This document shows, piece after piece, positions 1 to 47,109 of a stretch of DNA of 47,109 nucleotides. This DNA comes from Fimbriimonadaceae bacterium (lineage in GTDB: Bacteria; Armatimonadota; Fimbriimonadia; Fimbriimonadales; Fimbriimonadaceae). The stretch is from the NCBI GenBank assembly GCA_019638835.1, contig JAHBTC010000007.1:1-47109 (forward strand), given 5' to 3'. The translations under genes were made by a program, and so were the position numbers. The first letter of the stretch is position 1, and every line of letters starts with the position of its first letter. The notes under the pieces are model-generated. The model was not told the DNA's origin. It saw nothing but the letters and a program-made list of their open reading frames with translations, and did not search any database.

Positions 1-1
1 A

Positions 2-1414
2 CTCGATGAGGGGTCACTCGTCATCCAGCCGATCCGCGTGAGAACGGTTGACGCAGAGCTGACCGCGAAGCTTGTTACGGCAATGGAGCGAAAGGTTCTC
101 GAAGTTCCCGAAGTCGTTACCATATTCTCGAGAAGCGGGACTCCAGAGATAGCGACTGACCCCATGCCACTCAGCATTACTGATTCGTACGTGATGCTCA
201 AACCCCGGAACCAGTGGAGGAGCGGACTCACGAAAGAAAAGCTTGTCGAAGAACTGACGGAGAAGGTGAACCAGGTTCCAGGGCAAGGTTACAACTTCTC
301 TCAGCCGATTCAAATGCGCTTTGCGGAACTCGTTTCTGGTGTCAAAGCCGATATCGGAATCAAGGTTTTTGGCGAAGACCTGGCTGAGTTGAAGCGAAAG
401 GCAGACGAAATCGCGGCGGCCGTGAAGGCGATTCCCGGCGCGCAAGACGTGGAAGTCGAGCAAGTCGATGAAGTTCCCGTGCTGCAGATTGACATTGATC
501 GAGACGCCATCTCGCGAGTTGGAGTGAGCGTGGACGACATTCAAGAGATGATAAAGGTTGCTCTCGGCGGCGAGCCAGTTGGGCAAATCATTGAGGGTGA
601 TAAGCGGTTTGCTCTTACCGTCAAGCTACCCGACAGCGTTCGAAACGACGTAAACGAAATCAAGTCGATTCTGATCGAGACTCCAGAAGGGGGCGGGGTT
701 CCGCTCTCATCCCTGGCACACATCGACAACGCACCAGCTCCCGCTCAGATTTCTCGCGAAATGGGCAAACGTAGGGTCGTTGTTCAGCTCAACGTGAGGG
801 GGACAGACCTTGGGAGTTTTGTGCTTGCCGCGCAGAGCGCGATTAAGACCAAGGTGAAACTAAAGGAGGGGTACTACCTCACCTGGGGCGGACAGTTCGA
901 GAATCTTCAAAAGGCGTCAGCCAGGCTAGCGGTCGTTGTACCGATGGCCCTATCGCTGATCTTCCTCTTGCTCTTCTCGACCTTCGGATCGCTAAGGCAG
1001 GCGATTCTGATATTCACTGGAGTTCCACTAGCAATTACAGGAGGCATTATCAGTCTCTTCATGAGGGGGATGCCGTTTAGCATCGCGGCCGGAGTCGGCT
1101 TTATTGCCCTTTCTGGCGTGGCGGTTCTTAATGGAGTCGTGATGGTTTCCGCGATCAACCGTCTGCGTGAGGAAGGTCGTAGTGTCGCGGACGCCGTTCG
1201 CGAAGGCGCGTCGCAACGCCTACGTCCGGTTCTTATGACCGCGCTCGTAGCCGCTCTCGGCTTCATCCCGATGGCGCTGAACACAGGGATCGGGGCAGAG
1301 GTTCAACGACCCCTGGCAACGGTAGTCATCGGAGGGATACTCTCGGCGACTCTATTGACGCTAGTCGTGCTCCCTGCGCTTTACACGATCTTCGAGCGGG
1401 AGGCTTCGGGCTAG
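2..1414 (+). CDS. Heavy-metal/cation efflux RND pump, inner-membrane subunit (CusA/CzcA type), 5' truncated by window
   Basis: The frame is open from base 2 and runs to a stop at 1414, so the visible part (about 470 residues) is the C-terminal part of a protein that is normally about 1,040 residues. Visible parts are the periplasmic porter domain, including the stretch VSGVKADIGIKVFGEDL that is characteristic of heavy-metal-efflux RND proteins, followed by the C-terminal block of membrane helices (PMALSLIFLLLFSTFGS, then GVPLAITGGI, then FIALSGVAVLNGVVMVSAIN). The family works as a proton-driven trimer that pumps metal ions such as Cu, Ag, Co, Zn or Cd through a periplasmic adaptor and an outer-membrane channel. 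Metal specificity cannot be read here because the N-terminal half lies outside the window. The partner genes would be expected upstream. Family assignment is secure; substrate is unknown. Confidence 0.93.
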   Translation, partial: LDEGSLVIQPIRVRTVDAELTAKLVTAMERKVLEVPEVVTIFSRSGTPEIATDPMPLSITDSYVMLKPRNQWRSGLTKEKLVEELTEKVNQVPGQGYNFSQPIQMRFAELVSGVKADIGIKVFGEDLAELKRKADEIAAAVKAIPGAQDVEVEQVDEVPVLQIDIDRDAISRVGVSVDDIQEMIKVALGGEPVGQIIEGDKRFALTVKLPDSVRNDVNEIKSILIETPEGGGVPLSSLAHIDNAPAPAQISREMGKRRVVVQLNVRGTDLGSFVLAAQSAIKTKVKLKEGYYLTWGGQFENLQKASARLAVVVPMALSLIFLLLFSTFGSLRQAILIFTGVPLAITGGIISLFMRGMPFSIAAGVGFIALSGVAVLNGVVMVSAINRLREEGRSVADAVREGASQRLRPVLMTALVAALGFIPMALNTGIGAEVQRPLATVVIGGILSATLLTLVVLPALYTIFEREASG

Positions 1415-1548
1415 TTTGCCTCAATTGGGACACCAAGTTTACGGCGACGGAGTGACGCTCTCCGTTGTCGTGGAGAGACTCTTGAGAGACCGAAAACCTC
1501 AGTCTCTCCCTGATGAGGACATGTTTGCCACTCTACAGGTTCAAATCT

Positions 1549-1624
1549 TGGCGGCCCCGGAGGGACTCGAACCCCCGACGCCCTCCTTAGGACGGAGGCG
1601 CTCTATCCCCTGAGCTACGAGGCC
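1549..1624 (-). tRNA. tRNA-Arg (anticodon CCU)
   Basis: The reverse complement folds into a full cloverleaf. The 7-bp acceptor stem is GGCCTCG with CGGGGCC and includes one G-T pair. The D-arm is GCTC...GAGC, the anticodon stem is CCTCC/GGAGG with loop GTCCTAA, and the T-arm is GGGGG TTCGAGT CCCTC. Loop positions 34-36 read CCU, which decodes AGG (Arg). The discriminator base is G and the CCA end is encoded. It is a solitary tRNA between an efflux gene and an unknown gene, on the opposite strand to both. Confidence 0.96.
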
Positions 1625-1695
1625 GGAGGCGGAAGGGTACCCGCAACGAACCCGGCGGCTGACCCGTAGTCCAAGTACGACCCGGTACGCTACCG

Positions 1696-2310
1696 ATGTT
1701 GACCATGCCGCACGAACTGAACGACGAAGCCCTTTCCGGGGTCATCGAGCGCGCCCACGAACTGCAGATGCAAGATCAAGAGTTGGCGTCCTACGAAGCG
1801 TTCGTACAAGCGGCCGAAGAAGCAGGTGTCCCGCGAGAATCGGTCTTGCAAGCTCTTCGCGAACGGCTTGCAACTGCGCCCCAATTCAAGGTGGACGATC
1901 TCGTCTTCGCCCCCGGCGCGGACGGCTGGCTTTACATTGCCAAGATCACGGGACTTGAGGAAGGAGTTGCGCAGCTAAAGTTCGCGAACGGCGCCGATGC
2001 GTCGTTTACGACCAACAAACTGATGTCCATGTCGCTTCTTCCCAACCAAAAGGTGCAAGTCAATCTTCCCGGGTGGGGAGGCTGGTACGGCTCAACTGTC
2101 GTATCCATCAACCACTTCGCGCACAGCCTGACGGTGAACGCTTCCGGAATTCAGCAAACGGTGACGATGGATGCGGTCCGCATTCGACCAGAAGTCGCCG
2201 ATGGAAAGGAGCGGAAGTTCACCAAGACCGAGTTCATTGAGTGGGTGGTCACGGCCGCAGTCTCAAGTGCCGTGGTCGGGGCACTGGTCACTTGGCTCAT
2301 CATGCGTTAG
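1696..2310 (+). CDS. Unknown protein: N-terminal helical region, Tudor/SH3-like middle, C-terminal membrane anchor
   Basis: 204 residues, not recognised as a named family. Residues 1-55 are charged and predicted helical (HELNDEALSGVIERAHELQ). Residues about 58-160 look like one or two small beta-barrel modules: FKVDDLVFAPGADGWLYIAKI followed later by LPGWGGWYGSTVVSIN, a pattern seen in Tudor/DUF4537-like repeats. The last 25 residues form one hydrophobic segment (AVSSAVVGALVTWLIM), so the protein is probably C-tail anchored with its bulk in the cytoplasm. An alternative start is the Met at 1705. No strong ribosome binding site is visible. The stop codon shares bases with the stop of the convergent CorC gene. 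The Tudor-like reading is an inference from the residue pattern only. Confidence 0.8.
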   Translation: MLTMPHELNDEALSGVIERAHELQMQDQELASYEAFVQAAEEAGVPRESVLQALRERLATAPQFKVDDLVFAPGADGWLYIAKITGLEEGVAQLKFANGADASFTTNKLMSMSLLPNQKVQVNLPGWGGWYGSTVVSINHFAHSLTVNASGIQQTVTMDAVRIRPEVADGKERKFTKTEFIEWVVTAAVSSAVVGALVTWLIMR

Positions 2311-3734
2311 TTCGCGCCGAGAGCAAACTCGTCGGCGGTTTCCGGAGCGGTGAGTGGCACGATCCCAACACGGACGATCCGGCGCCCATCCGTCTCGTTC
2401 ACCGTGAATCGGAAGCCATCATCCTCAATCGCCTCACCTTCACCGGGTTGGCGCCCGAACAACCCGAATACATACCCGCCAAGGGTGTCCACCTCGTCGT
2501 TCTCAAACCGGGTACCCAATTCTTCATTGAGGTCAGATAAAGGATAGAGGCCATCCACCTCCCATCCCTCTTCGGTGGAAGTTAGGAGCAAGTCCACCTC
2601 ATCTTCGTCGTATTCATCCTTGATTTCGCCTACTAGTTCTTCGACGATATCCTCAATGCTGACCACGCCGGCCGTGCCACCGAACTCGTCTTGTACGATC
2701 GCGAGTTGAGTCTGTTTGACGCGCATCTCCATCAGGAGTTCTTCGAGGAGGATTGTCTCAGGGACAAACATGGCTTCGCGTAGCAAGGATCGAAGTGGCA
2801 CCCTATCTTCGCCTAGTTGCGCCTTCAACACGTCCTTTGCGTGGATGATTCCGATGATTGAATCATCGTTCTCTTCAAACACGGGGAGACGGGAGTGACC
2901 GCTCTCCACCACGACTTTGACAACTTCTTCTAACTCCGCATTGACGGAGATGCTATCAACCTCAACGCGTGGGGTCATGATTTCGCGCGCGACCGTGCGC
3001 CGAAACTCAAGGACAGATTCCAATAGCTCTCCCCGAGCCTCCGACCAATTCTCATCTTCGCCCGCACCCTCCAGGATCGTTCGAATCTCGTCTTCCACTC
3101 GGTCATCATTTGAGTCTTCCTTCTCGTCGTTGTCCTGGCGTACGAGGCGGCGTAATCCTTCACTCAGTCGTAAGGCAGTTGCCATGAGTGGGCCGGACTT
3201 GACCCAGAACCGAAGCCACCCACGAGCACTCGCTAGGGTGCGAGACGAGTTTTCTTCGGCCCGATACCGTACGAGGGTGGTGAGAGACCCGAGGATCACC
3301 CACATCAAAACGAATACTCCCGAATAGATTAGAAGTCGGTTTTGGTTTGACATCCCATTCTCGGGTAAGGCCCCCATGGTGAGGGCGATCGCGCCGAGGG
3401 TCGCTGTCAGTGCGCAACCGAGAAAGGCAACGCTCTGGATCAGCCGAAGCGCAAACCTCGTTTTGGGCAGTTCGTAAGGGAGATCGGTTACCCCAAGTGC
3501 CCCGACAAGGGCTGAGGACTTCATGCGATCAAGAGCGCGCTCTAGGCCAGCGAATCGCACGGCAAGGAAAGTGAAGAGCACGGTGCCGATCAGGAGCAAC
3601 GGAAACTGCCACGCGGGGGGGACTACGACGGAAGCTACTCCGGAGGCCAAGGCGAGGGGTATCGGGAGGGCCCTCCCACTCTGAGAATTCAAAGTAGGCC
3701 GGGCCGGGGTACGTTTTGGAGGGTCTGCTTTCAT
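2307..3734 (-). CDS. CorC/HlyC-type CBS-domain membrane protein
   Basis: 475 residues. Four hydrophobic stretches in the first 155 residues (around 25-40, 45-60, 96-122 and 134-155) form the membrane part. They are followed by a charged linker rich in D and E, a pair of CBS domains (about 250-370, starting REIMTPRVEVDSI, with the second containing the conserved QDEFGGTAGVVSIEDIVEE) and the C-terminal CorC/HlyC transporter-associated domain (about 385-465). Proteins of this family are linked to magnesium/cobalt efflux or to stress tolerance; the haemolysin name is historical. The membrane region is not an obvious DUF21 (CNNM) domain, so transport itself is uncertain. It is the last gene of the rpsU-pgpH-ybeY-DGK run, 35 bp after the DGK gene, and genes of this type commonly sit there in other bacteria. 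Confidence 0.88.
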   Translation of the reverse strand: MKADPPKRTPARPTLNSQSGRALPIPLALASGVASVVVPPAWQFPLLLIGTVLFTFLAVRFAGLERALDRMKSSALVGALGVTDLPYELPKTRFALRLIQSVAFLGCALTATLGAIALTMGALPENGMSNQNRLLIYSGVFVLMWVILGSLTTLVRYRAEENSSRTLASARGWLRFWVKSGPLMATALRLSEGLRRLVRQDNDEKEDSNDDRVEDEIRTILEGAGEDENWSEARGELLESVLEFRRTVAREIMTPRVEVDSISVNAELEEVVKVVVESGHSRLPVFEENDDSIIGIIHAKDVLKAQLGEDRVPLRSLLREAMFVPETILLEELLMEMRVKQTQLAIVQDEFGGTAGVVSIEDIVEELVGEIKDEYDEDEVDLLLTSTEEGWEVDGLYPLSDLNEELGTRFENDEVDTLGGYVFGLFGRQPGEGEAIEDDGFRFTVNETDGRRIVRVGIVPLTAPETADEFALGAN

Positions 3735-3769
3735 GCTAGATGAGCCATAGAATTTCGCTGGCCCTTTAT

Positions 3770-4474
3770 CTATTTCGGCGTTAGACCGAATAACACTACC
3801 CCGACGACGATTCCAACGAAGGCCCCCAGGGTCAATTCGAATAACGAATGGAACTTCGCTTCGTACCGGGACTGGGCGATGATTCCGGCGAGAAGAACGG
3901 AAATTGCGGCAACGATTGCGTTATCCGCGAGGAAAAACACGCACGTTGCGAAGAAGAACCCGAGGGCAGAGTGACCGCTCACTTGGCCACCCTGTAACAC
4001 GCGTCCATGACGCCCCAATCCTTTGCCAATTGTGACTGCGACAATCACGGCGAGCGTGCCGGCGATGATCCTCACCATTACTGGGGCGCCGATCGTATCT
4101 GCGGTAAGCGAGAGTCGGATACGTTCCCATTGTTCATCGCCCACCATGATCACGGCACCGACAAGGATCGCCATCACAGTCGTGACGAGGACGGCCCCGG
4201 CGGCGATGTCTTTCGCGAACTTAGCGAGGGGGTGATAGTTTGGGCTGATCAAGTCAACGGTTGCCTCAATGGCCGAGTTGAACATCTCGGCGACCAAGAC
4301 AAAGGTGATCATGAACAGCAGAATGAGAAGTTCTCTGGTGGAGAGCCCTAACGCGAGCGCGCCAAGCATCGTCACCAGTGTCACCGTGAGGTGAATCCGC
4401 ATATGACGTTGAGTGCGGAAGGTGTGGATGACGCCATTGAACGCGGCCCGGAATGGGGTAAGGAAGTCCTTCAA
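3770..4474 (-). CDS. Fusion of a prokaryotic diacylglycerol/undecaprenol kinase with a PAP2-type phosphatase
   Basis: 234 residues; the stand-alone kinase is about 120. Residues 1-110 are a DgkA-family kinase: three membrane helices and the signature EMFNSAIEATVDL (63-75) followed by HPLAKFAKDIAAGAVL. In Gram-positive-like lineages this family phosphorylates undecaprenol; in E. coli it phosphorylates diacylglycerol. Residues about 130-230 carry the phosphatase motifs of the PAP2 superfamily in order: K151-x6-R158, SGH at 166-168, and SR 202-203 x5 H209 x3 E213, where the usual final residue is Asp. Start is a TTG overlapping the ybeY stop (TTGA), so translation is coupled. Kinase and phosphatase in one chain suggests control of a lipid-phosphate pool such as the undecaprenyl carrier, which is an inference. 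Confidence 0.88.
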   Translation of the reverse strand: MKDFLTPFRAAFNGVIHTFRTQRHMRIHLTVTLVTMLGALALGLSTRELLILLFMITFVLVAEMFNSAIEATVDLISPNYHPLAKFAKDIAAGAVLVTTVMAILVGAVIMVGDEQWERIRLSLTADTIGAPVMVRIIAGTLAVIVAVTIGKGLGRHGRVLQGGQVSGHSALGFFFATCVFFLADNAIVAAISVLLAGIIAQSRYEAKFHSLFELTLGAFVGIVVGVVLFGLTPK

Positions 4475-4947
4475 GATCGGACCTCATTGTGCGGCGCGGA
4501 GTGCCAATTTTCATCGGCTCTGAGTCCGACCTTGATCGCAATCTCGTTCATCCGGCGCACCATATCGTCCCGGTCTTCGTCGCTCTCGTCATCGAATCCG
4601 AGGAGGTGGAGACCTCCATGAATCGCAAGCATCGCGGCTTCGTCGCTCACGGATACTCCCCGTGCCTTCGATTGCCTTCGCGCAAAGTCAACGGATATTG
4701 CGATCTCACCGAGCCAGCCATGGGTTTGGGTAGGGGCGGGAAAGGAAAGCACGTCCGTCGGCTCGGGCAGGTCTCTGAAAGCCGAGTTCAAGCCGGCGAT
4801 CTCTTCGTCCGCCATCAAGACAACCTCAATGTCCATATCAGACCTTTGGTAATGGGAGAGAAGGGCCTCAAGTGCCTCCCGAATACGATCACCTTTCAGC
4901 CGACTCGGTGAGCGGTTCGATAGGTGAATCATTCGAGAGTTCCTCAA
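4471..4947 (-). CDS. ybeY: Endoribonuclease YbeY (rRNA maturation factor)
   Basis: 158 residues from the first Met. A second Met at 4932 (MIHLSNRSPSR) gives a length closer to the family norm and may be the true start. The family is a single-domain zinc endoribonuclease that takes part in 16S rRNA 3'-end maturation and ribosome quality control. The core PEPTDVLSFP (61-70), the G-E-I-A-I-S strand and the metal site HGGLHLLGFDDE (H110, H114) are present. The usual third metal ligand is His, but here the equivalent residue is Asp 120. It overlaps the end of the pgpH-like gene by about 40-59 bp and is followed by the DGK fusion with a TTGA overlap, matching the widely conserved pgpH-ybeY-dgkA order. 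Confidence 0.94.
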   Translation of the reverse strand: MRNSRMIHLSNRSPSRLKGDRIREALEALLSHYQRSDMDIEVVLMADEEIAGLNSAFRDLPEPTDVLSFPAPTQTHGWLGEIAISVDFARRQSKARGVSVSDEAAMLAIHGGLHLLGFDDESDEDRDDMVRRMNEIAIKVGLRADENWHSAPHNEVRS

Positions 4948-6400
4948 CCACGGCCGTGTCCGGGTATTCGATTCGGTCGTGACGGAGGGCGTTCACGGTA
5001 TGCGTGAACGACTCCGCTATCAAGGAGACGTCGCGGAAGGTCAAATCGCATTCGTTCAGTTGGCCATCTGCGCGACTTCGCTCTACGATGTCCTGAATCA
5101 TGCGTTCGCATTCTTCTTGGTTCCGGCAGGTCCGCGTTGCCGCCTCAACCTGATCAGCGAGGTGAAGAATCGCAATCTCACGGGTCTGGGGTACTGGGCC
5201 GTCGTAGCGGAAGAACTTCTCGAGACAAGGTTGCTCGTCGAGTTGCGGCTCAGGCACATCGGAACCTGTTGTCGCCCGGTGATAGAAGTAAGTGATCAAA
5301 CTTGTTCCATGATGCTGGCGGATCGCGTCAAGGATGATTCCCGGTAGTTTCTTCTGCTTTCCGAGTTCGACGCCATCACGGACATGGGCGGTGAGCACTT
5401 GAGCGCTCAAAGCGGGCGACATGTGGTCGTGCGGATTCTCACCGGTTTGATTCTCGATGAAATAAGCGGGTCGCACGGTTTTCCCAACGTCGTGGAAGTA
5501 AGCCATTGTCCGAACCAGCACTGGGTTGGCACCCACCTTCCGTGCGGCGGCTTCTGCGAGGTTCGCCACGCCGATACTGTGAGCGTACGTACCTGGTGCA
5601 CGCAGGGCGAGGTCGTGAAGAAGTGGATGTTCAGGACTGCAGAGTTCGAGAAGCGTCCAGTCGGAAACGAGGTCAAACACTCTCTCAAAGAGGGCGAGGC
5701 CAAGCCAGAAAACGCTTGTAGCGATGAACGCCGCAACAACCGCCCAAAGGGTGCCGACCGTCATTTGGGCGAGCGTTACTCCCGCGACGATCCCGAGGCT
5801 CAAGGCGATGATTACATTTGCGCCGCTTTGGATAGAGACAGCGCGCAAAAGATGGGAGCGCTGCTTCATGGGGTTGACTGCGTGGGCACCGACCACACCG
5901 GCAATCCAAGATGCAGTTACCAACTCGATACTGATCATCCCGCTCAATCCCATGAGGAGGGCAGTGAAACTTAAGCCGAGCAAGGCGGCGGATGGGCCGA
6001 TCAAGGCACTGACAAGCATCGCCTGGGCCACGATCGGTCCAAGTTGGAGGTACTCGGTGCCGACGTGAGATTCGCTTCCAAGCACGGCTCGGATCGCCTG
6101 GCCCCCAAGGATTGCCAAAATGGCCGTTGCATAGACGATTCTTTCGTGCTTGTCCACCGACGAGGTTGACTTCGAAATCTGCCTCAGATGGATGTGGACG
6201 AGGAAACTCGCCGCAAGGGATACGAGAACTAGCCCCCCGGCTTCAAGGAAACTCCATGGCCAAGGCATATGGAGGGCTAGGGCTCCTCCCATGAGAATCG
6301 CGCCCAGAACGCGGGCCGATAAATCAGACACCCACGGTCGCCAGAAGGCTTGCGAGCCTAAGCGATTCGTGGGTGCCGGGGTGCGCCCGGAAGATTTCAT
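4889..6400 (-). CDS. 7TM-HD membrane phosphohydrolase (PgpH-like, probable c-di-AMP phosphodiesterase)
   Basis: 503 residues. About seven membrane segments occupy residues 30-240 and lead into an HD domain: H274 in GTYAHS, the HD pair H303-D304 in AYFHDVGK, then NPHDHMSP and AIRQHHGTSLI. The order and motifs match the PgpH family, which hydrolyses cyclic di-AMP. The usual large extracellular 7TMR-HDED domain at the N-terminus is absent; typical PgpH proteins are about 700 residues. Start ATG has GGAG nine bases upstream. It is 30 bp downstream of rpsU and overlaps ybeY. Substrate is inferred from family and context; the presence of a DarA-type receptor at 20408 supports c-di-AMP use in this organism. 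Confidence 0.9.
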   Translation of the reverse strand: MKSSGRTPAPTNRLGSQAFWRPWVSDLSARVLGAILMGGALALHMPWPWSFLEAGGLVLVSLAASFLVHIHLRQISKSTSSVDKHERIVYATAILAILGGQAIRAVLGSESHVGTEYLQLGPIVAQAMLVSALIGPSAALLGLSFTALLMGLSGMISIELVTASWIAGVVGAHAVNPMKQRSHLLRAVSIQSGANVIIALSLGIVAGVTLAQMTVGTLWAVVAAFIATSVFWLGLALFERVFDLVSDWTLLELCSPEHPLLHDLALRAPGTYAHSIGVANLAEAAARKVGANPVLVRTMAYFHDVGKTVRPAYFIENQTGENPHDHMSPALSAQVLTAHVRDGVELGKQKKLPGIILDAIRQHHGTSLITYFYHRATTGSDVPEPQLDEQPCLEKFFRYDGPVPQTREIAILHLADQVEAATRTCRNQEECERMIQDIVERSRADGQLNECDLTFRDVSLIAESFTHTVNALRHDRIEYPDTAVVEELSNDSPIEPLTESAER

Positions 6401-6430
6401 AGTGATCTTCTCCGGGGAGAGACAGAAAGA

Positions 6431-6604
6431 TTAGCCGCGTGAACTAACGCGTCGTCGGCTCTGCCGTCGGCGTCGTTCGCTCGGTTTTTCGTAGTGCGCG
6501 TGATCCTTGAGATCACGGAGCAGGCCGCTGTGCTGAACCTTCTGATTGAAGCGCTTCATGGCGCTGTCCAGCGATTCGCCTGCGTGAACTGACACGTAAA
6601 CCAT
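6431..6604 (-). CDS. rpsU: 30S ribosomal protein bS21
   Basis: 57 residues, beginning MVYVSVHAGESLDSAMKRFN and ending in an Arg-rich tail (YEKPSERRRRQSRRR), the usual layout and length of bS21. The protein binds the 30S platform close to the anti-Shine-Dalgarno region and assists initiation. The ATG at 6604 is preceded by AAGG at about 10 bases. It heads the minus-strand operon with the pgpH-like gene, ybeY, DGK and CBS genes. An rpsU gene close to pgpH/ybeY is a recurring arrangement in bacteria and ties ribosome assembly genes together. No yqeY or phoH gene is present between them here. Confidence 0.95.
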   Translation of the reverse strand: MVYVSVHAGESLDSAMKRFNQKVQHSGLLRDLKDHAHYEKPSERRRRQSRRRVSSRG

Positions 6605-6684
6605 TGTCGTTTGACCTTAGTGGACGCTAATGATACCTCTTCAACCTAGTATCGGAAGAATTCGCCCAGTGGACGATAGGCCCG

Positions 6685-7533
6685 TTACGGTCGGTAGACG
6701 AACTGGCCCAACCCCTTCGATACGGTCGCATCCGCATCACCTTCGATGCAAACGACAGTAATTACAGATTCTCCGGTGGACATCTCGATGCGGCGGTTGA
6801 TCCCAGTGCCATGCATGATATGACCATTACCCGCGAGAATCACCATGACGTCCTTTGAACTAGGGCGACGACGCATTACGGCGAGCGCATTTGCGGCCAT
6901 ACCTTCGTCCCACATCACCATGCCTCGGTACATGCCATCAAGCGCAGCCCCCGGAGGGTGTCCTTCCATCATCGCGTTGAAGAGCGTGCGGTGGGCGGTG
7001 AGATTCATGTCCATACGAGGCACTCGCTGCTTCATTTCGTCGGTCATGGCGTCCATCCCCGTACGTGAGACCGAACTCACCCAGGGTCGAGGCACATTCA
7101 GTGCGAACAGCCCAAGACGATGAGTACGAACCGAGTCAAAGATCGGCTTATACAAGGTGTAATCGAAGCCCCACTGATTCTTCCAATCGGATCGCTGGAT
7201 AAACTCTTCTTCGGACCACATCCCTTGCGCCCATGGATTGAGATTGGCTTGGTTATCAAAAGTGAACATTTCCAGGCCGACCGAAACGCGACGGCCGTCC
7301 GCAACAAGCGCTTCAATCACTTCGGCTTGGGCTCGGTGGTGTTCGGCGTTATCGTGTGACTCACCTACGAATACAAAACGCATGCCCCGCGCTGCCTCGG
7401 CGATCGCGCTTGCCTCAACGGATCGGCCCTGCGGCAACTGCGTGTAGCCTTTGCTGGCTTCAACGAGCCCAGGGGCAGAGATCGGCAGTTGGTAAACGTT
7501 CGCGGCAACGAGAACTGCGGCCCAAACACTCAT
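6685..7533 (-). CDS. ChaN-family putative haem-binding/iron-regulated protein
   Basis: 282 residues from the Met at 7533, chosen because it gives a clean signal-like N-terminus (MSVWAAVLVAANVYQ) and avoids overlapping the divergent gene at 7569; a longer frame reaches 7575. The ChaN domain spans most of the protein: FVFVGESHDNAEHHRAQAEVI near residue 60, GLEMFTFDNQANLNPW, and a late AGNGHIMHGTGINRRIE block. ChaN of Campylobacter is a haem-binding lipoprotein, and the fold is related to EreA/TIKI-type enzymes. No lipobox Cys is seen, so this one is probably periplasmic. Function in iron or haem handling is family-based. It has 35 bp to the divergent gene, so promoters must be close together. 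Confidence 0.85.
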   Translation of the reverse strand: MSVWAAVLVAANVYQLPISAPGLVEASKGYTQLPQGRSVEASAIAEAARGMRFVFVGESHDNAEHHRAQAEVIEALVADGRRVSVGLEMFTFDNQANLNPWAQGMWSEEEFIQRSDWKNQWGFDYTLYKPIFDSVRTHRLGLFALNVPRPWVSSVSRTGMDAMTDEMKQRVPRMDMNLTAHRTLFNAMMEGHPPGAALDGMYRGMVMWDEGMAANALAVMRRRPSSKDVMVILAGNGHIMHGTGINRRIEMSTGESVITVVCIEGDADATVSKGLGQFVYRP

Positions 7534-7568
7534 GTCCCTCAGTTTAGTCCAGGTGTAACATTCGCAAC

Positions 7569-8195
7569 GTGGCAAATCCTAAGCCAGCGAAGCGGATGAA
7601 AGCTTGGCCAATCCTATTGGTCGCAATCATCACTGTGCTCGGTGGGTCAGGATTTGTGGTTTGGCGCACCTACTTCAGGCCCAAGCCATCCGTTCATAGG
7701 CCGCCTTTGATTGTGCCGTCGATTGAGGATCCATCGGCCCCAGAGACGGACGAGGAAGCGAATCTGAGGGTTGCGGACTGGTGGCGGCAGGGAAATGTGC
7801 GCGCCACCGGAGCAATTGACACCATTCAAGAAGCATTTGCGGAAGCAAAACGCGTCACGAAACAGGCAAAGCCGGACACCAAAGAAGCCCTCGAAGCGGC
7901 CTTCGATTTGATCGACGACGCGGGATCGAACATGGCCGAGTGCACCACGAATCCTCCTTCCACTGAGCAGGTAGCAAGCGATTTCCGAAAGTGGGACGAG
8001 GCCCGGATTCGAAATATTGGCCGAGCCGAGACGGCCGCAATGAATCTGCGGGAAGCATTTGGCATCGTGAGTAGTCTTGCGCCCGCGCACCCTGAGTTGA
8101 TCCCACTCAAGAGACTAACGGGTCTCGCTCGAGAAGATGCGATCTTGGTGGTGACGGGCTTTGGGGGCCAGTGGCCTCCTCCAAATTTGGAGTAG
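7569..8195 (+). CDS. Unknown protein with one N-terminal membrane helix
   Basis: 208 residues with a GTG start. A short basic N-terminus (KPAKRMK) precedes a single hydrophobic helix (residues about 12-32, AWPILLVAIITVLGGSGFVVW). The rest is a mostly helical, charged domain with a Pro-rich linker (KPSVHRPPLIVPSIEDPSAP), probably on the outer side of the membrane. No recognised domain or catalytic motif. It leads a plus-strand run of closely spaced genes (18 bp to the next gene, 26 bp to the one after). Confidence 0.72.
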   Translation: MANPKPAKRMKAWPILLVAIITVLGGSGFVVWRTYFRPKPSVHRPPLIVPSIEDPSAPETDEEANLRVADWWRQGNVRATGAIDTIQEAFAEAKRVTKQAKPDTKEALEAAFDLIDDAGSNMAECTTNPPSTEQVASDFRKWDEARIRNIGRAETAAMNLREAFGIVSSLAPAHPELIPLKRLTGLAREDAILVVTGFGGQWPPPNLE

Positions 8196-8213
8196 AAACG
8201 TCTAATCACCATA

Positions 8214-8657
8214 ATGAAAAACATGAGCAGACTTGTGGCACTGACCCTCGTGGCGGTCGCGGTTGCTGGTTGCTCAAAACCGGCACCAACCGCATCACGC
8301 GTCCCAGTTAAGCCAGACCCTTCGGTTGTGGCGCCTACAGCAGAAGAAATTTACGTGGGAACATGGAAAGCCGACCCGGACCGAATCCTGAAGGACTCGA
8401 AAGGCAACGACGTGAGAATGTCCAGTGGACTTTCAGAGTTCCTTGGAAAGCCAGAATTAATCCTTCGCGATGATATGACGTTCCGCCTTTCTGAGTTCAA
8501 GGGAGATAACAAACCGGGAAAATGGAAAGTTGAGGGCGACGGAATCGTCTTGAAGTTTGATGGGGATATGCCGCCAGCCCGCTACGACCGCGCCGATGGC
8601 GGAGATTCCCTCCGGAACGCCGAACTCAACATGCTTTTCCGTCGCGAGAAGATTTAG
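8214..8657 (+). CDS. Small lipoprotein of unknown function
   Basis: 147 residues. The N-terminus is a classical lipoprotein signal peptide with lipobox VAGC (Cys about residue 20), followed by a Pro/Ala/Thr-rich stretch. The remainder (YVGTWKADPDRIL..., DDMTFRLSEF, GKWKVEGDGIVLKF) resembles the short beta-rich modules that begin with GTW and describe lipocalin-like or membrane-exported lipoproteins. No exact family is claimed. An alternative start is the Met four codons downstream. It is probably co-transcribed with the genes on either side. Confidence 0.8.
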   Translation: MKNMSRLVALTLVAVAVAGCSKPAPTASRVPVKPDPSVVAPTAEEIYVGTWKADPDRILKDSKGNDVRMSSGLSEFLGKPELILRDDMTFRLSEFKGDNKPGKWKVEGDGIVLKFDGDMPPARYDRADGGDSLRNAELNMLFRREKI

Positions 8658-8683
8658 CGACTCTTCGCGCTAGAATTGAGGGC

Positions 8684-9361
8684 ATGGCGGACCAATCTCT
8701 TTGGCCCTGCGTAAGCCTGACTTACGACGGGGCGTTGTTGGGCCACCTGGAAACGGTCGTTCCCGATCTGGACTCACGAGGACTACGCGGAACGTTCTTT
8801 GGCACGCCTACGAATCTCCTTGATCGGATTCATGCGTGGCGAGACGCACGCACAAACGGGCATGAAATTGGGTATGGCACACTCTTGGATGCCGGTCCCC
8901 TTGATCAATGGGACGGAGACATGATTCGGGAGCAGGTGGACGATGGGCAACATCTCTTGGTTGACGTGCTCAGCCTCAAGTATCAGCCGTCGGTTGCATT
9001 ACCTTGGGACGCCGGAATGGTTCGAGATCTGGCAGGGGAAGGCGTTGCCGTACGCGCCGGCGCAACCGGATTGAATCGTGAAGGCCATACGCGACTAGAT
9101 GCGGTGCGTATCATTCCGGCTACGAATGCATCCGGACTCGAGTTGGTGGATTATCTCGCGAGCGCGAAAAACGAGAACGCGTGGATCGTGTTTGCGTTCA
9201 AAGGGATCGGTGAAGGTGAAGATGCAATTGATCTCGCGAGTCATCGGCGACTCTTAGACGAACTTGCAAGATTGTCAGATCAGGTGCCCGTTCGCACGTT
9301 CGGCGAACAGAGTTCGAGGCTGCAACTAGTTTCTAACACGAGAAATCCACGCCTTGTCTGA
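8684..9361 (+). CDS. NodB-like (polysaccharide deacetylase fold) protein with lost metal ligands
   Basis: 225 residues. The first 65 residues align by eye with the NodB homology domain: VSLTYDGALLGHLETVVPDL, then GLRGTFFGTP, then NGHEIGYGTLLD. In active carbohydrate esterase family 4 enzymes the first motif is T-F/Y-D-D-G and the second is H-T/S-x-x-H. Here the second Asp is Gly and both His of the second motif are missing (G-T-L-L-D). The late part (VPVRTFGEQSSRL) is also consistent with the family's final strand. It probably keeps the fold but not the canonical Zn-dependent deacetylation chemistry. There is no signal peptide, so a cytoplasmic location is likely. A GAGG ribosome binding site precedes the ATG. 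Confidence 0.72.
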   Translation: MADQSLWPCVSLTYDGALLGHLETVVPDLDSRGLRGTFFGTPTNLLDRIHAWRDARTNGHEIGYGTLLDAGPLDQWDGDMIREQVDDGQHLLVDVLSLKYQPSVALPWDAGMVRDLAGEGVAVRAGATGLNREGHTRLDAVRIIPATNASGLELVDYLASAKNENAWIVFAFKGIGEGEDAIDLASHRRLLDELARLSDQVPVRTFGEQSSRLQLVSNTRNPRLV

Positions 9362-9385
9362 CCGGTTTCGCGTCACAATAAGGCC

Positions 9386-11476
9386 GTGAGGTCCTTTCTC
9401 TGGTTGGCGAGCGTAGAGCCTGGGGTTCCGACGAGAGAGGAATACCTTCATATTTCGGGCCCTGAGAAGGTCGCTTTTTATGTCCTGATGGCCGTCAGCG
9501 TAGCGATCTTGCTCGCACAAGTGATCCGTCGGATCGCGTTGTGGCGAAGCGGTAAGCCTCCCACATGGAAGCCTGATCCCATCGGCAGCATTGCCAAGTA
9601 CGTGTTGGGACAGCGCAAAGTGCAGTCCAGTCGCCCAAAGTCCGGAGCACCCATGCACCTAATGATTTTTTACGGGTTCATGGCGTTGTTTTTGGCGACA
9701 ACATTACTGGCGATATCTTCGTACGGCTATCTCGTTGGGTTGCCACGCTTCCACCAAGGCAACTATTATTTGCTTTACGAGGCAACATTCGATGCGCTCG
9801 GATTATTGTTTCTGGTTGGCATCGTGTGGGCCGGGATTCGGCGGGCGGCACTGATTGAAGCCGAAAGGCAGAATCCTGAGGCCAAAGTCAATCCAAACCC
9901 TCTTTCACACCGGCCCTCGGATTGGGCCGTACTTGGCCTGCTTTTCGTATTAGGTTTGACGGGCTACATTCTCGAAGCCGCTCGGATCGCGGTCAATCCG
10001 AAGCCTTGGGATCACTACTCATTCGTGGGATGGACTTTGGCGGCGGTTGTTCCCGCCTCCTTCGGGCCAGAGGGATACAAGGCAATCTGGTGGTTCCATG
10101 CTTTTCTCGTCGCCGTGCTCTTCGCTACTTTGCCCTTGATGCGGATCAAGCACATCGTTACGGCGACACTCGCGGTTGCAGGTGCGAAGACAGACCCTAA
10201 TATGGGGCGCCTCGTGCCGATTCGAATGGAGGAAGTTGAGGAGACGGGTCAGATTGGCGTCAATGACACCAAGCAGTTCACTTCCTGGCACCTCATGTCG
10301 CTTGACGCGTGTATGGAATGCGGCCGATGTACGGAAGTCTGCCCCGCGCACAACGTTGGCAAAGTCTTGAACCCTAAGCGCGTGGTACAGGACACGCTTG
10401 GCGCGCATCTGGCCGGGGGGTCTGAAGTCATTGAACGTGTTACTGAGGAAGCTCTTTGGGAGTGCACGACGTGCAATGCGTGTGTCGAAGCCTGCCCAGT
10501 CCTAATCAAGCATGTAGACATGATCGTGGACATGCGCCGCAACCTTGTTGCAGAAGGAAAGCTCAGTGGTAGCGGAGCGACCCTCCTCCGGCAACTGGGA
10601 AGCACGGGAAATGCCTGGGGAGCGCAAAGCAGCCAGCGAGAAGACTGGATGAAAGGTCTCGACATTCCGCTGTGCCGGGATGGGAAGCCGTTCGAGTATC
10701 TGTTCTGGGTGGGTTGTGCTGGAGCGACAGATCCCCTCGGCATGAAGACGACGAAGGCGTTTGCTGCATTGTTGAGGAAGGCCAACGTCTCCTTCGCATG
10801 TCTTGGTTCGGAAGAGAGTTGTACGGGCGACCCCGCAAGGCGACTGGGTGATGAATTCACGTTCCAAGCAAGTGCAGAAATGAACCTGGCCGCATTCAAG
10901 AAATACGGGGTGAAGAAGGTGGTGACGGCTTGTCCTCACTGCCTGAACACCCTGCGGAACGAGTACGGCGATTTCGGCGACGAACTTGAGGTCTTCCACC
11001 ACACTGAACTTCTCTCAGAACTTGTAGGGCAGGGTCTCCTCCGTGGTGCGCAACCTGCCGCCGGGCACGTGACCTACCACGATCCTTGTTACTTGGCGCG
11101 AGTCAACAACACGAGCGACCCGCCACGATCCCTTGTGGGGGATGACACCGACTTTGACAAGAACGGCCCGGCCCTACTTGATGAGGCGGCAAGGCCACCG
11201 TATCCGCTGCGCGTTCTCGCGGAACCGAAGCAGCACGCCCGGAAGACACTTTGCTGTGGCGCAGGAGGGGGACGCATGTGGATGGATGAAGAACCTGACC
11301 AGCGTCCAAGTAGCCGTCGTCTCGACCAATTGGTGGAGACTGGTGCCGAGACGATTGCGGTTGCCTGCCCGTTCTGTCGAATCATGTTGGATGCAGGGAT
11401 GAAGCAACGATCCGATGCGGACCACATTCGGCTCGTCGATCTCGCGGAGATGATGCAGGAGGCGAATGCCGAATGA
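9386..11476 (+). CDS. Membrane iron-sulfur quinone oxidoreductase with CCG domains (EtfD/FadF-like)
   Basis: 696 residues with a GTG start. The N-terminal 270 residues hold about five to six membrane helices of the nitrate-reductase-gamma/HdrE type. Next come two 4Fe-4S motifs, CMECGRCTEVCP (near 310) and CTTCNACVEACP (near 360), then two cysteine-rich CCG domains: GCAGATDP (near 442) with TACPHC, and HDPCYL with LCCGAGGGRMW (near 620) and ACPFC. This architecture matches membrane EtfD/FadF proteins, proposed to pass electrons from electron-transfer flavoprotein (acyl-CoA dehydrogenases) to menaquinone. Related heterodisulfide-reductase-like enzymes use other donors, and no etfAB is visible here. 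The neighbouring acpS, overlapping by ATGA, is consistent with lipid metabolism. Confidence 0.87.
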   Translation: MRSFLWLASVEPGVPTREEYLHISGPEKVAFYVLMAVSVAILLAQVIRRIALWRSGKPPTWKPDPIGSIAKYVLGQRKVQSSRPKSGAPMHLMIFYGFMALFLATTLLAISSYGYLVGLPRFHQGNYYLLYEATFDALGLLFLVGIVWAGIRRAALIEAERQNPEAKVNPNPLSHRPSDWAVLGLLFVLGLTGYILEAARIAVNPKPWDHYSFVGWTLAAVVPASFGPEGYKAIWWFHAFLVAVLFATLPLMRIKHIVTATLAVAGAKTDPNMGRLVPIRMEEVEETGQIGVNDTKQFTSWHLMSLDACMECGRCTEVCPAHNVGKVLNPKRVVQDTLGAHLAGGSEVIERVTEEALWECTTCNACVEACPVLIKHVDMIVDMRRNLVAEGKLSGSGATLLRQLGSTGNAWGAQSSQREDWMKGLDIPLCRDGKPFEYLFWVGCAGATDPLGMKTTKAFAALLRKANVSFACLGSEESCTGDPARRLGDEFTFQASAEMNLAAFKKYGVKKVVTACPHCLNTLRNEYGDFGDELEVFHHTELLSELVGQGLLRGAQPAAGHVTYHDPCYLARVNNTSDPPRSLVGDDTDFDKNGPALLDEAARPPYPLRVLAEPKQHARKTLCCGAGGGRMWMDEEPDQRPSSRRLDQLVETGAETIAVACPFCRIMLDAGMKQRSDADHIRLVDLAEMMQEANAE

Positions 11477-11814
11477 GTGTGAAGAACATCGGGCTTGATG
11501 TTGTCGAAGTAAAACGAATTGCGAACGCGATGTTGAAGCCCCGATTTGTGGAGAAGATTCTGCACCAGGATGAGCGCGTGGCACCGCTTGATCCCGCTCA
11601 TGTTGCGGGGAGGTGGGCGGCGAAAGAAGCAATTGCGAAAGCCCTTGGCACCAAACCTCGGTGGCACGACGTGATTATCACCAATGACCACTCTGGTGCG
11701 CCGGTCGCGCACGTTGCGCCCGATCGAATGCCGCCTGGCACAAAAGTCATGCTCTCTATCTCACACGAACGGAACATTGCCGCCGCCGTGGCCCTATTGG
11801 TCGAGTCACGTTAG
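11473..11814 (+). CDS. acpS: Holo-[acyl-carrier-protein] synthase
   Basis: 113 residues, the usual AcpS length being about 120. It transfers the 4'-phosphopantetheine arm of CoA to a serine of acyl carrier protein. The diagnostic parts are IGLDVVEVKRIA at the N-terminus, which holds the Mg-binding Asp, and AGRWAAKEAIAKALG in the middle, which holds the conserved Glu. A later SISHERNIAAAVAL block closes the fold. Its ATG overlaps the stop of the upstream oxidoreductase (ATGA), so they share a transcript. Confidence 0.94.
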   Translation: MSVKNIGLDVVEVKRIANAMLKPRFVEKILHQDERVAPLDPAHVAGRWAAKEAIAKALGTKPRWHDVIITNDHSGAPVAHVAPDRMPPGTKVMLSISHERNIAAAVALLVESR

Positions 11815-11817
11815 GCC

Positions 11818-11836
11818 CTTAATCTTTTCTTAACAT
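11818..11836 (+). promoter_or_regulatory. Candidate PHO-box-like direct repeat upstream of pstS
   Basis: Two 8-bp repeats, CTTAATCT and CTTAACAT, are separated by TTT, giving an 11-bp period. The pattern is close to the cyanobacterial PHO box (tandem Py-TTAA-Py-Py-T/A units with 3-bp spacers), bound by an OmpR-type response regulator. It begins four bases after the acpS stop and ends 32 bp before the pstS start. No third unit is visible. The role in phosphate control is inferred from position. Confidence 0.45.
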
Positions 11837-11868
11837 TCCGACGACGAAACTTGGCTTGGAGCGCGACA

Positions 11869-12945
11869 ATGCGAACGATTTGGATCACTCTGGCGATGTC
11901 TTTGACGACAGGATTAGTTCTTACTTCCTGTACTCCTTCCACTGACGGCGATACGACGCCGACCACGACTTCAGACTCGACGGAATCCGGGGCAAACGCT
12001 TCTGCGGGCACCATGCCTTCGGGATTGACGGGCGAGATCAAGATTGACGGTAGCTCGACGGTTTATCCCGTCATGGAAGCGCTAGTGGACCCGAACGGTG
12101 AGTTCGGGAAAGCGAATACAGGTCTTCAGATCGTCGTCGGCTCCTCCGGTACGGGCGCCGGCATGGAAAAGTTTGCGCGAGGAGAATCGGATATCGCGAC
12201 GGCAAGTCGTCCGATCAAGGACAGTGAGATTGAAGCGCTCAAGGCCGCCAATATTGAGTTTGTCGAGATTCCGGTCGCATTCGATGGCCTGACTGTCGTG
12301 GTGAACAAAGAGAACACCTGGGTCAAACAGATGACCGTTGATCAACTGAAGGCCGTTTGGAATAAGGACAGCAAGATCGCAAACTGGAAGGAGATTGACC
12401 CGTCGTTCCCGGACATGAAACTCGGCCTATATGGACCGACGGATGCCCACGGTACGTATGAGTTCTTCAACGAAACGATCAACGGCGACGCCGACAACAC
12501 CCGACCCGACTATCAAGCTACGGCCGACTATTCAACGATGGTTCCTGGAATTGAGGGAGACAAGGGCGCAATGGGCTATCTCGGTCTTGCTTACTTTGAG
12601 CAGAACAAGGACAAGATGATGGCCGTCCCGATCGTGGCTCCCGATGGCACTCCAGTAACGCCGAGCCTCGATACGGTGCGCAATGGCACCTACCTTCCGC
12701 TGAGCCGACCGCTCATTCTCTACGTGAACAAGAAGAGTCTAGACAAACCCGAAGTCAAGGCGTTCTTAATGTACGTACTCAAGATGGGTGGCCCTATGGT
12801 TCAAGAAACAGGCTATGTGCCTCTTCCTGATGCGGTCGCGGCCACTGCGTGGGATCGTGTGGAAAAGGGGTTGATTGGTAGCGTTCTGAAGAACTTCAAG
12901 CCGGGCGATTCGATGGAAGACGCCATGGCAATGGAGTCAAACTAA
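11869..12945 (+). CDS. pstS: Phosphate ABC transporter substrate-binding lipoprotein PstS
   Basis: 358 residues from the ATG at 11869, preceded by GGAG eight bases upstream. A TTG 18 bases earlier is less likely. The signal peptide ends in a lipobox (VLTSC), followed by a Thr/Ser/Asp-rich tether. The binding domain starts GEIKIDGSSTVYPVMEAL and includes GSSGTGAGMEKFARGESDIA, the phosphate-binding loop region typical of PstS. It delivers periplasmic phosphate to PstC/PstA. Four bases separate it from pstC. Closely related sulfate or tungstate binders have different signatures, so phosphate is the confident call. Confidence 0.94.
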   Translation: MRTIWITLAMSLTTGLVLTSCTPSTDGDTTPTTTSDSTESGANASAGTMPSGLTGEIKIDGSSTVYPVMEALVDPNGEFGKANTGLQIVVGSSGTGAGMEKFARGESDIATASRPIKDSEIEALKAANIEFVEIPVAFDGLTVVVNKENTWVKQMTVDQLKAVWNKDSKIANWKEIDPSFPDMKLGLYGPTDAHGTYEFFNETINGDADNTRPDYQATADYSTMVPGIEGDKGAMGYLGLAYFEQNKDKMMAVPIVAPDGTPVTPSLDTVRNGTYLPLSRPLILYVNKKSLDKPEVKAFLMYVLKMGGPMVQETGYVPLPDAVAATAWDRVEKGLIGSVLKNFKPGDSMEDAMAMESN

Positions 12946-12949
12946 ACGT

Positions 12950-13885
12950 ATGGCGGCGGGTCGAACTTCGGAGAACGTTAGTTCGACCCACAACCTACGT
13001 CGAAAGGCCAGTGGGCCAGGAGTGGCGGACCGCGCGATGCTGTCCGTCACTTTCGTTTCTGCTGCCCTCTCCATAATCACCACGATCGCGATTGTGGTCA
13101 TCTTGTTTTCCCAGTCAGCACCGTTTTTCCAGCAGGTGCCCGTCACCGACTTCTTCTTTGGGATGGAATGGAATCCGGCGTCCAAGAAGTACGGCGTAGT
13201 TCCGCTTGCCGTAGCCACGTTGATCATCACGATCGGATCGGCATGTGTCTCGGTGCCTCTCGGAACGCTGGTTGGCATTTACCTGGCCGAGTACGCGTCG
13301 CCCCGGATTCGCGGCATTCTCAAGCCGGCTTTAGAGCTACTCGCGGGCGTACCAACCGTCGTCTACGGCTACTTTGCATTGACAACGGTTACTCCTCTGA
13401 TCAAGATGATTTTCCCAGAAGCGCAGACTTTCAACATGCTTTCCGGCGCGATTGTCGTGGGCATCATGACATTGCCACTCGTCAGTTCTCTTTGTGAGGA
13501 TGCAATTTCCGCCGTTCCACGGTCTATGCGTGAGGGCGCATTTGCCATGGGCTCTACGAAGTTCGAGACGATTCGCTTGGTCGTCATTCCTTCGGCGCTC
13601 AGCGGGATCGTAGCCAGCTTCATTCTTGCAATTTCCCGTGCTGTGGGTGAGGTGATGGCGGTCGCAATGGCGGCAGGCTTGAACCCGAAGTTCACTTTGA
13701 ACCCGCTTGAGGGTTCGATGACGATGACCGCCATGATCGTGAATACGAGCAAGGGGGATGTCGCTCGGGGGACGATTACATACCAGAGCATTTTTGCCGT
13801 CGCACTTGCTCTGTTCCTCATCACACTGACGCTCAACATGATTGCGAACTTTCTGGTTCGCAAGTATCGGCGAGGCTACTCATGA
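12950..13885 (+). CDS. pstC: Phosphate ABC transporter permease PstC
   Basis: 311 residues with six predicted membrane helices. The N-terminal hydrophilic segment runs about 30 residues. The phrases GVVPLAVATLIITIGSACVSVPLGTLVGIYLAEYAS and LLAGVPTVVYGYFAL are characteristic of PstC/PstA. The permease EAA-like loop (MREGAFAMGSTKFETIRLVV) that docks the ATPase is intact. This indicates that an ATP-binding PstB must exist although none is adjacent. The stop overlaps the pstA start (ATGA). Confidence 0.94.
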   Translation: MAAGRTSENVSSTHNLRRKASGPGVADRAMLSVTFVSAALSIITTIAIVVILFSQSAPFFQQVPVTDFFFGMEWNPASKKYGVVPLAVATLIITIGSACVSVPLGTLVGIYLAEYASPRIRGILKPALELLAGVPTVVYGYFALTTVTPLIKMIFPEAQTFNMLSGAIVVGIMTLPLVSSLCEDAISAVPRSMREGAFAMGSTKFETIRLVVIPSALSGIVASFILAISRAVGEVMAVAMAAGLNPKFTLNPLEGSMTMTAMIVNTSKGDVARGTITYQSIFAVALALFLITLTLNMIANFLVRKYRRGYS

Positions 13886-14784
13886 GTCAGTTTTCGACGC
13901 CGCAGGCCCTCGCCCATATCCGCAGACGCAAACGCAAAGACTCGTTCTTCATGGTGCTTATGGGCGGTGCCAGTCTGCTCGCGATCTTGATCCTTTGTAC
14001 GCTTCTCTTCAAGATCGGAGCGGAAGGGATGGAGTTCCTCAAGCCAAATCTGTTTCAAAACTTTCCCGGGAGCCGACCGTCAACTTCCGGAATAAAGCAC
14101 GCGATCTTCGGCACGATCTACTTGATGATCCTGACCCTCTTGTTGACCGTGCCTCTCGGGGTGTTTGCGGCTCTATATCTTGAGGAGTTCCAGACTCGCA
14201 AGAACTGGTTCACGAACCTTATCAACCTCAATTTGGCGAACCTGAGCGGAGTGCCTTCCATTGTCTATGGCATGCTTGGACTCGCGATTTTTGTGCCGTT
14301 CGTCGCGCAACTTGCGGGCGACCCGATGAAAGGCAAAACGCTCCTCGCGGGGTCAATGACCATGGCAATCTTAGTCTTGCCGGTAGTCATTCTTGTCTCT
14401 CAGGAGGCCCTCAAAGCGGTTCCGAAGGCGTATCGAGACGGTTCACTGGCGATGGGCGCAACTCGGTGGCAAACGATTCGGCGCGTCGTCCTCCCGAGCG
14501 CGATGCCGGGAATCCTTACCGGCGTGATTTTGTCGGCCAGCCGAGCGATCGGTGAGACTGCCCCACTCATTGTTGTGGGGGCGGCCACTCTCGTAAACTT
14601 CGTTCCTCAGGGCGTATTTGATAGTTACGGAGTTATCCCACTTCAGATTTTTGATTGGAGCCAGAGGCCGCAAGAGGACTTCAAAAGCCTTGCGGCGAGT
14701 ACGATTATCGTGCTGATGACGCTCCTGATCCTTCTCAATAGCGCGGCACTCATTCTCCGTGCCCGCAACGCCAAGCGAGTGTGA
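13882..14784 (+). CDS. pstA: Phosphate ABC transporter permease PstA
   Basis: 300 residues. Six membrane helices follow a basic N-terminus (HIRRRKRKDS). Typical parts are GVFAALYLEEF, LSGVPSIVYGMLGLAIF, and the ATPase-docking loop AYRDGSLAMGATRWQTIRRVVLPSA. It pairs with PstC to form the channel. In most bacteria pstB and phoU follow; here the next gene is a methyltransferase whose start overlaps the pstA stop (TGATG). Confidence 0.94.
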   Translation: MSQFSTPQALAHIRRRKRKDSFFMVLMGGASLLAILILCTLLFKIGAEGMEFLKPNLFQNFPGSRPSTSGIKHAIFGTIYLMILTLLLTVPLGVFAALYLEEFQTRKNWFTNLINLNLANLSGVPSIVYGMLGLAIFVPFVAQLAGDPMKGKTLLAGSMTMAILVLPVVILVSQEALKAVPKAYRDGSLAMGATRWQTIRRVVLPSAMPGILTGVILSASRAIGETAPLIVVGAATLVNFVPQGVFDSYGVIPLQIFDWSQRPQEDFKSLAASTIIVLMTLLILLNSAALILRARNAKRV

Positions 14785-15524
14785 TGCCCAGTTTCGGCAA
14801 GTTAGCTCGGCACTACGACCGCTTGATGCACAACGTGCCGTACGCGATGTGGGCGAGCTATTACCAGTTGATTCTTGCCAGCATCGAACACGACCCGGAC
14901 TCGGTGCTTGACGTTTGTTGCGGGACTGGCACGGTGGCAGAAATCATGTCCCAGAACGGATTCCATGCCGCAGGCGTTGATCTGAGCCCGGAGATGATTC
15001 GGGAGGCGCGCCGCAAAGCCATTGAGAAGGACTTAGAGATTGACTACTTTGTCGCGGACGTGACAACGATGGAGTTGGGGAAGCAGTTCGATAGCGCCTA
15101 CTCGTTTTTCGATAGCCTCAACTACATCACTACGCCCGAGGGTCTTCACGCGGCGGTTCAGCGAACGGCCGCTCACCTCAATCGAGGGGGCAGTTTCGTG
15201 TTTGATCTCAATACCGAGTTCGCTTTCCAGGAGCAAATGTTTGATCAGCGAGAGGTTCATCCCAATCGTCGCCTGCGTTACGAATGGACCGGAACGTACG
15301 ACCCTGAAAGTCGTCTGATTTGCGTTCGGATGGAATTCTGGACGAAGGAGGGGGAACAGTTCGTGGAAGAGCATCACCAACGGGCGCATCCGCATGACGA
15401 GGTGCTGACGGCCCTCCGCGATGCCGGGTTCCGGCACATCTCCGCGTTCGACGCCTATACGATGAACCCGCCTCGCGCGCGAAGCGATCGGCTGCACTAT
15501 GTGGCTTGGGGATTGGGGGAGTAG
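14784..15524 (+). CDS. Class I SAM-dependent methyltransferase
   Basis: 246 residues from the ATG at 14784; a GTG one codon earlier is equally possible. The Rossmann-type SAM-binding motif is SVLDVCCGTGTVAEIM (residues about 40-55), followed by an acidic loop VDLSPEM and the motif YFVADVTTMEL. The family includes ubiquinone/menaquinone methyltransferase relatives and many small-molecule or protein enzymes; the substrate cannot be told. It is translationally coupled to pstA, so expression with the phosphate uptake genes is likely, but no functional link is established. Confidence 0.88.
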   Translation: MPSFGKLARHYDRLMHNVPYAMWASYYQLILASIEHDPDSVLDVCCGTGTVAEIMSQNGFHAAGVDLSPEMIREARRKAIEKDLEIDYFVADVTTMELGKQFDSAYSFFDSLNYITTPEGLHAAVQRTAAHLNRGGSFVFDLNTEFAFQEQMFDQREVHPNRRLRYEWTGTYDPESRLICVRMEFWTKEGEQFVEEHHQRAHPHDEVLTALRDAGFRHISAFDAYTMNPPRARSDRLHYVAWGLGE

Positions 15525-15607
15525 TCGCTGTACCTTCCTTTGTTCCTGTACCTATGCCAAGAAATCAGACTTGACTGAACGCGTTTTATTGAGAGGACTA
15601 AACTGAA

Positions 15608-17572
15608 ATGATGAGCGTACTTTCGTTGCTTGCCGTTGTTGCGGTGTCGCAAGAGACTCCGAAGTGGCAGAGTTACTTCTGCACAGACACGGTGTTAGTG
15701 GACGAGCCCACCGCCGGTGATTACGGAAGAGCCCCTTTGCTCAAAGTAGGGACGAAACGTAATCTGCTCGTAGACTTCCCGGAGGTACGTACCGCTTATG
15801 GCCCGGCAGGTGGCGCGCCGGCTCGTATCGTCTATCCGCTCTTTGAGAACGACGGCCTTACGCTCAAGGCCGCGTACATCGTCACCAAGCCGTTCAAGCA
15901 AGACCAAGCAACGTGGAAGGAAGCATCCCCAACCATAAGGTGGGAAAGAGGAGGCGCGCTAGGAGAAAACGATACTCGGCTTTTGCCGGGGGTCACGATT
16001 GCGGCCACGACAGACTCGCTTGTCATCGAGGGCCTGGAAGCGGCGGTGGGAGCGTTGACTGATCCCACTCGCCCCTCGTACGGACTGCTTTTTGAGTTCA
16101 CGGGTACCGCAACGCTTGCTTCGGCCGACCATCCGCTAGAGCCTATGCCGACCTTGTTCGTAGACACGACGACCGGAAATGACAGAGCCAAGCCGCCGTT
16201 TGTCGCCCGACTCGTGACTGGAAGCGGAGTGACTCGTCAATGGGAAGTAAGTTGGCCGCAAGCGACAAGCACTACTCGCCTTCGCGTCTTGAACGGGAAC
16301 GATCTCGTTCAAGAAGTTGCATTTAGCGCGAGTAATAAGACCGCGGGGTTTGATCAGGGGTTTGCCGATTTGGATGATGCCGAATGGCGACTCCAGATTG
16401 TCGGTGACGGGGGTGCAGGTGAGCCTCCCTCGGCTCCCTTCTATCCTAATGCGATCTCAATGGACAATCTGCCGGCCGTGTCCTCACTCGTTCAGTACCT
16501 GAACCGAGTTGTTATGCCGCTTCAGCGAACGGCGCTGCATCCATTCGGCATGACCGCGCGGGTTGCTCCCTCCTCTAGTTCCCCATCGAATGTTGATTCA
16601 GAAGGCGGTCGCACTGCCATCGCCATGCTGGCGGCCGAACTGAAGTCCAACTATTCGCGGATCCCCATTGATCTGCGGAGCGACGCACTTTTCCCGACCG
16701 CTTTTGCCCAACCCGCCCCCGGTTGGTGGTGGCCAGACGACGGGCTGATGAGGGTTCCTCGAGTAAACGTGGTGCCTCAAGCATGGCTTGTTGACTTGGA
16801 AACCGCCCTGCTAGACGCGACCGGCAACTTTGATCCGCGCCAGGGGCCCACAACACTCTTGATCGACTTGCGAGACGCAAACAACGTGACCCTGAAGAAC
16901 ACGGAAGTGGTGCTCATGGCGAGCGATGGTTCGGTTCTCGGCCAAGGAAAGACATCAGCGAGGAGCGGCTTGGTCGGGATCACGTCATCCAAAGGCCCCG
17001 TCTTTGCACAATCCGACTCGGTGAGTCTCCAAGTGAAACGAGGGACCGATTTCGACTTGGTGACCCTATCCAAGCCATGGTTGCAGTACCAGACCGCGAT
17101 TGCGGGGCGGCCCGCCGTACCAATTGAAGTTCGAGCGATGGTTTCCGACGCTCCTGTGAACTGGACGATCAATGTCCTACCGACCGCAGCGGCTGACTTG
17201 ACCGAGAAGACCACGGAGATGTTCATCGGCGTCCCCTTCAACCCTCCGGCGTGGGCGGCAGGCTACGAATCTCTGTTGCCATCGAATCAGCAGCCGATGA
17301 AAGTGGTGGAGTGGACATTCGACTTGGGTCGCGACCGCCGGATTGGCGGACTCACGGCAGCCAACCCTGCCCCTTTGATGAGGCTCGAGGTTTTGACGAA
17401 ACGGACCGGCGAACAGGGAGAACCACGACGTTGGTTCCGGGACGCAAACCCGAGTCAGCATAAGAAGTGGGCAACGGAGAGTTCTTCAACCAGATTCTTG
17501 ACGATTCGGGCTCTTATGACGGAAGGCACAAGTCTTGGAGATATAGGATTCCAACTCCATCCCACGCAGTAA
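15608..17572 (+). CDS. Large secreted protein of unknown function
   Basis: 654 residues. The short hydrophobic N-terminus (SVLSLLAVVAVSQ) looks like a signal peptide, so a periplasmic or surface position is likely. The rest is rich in beta-strand-forming residues, Pro, Asp and Thr, with no Cys-rich or catalytic motif that I recognise. Segments such as TTLLIDLRDANNVTLKNTEV and GVTRQWEVSWPQ suggest Ig-like or carbohydrate-binding-like sandwich folds. ATG codons at 15608 and 15611 are both usable. It is followed by a HIT gene after six bases. Confidence 0.72.
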   Translation: MMSVLSLLAVVAVSQETPKWQSYFCTDTVLVDEPTAGDYGRAPLLKVGTKRNLLVDFPEVRTAYGPAGGAPARIVYPLFENDGLTLKAAYIVTKPFKQDQATWKEASPTIRWERGGALGENDTRLLPGVTIAATTDSLVIEGLEAAVGALTDPTRPSYGLLFEFTGTATLASADHPLEPMPTLFVDTTTGNDRAKPPFVARLVTGSGVTRQWEVSWPQATSTTRLRVLNGNDLVQEVAFSASNKTAGFDQGFADLDDAEWRLQIVGDGGAGEPPSAPFYPNAISMDNLPAVSSLVQYLNRVVMPLQRTALHPFGMTARVAPSSSSPSNVDSEGGRTAIAMLAAELKSNYSRIPIDLRSDALFPTAFAQPAPGWWWPDDGLMRVPRVNVVPQAWLVDLETALLDATGNFDPRQGPTTLLIDLRDANNVTLKNTEVVLMASDGSVLGQGKTSARSGLVGITSSKGPVFAQSDSVSLQVKRGTDFDLVTLSKPWLQYQTAIAGRPAVPIEVRAMVSDAPVNWTINVLPTAAADLTEKTTEMFIGVPFNPPAWAAGYESLLPSNQQPMKVVEWTFDLGRDRRIGGLTAANPAPLMRLEVLTKRTGEQGEPRRWFRDANPSQHKKWATESSSTRFLTIRALMTEGTSLGDIGFQLHPTQ

Positions 17573-17578
17573 ACCGTC

Positions 17579-17908
17579 ATGTCAACGCTTTTTACAAAGA
17601 TCATCAACCGTGAGATTGCCGGCGACATCATATACGAGGACGAACATTGTGTCGCGTTCCGCGATATCATGCCGGTCGCTCCCGTGCACATCCTGATTGT
17701 GCCAAGGGAGGAGATTGTTCGGGTTTCCGAGGCGCCAGAAACGGGCGATCACATTCATCTACTGAACGCGGCGCGTAAGGTGGGGCAGAAACTGGGAGTT
17801 TCCGAATACCGCCTCGTGATCAACAATGGCGAAGGAGTTGGGCAAACCGTGCCCCACCTCCATGTTCACCTTCTTGCTGGACGTGAATTTGGTTGGCCCC
17901 CAGGCTAG
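17579..17908 (+). CDS. HIT-family nucleotide hydrolase/transferase (HinT-like)
   Basis: 109 residues, the standard HIT domain length. The protein starts STLFTKIINREIAGDIIYEDE and ends with the histidine triad HLHVHLLAGREFGWPPG, the signature of the HinT branch. HinT proteins are purine nucleoside phosphoramidases or AMP-lysine hydrolases of low specificity. The last codons overlap nothing, and 43 bp separate it from the NamZ-like gene. Biological role here is unknown. Confidence 0.93.
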   Translation: MSTLFTKIINREIAGDIIYEDEHCVAFRDIMPVAPVHILIVPREEIVRVSEAPETGDHIHLLNAARKVGQKLGVSEYRLVINNGEGVGQTVPHLHVHLLAGREFGWPPG

Positions 17909-17951
17909 ACATGAGCACGATTCAAAGTGCGGGCCAGTAGAATCGGAATTC

Positions 17952-19106
17952 ATGTACGTCCGCACAGGGCTTGATCGTTTGATCGGCGAAGAATTCGAGC
18001 CTTTCCGCGGGCAGAGAGTGATACTTCTTACGAATCAAGCCGCTGTCTCTCGGAACTACACCCATTCGTTGGATGCTCTTCTCGATTTCGGGATTCAAGT
18101 TGTGGCCGTTTTCGGCCCCCAACATGGTGTGTGGGGTTACACCCAGGACAACATGATTGAGTGGGAAAGCTACACCGACGCCCGCACGGGCATTCCCTTC
18201 TATTCGCTGTACGGCGAGACCCGTGTACCGCGAGATGAGTGGTTTACGGGAGCTGACCGATTGGTTGTGGACCTTGTTGATGTGGGCACAAGGGTGTACA
18301 CCTTCATTTGGACGATGGCTCACTGCCTTGCCGTCGCGGAGCGACTCGGTGTGCCCGTAACAGTTCTTGACCGTCCCAACCCAATTACTTCGCGAGAAGA
18401 GGGCCCGAATCTCGAACCCGGTTTCCAAAGTTTTGTGGGGCTTTTTGATGTACCCCTTCGACACGGGCGAACGGTCGGGGAGATCGCATTGTGGCTGCAG
18501 AAGAAGGAGTACCCCAAACTTGATCTTGAAGTTGTTTGGTGCGAAGGATGGCGAGGGGACATGCCATTCTCCGAGACTGGCCTTCCATGGGTTCCTCCCT
18601 CACCAAACATGCCGCTGGAATCAACTGCCTTCGTCTATCCGGGCTCTGTCTTGTTTGAAGGCACCAACTTGAGCGAGGGAAGAGGAACGACCCGGCCGTT
18701 CGAGACAATCGGAGCCCCTTGGCTCAACCCTTGGGCCTTCGCCGACGAACTGAATGAACGATCTCTGCCGGGCGTCTTTTTTCGCCCCGTAACATTTCAG
18801 CCAACAAATCAGAAACATGCAGGTCAGTTATGCGGAGGGGTGTTCATCCATATGGTTGATCCATCAATCGCCGCTCCGATCGTAACGGCGGTTCATATCT
18901 TGGATGTTGCCGTCCGGCAAGGTGGTGAAGAGTTTCACTTTTTGCCGCCGCCCTACGAGTACGAGATGTCGCGAATGCCGATCGATCTCTTGTGGGGAAG
19001 CAGTGGCTTGCGAATTGGCCTACTTGAGAGGAGCGATGTGAAGTCGCTTTTGGACTCATTTGTGGGCCCTCATCGCCTAATTCCTAAACATCAGACCTAC
19101 ATCTAA
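17952..19106 (+). CDS. DUF1343 / NamZ-like exo-beta-N-acetylmuramidase
   Basis: 384 residues from the ATG at 17952; the frame stays open further upstream to 17826, but that part runs inside the HIT gene. The family is that of NamZ, an enzyme shown in Bacillus subtilis and Tannerella to remove terminal MurNAc from peptidoglycan fragments. The core matches: VILLTNQAAVSRNYTHS, VAVFGPQHGVWGYTQDNM, VDLVDVGTRVYTFIWTM, VLDRPNPI, then YPGSVLFEGTNLSEGRGTT near the end. No signal peptide is seen, so cytosolic recycling of muropeptides is more likely than secretion. Confidence 0.9.
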   Translation: MYVRTGLDRLIGEEFEPFRGQRVILLTNQAAVSRNYTHSLDALLDFGIQVVAVFGPQHGVWGYTQDNMIEWESYTDARTGIPFYSLYGETRVPRDEWFTGADRLVVDLVDVGTRVYTFIWTMAHCLAVAERLGVPVTVLDRPNPITSREEGPNLEPGFQSFVGLFDVPLRHGRTVGEIALWLQKKEYPKLDLEVVWCEGWRGDMPFSETGLPWVPPSPNMPLESTAFVYPGSVLFEGTNLSEGRGTTRPFETIGAPWLNPWAFADELNERSLPGVFFRPVTFQPTNQKHAGQLCGGVFIHMVDPSIAAPIVTAVHILDVAVRQGGEEFHFLPPPYEYEMSRMPIDLLWGSSGLRIGLLERSDVKSLLDSFVGPHRLIPKHQTYI

Positions 19107-19139
19107 CCAAGTGTTAACAAACGGGATTTAGTATTCTTC

Positions 19140-19173
19140 CTGCAGACGAACCCCGTTCGTCGGTCTTCTGCAG
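19140..19173 (+). promoter_or_regulatory. Stem-loop in the 5' leader of the pilin-like gene
   Basis: Outer arms CTGCAG (19140-19145 and 19168-19173) enclose an inner perfect hairpin ACGAAC-ccc-GTTCGT. The structure ends just before the AGGAATCC ribosome binding region (12 bases before the ATG at 19186). It could modulate translation or stabilise the message of a probably abundant protein. The pairing is seen; the role is inferred. Confidence 0.4.
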
Positions 19174-19185
19174 AGGAATCCTGAA

Positions 19186-20148
19186 ATGAAAAAAGCGTTT
19201 ACGCTGATCGAGCTTCTGGTGGTCATCGCAATCATCGCGATTCTCGCCGCCATTCTGTTCCCCGTCTTTGCGCAAGCGAAAGCCGCCGCAAAGAAGACGG
19301 CTGGCATCAGCAATCAAAAGCAAATCGGAGCCGCTCTCCAAATCTACATGGGCGACTACGATGACACTTTCCCCCGAAACGACGATTGCGAACTCAACTC
19401 GTCGTTGAACCCCCAGAATAACGGTCAAGCCGCTGGAACCGACCCGTCCCCGTGGTGCAACGGCAGCAACGGCTATCCGTACCGCATGAACCACTACTCG
19501 TGGCAAAAGTGGGTTCTTCCTTACTCGAAGAACGTGCAATTGTTCGAGCATCCTGGTCGAAGCAAAGTGGCGGCCAACACGTTCTCCTGCCCCGGCGGTA
19601 CATGGGCGCAATGCGGTCAGATCATGGGTGGCTTTGCGATCAACCTCGCTCTTACGGGCGCATTGAACACCTGGGGTCGAACGCCAACCTCGGCTGGCTA
19701 CACGCGAAACTCCTGGCTCGGTGGAAATCAGACAGCTCTGCCCGACGTAAGCCGCGCCATGATGCTTTTCGAGTTCACGAACGTAGACATCAACTTCTCG
19801 CCGGTAGTGGTGGACGCGATCAACAACCCGATTCCGAATCAGATCGTTTATCCGATGGCAATCCGCGAGTTCTGGGCCGCTAACTTCAAGCGAACGGATG
19901 CGGCCTGCAACCCGTTGCCGGAAGACAATGCGGCGCGAACCTTTGGCGGCGTCATCATCACGGGCTATGCCGACTCGTCGGCTAAGGCTGTACCGATCAA
20001 CCAGTGGCTTGCTTTCACTCCGACGGCAGCGCAGTACGGTGTGACGGTGGATGCGAACGCGAAGTGCGGTATCTCGAGCGGAACTTACCGACCGGGCGTT
20101 ACCCCGAATCTTGCGATCAACTTCCCGTTCTGGGCACTTCAAGGCTAA
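19186..20148 (+). CDS. Prepilin-type N-terminal methylation protein (type II/IV secretion pseudopilin-like)
   Basis: 320 residues. The N-terminus KKAFTLIELLVVIAIIAIL is the canonical type III signal: a Phe is methylated after prepilin peptidase cleavage and the following hydrophobic helix packs into the filament. The mature part begins FAQAKAAAKKTAGISNQKQIGAALQIYMGDYDD, a beginning found in the many stand-alone prepilin-like proteins of Armatimonadota and Planctomycetota. Near the C-terminus GGVIITGYADSSAKAVP resembles the C-terminal H-x9-DG motif region. No other pilus gene is adjacent, so it is not part of a visible assembly operon. A small lipoprotein gene follows three bases after the stop. 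Confidence 0.9.
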   Translation: MKKAFTLIELLVVIAIIAILAAILFPVFAQAKAAAKKTAGISNQKQIGAALQIYMGDYDDTFPRNDDCELNSSLNPQNNGQAAGTDPSPWCNGSNGYPYRMNHYSWQKWVLPYSKNVQLFEHPGRSKVAANTFSCPGGTWAQCGQIMGGFAINLALTGALNTWGRTPTSAGYTRNSWLGGNQTALPDVSRAMMLFEFTNVDINFSPVVVDAINNPIPNQIVYPMAIREFWAANFKRTDAACNPLPEDNAARTFGGVIITGYADSSAKAVPINQWLAFTPTAAQYGVTVDANAKCGISSGTYRPGVTPNLAINFPFWALQG

Positions 20149-20151
20149 GAC

Positions 20152-20328
20152 ATGCGAAAGTACTCGTTACTTATCGTTGCTCTCGCGCTCTCGCTCCTAT
20201 TCCTTCAGGGATGCGGAATCGGTGAGCAGAGCGGCAACGCAGCGGCCGACGATTACAAGGCACAGGAAGACAAGGCAAAGAAGCTTGGCGATTCCGGAGA
20301 GGTTCCGGTTTTCGACAACAGCCCGTAG
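20152..20328 (+). CDS. Tiny lipoprotein
   Basis: 58 residues and too short for most ORF lists. It has a lipoprotein signal peptide (MRKYSLLIVALALSLLFL) and a lipobox LQGC at residues 18-21, then a hydrophilic mature part rich in Ala, Asp, Lys and Glu (SGNAAADDYKAQEDKAKKLG). It starts three bases after the pilin-like gene stops, so both are on one transcript. Its function is unknown. A small lipoprotein following a prepilin-like gene may be an accessory of the surface protein, but that is inference. Confidence 0.75.
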   Translation: MRKYSLLIVALALSLLFLQGCGIGEQSGNAAADDYKAQEDKAKKLGDSGEVPVFDNSP

Positions 20329-20347
20329 CCTCAGTTCATCCGCAATC

Positions 20348-20386
20348 TGCGCCCCTGCTTTCTTTGAAAGTGGGGGCGCATTGTTT
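20348..20386 (+). terminator. Rho-independent terminator of the pilin-lipoprotein transcript
   Basis: A 15-bp stem (20348-20362 with 20366-20380, two G-T pairs) closes a three-base loop TTT and is followed by TTGTTT. It sits 20 bases after the lipoprotein stop. The right arm overlaps the darA promoter region. Confidence 0.75.
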
Positions 20387-20391
20387 ATAAT
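20364..20391 (+). promoter_or_regulatory. Candidate sigma-70 promoter for darA-holB
   Basis: TTGAAA (20364-20369) and a perfect TATAAT (20386-20391) are separated by 16 bp. Transcription would start about 10 bases before the darA ATG, giving a very short leader. The -35 box lies within the loop and right arm of the preceding terminator hairpin. Confidence 0.6.
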
Positions 20392-20407
20392 AAGGGTAAC
20401 AGCCCAC

Positions 20408-20740
20408 ATGAAACTCGCCGTCTGTGTTGTCCATAACCGTGATCGAAATCGCTTGACTGATGAATTAGTCAAGGCGGGCTTCAAGTTCACGATCATGGGC
20501 TCAACTGGCGGATTCCTTCGGGAAGGGAATACCACCCTGTTCATTGGTCTGGAAGATGCGGAGATCCCTTTGCTCAAAGAATTGGTGCAAGCGAACTGTC
20601 AGGCCCGGGAGCAAATGGTGAACTTGACTCCTTTCGAGTCGACACCAGCCGGGGCGGGTTTCATGTCGGCGCCCGTCAAGGTGCCAGTGGGCGGCGCTGT
20701 CCTCTTCTTCCTCCCAGTGGATGAGTTCACCCGGTTCTAA
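20408..20740 (+). CDS. darA: Cyclic-di-AMP receptor, PII-like (DarA/YaaQ family)
   Basis: 110 residues, the family length. The family forms a PII-like trimer that binds c-di-AMP. The N-terminus MKLAVCVVHNRDRNRLTDEL is the first strand and helix; FTIMGSTGGFLREGNTTLFIGLED is the signature region with the G-S-T-G-G-F-L loop that contacts the nucleotide. The C-terminal VGGAVLFFLPVDEFTRF closes the sheet. Its end overlaps the start of holB by 20 bp. In Firmicutes yaaQ lies between tmk and holB, so the neighbourhood is conserved. The ATG is preceded by a good promoter but only a weak AGGG element. Confidence 0.93.
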   Translation: MKLAVCVVHNRDRNRLTDELVKAGFKFTIMGSTGGFLREGNTTLFIGLEDAEIPLLKELVQANCQAREQMVNLTPFESTPAGAGFMSAPVKVPVGGAVLFFLPVDEFTRF

Positions 20741-21629
20741 GTCAGTGTTTGATGCGGCACCTTACGTCAGAAGCGGAGCCCATGCGTTCCTGCTGTTTGG
20801 CACCGAAGGTGCGCCTCTAAAAGAAACCGCGGCCGCGATGTCTGCCCTTTGGACATGCGAAGATCAGGCGGCGACCATGCCTTGCGATGAGTGCCCACCA
20901 TGTCGGGCCCGGCGTGCCGGTGGACTTGTTGACGCCCAAGTGATTGAGCCGATGGGTAACCCGCCGATTCTCGGTATGGAGATCGTCAATGAGGTCAAAG
21001 GCACAAGAGCCGACAACTTCGAAGGCGTTCCGCTTCGTAAGTTTTTGCGGACTCGACCGATGGTGGCGCCAAAAAAGATCGTCTCGATTCACGACATCCA
21101 CCGGGCGAATAAGTCAGCGGCCAATGCATTGCTCAAGACCATAGAGGAGCCCCCCGACTATTCTCGTCTCGTATTGACTACAACCTCCTTGAGTTCGGTG
21201 CTGGCCACAATCCGATCACGTTGCGTTTGCTTGGCCGTAGAGAAGGTGTCGAGTCCTGCCGTAGCGGGGGTGCCCGAGTGGGGACACATCGCCCGCGACG
21301 AGGAGGAAACCGAGCATCTGGAACTTCTAGATCAGTTGCTTGAAAAGAGTGTTTCGTCGGAACATGGGGAGTGCATTCGGAATGGACATCTTTTCCGTAA
21401 ATGGGCCGATGAATGGAGGGAAAGGCGCGGGCTCTCGGCGCGTCAAGGGATTGCGGATGCGCTGACATTCATGGCCGAGTGGTGCCTCGCAAAAACACCA
21501 GAGTCGCACGACAACTTGAACGCAACCCTCAGCGCGCACCGCCTCATCTTAGGTAATGTACAGGAAGGCCTTGTCCTTGACGTCCTATTCATGCAATGGG
21601 CGGGAACAAGACAGGCTTTGCCTCGGTAA
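20721..21629 (+). CDS. holB: DNA polymerase III delta' subunit
   Basis: 302 residues. It is a clamp-loader subunit of the replicative polymerase. Visible features: an AAA+ fold with an early HAFLLFGTEGAPLKETAAAM, whose Walker A motif is degenerate as is normal for delta', a zinc-binding cluster C...CDECPPC, the stretch KKIVSIHDIHRANKSAANALLKTIEEPP (sensor region of the clamp-loader) and the arginine finger-bearing ATIRSRC. Its order after darA matches the conserved yaaQ-holB synteny. Start ATG 20721 lies within darA; no clear ribosome binding site, so coupled translation is likely. Confidence 0.94.
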   Translation: MSSPGSKSVFDAAPYVRSGAHAFLLFGTEGAPLKETAAAMSALWTCEDQAATMPCDECPPCRARRAGGLVDAQVIEPMGNPPILGMEIVNEVKGTRADNFEGVPLRKFLRTRPMVAPKKIVSIHDIHRANKSAANALLKTIEEPPDYSRLVLTTTSLSSVLATIRSRCVCLAVEKVSSPAVAGVPEWGHIARDEEETEHLELLDQLLEKSVSSEHGECIRNGHLFRKWADEWRERRGLSARQGIADALTFMAEWCLAKTPESHDNLNATLSAHRLILGNVQEGLVLDVLFMQWAGTRQALPR

Positions 21630-21649
21630 CTTGAGGAGAAGTTCACGTC

Positions 21650-22240
21650 GTGATTGGATCATTCACCCGCGCCCTACAACGATCACAAACGGATCGCAAG
21701 CAACTGTTCGAGCAACTCATGGAGGAATCCTATCGCTCGGCGTATAACCTTGCGTATCGGTTGGCGGGCAACGGACATGACGCCGAAGATCTGTTGCAAG
21801 AGTCGTACGTTCGTGCGTTCCGATTCTTCAATCGCTACGATCAGAGCCTTCCGTTCACGAGTTGGTTCTTCCGCATCATCACCAACGTTCACATCGACAC
21901 TGTCCGACGAAAGAAGAAGCTCTCCTTCATCAGCCTTGATGCGGGGAAAGAGGACTCGGATCGGTCATGGGAATTACCTGACGAATCGGTCAATGCCGAC
22001 CGGCAGCTTATGGAGGAAACGCTCTCTGAGCCTCTCCAGATCGCGCTGGACGCAATGAACCCCGATTTTCGGCTGGCAGTTCTCTTTGCGGACGTTGAGG
22101 GGATGTCATACGAGGAAATCGCCGATATGATGGGTACGAGTGTGGGAACAGTTCGCTCTCGAGTTCACCGAGGCCGCAAACAGTTGCGGAAGAACATTGA
22201 GAAACTGCCTCGCAGTCTAAGGAGTGAGTGGCGAGCATGA
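21650..22240 (+). CDS. ECF-type RNA polymerase sigma factor (RpoE-like)
   Basis: 196 residues with a GTG start. Region 2 (residues about 25-90) includes AYNLAYRLAGNGHDAEDLLQESYVRAF and a -10 contact part SWFFRIITNVHIDTVRRKKK; region 4 (about 130-185) includes LAVLFADVEGMSYEEIADMMGTSVGTVRSRVHRGRKQLR, the helix-turn-helix that reads the -35 element. No region 1 or 3, so it is of the extracytoplasmic function group. It is the first gene of a four-gene operon with an anti-sigma factor, an RseB-like protein and HtrA, which suggests an envelope-stress circuit. Confidence 0.95.
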   Translation: MIGSFTRALQRSQTDRKQLFEQLMEESYRSAYNLAYRLAGNGHDAEDLLQESYVRAFRFFNRYDQSLPFTSWFFRIITNVHIDTVRRKKKLSFISLDAGKEDSDRSWELPDESVNADRQLMEETLSEPLQIALDAMNPDFRLAVLFADVEGMSYEEIADMMGTSVGTVRSRVHRGRKQLRKNIEKLPRSLRSEWRA

Positions 22241-22683
22241 GTTGCAACCGATTTGAACCACTGCTCTCGGCCATGATTGATGGTGAGTTAGATGCTCAGG
22301 AGTGCTGGCATGTCCGCGAGCACGTATCCGAGTGTGAGGTTTGCGCGGCTCATTTAGAAGCTCTTCGAGCGCTGAAATGGGAGTTGGGGAGCATTTCGAC
22401 TCCCGAGCCGGATGAAGATAGTTTTGCGCGAGTGCGGACTAGAGTAGTGGCGGAGATTGGCCACTCGTCTCATCGCCCGCAAGAGCGTTGGGGGATGGCG
22501 GGCGGCATTGCGGCCGCTTCAATTTTGGCCGTGTTACTTGCGGTTCAGTTATCGGCGCCGCCGAGAATTCCGGTCGCAACGGACCAATTTGATCCATCAC
22601 TGGATCTCGGATACGCAGGAAGCGCTTCAACCGTGTCGTCTTATGCACCTGTCTATCCGGTCAATCACACTCGCAGCCGCTAA
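22237..22683 (+). CDS. Anti-sigma factor with zinc-finger (ZAS) and one membrane helix
   Basis: 148 residues from the ATG that overlaps the sigma stop (ATGA); an upstream GTG is unlikely. The N-terminus MSCNRFEPLLSAMIDGELDA leads into the zinc signature H29-x3-C33-x2-C36 typical of zinc-binding anti-sigma domains that clamp region 4 and 2 of ECF sigma factors. A membrane helix follows (GMAGGIAAASILAVLLAVQL, about residues 87-106). The short C-terminal tail would face the periplasm. It should hold the ECF factor inactive until stress signals release it; release could involve the HtrA protease encoded two genes later (inference). Confidence 0.9.
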   Translation: MSCNRFEPLLSAMIDGELDAQECWHVREHVSECEVCAAHLEALRALKWELGSISTPEPDEDSFARVRTRVVAEIGHSSHRPQERWGMAGGIAAASILAVLLAVQLSAPPRIPVATDQFDPSLDLGYAGSASTVSSYAPVYPVNHTRSR

Positions 22684-23698
22684 TCTAGCCCTGCTAGCTT
22701 GCGCGGTCGCGCAAGATCCCTACTTTTCGCTGGAAGCCATGCTTGAGCGACAAGGTCGAATCTCGGCGACTGCCCTTCAGCGCAGGGCCGATCCATTTGC
22801 CAACGGAACTGTATTAGTAAAGGTCGTGACTCGCTCGGATAAAGGCGAAATGAGCCGAATCATCCAGCCTCTTGAACTGCAGGGTATTCGGCAACTGGAC
22901 GACCGAAGCACAATGCGGACCTACTATCCGGACTCGAACACGATCAGCAACCAAATGTCTTCGGCCCGGTGGCGGCTAGGGATTCCGGAGCGAATGCGAT
23001 TGATTCGGGCGAACTATAAGGTCACATTTGGTGAGCGAGCGAACATTGCCGAGAAGCGGGCACAGGCGCTCATTCTTGATCCGAAGTCGGACTACCTTGA
23101 TAAGCGGATCATTTGGTACGACGTGAACAACCGCTTCATCCTTCGTTATCAAGTGATGGGGCGTGATGGGTTAGAAAACCGAGTCGATACGCTTTCGGTC
23201 ACCTATGACCAGCCGTCTTCCTCCGAGTTTAACTTGCCGGAGGCAGAAAGAGTCCGCAACCGATATGGCCCGTTTGCTATGGCTTCTGCCGGTGACGCCG
23301 AGAGCTATTTGAATGCCTACCCCCCTGTGCCTTCCTCTTGGCCTTACGGATTCAAGCAAGAGGCACTCCAAATTGTAGGGTCCGAAAACGAACCGATTTT
23401 GGCGGTGCGTTTGACCGATGGGATGGCTCCGATCACCGTTTACTTCTGGAACCCTGACCAACACCGTCGACCGCCGATTCGTTCCGGCCCGATTGTCGAA
23501 CTTTCTGGCCTCAAGATTGGGGGAGCAGGAGATGGTCAATCTCGACTGATTGAGCGACTTGTGAACCATGCAGGTCGGCGATCTTCTTGGGACCAGGAAC
23601 AGATTGGGCTGGACCGACTGTTTGAAAATGACATAGGAGTCCTCCGGTTCGATAACCAGAGTCATCCTCGAACGCAGTACAGAGAAGCAACCCCATGA
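22643..23698 (+). CDS. RseB/MucB-like periplasmic regulator of the sigma factor
   Basis: 351 residues from the Met at 22643, giving a signal peptide (SITLAAANLALLACAVAQ). The start lies inside the anti-sigma gene by 41 bp. The mature part has two domains: residues about 20-190 look like the LolA/LppX-like fold used by RseB to bind misfolded-lipoprotein signals (FANGTVLVKVVTRSDKGEMSR, then RRWRLGIPERM...), and residues about 250-350 are a second domain with VYFWNPDQHRRPP. Homology to MucB/RseB is judged from layout and operon position rather than from a strong motif. In E. coli RseB protects the anti-sigma factor from proteolysis. Confidence 0.62.
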   Translation: MHLSIRSITLAAANLALLACAVAQDPYFSLEAMLERQGRISATALQRRADPFANGTVLVKVVTRSDKGEMSRIIQPLELQGIRQLDDRSTMRTYYPDSNTISNQMSSARWRLGIPERMRLIRANYKVTFGERANIAEKRAQALILDPKSDYLDKRIIWYDVNNRFILRYQVMGRDGLENRVDTLSVTYDQPSSSEFNLPEAERVRNRYGPFAMASAGDAESYLNAYPPVPSSWPYGFKQEALQIVGSENEPILAVRLTDGMAPITVYFWNPDQHRRPPIRSGPIVELSGLKIGGAGDGQSRLIERLVNHAGRRSSWDQEQIGLDRLFENDIGVLRFDNQSHPRTQYREATP

Positions 23699-25245
23699 GC
23701 AAGATTCAACGCGTGTTCCGTTCTCCGGCCACCCTACTGATTGCCGGAGCCCTCATTGTTGGCGCCGGATTTGCCGGTGCCCAACTCCGCCATAACGTGA
23801 GTTCGCCGAGCATGTTGAATTGGTCTGGTGCCGCAGTTCAGCCCGTAGGGAACGTTTTCCCCGAAACGGGACCAGCAACCACGCTTCAAGAGTTTGAGAA
23901 CGAGTTGACCACCATGGCCGAGAAGGCCGGAACCGCTGTGGTTACGATTGTCGCGAGTGACAGCGGCCAAGGTTCGGGCTTCGTGTACCGATCCGATGGA
24001 TGGATTGTTACAAACGGTCACGTCGCCGACGGGAATGAGACCGTCAAGGTGCTGTTTAACGACGGCAAAGAGCTAGAAGGCAAAGTCTACAGCGCGAATG
24101 ACCCCACGCTTGACATTGCCTTAATCAAAGTGAGTGCGTCGGACCTGCCGACTTTGCGACTTGCCGATAGTGATCGCATTCGTGTCGGCCAGTATGCCGT
24201 GGCAATTGGCGCACCGTTTGGCTATGAGAGTACGGTGACGATCGGACACGTGAGTGGTCTCCACCGAAGCGCGACCATCCCGGTGCGAGGCATGAGCGCT
24301 CTGCCCGAAAGAGCTTACTACGGCATGATTCAGACCGACGCATCCATCAACCCTGGCAATAGCGGCGGCCCCCTCATCGATCTCTCTGGCAACGTGATCG
24401 GCGTGAACTCCTATATCGTTTCCCCAACTGGAACCAGTGTTGGCGCAGGGTTCGCGATCCCGGCGAAGACAGTTCGGATCGTCGCTGATGAGATTATTCA
24501 GTCAGGCAAACTCAAGCGAGCCTTCCTTGGCCTTGCTCCGGCCGACCTCAAGCCCTTCGAGTTGAAGGAAATAAATCTTCCGGGCGGCGCGCGAGTCGCG
24601 ACGATTGACACAGACACGCCTGCTGGACGTGCTGGCCTGCGAGAAGGCGACATTATTACCAAGATCAACGGAACGCCGGTGCTTAACGAGGCCGATGTTC
24701 GCATCGCTATGGTAGCCGCCGATCCAGGTGACAACGTTTCGATTGAGTATCGACGGGGTAATGACACTCGATCCGCAAATGTTCAAGTAGCAGCCGTGCC
24801 AGAAGATCAACGTCCGCAAACGCGGCAACCACAGTCGGGTCGGGTCATCCCGGACGAGATCCCAGACGATCTTCGTGATCGACTTGAGCGACAGTTCGGC
24901 ATCCCGTTTGGTGACGAAACTCAGCCACAGACGCCCGAGTCATCTGGTCCCGTCCGATTGGGCGCCAGAGTGCAGGAACTGACGGATGAGACGCGAACTC
25001 AGTACCAGCTGCCGAAGGAGGCGAAGGGCGTGGTAATCATCTCCATTGACCCGAATTCAAATGCGGCAATGCTTGGACTTGAGATTGGCGACGTACTACG
25101 CGAGATCAACGGAAAGGCGGTTGGTAGTCTTGACGAAGTATCGGCGGCACTCCAATCAGCGAGTTCCACACGCAAACTCACCGTACGTGCGGACCGATTC
25201 GTAGATGGACAGCGAACGAGTATTCAGGGTGCAATCAGCCGCTAA
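23695..25245 (+). CDS. HtrA/DegP-family periplasmic serine protease with two PDZ domains
   Basis: 516 residues. An N-terminal membrane segment (residues 11-29) anchors or exports it. The trypsin-like domain has the catalytic triad H109 (TNGHVADG), D140 (LDIALIKV) and S223 (NPGNSGGPL). Two PDZ domains follow, at about 290-375 and 415-505 (GLREGDIITKINGTPV and AAMLGLEIGDVLREINGKAV). Family members degrade or refold misfolded envelope proteins. Its ATG overlaps the end of the RseB-like gene (ATGA), completing the operon sigma-anti-sigma-RseB-HtrA. A strong terminator follows. Confidence 0.93.
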   Translation: MSKIQRVFRSPATLLIAGALIVGAGFAGAQLRHNVSSPSMLNWSGAAVQPVGNVFPETGPATTLQEFENELTTMAEKAGTAVVTIVASDSGQGSGFVYRSDGWIVTNGHVADGNETVKVLFNDGKELEGKVYSANDPTLDIALIKVSASDLPTLRLADSDRIRVGQYAVAIGAPFGYESTVTIGHVSGLHRSATIPVRGMSALPERAYYGMIQTDASINPGNSGGPLIDLSGNVIGVNSYIVSPTGTSVGAGFAIPAKTVRIVADEIIQSGKLKRAFLGLAPADLKPFELKEINLPGGARVATIDTDTPAGRAGLREGDIITKINGTPVLNEADVRIAMVAADPGDNVSIEYRRGNDTRSANVQVAAVPEDQRPQTRQPQSGRVIPDEIPDDLRDRLERQFGIPFGDETQPQTPESSGPVRLGARVQELTDETRTQYQLPKEAKGVVIISIDPNSNAAMLGLEIGDVLREINGKAVGSLDEVSAALQSASSTRKLTVRADRFVDGQRTSIQGAISR

Positions 25246-25266
25246 TCTTTAGAAGGATAGGCGAGG

Positions 25267-25300
25267 ACGACCTCGGTGCGGAGACGCACCGAGGTCGTTT
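25267..25300 (+). terminator. Rho-independent terminator after htrA-type gene
   Basis: A perfect 14-bp stem (25267-25280 with 25285-25298) with a GAGA tetraloop, followed by a short T tract. It lies between the htrA-type stop at 25245 and the convergent Fur gene stop at 25305, so it ends the stress operon; the other strand lacks a T tract. Confidence 0.85.
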
Positions 25301-25304
25301 CGGT

Positions 25305-25760
25305 TTATGCCGTAAGGCAGGATTGGCACTGGCCAAGGATTTCGATGCGCACGGATCGGGCCGAGAAGCCAACGCCCTCTAAAGGAACGGAAACGCTCTG
25401 CCGGATGAGCTCGGGAACCTCAAGCTCAATCACCCGTCCGCAAGTCTCGCAGACTGCGTGTTCGGAGTCCTCTTCATGGCATTCCCCGAGCGAACAGGCC
25501 GAATATCCGCCCGAAACTCCAATAAAATGCACTAAGCCGATTTCTTGGAAGGCAGCAAGGATGCGATAAACGGTGACGACGTCCAGATGACCGCCCGCAT
25601 CCCGCACTCCCTGATGGATTTGTTGCGCGTTTAGTGGCTGTTTAGAGCAAAACAGTGTACGCAACACAAGCAGGCGAGGCGAAGTGACGCGCAATCCGTG
25701 GCTCCGCATTGTCTCAATCGCTGCGCTCTCACGGGCTAAATTCGCCTTTTTTTGCCTCAC
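25305..25760 (-). CDS. Fur-family metal-responsive transcriptional regulator
   Basis: 151 residues with a GTG start; a Met 17 codons later is a shorter option. The winged-helix DNA-binding region is MRSHGLRVTSPRLLVLRTLF...GGHLDVVTVYRILAAFQEIGLVHFI. The dimer domain has HAVCETCGRVIEL and a late CQSC pair, a structural zinc site (four Cys). The metal-sensing site cannot be assigned to iron, zinc or peroxide with certainty; a Zur-like role is possible. The paired C-x2-C motifs are typical. It is convergent to the HtrA-type gene and divergent from a small basic protein gene. Confidence 0.9.
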   Translation of the reverse strand: MRQKKANLARESAAIETMRSHGLRVTSPRLLVLRTLFCSKQPLNAQQIHQGVRDAGGHLDVVTVYRILAAFQEIGLVHFIGVSGGYSACSLGECHEEDSEHAVCETCGRVIELEVPELIRQSVSVPLEGVGFSARSVRIEILGQCQSCLTA

Positions 25761-25911
25761 AGATTGATTTTACCGACGACGAAAGTTTCAATCAAGTTCG
25801 CTTTACCCTTGCGCTGAGGCCATTTGAACGTGCAAACTAACCCTCAATCCACAGGCAAAACGCCTGGGGGGTACAAGAGGAGAACACCTAAAACGGTTTT
25901 CTGCAGGATTC

Positions 25912-26118
25912 ATGCGCTTTTACAACCTGAAAACTCGGTCACACGTTGAAGTTCCGGAATCGGATGTCCGCAAGGCTAAGTCCGTCCGCAAGACCAAGAA
26001 TGGCGAACAGACTCGCTATGTCCTGACCGCCCAGATCAACGGCGACAAGCTGTTCAAGTTTGTCAACCAGGCAACGTTCGAGTCGTTGAACGTCCCCGAA
26101 GTCAAGCTCGACAAGTAA
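25912..26118 (+). CDS. Small basic hypothetical protein
   Basis: 68 residues, rich in Lys, Arg, Val and Thr (VRKAKSVRKTKNGEQTRYVL). A bacterial Shine-Dalgarno-like AGGA sits nine bases before the ATG. There are no membrane segments or recognised motifs; it may be a small RNA- or DNA-binding protein. A 150-bp leader precedes it and a terminator follows 15 bases after the stop, so it is probably monocistronic. It is not identified with any known family. Confidence 0.7.
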   Translation: MRFYNLKTRSHVEVPESDVRKAKSVRKTKNGEQTRYVLTAQINGDKLFKFVNQATFESLNVPEVKLDK

Positions 26119-26133
26119 ATCATTCGTTCGACC

Positions 26134-26169
26134 GGCCGATTGCGTTTGGATGCAATCGGCCATTTCTTT
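26134..26169 (+). terminator. Rho-independent terminator after the 68-residue protein gene
   Basis: A perfect 10-bp stem (GGCCGATTGC 26134-26143 with GCAATCGGCC 26152-26161) with an 8-base loop and a T-rich tail ATTTCTTT, 16 bases after the stop. Confidence 0.85.
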
Positions 26170-26212
26170 GTGACAGGTGAACCTCGGCATCCGGCCATCG
26201 TTTACGCAGAAT

Positions 26213-27673
26213 ATGGCAATCGTCACCGAACAAGACAAGGTGCGGCATCTCCTTCGCCGCTTTGGGCTCGGGGCGAGCGCATCTGAAGTCGAGTATTACG
26301 GCAAAGACGGAAGCAAGGGAGCGTTAGAACTCCTCCTCAACTGGGAAGAGAAGCCCGACGCATTTTCGATCCGTGCGCAGGATTTCGGAACTCAGGAGAT
26401 GCCCGTGAATATGCGGCTTCTCCAGTCTTGGTGGTACCTGTATTTCGCCGCTACGACTCATCCTTTGCAGGCTAGGCTCTGTCTCTTTTGGCACGACCAT
26501 TTTGCAACCGCCCGTTCAAAGGTTGACAAAGTGCCAGCAATGCTCGCGCACATGGAGATGCTAAGGCGTTCAAGCGGCGGCACTTTCCTCAACCTAATCA
26601 CGGCCGTGAGCAAGGATCCGGCCATGCTGTATTGGCTGGACAACTGTCTGAATACAAAAGATCGCCCCAACGAGAATTTCGCTCGCGAGGTTATGGAACT
26701 GTTTACGCTCGGAGTAGATGGGGGATATACCGAGGATGATGTCCAGGCTGCCGCTAAGGCCTTCACAGGGTGGACATTCACGGCCAGGACCCCTCAGCGT
26801 GCCGGTGGAATGTTGCCGAGGAATGCTCAGGTGTTTCGCGGTAACCAACTCCCAGGCGGTCTTCTAACGTTCTATAACGATACGACACAGCACGCATCCG
26901 GCACGAAGAGGATTCTAGGAAAGTCAGGCGATTTCAATGGCGAAGATGTTCTCCGTATTCTGTGCGAGCATCCAGGCACAGCCAGATATATTGTCCGGAA
27001 ATTCTGGGAGACTTTCGTGTACTACGATCCATCCGATTCACTCGTCAATCGCGTGGCCGATGAGTGGCGCACAAAAAACCTGGACATTCGCGCCCTTGTG
27101 CGTATCGTTGAATCGAGTCCAGAATTCTATTCAGACAAGGCCGAGCGCGCCTTAGTGAAGAGCCCGGTGGAATTCACGGTATCCACAGCAAGGGCACTGG
27201 GGCTGGGCGGTCAAGTTGTGCAACGCTTTACACAGGCGGTCGAGGCAGATCGGAGGGCCATTGCCGGATTAGGCTTGATTCTCACAAACTCAACGACGGC
27301 AATGGGGCAAGAGATGATGAATCCACCTGATGTTAGCGGTTGGACGCAAGGCGAGGGCTGGATCAGCAGCGCGACGATGGTCGAGAGAATCAAATGGGCG
27401 GAACGCTTGTTCGGTGGTCGCCCCACCGGGGGGCGACAACCAACGTATGCCTTCAATCTCCTGCCGTTCTTGACCGAACCTACGGTGCCGGCACTGATCA
27501 ACAAGATGATTGAGGTGTTTGACGCGAGTCCGACAACGAATCAGAAGGCCAGGATGATTGAGGCGGCACAATCAGCGGTAGGAACCGCGAATCTCAACGT
27601 ACGCAATATTGGAGTTGCGTCCGCTGCCGCCGCGAAGTTGCTTTTTGGGTCTCCTGAGTTCCAATTGAACTAG
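26213..27673 (+). CDS. DUF1800 family protein
   Basis: 486 residues from the Met at 26213; a GTG 12 codons upstream is within the terminator tail of the preceding gene. Typical DUF1800 parts are VRHLLRRFGLGASASEVE at the start, the NFAREVMELFTLGVDGGYTEDDVQAAAKAFTGWTF centre, and the late MMNPPDVSGWTQGEGWI. No signal peptide is seen. DUF1800 genes usually pair with a DUF1501 gene; the next gene here is unrelated. Function of the family is not established. Confidence 0.92.
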   Translation: MAIVTEQDKVRHLLRRFGLGASASEVEYYGKDGSKGALELLLNWEEKPDAFSIRAQDFGTQEMPVNMRLLQSWWYLYFAATTHPLQARLCLFWHDHFATARSKVDKVPAMLAHMEMLRRSSGGTFLNLITAVSKDPAMLYWLDNCLNTKDRPNENFAREVMELFTLGVDGGYTEDDVQAAAKAFTGWTFTARTPQRAGGMLPRNAQVFRGNQLPGGLLTFYNDTTQHASGTKRILGKSGDFNGEDVLRILCEHPGTARYIVRKFWETFVYYDPSDSLVNRVADEWRTKNLDIRALVRIVESSPEFYSDKAERALVKSPVEFTVSTARALGLGGQVVQRFTQAVEADRRAIAGLGLILTNSTTAMGQEMMNPPDVSGWTQGEGWISSATMVERIKWAERLFGGRPTGGRQPTYAFNLLPFLTEPTVPALINKMIEVFDASPTTNQKARMIEAAQSAVGTANLNVRNIGVASAAAAKLLFGSPEFQLN

Positions 27674-27722
27674 CAGAACCTCATCGGCTCAACCTGTTCG
27701 ATCGCATTTTCGTCTAAGAAGT

Positions 27723-27974
27723 GTGAACAATGTTCCGCCCACCAAATCGTCACCGTGGCAGGCGTGGCTATCATTGATCGTGGCGGTTCTCTACGGAGTG
27801 TCGCCGATTGATCTAATACCGGACCTAATTCCGTTATTGGGCTTGGTTGATGATCTTGGCGTCGGCGCCGTACTGGGAAGTGTCGCGATCGCTTATTTTG
27901 TGCGGCACCGCCGTAAGCAAAAAGCAGTTAGGAATCAAACCCCCTCTGTGATCGACGTTCAACCGAACAACTGA
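27723..27974 (+). CDS. DUF1232 (YkvA-like) small membrane protein
   Basis: 83 residues with a GTG start. The core WLSLIVAVLYGVSPIDLIPDLIPLLGLVDDLGVGA is the signature of the DUF1232/YkvA family, with one to two membrane-associated helices. The basic tail RHRRKQK probably faces the cytoplasm. Function unknown. Its stop is one base from the stop of the convergent ftsY. Confidence 0.87.
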   Translation: MNNVPPTKSSPWQAWLSLIVAVLYGVSPIDLIPDLIPLLGLVDDLGVGAVLGSVAIAYFVRHRRKQKAVRNQTPSVIDVQPNN

Positions 27975-27975
27975 T

Positions 27976-28851
27976 CTAGTTCTCAAACATCTGTTCGGCG
28001 AACGCTTCGGGATCGAAGTCCTGTAACTGATCGATGCGCTCGCCTACCCCAATGAGCTTGATCGGAATCTTGAATCGATCCCAAATTCCGATCAGCGCTC
28101 CGCCGCGCGAAGTGCCGTCAAGCTTTGTCAAGACCATACCGGTCACTTTTGCAGCGGCGGTGAATTCTTCCGCCTGACGAATGGTGTTTTGCCCGTAGTT
28201 CGCATCTAAAACAAGGAGTACTTCGTCTGCGGGGCGCCCCAGCGACTTCTCGAGAACCTTCGTGATCTTGCCGAGTTCATTCATGAGCATTGATTTGCTA
28301 TGCTGGCGGCCGGCCGTATCCGCAAGCACGAAGTCGATTCCCCGGGCCTTCGCTGACTGGATTGCATCGAAGATCACGGCACCAGGGTCAGATCCGGGCT
28401 GCGCACCTACGAACTCGGCTCCACTTCGTTCGGCCCAGATTTTCAACTGATCAATCGCTGCAGCACGAAAAGTATCCCCCGCGGCGAGCATAACGGATCG
28501 TCCTTGTCCGGTGAGACGGGCCGCCAACTTGCCGATCGTTGTCGTCTTGCCGACCCCGTTCACCCCAACAAAGAGATAAACCGTCGGATTGCTCATGTTC
28601 CGAAAGAGGATGGACCTGACCGGTTGATCGAATCGGCTTTGAATGGCGACACGCAGCCGATTCTTGATCCCTTCGGCATCGGTGATCTTCTCGGTACGCA
28701 CGGCTTGCCGTAACTCGTCAAGGATCTCTCCAGCGACCTGAACATGAGTGTCGGCCTGCAAAAGGGCTTCTTCTAATTCTTCGTAGAGTTGTTCGTCAAT
28801 GACGCCCCGACCCATGAGTCGGTCCACCCTCTGCATGAACCCCTTGAACAT
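27976..28851 (-). CDS. ftsY: Signal recognition particle receptor FtsY
   Basis: 291 residues from the ATG at 28851, preceded by GGAGG at eight bases; a longer frame exists upstream (29106) but adds no conserved sequence and overlaps the divergent gene. The NG domain: helical bundle MFKGFMQRVDRLMGRGVIDEQLYEELEEALLQAD, P-loop GVNGVGKTTTIGKLA, DTAGRQHSKS, TKLDGTSRGG and a final GERIDQLQDFDPEAF. The acidic A domain of E. coli FtsY is missing, as in many lineages. It delivers ribosome-nascent chain complexes from the SRP to the SecYEG translocon. Confidence 0.95.
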   Translation of the reverse strand: MFKGFMQRVDRLMGRGVIDEQLYEELEEALLQADTHVQVAGEILDELRQAVRTEKITDAEGIKNRLRVAIQSRFDQPVRSILFRNMSNPTVYLFVGVNGVGKTTTIGKLAARLTGQGRSVMLAAGDTFRAAAIDQLKIWAERSGAEFVGAQPGSDPGAVIFDAIQSAKARGIDFVLADTAGRQHSKSMLMNELGKITKVLEKSLGRPADEVLLVLDANYGQNTIRQAEEFTAAAKVTGMVLTKLDGTSRGGALIGIWDRFKIPIKLIGVGERIDQLQDFDPEAFAEQMFEN

Positions 28852-28913
28852 CTGGTCCCTCCAGTATGACGTTGGGGCAACCTGACGCTCTGGGAACCGG
28901 TAGAACGGGCCGT

Positions 28914-30557
28914 ATGTTTGCCGCATTGCTATTGATCGCCGCCCAAGCGACGTCCACAATAACGCCTGCACAGTCCGCCGCCATCCAAGAGGTGTTGAAA
29001 CCTTGGAACACGCAGGACGCACCCGGAGGTGTTGTCGGAATTTATAAAGACGGCCAGGTCGTTTTTTCTGCTGGACTTGGCCTGGCAGACATGGAGCAGG
29101 GGACAAAACTCACGCCCGAAAGCGTGATGGACATTGGAAGTATCAGCAAACAGTTCGTTGCCGCCTCGATCATCCGTCTGCAAGAAGAAGGGAAGCTGTC
29201 GTTAGATGACTCGGTCCGTAAGCACTTGCCCGAGTTACCCGAGTTTATGGAGGAGATAAAGCTACACAACCTCATCCATCACAATAGCGGGCTTCGCGAC
29301 TACTTGAATTTGACAGTGCTTGAGACAGCGGGGCTGAGCGACGTGCCGACGGCGGATGAGATGCTCAAGATGATGAGTCAACAAAAGGAGTTGAACTTTC
29401 CGGTGGGGCGAGGCGTAATGTACTGCAACACGGGCTATGCGATGCTCGCCGAGGTCATCAAACGTACGGAAAAAACCGACTTGACCACTGCAACGCGGCG
29501 CCTTGTGTGGGAACCGCTAGGAATGGCCCATACGCAATTTGACCAGAGCACAGGACTCATCGTTCCGGGTCGTGCGAATAGCTATGTCAAGACTCCGGAA
29601 GGCTACGTGGCCTCCCGTATTCGAGCCGAAATCGTTGGCGATGGGGGAGTTTTGACAACAGTAGGCGATATGGCCAAGTGGGCCGCCTTCCTTGGCAATC
29701 CAAAGCCGGAATACAAGGCATTTCACGATCTGATGATCAAACCGAGCAGCGTGCCCATGTCTCCCCGGATGCGCTATGCCAGCGGTCTCTTCTTGGATGA
29801 TTTAGATGGCGTAAAGCGCGTCCAGCACGGAGGAGACTGGAGCGGATTCCATGCGCAGTTCAGCGTCTACCCCGACTCAGGGTGGGCCGTCTTCACTTCA
29901 GGCAATGACGGAACTCAACTCGCCAAATCGATGAACGATGCGATCGCCCGGATCTTGCTTGGTTTGAAGCCGCCCGCCTCGGCTACCCAGACACAAAGCG
30001 GTGAATTCGGGCCGATCAATGATGAAGAAGAAAAGGCAATGACCGGAACCTATGTGCTTGCGCAAGTCAACCTCCCGGTTGAGTTCAAAGTCGAAGATGG
30101 CGTACTCTTTGCTCTTCCGAAGGGCCAGCCCCCTACACCTCTGAAGCGTATCGGAACGTGGCAATACCGATTTGATGCATTGGACGCAACGTTCACTTTT
30201 GCCGAGCCTAAGGATGGCGAGTGTCCCTCCGTGACACTGGTTCAGGCGGGAATGACCCTACCCGGGAATCGGGCAGAGCCATTTGTAGCAGACAGTGCAA
30301 TCCTGAACCGCTGGGCCGGCACATACCACAGCGATGAACTGGGATACGACATTCTGATCGCACGTGATGGAGAGAAACTGATAATCACGATCAACGGTAA
30401 CGAGTGGGGCGAAGGAACGCTGGGTTCTGCGACTTCGCTCTCTGTCGGCTCCTTCGTGACGATCTCGGTGGAAGGTGAGGATGATCCCATCAAAAGCGTC
30501 CGGGTTGACGCCGGAGGTCGGGCAAGTCGTCTCCTCTTCGTTCGTACCGAAGAATAG
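28914..30557 (+). CDS. Serine hydrolase of the beta-lactamase/D-Ala-D-Ala peptidase (class C) family
   Basis: 547 residues from the Met at 28914. It has a signal peptide (MFAALLLIAAQATS). The catalytic motifs are S76-I-S-K79 (DIGSISKQF), Y170-C-N172 (YCNTGYAML) and HGG in RVQHGGDWSGF, so it is probably active. The length of about 550 and the C-terminal domain (residues about 375-547) with an Ala/Thr-rich linker and a lipocalin-like beta fold resemble family members such as esterase- or peptidase-type AmpC-like proteins. Substrate unknown; not necessarily a resistance enzyme. It is divergent from ftsY over 62 bp. Confidence 0.9.
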   Translation: MFAALLLIAAQATSTITPAQSAAIQEVLKPWNTQDAPGGVVGIYKDGQVVFSAGLGLADMEQGTKLTPESVMDIGSISKQFVAASIIRLQEEGKLSLDDSVRKHLPELPEFMEEIKLHNLIHHNSGLRDYLNLTVLETAGLSDVPTADEMLKMMSQQKELNFPVGRGVMYCNTGYAMLAEVIKRTEKTDLTTATRRLVWEPLGMAHTQFDQSTGLIVPGRANSYVKTPEGYVASRIRAEIVGDGGVLTTVGDMAKWAAFLGNPKPEYKAFHDLMIKPSSVPMSPRMRYASGLFLDDLDGVKRVQHGGDWSGFHAQFSVYPDSGWAVFTSGNDGTQLAKSMNDAIARILLGLKPPASATQTQSGEFGPINDEEEKAMTGTYVLAQVNLPVEFKVEDGVLFALPKGQPPTPLKRIGTWQYRFDALDATFTFAEPKDGECPSVTLVQAGMTLPGNRAEPFVADSAILNRWAGTYHSDELGYDILIARDGEKLIITINGNEWGEGTLGSATSLSVGSFVTISVEGEDDPIKSVRVDAGGRASRLLFVRTEE

Positions 30558-30569
30558 CCACCCAAAAGT

Positions 30570-30605
30570 AGGAAACCCTCCTGGCATTCGCCGGCAGGGT
30601 TTCCT
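30570..30605. terminator. Bidirectional rho-independent terminator
   Basis: A 16-bp stem (AGGAAACCCTCCTGGC with GCCGGCAGGGTTTCCT, two mismatches) with a four-base loop ATTC lies between the stop of the serine hydrolase (30557) and the stop of the first PEP-CTERM gene (30620). Its symmetry and short T tracts on both sides suit both convergent transcripts. Confidence 0.7.
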
Positions 30606-30619
30606 GTTTGAGTGACGAG

Positions 30620-31312
30620 TTACTTTCGTCGGCGTCGAGCCAATGCGAGAAGGCCCGCACCAAGTGCGATCATGCTGGCCGGTTCCGGCACAGCGGAGAA
30701 TCGCGTGATAGTGACGTCATTGCTGGTCGGCGCAAGGATTCCGAAACCAACCATTCCGACGCTGTTGGGGTTCACCGTCGTCATGAACGATGCCATGTTG
30801 AAGGTGACCGAGCCGTTGCCAGGTGCGATGGAGACGCCCGGCGCAGAGTTGAACGCCGAGAAATCAGCGTTCCATGCGTAGACGTAGAGCATCGTATTGG
30901 CTTGGTCGTTGTCTTCGTAGTCCAAGCGAAAAGCAGTCTCACTACTGAAGTTCAGCGGGGGATTCGCCGGGTTGAACTGGGACAGCGTGAGTAGCCCATT
31001 CCCAGATGCGGGAACACCAGTCTTCAAGCTATCCATATAGTTGAAGTTGATCTTGCCGTTGATGTTGACCCCGGTATTGATGAATGCTTTGCCGTTCACT
31101 TCCGTTCGAATGTTTCGCACATCCGGGTTAGCGGTAAATGTGTGCGCTACGTACCGGGTCGGAGTGATCGCACTAATCCCGGTTTGCGAGGTATACGCAT
31201 TCGCGGACGAGGAATAGATATAGGAACCCGTCGCAAAGTCATCGATCAAGATGACCCCGTGAGCCGTGGCTCCAATGGCCGCGAGAGCCAGAAGGGTGAG
31301 TGATTTATTCAT
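30620..31312 (-). CDS. PEP-CTERM sorting-domain protein A (tandem paralogue)
   Basis: 230 residues. An N-terminal signal peptide (KSLTLLALAAIGATAHG) is followed by a secreted domain beginning VILIDDF, and the C-terminus is the PEP-CTERM sorting signal: VPEP motif, a hydrophobic helix (ASMIALGAGLLALA) and a basic tail RRRRK. Such proteins are cut by an exosortase and attached to the cell surface or exopolysaccharide matrix. The middle shares GVPASGNG, NDQ, and a SVGxxGF motif with the three genes to its right. Exosortase is not in this window. It is 16 bp from the paralogue B gene and ends at a terminator. Confidence 0.92.
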   Translation of the reverse strand: MNKSLTLLALAAIGATAHGVILIDDFATGSYIYSSSANAYTSQTGISAITPTRYVAHTFTANPDVRNIRTEVNGKAFINTGVNINGKINFNYMDSLKTGVPASGNGLLTLSQFNPANPPLNFSSETAFRLDYEDNDQANTMLYVYAWNADFSAFNSAPGVSIAPGNGSVTFNMASFMTTVNPNSVGMVGFGILAPTSNDVTITRFSAVPEPASMIALGAGLLALARRRRK

Positions 31313-31328
31313 TGTCGCCTCTCTTCAA

Positions 31329-32027
31329 TCAGTTAACCCGACGTCGGCGGATAAGTGCAACAATTCCTGCCCCTAAAGCAATCATCGAAGCAGGCTCGGG
31401 GACTGCCGCGAAGTTGTTGATGGACAAATCGTTGCCGCTCGGAAGGTCAAAGACCATGCCGATCGAACCGATGTTCGAAACCGGAACTGTGGAGAACACA
31501 TCTGTGAAGGGCACAAGAACTGTGCCACCTCCTTGCGGGACAGCGTAGATGCTTGAGAAGTTGATGGTGCCCACATTCGCGCCCGACTTCTCGTAAACGA
31601 ACACCGCGAATGATGCATTGGACTGGTCGCTTGAGGAAAACACAATTTCAAAGTGCGATTCGCCCGTCAGATTGACCGCCGTATTATAGGAACCCGCATC
31701 GTTGGTGGAGAGCCCACCATTTCCCGAAGCAGGCGCACCATTGAGGAGGCCACCAAGGGTTGCGTAGACGACCTGTCCCGCCACACCCGTGTCGTTCTCC
31801 ACATACATCTTGTCGTTTGCTACCTCAATCACGCTGTTGCGGTTTTGGGGGTTCGAGAAAAACGATGTCGCGCCGTAACGAATGCCGCTACTGTGGGCAC
31901 CCGTGGAATAGAAGTCAACCTTCGAATCAACGAAGAGCGTTCCCGAGTTGAAATCATCAATCAAGATCATCGATTGGGCCGAAGCAACCGTCACCAATCC
32001 GCTTAGGGCAAGAATAATCCTCTTCAT
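31329..32027 (-). CDS. PEP-CTERM sorting-domain protein B (tandem paralogue)
   Basis: 232 residues from the Met at 32027. Signal peptide KRIILALSGLVTVASAQS, then MILIDDFNSG, and the C-terminal VPEPASMIALGAGIVAL followed by IRRRRVN. The middle shares GAPASGNGG, SSDQSN and SNIGSIGMVFDLPSGND with paralogue C (SVGLIGLVVDIPNGND), so they arose by duplication. The frame extends a further ten codons upstream without support. The gene stands between terminator 32158-32190 and paralogue A, and is expressed with A. Confidence 0.92.
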   Translation of the reverse strand: MKRIILALSGLVTVASAQSMILIDDFNSGTLFVDSKVDFYSTGAHSSGIRYGATSFFSNPQNRNSVIEVANDKMYVENDTGVAGQVVYATLGGLLNGAPASGNGGLSTNDAGSYNTAVNLTGESHFEIVFSSSDQSNASFAVFVYEKSGANVGTINFSSIYAVPQGGGTVLVPFTDVFSTVPVSNIGSIGMVFDLPSGNDLSINNFAAVPEPASMIALGAGIVALIRRRRVN

Positions 32028-32157
32028 GGCATCACCAACACTTAATTCTACGCACAAGTGAAATGAAGTAACGGCCCCTTGCCCGTGAATTACACGAAAC
32101 CAAGCCTAATCTTCACAGAAATGTAAGCAATACCGCACTTTTACCTGGCATATAGCA

Positions 32158-32190
32158 AAACCCCCCTGCTCATTTAGAACCGGGGGGTTT
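32158..32190 (-). terminator. Rho-independent terminator for the paralogue C-D transcript
   Basis: On the minus strand AAACCCCCC (32182-32190) pairs with GGGGGGTTT (32158-32166) around a 15-base loop, and the 3' side runs into TTTT. It sits 22 bases after the stop of paralogue C. It separates the C-D transcript from the A-B one. Confidence 0.8.
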
Positions 32191-32211
32191 GGTTGAGTGA
32201 TTGCTCTTCGC

Positions 32212-32907
32212 TTATCTGCGACGGCGTCGCGACAGCGCAAGCAACCCTGCGCCAAGTGCAATCATACTGGCCGGTTCCGGCACGGCTCGAACTTCGCCAA
32301 AGGCGATGTCGTTACCGTTCGGGATGTCCACCACCAATCCAATCAGTCCAACCGAGTTTTGCGGAACTGTGCTGAAGATCGCTGCCATCGGGATCGACAA
32401 AGTTCCGTTTCCAACGTTCGGATTGAAATAGGCGCTGACATCCGAGTTTGCGAACTGGTTATCGTAAACGACTACGGCAACTCCGGTACTCGTTTGGTCG
32501 TTGCCCAGATAATCAATTTCAATCGTGTCGAAAGCCGACAGATCAAGGTTCATCGGCGTCTGGTCACCGAGATTGGGGAACGCGGTATTGCCCGAGGCCG
32601 GCGCACCACCGTTCAGCCCAGCCGTAAGGGTGATCACGGCGAAGCCATCAACGCCCGAACCTGCCGCAATCCGTACCATGCCGCCAAACTGGTTGAATGC
32701 GATGGTTCGGTTGAATGGATTCGCGGAAAAACCGGCCCCAAACGTCCGCGCACCTGCTCCAGCGATTGCTCCCGAAATCGTGCTGTTTACGGCGTACGCG
32801 TCGTTGCTTGTCGCAAAGAACTGGTTTCCGTCAAACGTGTCGATGACAACGGCATTGGCAGCGACGGCAATCGAAGCGAGAGCAAGAGAAATGAGAATCT
32901 TGTTCAT
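32212..32907 (-). CDS. PEP-CTERM sorting-domain protein C (tandem paralogue)
   Basis: 231 residues. Signal peptide KILISLALASIAVAANA, then VVIDTFDGNQFF. The secreted domain has GGAPASGNTAFP, LGNDQTSTGVAVVVYD and NSVGLIGLVVDIPNGND, close to paralogue B. The C-terminus is VPEPASMIALGAGLLAL with a basic end SRRRRR. The gene is 18 bp from paralogue D and is probably its co-transcribed partner. Confidence 0.92.
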   Translation of the reverse strand: MNKILISLALASIAVAANAVVIDTFDGNQFFATSNDAYAVNSTISGAIAGAGARTFGAGFSANPFNRTIAFNQFGGMVRIAAGSGVDGFAVITLTAGLNGGAPASGNTAFPNLGDQTPMNLDLSAFDTIEIDYLGNDQTSTGVAVVVYDNQFANSDVSAYFNPNVGNGTLSIPMAAIFSTVPQNSVGLIGLVVDIPNGNDIAFGEVRAVPEPASMIALGAGLLALSRRRRR

Positions 32908-32925
32908 GTTGTCTCTCCGACCGCC

Positions 32926-33621
32926 TTAGGCGCGGCGTCGCCTCCGAGCAAAGGCAAGCAGTCCAGTTCCGAGCGCAATCATAGATGCTGGCTCGGGTAC
33001 GGCGTTCATGCGAGTGATCATCAAGTCTTGACTGTTGTCAGCGTAGACTCGGAAGGCAACCCCATCGACGGCACCAAGATTGATGTTTGACAGGTTGATC
33101 GAACCGTAGGAGATCGTGGCTACCCCATTTCCGGCAGTAAGCGTATACGGTGCGGACCATTCGATAACATTGTTCGCGATGTCAATGAAACCCATCCGGA
33201 CATCAACATTCTGGTCCGCGTTCATCCATCCGAACTGAAAGTCTGTCGTCCCGGATAAGTCGGCAGGAATAGAAGTGAACTGATTGGCCATGAGTGAACC
33301 AGCCCCTGCCGGTGGAGTTCCACCTGTCAATCCGCCCGCCCAAACTAGGGTTACTTCCGCGTCAACACCGGGTCCCGTTTCAATGAACAACACTCCGCCT
33401 AAAGCGTCAACGTTGGTGTTGGACGAGAGGGGATTCGCATTGAAAGCTGTACTGAAATAGCGTAGCGGGCCAACCGCATTGGGCACCGTCGGGCTAGTCG
33501 TGAAGTAAGCATCTCCTCCAAAACTGGAGGAGAACTGCGACGTAGTGAAATCATCAATCACCACCGCTTGGCTCGTAACCCCCGCAAACAGCGCCGCCAG
33601 CAAAAATAGGTTCCTCTGCAT
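32926..33621 (-). CDS. PEP-CTERM sorting-domain protein D (tandem paralogue)
   Basis: 231 residues from the ATG at 33621; a GTG three codons earlier is possible. Signal peptide QRNLFLLAALFAGVTSQ, then AVVIDDFTTSQF. The secreted domain has GGTPPAGAGSLMANQF, MNADQNVDVRMGF and GAVDGVAFRVYADNSQD; these are the same positions as in A-C but more diverged. The C-terminus is VPEPASMIALGTGLLAF with ARRRRRA. It is the first gene of the C-D transcript, about 100 bp downstream of lepA. Confidence 0.92.
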   Translation of the reverse strand: MQRNLFLLAALFAGVTSQAVVIDDFTTSQFSSSFGGDAYFTTSPTVPNAVGPLRYFSTAFNANPLSSNTNVDALGGVLFIETGPGVDAEVTLVWAGGLTGGTPPAGAGSLMANQFTSIPADLSGTTDFQFGWMNADQNVDVRMGFIDIANNVIEWSAPYTLTAGNGVATISYGSINLSNINLGAVDGVAFRVYADNSQDLMITRMNAVPEPASMIALGTGLLAFARRRRRA

Positions 33622-33718
33622 AGCAATCACTCGACACTATGATACCAATGGATGCATTCCTGTTCCAAGGAACCAAGCGACTTCTTGCGAAGTCAGGCAA
33701 TTGTGCTGGGCTAAGAAT

Positions 33719-35515
33719 CTATTCGGCTACTTTAAGAACACTGAGGAATGCTTCCTGCGGAACCTCGATGCTACCGATGTTCTTCATGCGCTTCTTGCCT
33801 TTCTTCTGTTTCTCAAGTAGCTTTCGCTTACGGCTCACATCGCCCCCATAGCACTTGGCGATAACGTTCTTGCGGAACGGCTTGATGACGTCGGCCGAGA
33901 TGATTTTGCTGCCGATTGCGGCCTGAATTTTGACTTCGTACTGCTGGCGGGGCACCACTTTACGCAGTTGTTCGACGATCGCTTTGCCCCGGGGGTACGC
34001 GAACTGACGGTTGACGATGAAACTAAGTGCGTCAACGATATCGCCGTTCAGAAGAATGTCCACCTTCACCAGTTCGCTCACTTGGTATCCGGAAAACTCA
34101 TAGTCGAACGAAGCGTAGCCCCGCGTACTTGACTTAAGCTTATCAAAAAAGTCGAGCAGGATCTCTGCCAGCGGTAGCGTGTAGTAAATCACACAACGGT
34201 TCGAAGTGGGGTACTCCGTTTTTACGTAAGTTCCGCGCCGTTCTTGACACAAAGTCATGACGGAACCGACGTATTCGTTGGGAACCATGATCGTTGCATT
34301 TACGATCGGCTCCTCAACTTCCGCTAAATGGTTAGGTGCTGGCAATTCGCTAGGATTGCTAATGTGAATCGTCTTTCCATCCGTTTGGTGGACGATATAA
34401 TCCACACTCGGAGCGGTAAGGATTAGGTCGAGTCCGAACTCACGCTCCAGCCGTTCCCGCGCAATTTCCATGTGGAGCAAACCAAGGAACCCGCACCGGA
34501 AACCGAAGCCAAGAGCGGCACTCGTTTCTGGTTCGTATTCAAGACTCGCATCGTTGAGTGCCAACTTCTCAATTGCGTCGCGAAGATCGGAGTAGTCGTC
34601 CGAATCCGTTGGATAAAGGCCGCAGTACACCATAGACTTGGCCTTGCGGTATCCGGGCAGCGGTTCGGTAGCGGGGTTTGCGGCGGATGTAATCGTGTCG
34701 CCAACGGCGGCGTCCCCAATCGTTTTGATCGAGCCAGTAAGGAATCCGACTTCTCCCGCGCTGAGACTCAGACCGCGTTCAAGAGCCGGACGAAACACCC
34801 CGACTTCGTCAATGTCGAACACTTTGCCGGTTGACATCATTTTGATCTTGTCACCGGGTTTCACCGAGCCGTCAACTACGCGAACGTAGGCGACTGCCCC
34901 TTGATACGTATCAAAGTGGCTGTCGAAGATGAGTGCGCGCAGTGGTTTGCTGGAGTCGCCGCGCGGATGCGGCACCTTGGCGACCACTGCCTCGAGAATG
35001 TCCGGGATTCCGAGACCTGACTTGGCGCTACAAGGAATCGCATCCGTTGCGTCAATCATCAACGCATTCTCAATCTCCTCCTTCGCCATCTCAAGATCGG
35101 CATGTGGGAGATCCATTTTGTTGACCACCGGCACAATCTCCAAGTTCTGGTTCATGGCCATGCTTGCATTTGCGATGGTCTGAGCTTCGACGCCTTGCGT
35201 GGAATCGACGACGAGAACGGCACCCTCGCAGGCGTAAAGGGCCCGCGAAACTTCATAAGTAAAGTCCACGTGACCCGGTGTATCAATCAAGTTGAACTGG
35301 TAGGTCTGGCCATCGCGAGCGGTGTACGTCATGCGTACGGCGGTCATCTTGATGGTGATGCCGCGCTCGCGTTCCAACTCCATCGTGTCCAGCATTTGCT
35401 CTTGTGCAGACCCGCGCACGGAACCCGTGGCTTCGAGAATTCGATCGGCCAACGTGGACTTGCCGTGATCAATGTGGGCAATGATGCAAAAGTTGCGGAT
35501 GTGTTGTTGGTCCAT
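33719..35515 (-). CDS. lepA: Elongation factor 4 (LepA), ribosomal back-translocation/assembly GTPase
   Basis: 598 residues from the ATG at 35515 ([20 protein letters not shown]); the frame extends seven codons upstream. The GTPase motifs are [23 protein letters not shown] and NKMDLP, and the LepA-specific C-terminal domain ends [24 protein letters not shown]. LepA is a near-universal translation factor that acts on the ribosome. It has no apparent functional link to the PEP-CTERM genes that surround it on the same strand. Confidence 0.97.
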
Positions 35516-35585
35516 GGGTGACCGGGGAAGGTTCAAGTGTACCGAGGCGATAGGAATCGACTGAGGGCACGGAGGGCAAATTGGA

Positions 35586-35615
35586 ACCGCCGGATTCCAT
35601 AGGGAAACCGGCGGT
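35586..35615 (-). terminator. Hairpin after PEP-CTERM protein E
   Basis: A 13-bp stem (ACCGCCGGATTCC with GGAAACCGGCGGT, one mismatch) with an ATAG loop is positioned 26 bases after the PEP-CTERM protein E stop on the minus strand. The following T tract is weak (TTCCAATTT), so it may be an imperfect terminator or partially read through into lepA. Confidence 0.55.
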
Positions 35616-35640
35616 GAGGAAACGCAGTGATGCGTGTTTT

Positions 35641-36393
35641 TTAGGCGTTGCGCCGTCGTCGAGCGACGAGAGCAACGAGGCCCGTGCCGAGCGCGACCAT
35701 TGAGGCCGGCTCCGGAACCGCATCGCCTTGGATGACGAAACCGACGTCTGATCGGTTGGTCAGAGTGCGGTAGTCCGAACCCGTGAAGATGTTGTTGGAG
35801 TCAGCGTCACGGTAGTAGCCATTGGTTGAGGAGCCCACGTAAGGAGCCGTGTAGGTCGCCGCTGTGGAAACGATCGACGAGAGGTTTTGATCTTGCACAA
35901 AGACACCGTCGCCGTTGTTGTCGTGCAGAATCTTCAACGTGAAGCCGCCGAGAGTTCCGTCTGGAGCCGTCCACGAGATGGGGGCGCCAAAGGTAATTGT
36001 TCCGACTGTGAACGTGTTGGAGTTCAGCGCAACATTGGCAAACACGGCCGAGCCAGTGTAGATGGGAGCATTGGGGAACACTGGAGTGGTACCGGTCGTG
36101 GCACCGCTAGAGAGGTCGTAGATTTCGAGCTCAGCGCGGACGTTGAACGAGACGGCCGTTGTGGCCCAGTTCACGATGCCGAAGGAGACCGCTGTGATGT
36201 TGTACGAAGGGGCAGCGCCGCGGTTGGCAAGGATGAACGTGTCAGCCTTGAACGTGCGCGGAGTGCTACCGGTGTCAGAAGGGCCGACGAACGCAGTGTG
36301 CGCGGCATCCGTGTACAGCGTATCGTAGAGATACACGGCCTGGGACGACGCAGCCACCGCGACGAAGGCGGCAAGGGTAATGAACTTATTCAT
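35641..36393 (-). CDS. PEP-CTERM sorting-domain protein E
   Basis: 250 residues. Signal peptide [17 protein letters not shown], then [16 protein letters not shown], with a secreted domain not obviously related to the A-D paralogues. It ends [17 protein letters not shown] with VARRRRNA, the same sorting signal. The middle contains [22 protein letters not shown] and [16 protein letters not shown], a beta-rich sequence with an Asp/Asn-rich loop that may bind calcium (inference). The 5' leader is long, with a candidate promoter and repeats upstream at 36545-36623. Confidence 0.9.
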
Positions 36394-36544
36394 TAGGATT
36401 TCCTAAAAGGTAGTAGGCAACACTAGAGAACTAGAGCCAGCGAAACAATACCAAAGAGCAGATTCGGGACAGTCGATTGAACTGAAAAACCAAAAGAAAC
36501 AGGTATTTGTACTGTAAGAAAGTGATATTCTAGCGGGACCAATG

Positions 36545-36573
36545 TATGTAGACAGTCATTGATTTCTATTCAA
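36545..36573 (-). promoter_or_regulatory. Candidate promoter for PEP-CTERM protein E
   Basis: On the minus strand TTGAAT (36568-36573) and TACATA (36545-36550) are separated by 17 bp. Transcription would start near 36538, giving a leader of about 145 bases. The -10 box matches the consensus only partly. Confidence 0.35.
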
Positions 36574-36586
36574 ATCTAATTCTGCT

Positions 36587-36623
36587 AATTGTTATGATAA
36601 ATATATGACATAAATTGTTATGA
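36587..36623. repeat. 11-bp direct repeat upstream of the PEP-CTERM E promoter
   Basis: AATTGTTATGA occurs at 36587-36597 and 36613-36623, a period of 26 bp. It is placed 14 bp upstream of the candidate -35 box, a geometry that suits an activator or two-site regulator. The repeat is seen; the regulator is unknown. Confidence 0.6.
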
Positions 36624-36730
36624 CGGTAGTGTTCAGTGCAGGTTCACCGCATTTATGGCGTTCGCGAAAATGCGCCCAGTTACTCTCGGTCGCGGGAGCA
36701 AGTTGGTAGCGAACTCAGGGCTAATGCGCC

Positions 36731-38818
36731 TTAATAGTGCCAGTCGAGGTTGCTGACCTGACGGGCGTGCTTCTCAATGAACTCGCGACGCGGTTCCACT
36801 TTATCACCCATCAAACGGCTAAACATCCGCTCGATCTCGATGTCCATGTTTGGGTCGTAGTTGATCTGGGTGAGTCGCCGCGTGCTCGGGTTCATCGCGG
36901 TTTCTTCTAGCTGCTCGGCGTTCATCTCGCCAAGACCCTTGAATCGGGTGACGCTGTATGTTTTCTTTTTGAGGTTCTTGAGAAGTTCGTCGCGGTCGCC
37001 CTCGGTCATTGCGTAGTAGCGCTCGTTCGCGCCCGCCTTGATGACAAAGAGCGGCGGTTCCGCAAGGTAGATGTGTCCGCCGACGATGAGCGGCTTCATG
37101 AAACGATAGAAGAAAGTGAGCAAGAGAGTGCGGATGTGCTCTCCATCCACGTCCGCATCCGTCATGATGATGATCTTGTTGTAGCGGAGCTTGGAGATGT
37201 CGAAGTGGTTCTTTCCGTTGCTCGTATCTAGCTCATCGTCGTCCATCGGGCGGCCGGTGTTGATGTCAATACCGACTCCAAGCGCGGCGATCAGCGACTT
37301 GATTTCGTCGTTGTCAAGGGCTTTGTCAAGCCGGGCACGCTCCACGTTGAGAATTTTCCCCTTCAGTCCAAGAATCGCTTGCGTAACCCGATCGCGGGCT
37401 CCCTTAGCTGTGCCACCAGCCGATTCACCTTCAACAAGATAGATCTCGCACTCAGCGGGGTTTTTGCTGACACAGTCGCTGAGTTTGCCGGGCAATCCGA
37501 AACTCTCCATTGCGCTACTCCGCTTGACGGCTTCAGCCGCTTTACGGGCTTCTTCGCGGGCTCGTTGCGCGATGCTGGCTTTGTCGACAATGCGCTTGGC
37601 GATACTTGGATGCTCTTCTAGATAGGTGGTCAGGCCATCACCGACCAGAGAGTTGGTAAGTCCCTGGACTTCGGGGTTCACCAATTTGACTTTGTCTTGC
37701 GAGTTGAACTGCGGCTTTTCAAGTTTGAGCGCGATGACGGCGGTCATTCCTTCGCTCACATCATCGCTCGTGAAGTTCTTATCCTTCTCCTTGAGGAGAT
37801 TCATCTTCCGGGCGTACTGATTGAGGACTCGGGTGAGGGCCGCACCGAAACCAGAAACGTGAGTTCCACCATCCGGTTGATGGATATTGTTCGCATAGGC
37901 AAGCACATGGCTTGCATAGGAAGTGTGGTACTGGATCGCCACTTCGACCTCCATGTTCTCGCGAACTCGGTGGAAATAGATCGGCTTATGAATCGCGTCG
38001 TACGATTCGTTCATATCTTCCACGAGTTGGTTGATGCCATTCTCGTAGTGAATCGTTTCGTTTTCGTCCGGGTTCTGCTCATTGACGTAGTTAATGGTCA
38101 GAACCGGGTTGAGATAAGCGATCTCTCGGAGGCGACCAACCAGTAGGTGGCTGTCGTACTTTGTCTCGGTGAGGACCGAAGGATCGGGCATCCAGTGCTG
38201 CTTCGTACCGGTGCCGTCGGCTTTCGGCTTTACAATCATTTCGCCAACCGGCACGCCTTGTTCGAAGCGTTGAATATACGTTTTGCCGCCTCGCTTGACC
38301 GTGGACTCCATCCAGAGCGAGAGGGCGTTGGTGCAGGAGACGCCGACGCCGTGCAGTCCGCCGGAAACTTTGTATCCACCGTCGTCAAACTTTCCTCCAG
38401 CATGAAGTTTTGTCATGACAACAATCAGAGCACTGACACCTTCTTCCTTATGGATATCAACCGGAATGCCTCGACCGTTGTCCTCAACGCTCATGGATCC
38501 ATCGTTGTGCAAGACCACGTCAATCTGATCGCAGTGGCCCGCCAAAGCTTCGTCCACGGCGTTATCAAGGACTTCGCGGAACATCTGGTGCAATCCCCGC
38601 TTTCCGTTGTCGCCCACGTACATTCCAGGACGTAGCCGGACGGCTTCCAGACCTTCTAGAACGCGGATGTTGGCGGCGTCGTAAGTGCCTTCAATCCGTC
38701 GCGCGATTGTTTCGTTTTCGGCGGCGGCGTGTGACTCATGACCCTCGTGGCCAAGGCCTTCCTGTCCCTGAGCGTCGTCCTGTCCCTCGGGCATCACGTC
38801 CTTGTCGTCGGCTTGCAT
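36731..38818 (-). CDS. gyrB: DNA gyrase subunit B
   Basis: 695 residues from the Met at 38818; a slightly longer frame reaches 38848. The GHKL ATPase domain begins AANIRVLEGLEAVRLRPGMYVGDN, with VDEALAGHCD and GLHGVGVSCTNALS. The transducer domain and Toprim signature VEGESAGGTAKGARDR with GLKGKILNVERARLDK follow, then the metal site TDADVDGEHIR and the C-terminal LTQINYDPN. An acidic N-terminal extension of about 40 residues (DDKDVMPEGQDDAQGQEGLGHEGHES) precedes the core. ParE is similar; the overall motif set and length of about 700 favour GyrB. No gyrA is in the window. Confidence 0.93.
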   Translation of the reverse strand: MQADDKDVMPEGQDDAQGQEGLGHEGHESHAAAENETIARRIEGTYDAANIRVLEGLEAVRLRPGMYVGDNGKRGLHQMFREVLDNAVDEALAGHCDQIDVVLHNDGSMSVEDNGRGIPVDIHKEEGVSALIVVMTKLHAGGKFDDGGYKVSGGLHGVGVSCTNALSLWMESTVKRGGKTYIQRFEQGVPVGEMIVKPKADGTGTKQHWMPDPSVLTETKYDSHLLVGRLREIAYLNPVLTINYVNEQNPDENETIHYENGINQLVEDMNESYDAIHKPIYFHRVRENMEVEVAIQYHTSYASHVLAYANNIHQPDGGTHVSGFGAALTRVLNQYARKMNLLKEKDKNFTSDDVSEGMTAVIALKLEKPQFNSQDKVKLVNPEVQGLTNSLVGDGLTTYLEEHPSIAKRIVDKASIAQRAREEARKAAEAVKRSSAMESFGLPGKLSDCVSKNPAECEIYLVEGESAGGTAKGARDRVTQAILGLKGKILNVERARLDKALDNDEIKSLIAALGVGIDINTGRPMDDDELDTSNGKNHFDISKLRYNKIIIMTDADVDGEHIRTLLLTFFYRFMKPLIVGGHIYLAEPPLFVIKAGANERYYAMTEGDRDELLKNLKKKTYSVTRFKGLGEMNAEQLEETAMNPSTRRLTQINYDPNMDIEIERMFSRLMGDKVEPRREFIEKHARQVSNLDWHY

Positions 38819-38932
38819 TTCGTTGTGGAATCCTACTGGGCGGGGCAAGGAATTCGCGGCCCGCTTAGGTTCAAATCTTACCTGTGACCGCCCGGATGAA
38901 GATAGGACGGGATGGGAAGGGGTAGGGACGCT

Positions 38933-39805
38933 CTAGTTCGCCATCTGGGCGACGTTAAAAAGCATTCGGCGTCCCGTCGCGCAGAACACTTCATCACCTT
39001 GTTCACCCACTTCAGCGTAAATCAAGGCGAAGTGAATCGCCCATCCTATCGTCCGTCGAACGGTGGCGTCATCGGAACCGTAGTACCGGAACGCTGGTCC
39101 CGGATGTTCTACAAGGAGCAATGTTGCGAGGTCAGTTGCGGGGTCGCCGACACATACATCTCCCCAATCGAGAACGGCTGCGAACGAATTCTCGTCCACC
39201 AAAAGGTTGCGAGCGTGCAAGTCGCCGTGAATCCAGCCCGTCCGCCCGGGGAAAGGCTGGTCAAGCGCGTGTTGCCAAGCGCTGTGGATCTTCGACCAAG
39301 GGAAATCGAGATGCCGAAGTGCTGCCATGCGAACTTGCACTTGGTCAATCTTTTCGCTGAGCGGCCCGCCCCGGTACTCGTTTTCCGGTGCGCCATTCGA
39401 ATCGAGCGAGTGAAGGCGCAACATGAACTCGACAAGTTGATTTGTTTGGGTGTGACTTGGCGGAATTCTCCCAAGTATCTTCCCCTGAAAGTAGGGGGTG
39501 ATGCTCCATGGCCAGGGGTACTCAAACTCGGGTGTCCCGACCCGCACCGGAGCGGGTATCGCGATGGGCAAGTCCGGCGCGAAACGCGGGAGCCACACTT
39601 GCTCTTTGGCGATAGTTTCCGCGCCAAGTTGCCGACGAGGCATGCGGACGATCATTTCATCGCCAAGGCGAAAAAGCGCGTTATCCCACCCGTTCGCGAG
39701 ATACGCGATGGAGAGGTGAGCGAGGTCGGGGTGTTGGCTCGTAAGGAGACGCTGAACGAGGTCTTCCGTAACCTCAATCTCAGCGGGGGGAGTGCCGGGT
39801 GTCAT
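38933..39805 (-). CDS. Aminoglycoside phosphotransferase (APH)-like kinase
   Basis: 290 residues from the ATG at 39805; a TTG two codons earlier is less likely. It has a small N-lobe with GWDNALFRLGDEMIVRMPRR, and the catalytic site TGWIHGDLHARNLLVDE with the metal-binding VLDWGDVCVGDPATDLA. These are standard for the APH family, which includes resistance enzymes but also many kinases of small metabolites. No resistance gene neighbours exist, so it is likely a housekeeping phosphotransferase with unknown substrate. It is divergent from pyrD over about 115 bp and convergent to nothing on its 3' side. Confidence 0.87.
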   Translation of the reverse strand: MTPGTPPAEIEVTEDLVQRLLTSQHPDLAHLSIAYLANGWDNALFRLGDEMIVRMPRRQLGAETIAKEQVWLPRFAPDLPIAIPAPVRVGTPEFEYPWPWSITPYFQGKILGRIPPSHTQTNQLVEFMLRLHSLDSNGAPENEYRGGPLSEKIDQVQVRMAALRHLDFPWSKIHSAWQHALDQPFPGRTGWIHGDLHARNLLVDENSFAAVLDWGDVCVGDPATDLATLLLVEHPGPAFRYYGSDDATVRRTIGWAIHFALIYAEVGEQGDEVFCATGRRMLFNVAQMAN

Positions 39806-39921
39806 GCGCAAACCAAATGAGCGAGAATGATGCCGACAGCGCGCACGGTACGAAAGCTACCCGAGCGATCGCCGCTCATTGCACCGCTGTGGCAGAACGA
39901 TAAGCGATAGACTAGTTGCAG

Positions 39922-40908
39922 GTGTCCCTCTACTCCGTTCTCCGGCCCATTCTCTTTCGACTTGACCCTGAGCGGGCGCATGAACTCGCGTTCACGGCCA
40001 TGCGCGCTGGGCTCGCGAAAGGTGGCGGCTGTGTCACCCACCCCTACGAGGCTTTCGGGCTCACCTTTCCGAACCGTCTCGGCCTCGCCGCAGGATTTGA
40101 CAAGAACGCTGAGGGACTGCACATATGGCGCAGGTTCGGCTTTGGTTTCGCAGAGATTGGTACTGTTACCCGTCACGCCCAACCTGGCAACCCAAGGCCC
40201 CGTATGTTCCGACTCCCCGAAAGTGAGGCCCTCATCAACCGGTTGGGGTTCAACAACGAAGGGGCAGATGCGATTCGATCAAGGCTCGAACAACGACCGT
40301 CCGACCTCATCGTTGGCCTGAACATCGGCAAGTCGAAAATCACCGAACTAGACGAAGCCCCCGAGGACTACGCTTACTCGTTCCGACACCTTTCACCCCT
40401 CGCGGATTACGTGACGGTCAACGTCTCGTCGCCCAATACACCGGGTCTGCGTTCTCTCCAAGACCGAGAGCCGCTGACACGGATCTTGTGGCGATTGCGC
40501 GAAATCAACGGAACGATCCCTCTTTTCGTAAAGATCGCCCCGGATCTGGAGGACGCGGCGGTGGAAGATGTAGCGCAACTTGTTGATGAACTCGATCTCA
40601 CAGGCATTGTGGCGACCAACACAACGATTTCAAGATCGGTGTTACCGACTGACCCACAGATTGAGGGTGGCCTGAGCGGTCGTCCTCTCGCCGCCCGGGC
40701 TTCCGATGTGTTGCGACTACTCCGCGCCACACTTCCGAAAGAGCGGCACGTCATCAGCGTCGGGGGCATCCACAATGAAGAAGAGGCTCGCGCCCGCATT
40801 GCAGCGGGAGCAAGCCTCATTCAGGTGTACACGGGCTGGGTGTATGGCGGTCCGGACTTTCCGGCGCGCATCGCCCACGCCGTCACTACCGAAGTTGCGG
40901 CGGGGTAA
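39922..40908 (+). CDS. pyrD: Dihydroorotate dehydrogenase, class 2 (quinone-dependent)
   Basis: 328 residues from the GTG at 39922; a TTG two codons upstream is also possible. The N-terminal amphipathic helix (SLYSVLRPILFRLDPERAHELAF) associates with the membrane, typical of class 2 enzymes. The FMN/orotate site includes GLAAGFDKNAEGLHIWRRFGFGF and VNVSSPNTPGLRSLQ, with the catalytic Ser of class 2. It oxidises dihydroorotate to orotate in pyrimidine synthesis and passes electrons to quinone, linking to the respiratory chain. Its 3' end overlaps the convergent WD40 gene by 23 bp. Confidence 0.95.
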   Translation: MSLYSVLRPILFRLDPERAHELAFTAMRAGLAKGGGCVTHPYEAFGLTFPNRLGLAAGFDKNAEGLHIWRRFGFGFAEIGTVTRHAQPGNPRPRMFRLPESEALINRLGFNNEGADAIRSRLEQRPSDLIVGLNIGKSKITELDEAPEDYAYSFRHLSPLADYVTVNVSSPNTPGLRSLQDREPLTRILWRLREINGTIPLFVKIAPDLEDAAVEDVAQLVDELDLTGIVATNTTISRSVLPTDPQIEGGLSGRPLAARASDVLRLLRATLPKERHVISVGGIHNEEEARARIAAGASLIQVYTGWVYGGPDFPARIAHAVTTEVAAG

Positions 40909-41839
40909 TCGTGAACAGCTTCAACTGATCCATGTCGTCGGTGGTCACGAGGACACGACCGTCAGCGGTGACGGCGAGAGGTGAACCCACGAAACTGGAG
41001 GGCGTGATCTTCATCACTTGGGCACCTGTGCGAACGTTGTGCATGATGATCTGGCTGTCGCTACCGGAAGTAAATGCGTACTTGCCGTTCGGCGTGAAAG
41101 CACCGTAAAGAATCCAGTCCGTGTGACCACGCAGGCGAACTATCGTTTGCCGGTTATTTAAAGTGATGATCGAAGCGAAGCCATCACGACCCATTGTCAT
41201 GGCCGCGGTCTTTGCCTTGTTCAGGCTCAGGTTGTTTGAGCCGGGTTGAGGCGCGGTTTTCACGGTTGCGGCCAGCGTGAAGTTGCTTGGATTGTAAATG
41301 CGAACGCCTTCAAGCAAAGTTCCGGTCACAATTCCACCGGTCGAACTAAACCCCACACCGTAGAAGTTCGCGCCGCTACCGAGGATCGTGCCAACCGGGT
41401 TTCCACCGGCAAAAGCCCATACCTTGATGACGTCGTCCTTGCCGACGGTCGCAATGCGCTGGCCGTTTGCGCTCCAAGCGATCGATTGAATTCCTCGCGT
41501 ATGTCCTCGATCTCGCGGATACTCCCGCACCTTTTGACCGTTTGAGAGGTTCCAAACAATGAGCCTGGCGGTTTCATCACCGGTCGCGAGATACTTGCCG
41601 TCAGGGCTAAACGCGATACCATACGCAGGCTGCGGGTGCCCAACCAACTTGTAGATCTGCTGGTAGTTCTGGCTGTTGATGACGCGAATGGAATTGTCCT
41701 CGCAAGCAACGGCGATTTTTGCGCCCGTAGAAGCGGCGGCGGCGGCCGTGATGCGCAGTCCGACGTACGTCTTGACCGGGGCGACAGATGGGTTCGACGA
41801 ATTTTGACCGAGAATGGCCAATGCAACCGTGGCAATCAT
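40886..41839 (-). CDS. WD40-repeat secreted protein
   Basis: 317 residues from the Met at 41839, giving a signal peptide (MIATVALAILGQ). Six or more WD40-like repeats follow, e.g. YGIAFSPDGKYLATGDETARLIVWN, IQSIAWSANGQRIATVGKDDVIKVW and ILYGAFTPNGKYAFTSGSDSQIIMHN, and form a beta-propeller. It probably serves as a scaffold or surface-binding protein in the periplasm. No catalytic motif. The first repeat, near KIAVACEDNSIRVI, is degenerate. Confidence 0.85.
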   Translation of the reverse strand: MIATVALAILGQNSSNPSVAPVKTYVGLRITAAAAASTGAKIAVACEDNSIRVINSQNYQQIYKLVGHPQPAYGIAFSPDGKYLATGDETARLIVWNLSNGQKVREYPRDRGHTRGIQSIAWSANGQRIATVGKDDVIKVWAFAGGNPVGTILGSGANFYGVGFSSTGGIVTGTLLEGVRIYNPSNFTLAATVKTAPQPGSNNLSLNKAKTAAMTMGRDGFASIITLNNRQTIVRLRGHTDWILYGAFTPNGKYAFTSGSDSQIIMHNVRTGAQVMKITPSSFVGSPLAVTADGRVLVTTDDMDQLKLFTITPPQLR

Positions 41840-41930
41840 AAGTGATCCTCCGTGAATCAATGGTATGACGAACGGAAGTCCCCGAAAGTACACCGGGGCC
41901 CGCTAGCAGCCGTGAGAGTCGGTCAAAAGT

Positions 41931-42827
41931 CTAGCGAGCGATCGGCACCGTAAACTCTTTGGCGTCGAATTCGCCGCCGAATCCCCACTCCGCCGTCCAC
42001 ATGATCTTGGTAATACCCGCCGCAGTCGGCACGATAGTCCGCATTGTTACCGGAAGTCCGCGCTGCTGATCAACCACGAACTCGACCTCGGCGGGTTGAT
42101 CACCTTTACGGATGGCGACGAGGCGAACGATCGGTCGCTGTTCCTCCTTCACCGCCATCGTTTTTTGCTCTACCGTGATCTCAAAGCCATCGCTGGTAAG
42201 AGATTTGATCAAAGGTTCAAACACATTCTCATCGCGCTCATAGATGCGGTTGATTACGGCAGGAAGATCGCGGAGCGTATTTTCCAGAGTGTCCTGATTG
42301 ACGGAAGATGCGGAAGGCTCGCGGAACTCGGGTAGCCGCTTGAATCCGGTCTCCGTATCCTTAAGCGCGCGCATGCTACCGTCGCCGACTAACCTATTGG
42401 TTGATCCTTCGGTGCGCGGTAGGGAGTAGGTGATGTTAAAGTGTCGCCGGTCCTGGACCTTCATTTCACCGTAGCTCTGAGACTTGCCTTTCGGGTCATC
42501 GACAAGGATGAGGGTGCGGGCCCAGCCATTCCGAAGGTCTCGGAGCGCGGCGTCCATTTTTCGCCCGATCAAGACGGCCTCGCTATCTGGCTTCGGTTCC
42601 CAACCTTGCTGCCCAACGGGGGCACTTTCGAAAGTTTCGGCCGGGAATTGGATGTCGGGAGCATTTACGCCGGGGAGGTTGCTTTCCGGCCCATTTGATC
42701 CTGTGTCGCTCGAGCCACCTTGCGTAGTGGGCGAATTGGGGTTTGAAGGAGGAGCGTTCTTCGTCTGATTCTGATTGCAACCTAACACAAGGAATGCAAA
42801 AGCGATCAACACCACGAAACTCCTCAT
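41931..42827 (-). CDS. Lipoprotein of unknown function (LolA-like fold possible)
   Basis: 298 residues from the Met at 42827; a longer frame reaches 42887. The lipoprotein signal peptide SFVVLIAFAFLVLGC is followed by a Pro/Ser/Asn-rich spacer. The mature domain (residues about 90-298) has long anti-parallel strand sequence (RRHFNITYSLPRT, EVEFVVDQQRGLPVTMRTI), a layout often seen in outer-membrane lipoprotein-sorting (LolA/DUF1571-like) proteins. The family is not certain. It lies 56 bp downstream of the GH57 gene. Confidence 0.72.
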   Translation of the reverse strand: MRSFVVLIAFAFLVLGCNQNQTKNAPPSNPNSPTTQGGSSDTGSNGPESNLPGVNAPDIQFPAETFESAPVGQQGWEPKPDSEAVLIGRKMDAALRDLRNGWARTLILVDDPKGKSQSYGEMKVQDRRHFNITYSLPRTEGSTNRLVGDGSMRALKDTETGFKRLPEFREPSASSVNQDTLENTLRDLPAVINRIYERDENVFEPLIKSLTSDGFEITVEQKTMAVKEEQRPIVRLVAIRKGDQPAEVEFVVDQQRGLPVTMRTIVPTAAGITKIMWTAEWGFGGEFDAKEFTVPIAR

Positions 42828-42883
42828 CTCAATCACTTGGAGACGCTGAGCGGTGAAAATGGTTCGCGCGGTCCCGTTCGACC

Positions 42884-44605
42884 TCACGAGAGCGGGACTC
42901 CTCGCTGATCCGAGCCCACAGGTTGGTCGAGTTCAGACCAGAAACTCAAATCGATCTTGGGGAACGGCGCATCCTTTTGCTGGCACTCGTTAAGAAACTC
43001 GCGATCCTCAATCCCGAGGCTCGCCCCGTCGTGGACGGTCTCTGCCATATCCATGAGTCGAGTAAGCCTCGCAATGTGATCTTCAAACCGCACTTCCGAA
43101 TAGTCACGGGCCGAGAAAGTAGAGATCAGGAACTGCCAGTCACTGCTCTCGCTGAGAAGTAACTCTCTCGCCGCTTGCTCCAGAATCTCTTTCGCCGGAC
43201 CGCTACGGGCAACTTGAACCAAATGGCGGAATCGCCTTTCGAGGGGATACAGTTTTTCCCACGTCCAATGGTTGTCCGGGTTGATCCAAACCGAGTGGTA
43301 TCCGCCTTCGCCCCATGACCCCTCGGGCAAATGAATGAGGTGGCGGGCAGGATGGTGATCCACCATGTCGCTTCCGGTCACGATCTCCAGATCAGGGTCG
43401 TGGTGCATAAGGACGGCGGTTTCGTAGAGAAACTCTGGCCCCTCAAACCACCAATGGCCGAATAACTCCGTGTCGTACATCGCCACGACGGTTCCTTCGC
43501 GGTTGGCCTGCCCGCGATATTTGGCGAGGGTGGACTTGACCAATTGGACGAAGTCTTTGGCGTGGTGGCCAATGTTTTCCACCGCCACCCACGGATCGTA
43601 CGGTTGCTTCGCGCCGAGGTCGGCTTTGTTCTCGCTGATGCGCCAGTACTTGAGCCTTCCCGGATAGAGTTGCTTGTGGAACTCTAGGTAGTGCGGGTCG
43701 CCGGGATAACCGACGTCGCCGGACCAGACGCGCACCGTTGTTTCGGGGTCGCGGGCGAACACCGTCTGCCCCCCGGGGATGAGGTAATGCTCGTATTCGC
43801 TGCGGGCATCTTCGGGAGGAGTAAACAGGTTGCGGCTCCGCTGAAACAGTTCAGCGAGTTGGGGGAACGACTGCCAGTACGTCCCTAGCGGCTCGCCGCC
43901 CCGAATGAGGTGGGAATCCACGAAGAAGAAGTCAATGCCGTTCTCGCCGAGGAATTCCTGTACGGCTTTACGGGGCCAAGGGGTTTCGTCTTCGCCCGCC
44001 GGGGCCTTCCAATCGTAACCCGGGCGGTAAGCGCATTCGGGCAACCATATGCCGCGCGGACGTCGCCCAAACCGTTTGGTGTGGCTGTCCACCGCGAGTT
44101 TGACCTGAGCTTGGATGCTCTCGTCGGTGCCGAGGAGCGGGAAGTATCCGTGGGTGGCCCCGCAAGTGATGAGTTCGATCAGTCCGTCGTCTTGGAAACT
44201 CTTCCATGCGCCGCAGAGGTCGCGGTTCCAGCGGTGCTTGAACTGGACAAGGGCGCGGGTGTAGAACCGCTGCCACCAGGCGGCGAGCCCCACCATGCGC
44301 AGGTCACCGGCGGTCTCGAAGTTCTCCTGATCCATGAGGGCGGCGGCGATCTTCTCTTCGCAGTAGGCTTCGAAGCCGTCAGCGAACGAGGGGTCGTCGA
44401 GTTGCTCGGCGAGGATGGGGGTGATGTTGATCGTCCAGCGAGGGCGGATGCCTTGTTGGCGGAGCCGTTCGAGGGCATCGAGAATGGGGAGATAACACTC
44501 GGCGGCGGACTCGTGGAGCCAGTCGGTGCCGTGGGGCGACTTGCCGTGACTCAACACATAGGGCATGTGCGAGTGGAGGCACAGCAGGAATCGGCCCACG
44601 GGCAT
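42884..44605 (-). CDS. 1,4-alpha-glucan branching enzyme, GH57 family
   Basis: 573 residues. The N-terminal GH57 motif is FLLCLHSHMPYV, then CGATHGYFPLL, WLPECAYRPGYDW with probable nucleophile E190, and MYDTELFGHWWFEGPEF with probable acid/base D378. The C-terminal alpha-helical domain ends near residue 560. GH57 branching enzymes such as that of Thermococcus (TK1436) create alpha-1,6 branch points in glycogen. There is no signal peptide, consistent with cytosolic glycogen metabolism. No glgA/glgC genes are nearby. Other GH57 members (amylases) are less likely from the motif set. Confidence 0.9.
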   Translation of the reverse strand: MPVGRFLLCLHSHMPYVLSHGKSPHGTDWLHESAAECYLPILDALERLRQQGIRPRWTINITPILAEQLDDPSFADGFEAYCEEKIAAALMDQENFETAGDLRMVGLAAWWQRFYTRALVQFKHRWNRDLCGAWKSFQDDGLIELITCGATHGYFPLLGTDESIQAQVKLAVDSHTKRFGRRPRGIWLPECAYRPGYDWKAPAGEDETPWPRKAVQEFLGENGIDFFFVDSHLIRGGEPLGTYWQSFPQLAELFQRSRNLFTPPEDARSEYEHYLIPGGQTVFARDPETTVRVWSGDVGYPGDPHYLEFHKQLYPGRLKYWRISENKADLGAKQPYDPWVAVENIGHHAKDFVQLVKSTLAKYRGQANREGTVVAMYDTELFGHWWFEGPEFLYETAVLMHHDPDLEIVTGSDMVDHHPARHLIHLPEGSWGEGGYHSVWINPDNHWTWEKLYPLERRFRHLVQVARSGPAKEILEQAARELLLSESSDWQFLISTFSARDYSEVRFEDHIARLTRLMDMAETVHDGASLGIEDREFLNECQQKDAPFPKIDLSFWSELDQPVGSDQRGVPLS

Positions 44606-44735
44606 GGGGCTAGTTTAGCCTTGCGAGAAGTGAACGATGGTGCATGGCGGCGTTCACCATCTTTGTTCAGTAGGCGACCCACCAATCCAAGAGCAGGGCT
44701 ATCCACCATTCACTCTGGAGAGCATCGAACATTGA

Positions 44736-44766
44736 TTGACACGTATCTAATGGTCAACTAATGGTC
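44736..44766. promoter_or_regulatory. TTGACA element followed by an 11-bp-period direct repeat, upstream of the large lipoprotein gene
   Basis: TTGACA (44736-44741) is followed by CTAATGGTC at 44747-44755 and again at 44758-44766, separated by AA. The 11-bp spacing places both copies on one face of the helix, as response-regulator sites often are. The -35 match is perfect but no good -10 box follows. The lipoprotein ATG is at 44815. Confidence 0.4.
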
Positions 44767-44814
44767 GGGCTTCCATAGTGGTCGCACGAAGGCAACGACC
44801 TTCTCGAGGAAGCT

Positions 44815-47016
44815 ATGAAATCTCAAAACGGGTACGGAGGGAATTCCAGCCCCGCTCGGCGCACAAGTCGCGCCTCCAAACTTTGGATTGCGGCGTTTGT
44901 CGCGCTCATCATTGGCTGCGGCGGAAGCGGCGGCCCCAACGGAAGCAGTGGTGGCACTACCGGTGACCTATCTCGCGCAGTGGTCGACACGACCGTCACG
45001 ATGCCCTCTGGCCACACGGCAGAGTCCATGGACAAGATCTCGGCTTGGACGAGTGCCGCCGAAATGCCACTTAGTCCCAGCGGTACCGTGGGCATCGAGA
45101 TCTTCGGCTCAGGGCCCCAATTCAGCCAGCTACTCGACTCGCAAGACCGTGTGGTGCTCAGCGGGTTTGTTGGTTCGAACCGCAAGGCATTGGATTCGAG
45201 CACAACGGCAGAAACCCTCGCTTACTTTGCCCTTGGCGGTCCGCTCCACCGGGGCGATGCCCGGATCACGTTCTTGAATACGGTCAAGGATCTCAGTGGG
45301 TTTGCGGGATTGGTTACCGCGGTCGAGACGGCGCTCAAGACCGATGGTCATGTTACGGCAGAGAACGCAGGCATCCAATCCGCGCTCCAGACGATGCGAA
45401 GTGCATACGGCGCGAACCGAAGTGCAACCAGCCGTTCAGTAACGATTGAGCCGGGACGCACGGCGAGCGGATTACTACTGGACGACTCAAAGGAAGACCA
45501 GGTGACGGTGACCAATTCGCATGCGCGACGGGCGTACTACTGGTTGCAACGAATCGGATTCAAGGATAAGAACGGAGACAAGGTCACGTTCAATACGCCG
45601 ACGAGCATCAGCGAAGGGTGGGTGCGGATGCCCAGCCGCTACGGCGGAGAGGTAGATGGTGCTTCTGGACTTATGAACCGGCAGTATGAGTGGGCCCCAG
45701 TATCCAGTGACCCAATGCAAGTGCTAGCCGACGCTCCCGGTTACGACGGCGAGCAAGAGACGTATTACAAGTTGATCACGGTTGGCGCGGGAAAGGATCC
45801 CGGCGACTTCAACAAGCTCACTACGGCGCAATCCATCAAGTGGGAAGAGACGATCTACTCGTCCGCTTATCTTGACTTCTATGTCCCGATCTTCGCAAAC
45901 ATGGTGTTGCCTCTTAGCGGAGCCGACATGGATGCCTTGGTTGAGTACATTTCAAACGATAGCCGGGCGAAGGCCTACATGACCGAGTGCCGTACGTTGA
46001 TGCCGACGGTGGCATCAGAAGGAGCGAAGGGCAACTACCCAGGTGCGGTTTCCGCATTTGTGCGGTCCAGTAACACGGCAACGCGCACCACGCCAATGAC
46101 CGTAGACATCGTCCTCGCATGGGGGATGAGCAAGGGATTCTCTCTGTTCAAAGACAAGCAAGACCTGCTCAGCCGCGTGGACAACGCCGAGAAACGGATC
46201 GGCAACTACGACCTCGTGCAGTTCTTGACCGATTTCGCTCCGTTCTCAGATGTAGCGGATTCCAATCTTGCGAACATCTTTGACATCACGTCGTCAAAGG
46301 GAGAAGTAACTCTAACCCCCGAACAAAGCACAGTCGGGATAGTGGATACCCCAGACATCTTCGCAACCATCAAGAACAAGCAAGAGGGAGTGGAGTACGA
46401 ATATGTCTGGACGGTCAACAGCGACTACTTCCTCATGGATGGAGACGCGAATTCGACCGATAAAAGCCCGAACGGAGTTCTGATCTCGAAGTACGACAAG
46501 GTGTTCATCGGTAGCCTCGTGAATACGGAGGGTACAGCCGCGATCAACTGCACGGTAAGGGTGAAAGGTGGGGCCACCATCGGAAAAGACACGACATCCA
46601 TCATTTTCAAGAAGAACATCTCGGTCTACACCGGAACGTTCGAAGTCATTGGCGCCGTGATTCCTAATCAGAAGCCTGGAGAGCCCGGCTACGCCTCTGG
46701 ATTCATCATGTATGTCATCGCCGTCGTGCCCACGAAGGAGAAAGCGTTCTATTACTCCGGCGAAGCGGTACAGCCTGATGGCAAGACCTTCAAGACCGCA
46801 AGTTGGTACTCAACGAATCCTTATCTGCTCCCCCACGAAGGGCTGCGGGCTGCATGGGAGTCGGATAAGCACGACTACTTCTTGATTCGGAGCTCAAATG
46901 GGTTCGGTTATAGTTCGGATGCGGCTGCTGAGGCCGCATTGAATGAGCTCATCACAGGCACGAAGCCGTACTACGCTGACTGGAAGGTGAAGGTCACCGC
47001 TACTCTCAATCCATAA
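44815..47016 (+). CDS. Large lipoprotein of unknown function
   Basis: 733 residues. The lipoprotein signal has a 22-residue basic lead (KSQNGYGGNSSPARRTSRASK) before the hydrophobic helix WIAAFVALIIGC, with lipobox IIGC, then a Gly/Ser-rich tether. The middle is helical and charged with Tyr/Trp-rich parts (RRAYYWLQRIGFKDKNGDKV); residues about 500-620 have Ig-like strand patterns (VTLTPEQSTVGIVDTP, YEYVWTVNSDYFLMDG). The C-terminal 100 residues contain GLRAAWESDKHDYFLIRSS. No recognised family. It is a single gene followed by a terminator, with a conspicuous upstream repeat. Confidence 0.75.
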   Translation: MKSQNGYGGNSSPARRTSRASKLWIAAFVALIIGCGGSGGPNGSSGGTTGDLSRAVVDTTVTMPSGHTAESMDKISAWTSAAEMPLSPSGTVGIEIFGSGPQFSQLLDSQDRVVLSGFVGSNRKALDSSTTAETLAYFALGGPLHRGDARITFLNTVKDLSGFAGLVTAVETALKTDGHVTAENAGIQSALQTMRSAYGANRSATSRSVTIEPGRTASGLLLDDSKEDQVTVTNSHARRAYYWLQRIGFKDKNGDKVTFNTPTSISEGWVRMPSRYGGEVDGASGLMNRQYEWAPVSSDPMQVLADAPGYDGEQETYYKLITVGAGKDPGDFNKLTTAQSIKWEETIYSSAYLDFYVPIFANMVLPLSGADMDALVEYISNDSRAKAYMTECRTLMPTVASEGAKGNYPGAVSAFVRSSNTATRTTPMTVDIVLAWGMSKGFSLFKDKQDLLSRVDNAEKRIGNYDLVQFLTDFAPFSDVADSNLANIFDITSSKGEVTLTPEQSTVGIVDTPDIFATIKNKQEGVEYEYVWTVNSDYFLMDGDANSTDKSPNGVLISKYDKVFIGSLVNTEGTAAINCTVRVKGGATIGKDTTSIIFKKNISVYTGTFEVIGAVIPNQKPGEPGYASGFIMYVIAVVPTKEKAFYYSGEAVQPDGKTFKTASWYSTNPYLLPHEGLRAAWESDKHDYFLIRSSNGFGYSSDAAAEAALNELITGTKPYYADWKVKVTATLNP

Positions 47017-47023
47017 GCAAGAA

Positions 47024-47050
47024 CTGGCCCGGTTGAGACAATCGGGCCAG
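47024..47050. terminator. Terminator after the large lipoprotein gene
   Basis: A 10-bp stem (CTGGCCCGGT 47024-47033 with ATCGGGCCAG 47041-47050, one G-T pair) with a seven-base loop, seven bases after the stop. The T tract is short on the plus side; on the minus side GTTCTTGCTT follows, so it may serve both strands. Confidence 0.65.
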
Positions 47051-47052
47051 CT

Positions 47053-47109
47053 TCATCCTCCGATCCGGTACAACGCCGCGCTCAGGAAGTAGTTGGCGAT
47101 GTAGATCAG
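47053..47109 (-). CDS. Partial C-terminus of a gene running out of the window
   Basis: The last 18 codons on the minus strand read LIYIANYFLSAALYRIGG followed by TGA, with the frame open to the window edge. Convergence with the lipoprotein gene across a terminator supports a real gene end. A hydrophobic, slightly aromatic tail is all that can be seen; no family is named. Confidence 0.4.
   Translation of the reverse strand: MIYIANYFLSAALYRIGG

Follow-up and report, generated by a model that had tools for sequence, protein, structure and literature searches.

A DgkA-type lipid kinase and a divergent PAP2 domain joined in one polypeptide in Fimbriimonadaceae and other Armatimonadota

INTRODUCTION

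In PAP2 phosphatases, the His residue of the third sequence motif (C3) attacks the phosphate, and a carboxylate of the same motif assists. Escherichia coli PgpB has six helices and carries its motifs at the periplasmic interface. All C55-PP phosphatases known so far have their sites toward the periplasm, and none with a cytoplasmic orientation is known (PMC7413402). Among PgpB variants, D211A retains 0.07 percent of the C55-PP activity and R104A, which lacks the C1 Arg, about 2 percent, while K97A, which lacks the C1 Lys, is fully active; P160A retains 13 percent of the activity and complementation (PMC7413402).

The active sites of the DgkA lipid kinases lie at the interface of membrane and cytoplasm; each monomer has three transmembrane helices, the third of which bears R92 at its cytoplasmic end (PMC6408475). 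In Bacillus subtilis, DgkA is an undecaprenol kinase and supplies the pool of undecaprenyl phosphate (Und-P) (PMC5723303).

Here, we describe a gene of a Fimbriimonadaceae bacterium (GenBank assembly GCA_019638835.1, contig JAHBTC010000007.1) in which a DgkA domain is followed by a PAP2 domain. The window, i.e., the whole stretch of DNA that was analyzed, comprises 47,109 nucleotides.

RESULTS

Fusion gene and gene neighborhood

The fusion gene is surrounded by the following genes.

2307 to 3734, minus strand: CBS/CorC_HlyC protein, downstream neighbor (PF03471, PF00571)
3770 to 4474, minus strand: DgkA-PAP2 fusion protein, 234 amino acids (open reading frame with a TTG start)
4471 to 4947, minus strand: ybeY (rRNA maturation RNase), upstream neighbor (TIGR00043/PF02130)
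4889 to 6400, minus strand: 7TM-HD (PgpH-like) phosphohydrolase, upstream neighbor (PF07698 and PF01966)

The position after ybeY is the usual place of dgkA, as in B. subtilis. This arrangement is shared by nearly all Fimbriimonadales relatives, ybeY lying directly 5' of the fusion gene in 78 of 80. In all 80 relatives, the locus includes the CBS/CorC_HlyC gene on the strand of the fusion gene, immediately 3' of it in 16 of them. The stop codon of ybeY and the TTG with which the fusion gene begins overlap in four bases (TTGA, positions 4471 to 4474), an arrangement of the translational-coupling type. A frameshift or an assembly join of two genes was ruled out as the origin of the fused reading frame, because the same full-length frame, without internal stops, exists in independent genomes.

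Kinase half

The kinase half comprises the following features.

4145 to 4447, minus strand: DgkA (undecaprenol/diacylglycerol kinase) domain, residues 10 to 110, with three predicted transmembrane helices (PF01219, E 3e-34)
4265 to 4288, minus strand: kinase signature E63-M-F-N66-S-A-I-E70, equivalent to E69, N72, and E76 of E. coli DgkA
4208 to 4213, minus strand: K88-D89, equivalent to K94-D95 of E. coli DgkA

A preliminary description, made from the DNA letters, had recognized a DgkA domain with its signature, and our analysis bears this out. The whole protein matches the PF01219 profile with 117.3 bits (cut-off, 22.3), and E63, N66, E70, K88, and D89 are invariant in the family alignment A1. 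Their equivalents in E. coli DgkA are classed as functionally important (PMC6408475). Furthermore, residues 1 to 115 of the AlphaFold model align with DgkA crystal structures (VIA-align, Z up to about 11.7). The fusion protein is the single DgkA that a PF01219 profile search found in the genome. Because the gene is placed after ybeY and its product resembles the DgkA proteins of Bacillota, the kinase half is, by analogy, most likely an undecaprenol kinase.

PAP2 half

The following features were located in the C-terminal half.

3782 to 4084, minus strand: PAP2 core, residues 131 to 231, with four predicted helices (132 to 152, 167 to 182, 186 to 205, and 211 to 230), defined by PF01569 on the C-terminal half and by the AlphaFold fold
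4001 to 4024, minus strand: C1 motif K151-x6-R158, with an invariant Lys and a variable Arg
3971 to 3979, minus strand: C2 motif S166-G167-H168, invariant in 88 of 88 sequences
3836 to 3871, minus strand: C3 motif S202-R203-x5-H209-x3-E213, with Glu for the usual Asp, as seen in the alignment

When the whole protein was scanned with PF01569, residues 163 to 231 scored 23.1 bits (E 6.5e-5), which is below the cut-off of 27.2; the C-terminal 114 residues scanned alone scored 29.5 bits (E 6.8e-7), which is above it, and the genome search returned 29.6 bits for the PAP2 domain of the fusion. The profile is matched by 39 of the 40 members of alignment A1 (best E, 3.7e-10), and the PAP2 halves of relatives score up to 40.1 bits. 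Searched as a sequence profile, the C-terminal half retrieves LpxE of Aquifex aeolicus (E 4.5e-5), and the C2 and C3 motifs of the two are aligned with each other.

The AlphaFold model of the whole protein has a mean pLDDT of 75.7, the C-terminal half being better predicted than the kinase part, and a pTM of 0.46, too low for the arrangement of the two domains to be trusted. In this model, residues from about 120 to 234 align on PAP2 enzymes (VIA-align). Modeled alone, the C-terminal half reaches a pLDDT of 86.5 and a pTM of 0.77, and its six top-ranked structures are LpxE (Z 12.0), YodM/bsPgpB (11.2), three entries of human LPP1 (10.3 to 10.6), and E. coli PgpB (9.8), to be read against a Z of up to about 13 that helical bundles reach by chance. 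Acid phosphatases are also among the leading matches, and the Foldseek E values are weak (0.1 and above). We assign the PAP2 fold because one superfamily fills the top ranks and the sequence profile finds LpxE. Hits of the sequence profile to ER membrane complex subunit 6 (E about 0.1) were set aside, being weak and confined to hydrophobic helices.

By profile and by predicted fold, a kinase and a PAP2 domain are thus present in one polypeptide, as had been proposed. A chance match of short motifs is ruled out by the profile, the fold, and the family-wide conservation.

Conservation of the PAP2 motifs

The claim that all three PAP2 motifs are retained holds for C2 and C3 and for one-half of C1. 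Residues K151, S166, G167, H168, R203, H209, and E213 are identical in all 88 aligned homologs, and S202 is identical in 87; the C1 Arg (R158), on the other hand, is present in only 13 of 88, Gln being the commonest residue there. The family departs from the C1 consensus K-x6-RP also in having no Pro, the present copy reading K-x6-R-V. The residue preceding SGH is Val, in place of Pro, in 80 of 88 homologs, and Glu replaces Asp in C3 in every one of them.

It had been suggested from the Asp-to-Glu change and from Val in place of Pro that the phosphatase is specialized or weakened. This suggestion is not supported, since both changes are family-wide and since the P160A variant of PgpB still complements. 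Their fixation across the family argues for a maintained function and a family trait rather than decay, and from the sequences we read the PAP2 half as a diverged but maintained phosphatase. Because C1 is incomplete throughout the family while the profile and the fold agree with PAP2, it is classified here as a divergent PAP2 homolog rather than a phosphatase typical of PAP2.

Distribution of the fusion

Each of the 80 Fimbriimonadales loci fetched has the full-length fusion, as do 39 of 41 near genomes. Within Armatimonadota, matches occur in 254 of 291 genomes; among the matches listed, every one covers both domains. The kinase-PAP2 fusion is therefore ordinary for Armatimonadota and not a local oddity. 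For the spread beyond this phylum, the basis is one sequence, from Acetoanaerobium noterae (Bacillota). The A. noterae relative is 40 percent identical over 91 percent of the query. Its PAP2 half scores above the Pfam cut-off and has the invariant C2 and C3 residues, and the ybeY-dgkA order recurs at its locus.

No full-length match was found in phage sequences, nor was any relative of the fusion found in a scan of IMG/VR. A plasmid origin was likewise rejected, as the one full-length "plasmid" match lies on a 2.63-Mb record that seems to be a mislabeled chromosome. This record, labeled A. noterae plasmid pTPELB2, has what seems to be a housekeeping cluster in the order phoH-ybeY-dgkA/PAP2-cdd-era-recO (L114, positions 3444 to 8311; gene names read by eye from the open reading frames) and is thus probably the chromosome. 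A second record with a doubtful title is a contig named Methanoregulaceae archaeon (isolate SJ84; L066). Its DgkA-PAP2 gene is of the Armatimonadota type (58 percent identical), so that probably either the contig is misnamed or its bin is mixed.

Literature searches for the DgkA-PAP2 architecture found nothing. The domain combination looks like one long cataloged in the Conserved Domain Database (CDD), where the entries cd03383 (PAP2_diacylglycerolkinase) and cd14266 (undecaprenol kinase with PAP2) presumably describe the same architecture in bacteria, with no function assigned.

Membrane topology

Because DgkA has its active site at the cytoplasmic interface and three helices, the C terminus of the kinase half should be periplasmic. 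A single further helix (132 to 152) precedes C1, which would place C1 and C2 (residues 151 to 168) in the cytoplasm; two helices follow C2, and C3 (residues 202 to 213) would hence be cytoplasmic as well. From this count of predicted helices we infer a cytoplasmic location of C1 to C3, next to the kinase site.

The charge distribution is in partial agreement. The loops assigned to the cytoplasm contain more Lys and Arg in 88 of 88 homologs, but they are also longer, and the density of these residues is higher in 74. When the PAP2 half is taken by itself, the loops bearing C1 to C3 have a more positive net charge than the opposite loops in 88 of 88; when K151 and R203 are left out, the Lys/Arg count agrees with a cytoplasmic location of C1 to C3 in 25 of 88. 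Because the positive-inside signal of the PAP2 half weakens without these two residues, the topology rests mainly on the helix count.

Lipid-carrier genes of the genome

Profile searches found UppS and one BacA in the genome, which indicates that an Und-P cycle exists. One DedA-type protein was also found, while a DUF368 translocase was not found in the genome. A standalone canonical PAP2 protein (65.6 bits; minus strand, positions 1399 to 2052 of L001) offers an in-genome comparison for the fusion; its motifs are C1 K-x6-RP, a C2-like SAH, and C3 SR-x5-H.

DISCUSSION

Proposed function and alternatives

We propose that the fusion protein is an integral-membrane lipid-carrier enzyme, in which a DgkA-type domain similar to undecaprenol kinases precedes a compact PAP2 phosphatase domain of four helices, and that it would keep the Und-P pool of the inner leaflet filled. 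The kinase domain would convert undecaprenol and ATP to Und-P, and the phosphatase domain would trim a polyprenyl (pyro)phosphate via a phospho-His209 intermediate. The lipid substrates of both domains are guessed by analogy with their families. Taken as a whole, including the cytoplasm-facing PAP2 site, this account has in our opinion an even chance of being right. Among the observations that count against it, the C1 Arg is not conserved, the C3 Asp is replaced by Glu, and BacA and a canonical PAP2 protein are already encoded in the genome. Its most specific part, namely, that the cytoplasm-facing PAP2 domain dephosphorylates new Und-PP at the inner leaflet and so acts in the same direction as the kinase, is put forward tentatively, as something that may well prove wrong.

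The preliminary description instead envisaged a bidirectional switch, in which the kinase makes Und-P and the PAP2 domain returns it to undecaprenol, the ratio being set by ATP or stress. Both domains are indeed present and, by helix count, face the same leaflet. However, the bacterial PAP2 enzymes in the literature considered act on C55-PP or PGP (PMC7413402), a phosphatase making Und-P from Und-PP would run in the direction of the kinase, and if DgkA alone dephosphorylates Und-P, an extra domain is less needed. We therefore find such a switch doubtful, and we think that the conversion of Und-PP to Und-P is an equally good or somewhat likelier reading of the phosphatase reaction than that of Und-P to undecaprenol.

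It is also conceivable that the PAP2 domain is catalytically dead or nearly so and stabilizes or regulates the kinase, e.g., by binding a lipid phosphate. The loss of the C1 Arg in most members and the C3 change to Glu would fit this, as would the reduction of the PAP2 core to four helices and the very short spacer between C1 and C2. A dead domain would, however, not need its catalytic residues, and S166, G167, H168, R203, His209, and Glu213 are invariant in 88 sequences and present in Acetoanaerobium too; we consider this explanation unlikely. A diacylglycerol/phosphatidate couple, in which the kinase makes phosphatidate and the PAP2 domain reverses the reaction to set membrane diacylglycerol levels, would agree with the use of diacylglycerol by E. 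coli DgkA (PMC6408475) and with the hydrolysis of phosphatidate by PAP2 enzymes such as PgpB (PMC7413402) but is improbable given a ybeY-dgkA neighborhood typical of Bacillota, where DgkA is an undecaprenol kinase, as in B. subtilis (PMC5723303).

What is less ordinary about the lipid-carrier enzyme proposed above is the apparent exposure of both active sites to the cell interior, and it is this orientation that could matter. If true, the cytoplasm-facing PAP2 domain would be the cytoplasm-oriented C55-PP phosphatase hitherto noted as missing. Because an odd number of preceding helices would keep the PAP2 domain at the cytoplasmic face, this orientation could be tested directly in a single small protein.

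Comparison with known enzymes

With the Gram-positive undecaprenol kinases of the DgkA type (B. subtilis and Streptococcus mutans), the fusion has the PF01219 domain and the catalytic residues in common; unlike the fusion, these kinases are not known to have a PAP2 domain. In structure as in sequence, the PAP2 half is best matched by A. aeolicus LpxE (PDB 6ebu; 2.1 Å over 98 residues at the Z of 12.0 given above), which is a standalone PAP2 phosphatase without a kinase domain and has SGD for SGH in the PDB construct. PgpB and YodM/bsPgpB share with the fusion the PAP2 core fold, SGH, S-R-x5-H, and a carboxylate four residues past the C3 His. Whereas these two enzymes have six helices, a periplasmic site, Asp in C3, and a C1 Arg that is needed, the PAP2 half of the fusion has four helices, a site predicted to be cytoplasmic, Glu in C3, and a variable C1 Arg. 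Of the two C1 residues, the Lys is dispensable in PgpB and invariant in the fusion family, and the Arg is needed in PgpB and usually absent in the fusion family. If the helix count is right, the PAP2 site of the fusion lies on the opposite side of the membrane from that of the PgpB-type bacterial PAP2 enzymes.

Follow-up and report, generated by a model that had tools for sequence, protein, structure and literature searches.

In a 47,109-nucleotide stretch of DNA from a Fimbriimonadaceae bacterium (the window), four consecutive genes for an ECF sigma factor, a membrane anti-sigma factor of the ZAS type, an RseB/MucB-like protein and an HtrA/Do-type serine protease probably form an envelope-stress operon, in which the RseB-like protein would guard the anti-sigma factor until envelope damage releases the sigma factor, with feedback through a predicted upstream promoter, P1. 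This reading is built on gene identities, kept gene order, motifs for P1 and a second promoter, P2, at fixed places, a conserved anti-sigma tail and the presence of partner genes; from these we infer every step of binding, cleavage, signalling and transcription.

Genes, products and boundaries of the operon

On the plus strand, the sigma factor (21650–22240) is followed by the ZAS anti-sigma factor (22237–22683), the RseB-like protein (22643–23698) and HtrA (23695–25245). An earlier note had assigned these four identities and described the genes as coupled by overlaps or ATGA junctions; both points held, with Pfam matches for all four open reading frames and an overlap at all three junctions. 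The sigma stop and ZAS start share an ATGA at 22237–22240, as do the RseB stop and HtrA start at 23695–23698, and the RseB-like frame begins with an ATG (22643) placed 41 nt within the ZAS frame, whose stop is at 22683. Among relatives, we retrieved 40 of 44 non-window matches and left out one (L071) as a paralogous set, giving 39 loci. The ECF, ZAS and RseB-like genes were adjacent in all 39, with HtrA directly downstream of the RseB-like gene in 37, so this grouping goes beyond chance.

The likeness to RpoE–RseA suggested by the earlier note did not survive comparison with curated models. The sigma factor, which carries Sigma70_r2 and r4_2 domains, scored best against actinobacterial SigE (169.8 bits, under the equivalog cut-off of 265) and lower against RpoE (94.2 bits, cut-off 236.15); SigE was also the top-scoring model for all five other members of its clade tested. 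Model scores thus place the window sigma factor closer to actinobacterial SigE than to RpoE. The anti-sigma factor matched zf-HC2 (PF13490, 32.2 bits, cut-off 22.2) and reached only 12.8 bits against RseA (cut-off 165). It has an HxxxCxxC motif at residue 29, found in the N-terminal domain of the anti-sigma factor in 40 of 40 loci, a hydrophobic segment at residues 87–105 and an outer tail of about 43 residues. In RseB-bearing operons this tail has a short conserved ending, RDQ..Y..G.DPlsG..PV, a pattern not apparent in 15 operons lacking RseB. It may be where RseB docks, which stays a suggestion because a profile of the tail run on other families gave nothing significant (top score 9.0 bits versus 6.9 in shuffles).

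The earlier note had made its case depend on similarity of the middle gene to MucB/RseB, and such similarity was found. The protein met the cut-off for the MucB_RseB N-domain (PF03888, 29.5 bits, cut-off 22.3), with 12 bits against 30.1 for the C-domain (PF17188); among 40 members, the two domains were detected in 34 and 17, respectively (E up to 0.1). A profile of 40 relatives aligned with Pseudomonas aeruginosa MucB (6in8) at E 7e-9, profile positions 29–326 falling on chain positions 4–295, and so covered both MucB domains end to end. Searches with a single RseB-like sequence returned only chance matches to CoA-disulfide reductase in the PDB and, in a scan of genome contigs, one 31-residue match on a planctomycete contig that we took as chance. 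Profile comparison shows the middle gene to be truly related to MucB/RseB. Its signal-peptide-like, hydrophobic N terminus, shared by 36 of the 40 members under a simple hydropathy rule, predicts an exported protein.

HtrA combines Trypsin_2 and PDZ matches with an N-terminal hydrophobic segment, the motifs TNGHV (106) and GNSGGP (221) and two PDZ domains; the His and Ser catalytic motifs are present in 37 of 38 HtrA proteins overall, the window's included. Its score against TIGR02037 was 324.2 bits, below the curated cut-off of 416.2. The window's genome also has a second HtrA, LpxC and Omp85 genes, together with an RseP-like open reading frame of 547 residues that scored 112.6 bits plus two lesser stretches, under the cut-off of 147.55.

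Downstream, a terminator-like hairpin with a 16-bp stem (25265–25300, unstranded) separates the operon from a convergent FUR-family gene (25305–25760, minus strand). The minimum energy of 25246–25315 was −40.3 kcal/mol (z −6.5), equalled in none of 200 shuffles. The strong terminator claimed earlier is upheld in its stem and folding energy, but its U tail is weak and it is absent from the list of a consensus terminator scan.

The claim of a self-contained operon read as one transcript fared worse, given the predicted internal ECF-type promoter before HtrA (P2, below) and two plus-strand genes that abut upstream, a DarA-like cyclic-di-AMP receptor gene (20408–20740; PF06153, 111.2 bits, cut-off 27) and a holB-like DNA polymerase III delta-prime gene (20721–21629; PF13177, 107.6 bits). 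The boundary at 21650 is doubtful because holB overlaps darA and only 20 nt separate its end from the start of sigma; of the 39 relatives' loci, 23 have holB no more than 155 nt upstream of sigma. A sigma70-type site before darA (TTGAAA-16-TATAAT, 20364–20391, plus strand, 11/12 matches) might supply read-through transcription to the operon; it is weak, as three such sites were found in the region against 2.6 by chance.

Predicted promoters and regulon

The ECF-type motif that the earlier note had proposed seeking upstream of 21650 is present as predicted P1 (21603–21628, plus strand), with GGAAC at 21603–21607, a 17-nt spacer and GGTA at 21625–21628, the −10 overlapping the holB stop codon. 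The window holds a weak instance, with spacer 17 and GGTA instead of CGTA. Of 38 loci, 35 had GGAAC-N17/18-NGTA no more than 75 nt from the start of sigma, and GGAAC was present in 37 of the sigma-upstream regions, compared with a mean of 8.8 in block shuffles, which rearrange non-overlapping base pairs and preserve dinucleotide content only approximately. The pattern was found and counted on the same 38 regions; a separate test on 15 RseB-less operons, held out from motif discovery, recovered it in 14. Across the phylum's RseB triads it is not the rule: among 36, three had the NGTA type and 12 a GAAC-N16-CGT type.

Predicted P2 (23596–23622, plus strand) comprises GGAAC at 23596–23600, an 18-nt spacer and TGTT at 23619–23622, and lies inside the RseB frame, 99 nt before the HtrA ATG. 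The corresponding motif, GGAAC-N17/18-NGTT, precedes HtrA in 26 of 38 loci, with a spacer of 18 in 22 of the 26, like P1. It falls within 150 nt of HtrA in 24 of 38, against a mean of 0.21 and a maximum of 3 in 200 block shuffles, and elsewhere in the operon, away from the P1 and P2 regions, the motif is seldom seen. Coding constraint does not account for P2, because 11 of the 26 sites lie past the RseB stop, the other 15 being inside the RseB frame. The two −10 types are segregated, with no NGTT type before sigma and no NGTA type before HtrA in any of the 38 loci. P2 is almost restricted to the window's family (25/30, versus 1/8 in families f5 and f3).

Genome-wide scans gave different pictures in two families. 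In the 13 genomes of a sister family, the P1 pattern occurred at 23 sites compared with five for the reversed pattern; ten of the 23 belong to the operon, five precede an RpoD-like sigma gene (in 5 of the 13 genomes), two Hsp20 and one Lon. The HtrA operon of that family is without RseB, and the RpoD, Hsp20 and Lon targets were seen there only; none of the sites inspected in the window's family pointed to an RpoD-like sigma gene. In the window's genome, GGAACY-N16/17-CGTW, a stricter pattern matched by neither P1 nor P2 of the window, gave 37 sites, most of them inside open reading frames, against 88 for the reversed control, and 12 family genomes gave 68 P1-pattern sites against 274. Single target predictions are weak owing to this lack of enrichment over the reversed control. 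Of 56 sites outside the operon in the window's family, 12 are located 8–90 nt ahead of a signal-peptide-like open reading frame, compared with 3.3% of random positions (binomial 2e-7).

Proposed mechanism and alternatives

We propose that ZAS sequesters the SigE-type ECF sigma factor at the membrane while the periplasmic RseB-like protein binds the outer tail of ZAS and shields it from cleavage. The signal would be envelope damage, in the form of exported proteins that have misfolded or of free lipid that RseB takes up, as has been suggested for RseB/MucB. On damage, RseB would let go and ZAS would be destroyed by a site-1 protease, a candidate role for an HtrA, together with an RseP-like site-2 protease. 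The freed sigma factor would transcribe its own operon from P1 and also a dispersed set of target genes encoding chaperones, proteases and exported proteins, and the signal would fall as HtrA clears damaged protein. In the window's family, HtrA may also be made from the internal P2, partly uncoupling protease supply from the sigma/anti-sigma pair.

Alternatively, a paralogous ECF sigma factor ('ECF-B') could read P2 in place of the operon's sigma factor, so that HtrA would integrate two sigma inputs. The segregated −10 types and the near confinement of P2 to one family favour this possibility, as do NGTT-type sites upstream of a paralogous ECF gene, L151 in the window's genome and L088, L089 and L093 in three relatives; these last three group in a starred clade close to the operon's sigma factors in a quick tree that does not include L151. 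However, these sites have a spacer of 17 where P2, like P1, mostly has 18, and both triplets may be acceptable to one ECF factor; because the spacer differs, we keep the idea as a rival only, conceivable but on balance unlikely. It is a variant of the favoured explanation and not exclusive with it.

Two further readings concern the sensor. The RseB family is itself LolA-related, and LolA_like was matched by 8 of the 40 members, so that the middle protein could be a LolA-fold lipid or lipoprotein carrier, co-transcribed by chance and no regulator of the anti-sigma factor. We consider this improbable, since the MucB/RseB match is better and wider (34/40), the MucB alignment is full-length and RseB-like genes sit beside ECF–ZAS pairs in 35 of 39 loci examined across the phylum; the ZAS tail seen with RseB also argues against it, although only suggestively. 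The phylum-wide position of RseB equally weighs against the sigma/ZAS pair being an intracellular redox or zinc sensor, as SigR–RsrA is, with the RseB-like protein and HtrA as output genes only. That reading draws on the invariant HxxxCxxC motif, a 26.5-bit match to the RsrA model and the P1 motif before the cytoplasmic proteostasis genes Hsp20 and Lon in the sister family, but the RsrA cut-off of 62.5 was missed and nearly all the anti-sigma factors have a membrane-type hydrophobic segment and an outer tail. Moreover, the zinc motif occurs in about half of membrane-bound class I anti-sigma factors and can be structural, according to excerpts of PMC7406223, and we regard a redox or zinc sensor as improbable.

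Relation to known stress systems

Three known systems come closest to this operon. The HtrA gene that the earlier note stressed is indeed in the operon, but such packing is not new: as excerpts of PMC3815931 describe, P. aeruginosa algU-mucA-mucB-mucC-mucD joins sigma, anti-sigma, RseB/MucB and an HtrA-type protease in one self-regulated operon. The window shares this order, whereas its sigma factor is SigE-like rather than AlgU/RpoE-like, its anti-sigma factor is zf-HC2 rather than RseA/MucA, and it is without a mucC-like gene between RseB and HtrA. Judging by its title, a publication on 'Independent regulation of MucD' may offer a parallel to P2.

The Mycobacterium tuberculosis sigE/rseA-htrA-tatB locus offers the nearest sigma model (although the window's sigma factor is under the curated SigE cut-off), an HtrA beside the anti-sigma factor and a promoter splitting the locus; adjacency of anti-sigma and htrA to sigma, a trait of the actinobacterial SigE–RseA–HtrA system, is found in the window. 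There, according to excerpts of PMC10027907, SigE directly controls sigB, and part of the locus is set apart from sigE by a promoter; the sister family's RpoD-like sigma with a P1 motif would resemble the SigE–sigB link, and its RpoD/Hsp20/Lon set recalls the mycobacterial network. The window differs in its inserted RseB-like gene, in the converging FUR-family gene and in having no tatB downstream. With Escherichia coli rpoE-rseA-rseB-rseC and unlinked degP it shares the RseB sensor, autoregulation (here predicted), HtrA output and the −35, which is GGAACTT in E. coli (excerpts of PMC8103513), but its sigma and anti-sigma families differ, its −10 is of the CGTA/GTT type and its HtrA is linked.

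In the quick sigma tree, SigE-type sigmas with the same four genes also occur in distant families of the phylum (L112 and L117), and RseB-less operons group with RseB-bearing ones. A speculative history, which we think rather improbable, would have the four-gene layout as an old diderm operon of which the actinobacterial SigE–anti-sigma–HtrA and proteobacterial RpoE/AlgU–RseB–MucD loci are two trimmed descendants, RseB being lost in the actinobacterial line, the anti-sigma factor replaced in one, and HtrA gaining a second ECF input through P2 in the window's family.

None of the parts is new in kind; their mix, a mycobacteria-like switch, a Pseudomonas-like sensor and an apparent extra protease promoter, is an uncommon operon variant kept in the window's little-studied relatives. 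A literature search for RseB in Armatimonad* found no paper under that name, and the operon gives these bacteria a testable envelope-stress pathway. Its paired promoters with different −10 triplets pose the question of why a protease has a promoter to itself within such an operon, and the predicted regulon of an RpoD-like sigma, Hsp20, Lon and exported proteins would join an RseB-type sensor to a SigE-type output network.

The four-gene operon and its RseB-like product

The genes for the ECF sigma factor (21650-22240), the zf-HC2 anti-sigma factor (ZAS, 22237-22683), the RseB-like protein (22643-23698) and the HtrA protease (23695-25245) all lie on the forward strand, joined by ATGA at two junctions and by a 41-nt overlap at one. 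HtrA is followed by a hairpin with a 16-bp stem (25265-25300) and an energy far below that of shuffled sequences; beyond it lies a FUR-family gene in convergent orientation. After checking gene coordinates, junctions and 3′ hairpin, we found the earlier description of a four-gene operon accurate. The similarity of the middle gene to MucB/RseB, on which the earlier note had staked its reading, was also found: the product exceeds the curated cut-off for the MucB_RseB N-terminal domain, while falling below that for the C-terminal domain. Among 40 aligned relatives (window protein counted in), N-domain matches at E values up to 0.1 were present in 34 and C-domain matches in 17, and a profile of these 40 matched the P. 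aeruginosa MucB structure 6in8 over nearly its full length (E 7e-9) and E. coli RseB 2v42 over part of the chain (E 7e-8). Judged by sequence, the middle gene product is an RseB relative. Since two archaeal controls, the genomes of Haloferax and Methanosarcina, score above the cut-off for PF03888 (MucB_RseB) as well, a match alone is no proof of a sigma-linked RseB, and the family therefore reaches beyond sigma regulation.

The window's RseB-like protein found matches in 42 of 61 genomes; 40 of the 44 matches outside the window were fetched, and one (L071) was left out as a paralogous set, giving 39 loci. ECF and ZAS genes lay immediately 5′ of the RseB-like gene in all 39, with HtrA immediately 3′ in 37. 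The 19 genomes lacking a match held 15 sigma-ZAS-HtrA loci without RseB (14 from the sister family f2, and L087 from f1, the window's own family), and a separate sigma-ZAS-RseB set was present in six f2 genomes. In a phylum sample of 251 genomes, 174 had a PF03888 match above the cut-off; ECF, ZAS and RseB stood together in 35 of 39 usable loci drawn from the best matches, and HtrA lay downstream in two and upstream in one.

In 23 of the 39 loci the DNA polymerase III delta-prime gene, holB, lies upstream of sigma at a distance of at most 155 nt, mostly overlapping a DarA-type c-di-AMP receptor gene. In the window, these two genes overlap each other and abut the stress operon (20408-21629), an arrangement seen again in many relatives. 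This adjacency might couple basal expression of the operon to DarA and holB.

Predicted promoters before sigma and HtrA

The earlier note had proposed searching for an ECF -35/-10 motif upstream of 21650. An open count of word pairs in 38 regions upstream of sigma returned a two-part motif, with GAAC-N19-GTA in 25 regions; across 20 shuffles, no such pair reached more than 8 of 38. GGAAC occurred in 37 of the 38. In 35, a copy of GGAAC-N17/18-NGTA was no more than 75 nt away from where sigma begins; elsewhere along the operon this form was almost missing. The motif also preceded 14 of the 15 RseB-less operons, a set not used for its discovery. In the window the search yielded an imperfect copy, the predicted promoter P1 (21603-21628), whose -10 is GGTA and which overlaps the holB stop codon. 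Five f2 loci (L077, L079, L080, L081 and L083) carry a second ECF-like site, GGAAC ... GCGTCTAA, about 60 nt upstream of P1.

The -35 of P1 was seen again before HtrA, there paired with NGTT, within 150 nt in 24 of 38 loci (shuffles: mean 0.21, maximum 3). Extending the distance to 160 nt gave 26 of 38, comprising 25 of 30 in f1 and 1 of 8 in families f5 and f3 together. The two -10 types stay separate, NGTA before sigma and NGTT before HtrA. The window's predicted P2 (23596-23622) has a TGTT -10 and lies 99 nt before HtrA; it is, like P1, an imperfect copy, and a loose pattern occurs seven times in the window, counting both strands. P2 would provide an extra or separate supply of HtrA. It may be read by the operon's own sigma or instead by a paralogous ECF sigma. 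The paralogue, which occurs in the genome of the window and in three relatives with no anti-sigma gene evident beside it, is itself preceded in these genomes by an NGTT site of P2's -10 class (L151 / L230 on contig G000:C90, L088, L089 and L093), which favours its involvement, but the spacer of those sites is 17 (GGAAC-N17-NGTT).

Sigma history and candidate targets

The best curated model for the window sigma was actinobacterial SigE, below that model's cut-off, as it was for 5 of 5 other tested members of its clade; for the window sigma the RpoE model scored far lower. Three RseB-linked sigmas outside the clade had other best models. A quick tree of 104 sigmas grouped the operon sigmas with those of RseB-less HtrA operons and with three from distant families (L107, L112 and L117), separate from most RseB-linked sigmas. 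The loci of L112 and L117 carry the full set of four genes, and by this unfinished tree the layout may therefore be old, with RseB perhaps lost at least twice. The window's genome (2.74 Mb) has 19 matches that pass the general ECF/sigma-70 model's cut-off.

The strict P1 pattern occurred at 23 sites in 13 f2 genomes, versus 5 for the reversed pattern. Ten were the operon itself; the others preceded RpoD-like sigma (five), Hsp20 (two), Lon (one) or no clear target (five), with identities checked by Pfam and NCBIfam for L240, L246, L242 and L235 and by likeness to these for the other four. The pattern was not enriched in 12 f1 genomes (68 sites versus 274 for the reversed control). Of 56 non-operon f1 sites examined, 12 are followed at 8-90 nt by an ORF whose start resembles a signal peptide, whereas 11,200 positions drawn at random from these loci gave 3.3% (p about 2e-7, the sites of two near relatives not being independent). 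These ORFs include an outer-membrane efflux protein, an S41 peptidase and a PDZ-bearing hydrolase. A P1-like site also lies upstream of a DnaJ J-domain fused to WD40 repeats in three of three genomes of the genus (L224 on contig G000:C186, L273 and L301). We regard these sites as leads to candidate targets.

Proposed mechanism and known systems

By analogy with the MucB/RseB and SigE systems, ZAS would tether sigma while the RseB-like protein shields the ZAS tail; stress would remove the RseB-like protein, proteases would then free sigma to drive P1, and HtrA would repair envelope damage. The signal step is modelled on P. aeruginosa, where lipid causes MucA-MucB dissociation (PMC7400510). The window's genome encodes LpxC, an Omp85 protein, an RseP-like protein and a second HtrA, which makes it likely that the envelope is diderm and contains lipid A.

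The same functional order is known from the single, self-regulated algU-mucA-mucB-mucC-mucD operon of P. aeruginosa (PMC3815931). In M. tuberculosis, rseA-htrA-tatB lies beside sigE, a promoter separates sigE from rseA, and sigB is a direct SigE target (PMC10027907). The -35 of E. coli RpoE is given as GGAACTT, and about 55% of ECFs as autoregulated, in PMC8103513. Within partial literature coverage, no publication was found linking RseB or an ECF anti-sigma with Armatimonad*. The operon is real and well conserved; its parts are known ones, but their combination is uncommon and includes a second, predicted promoter.
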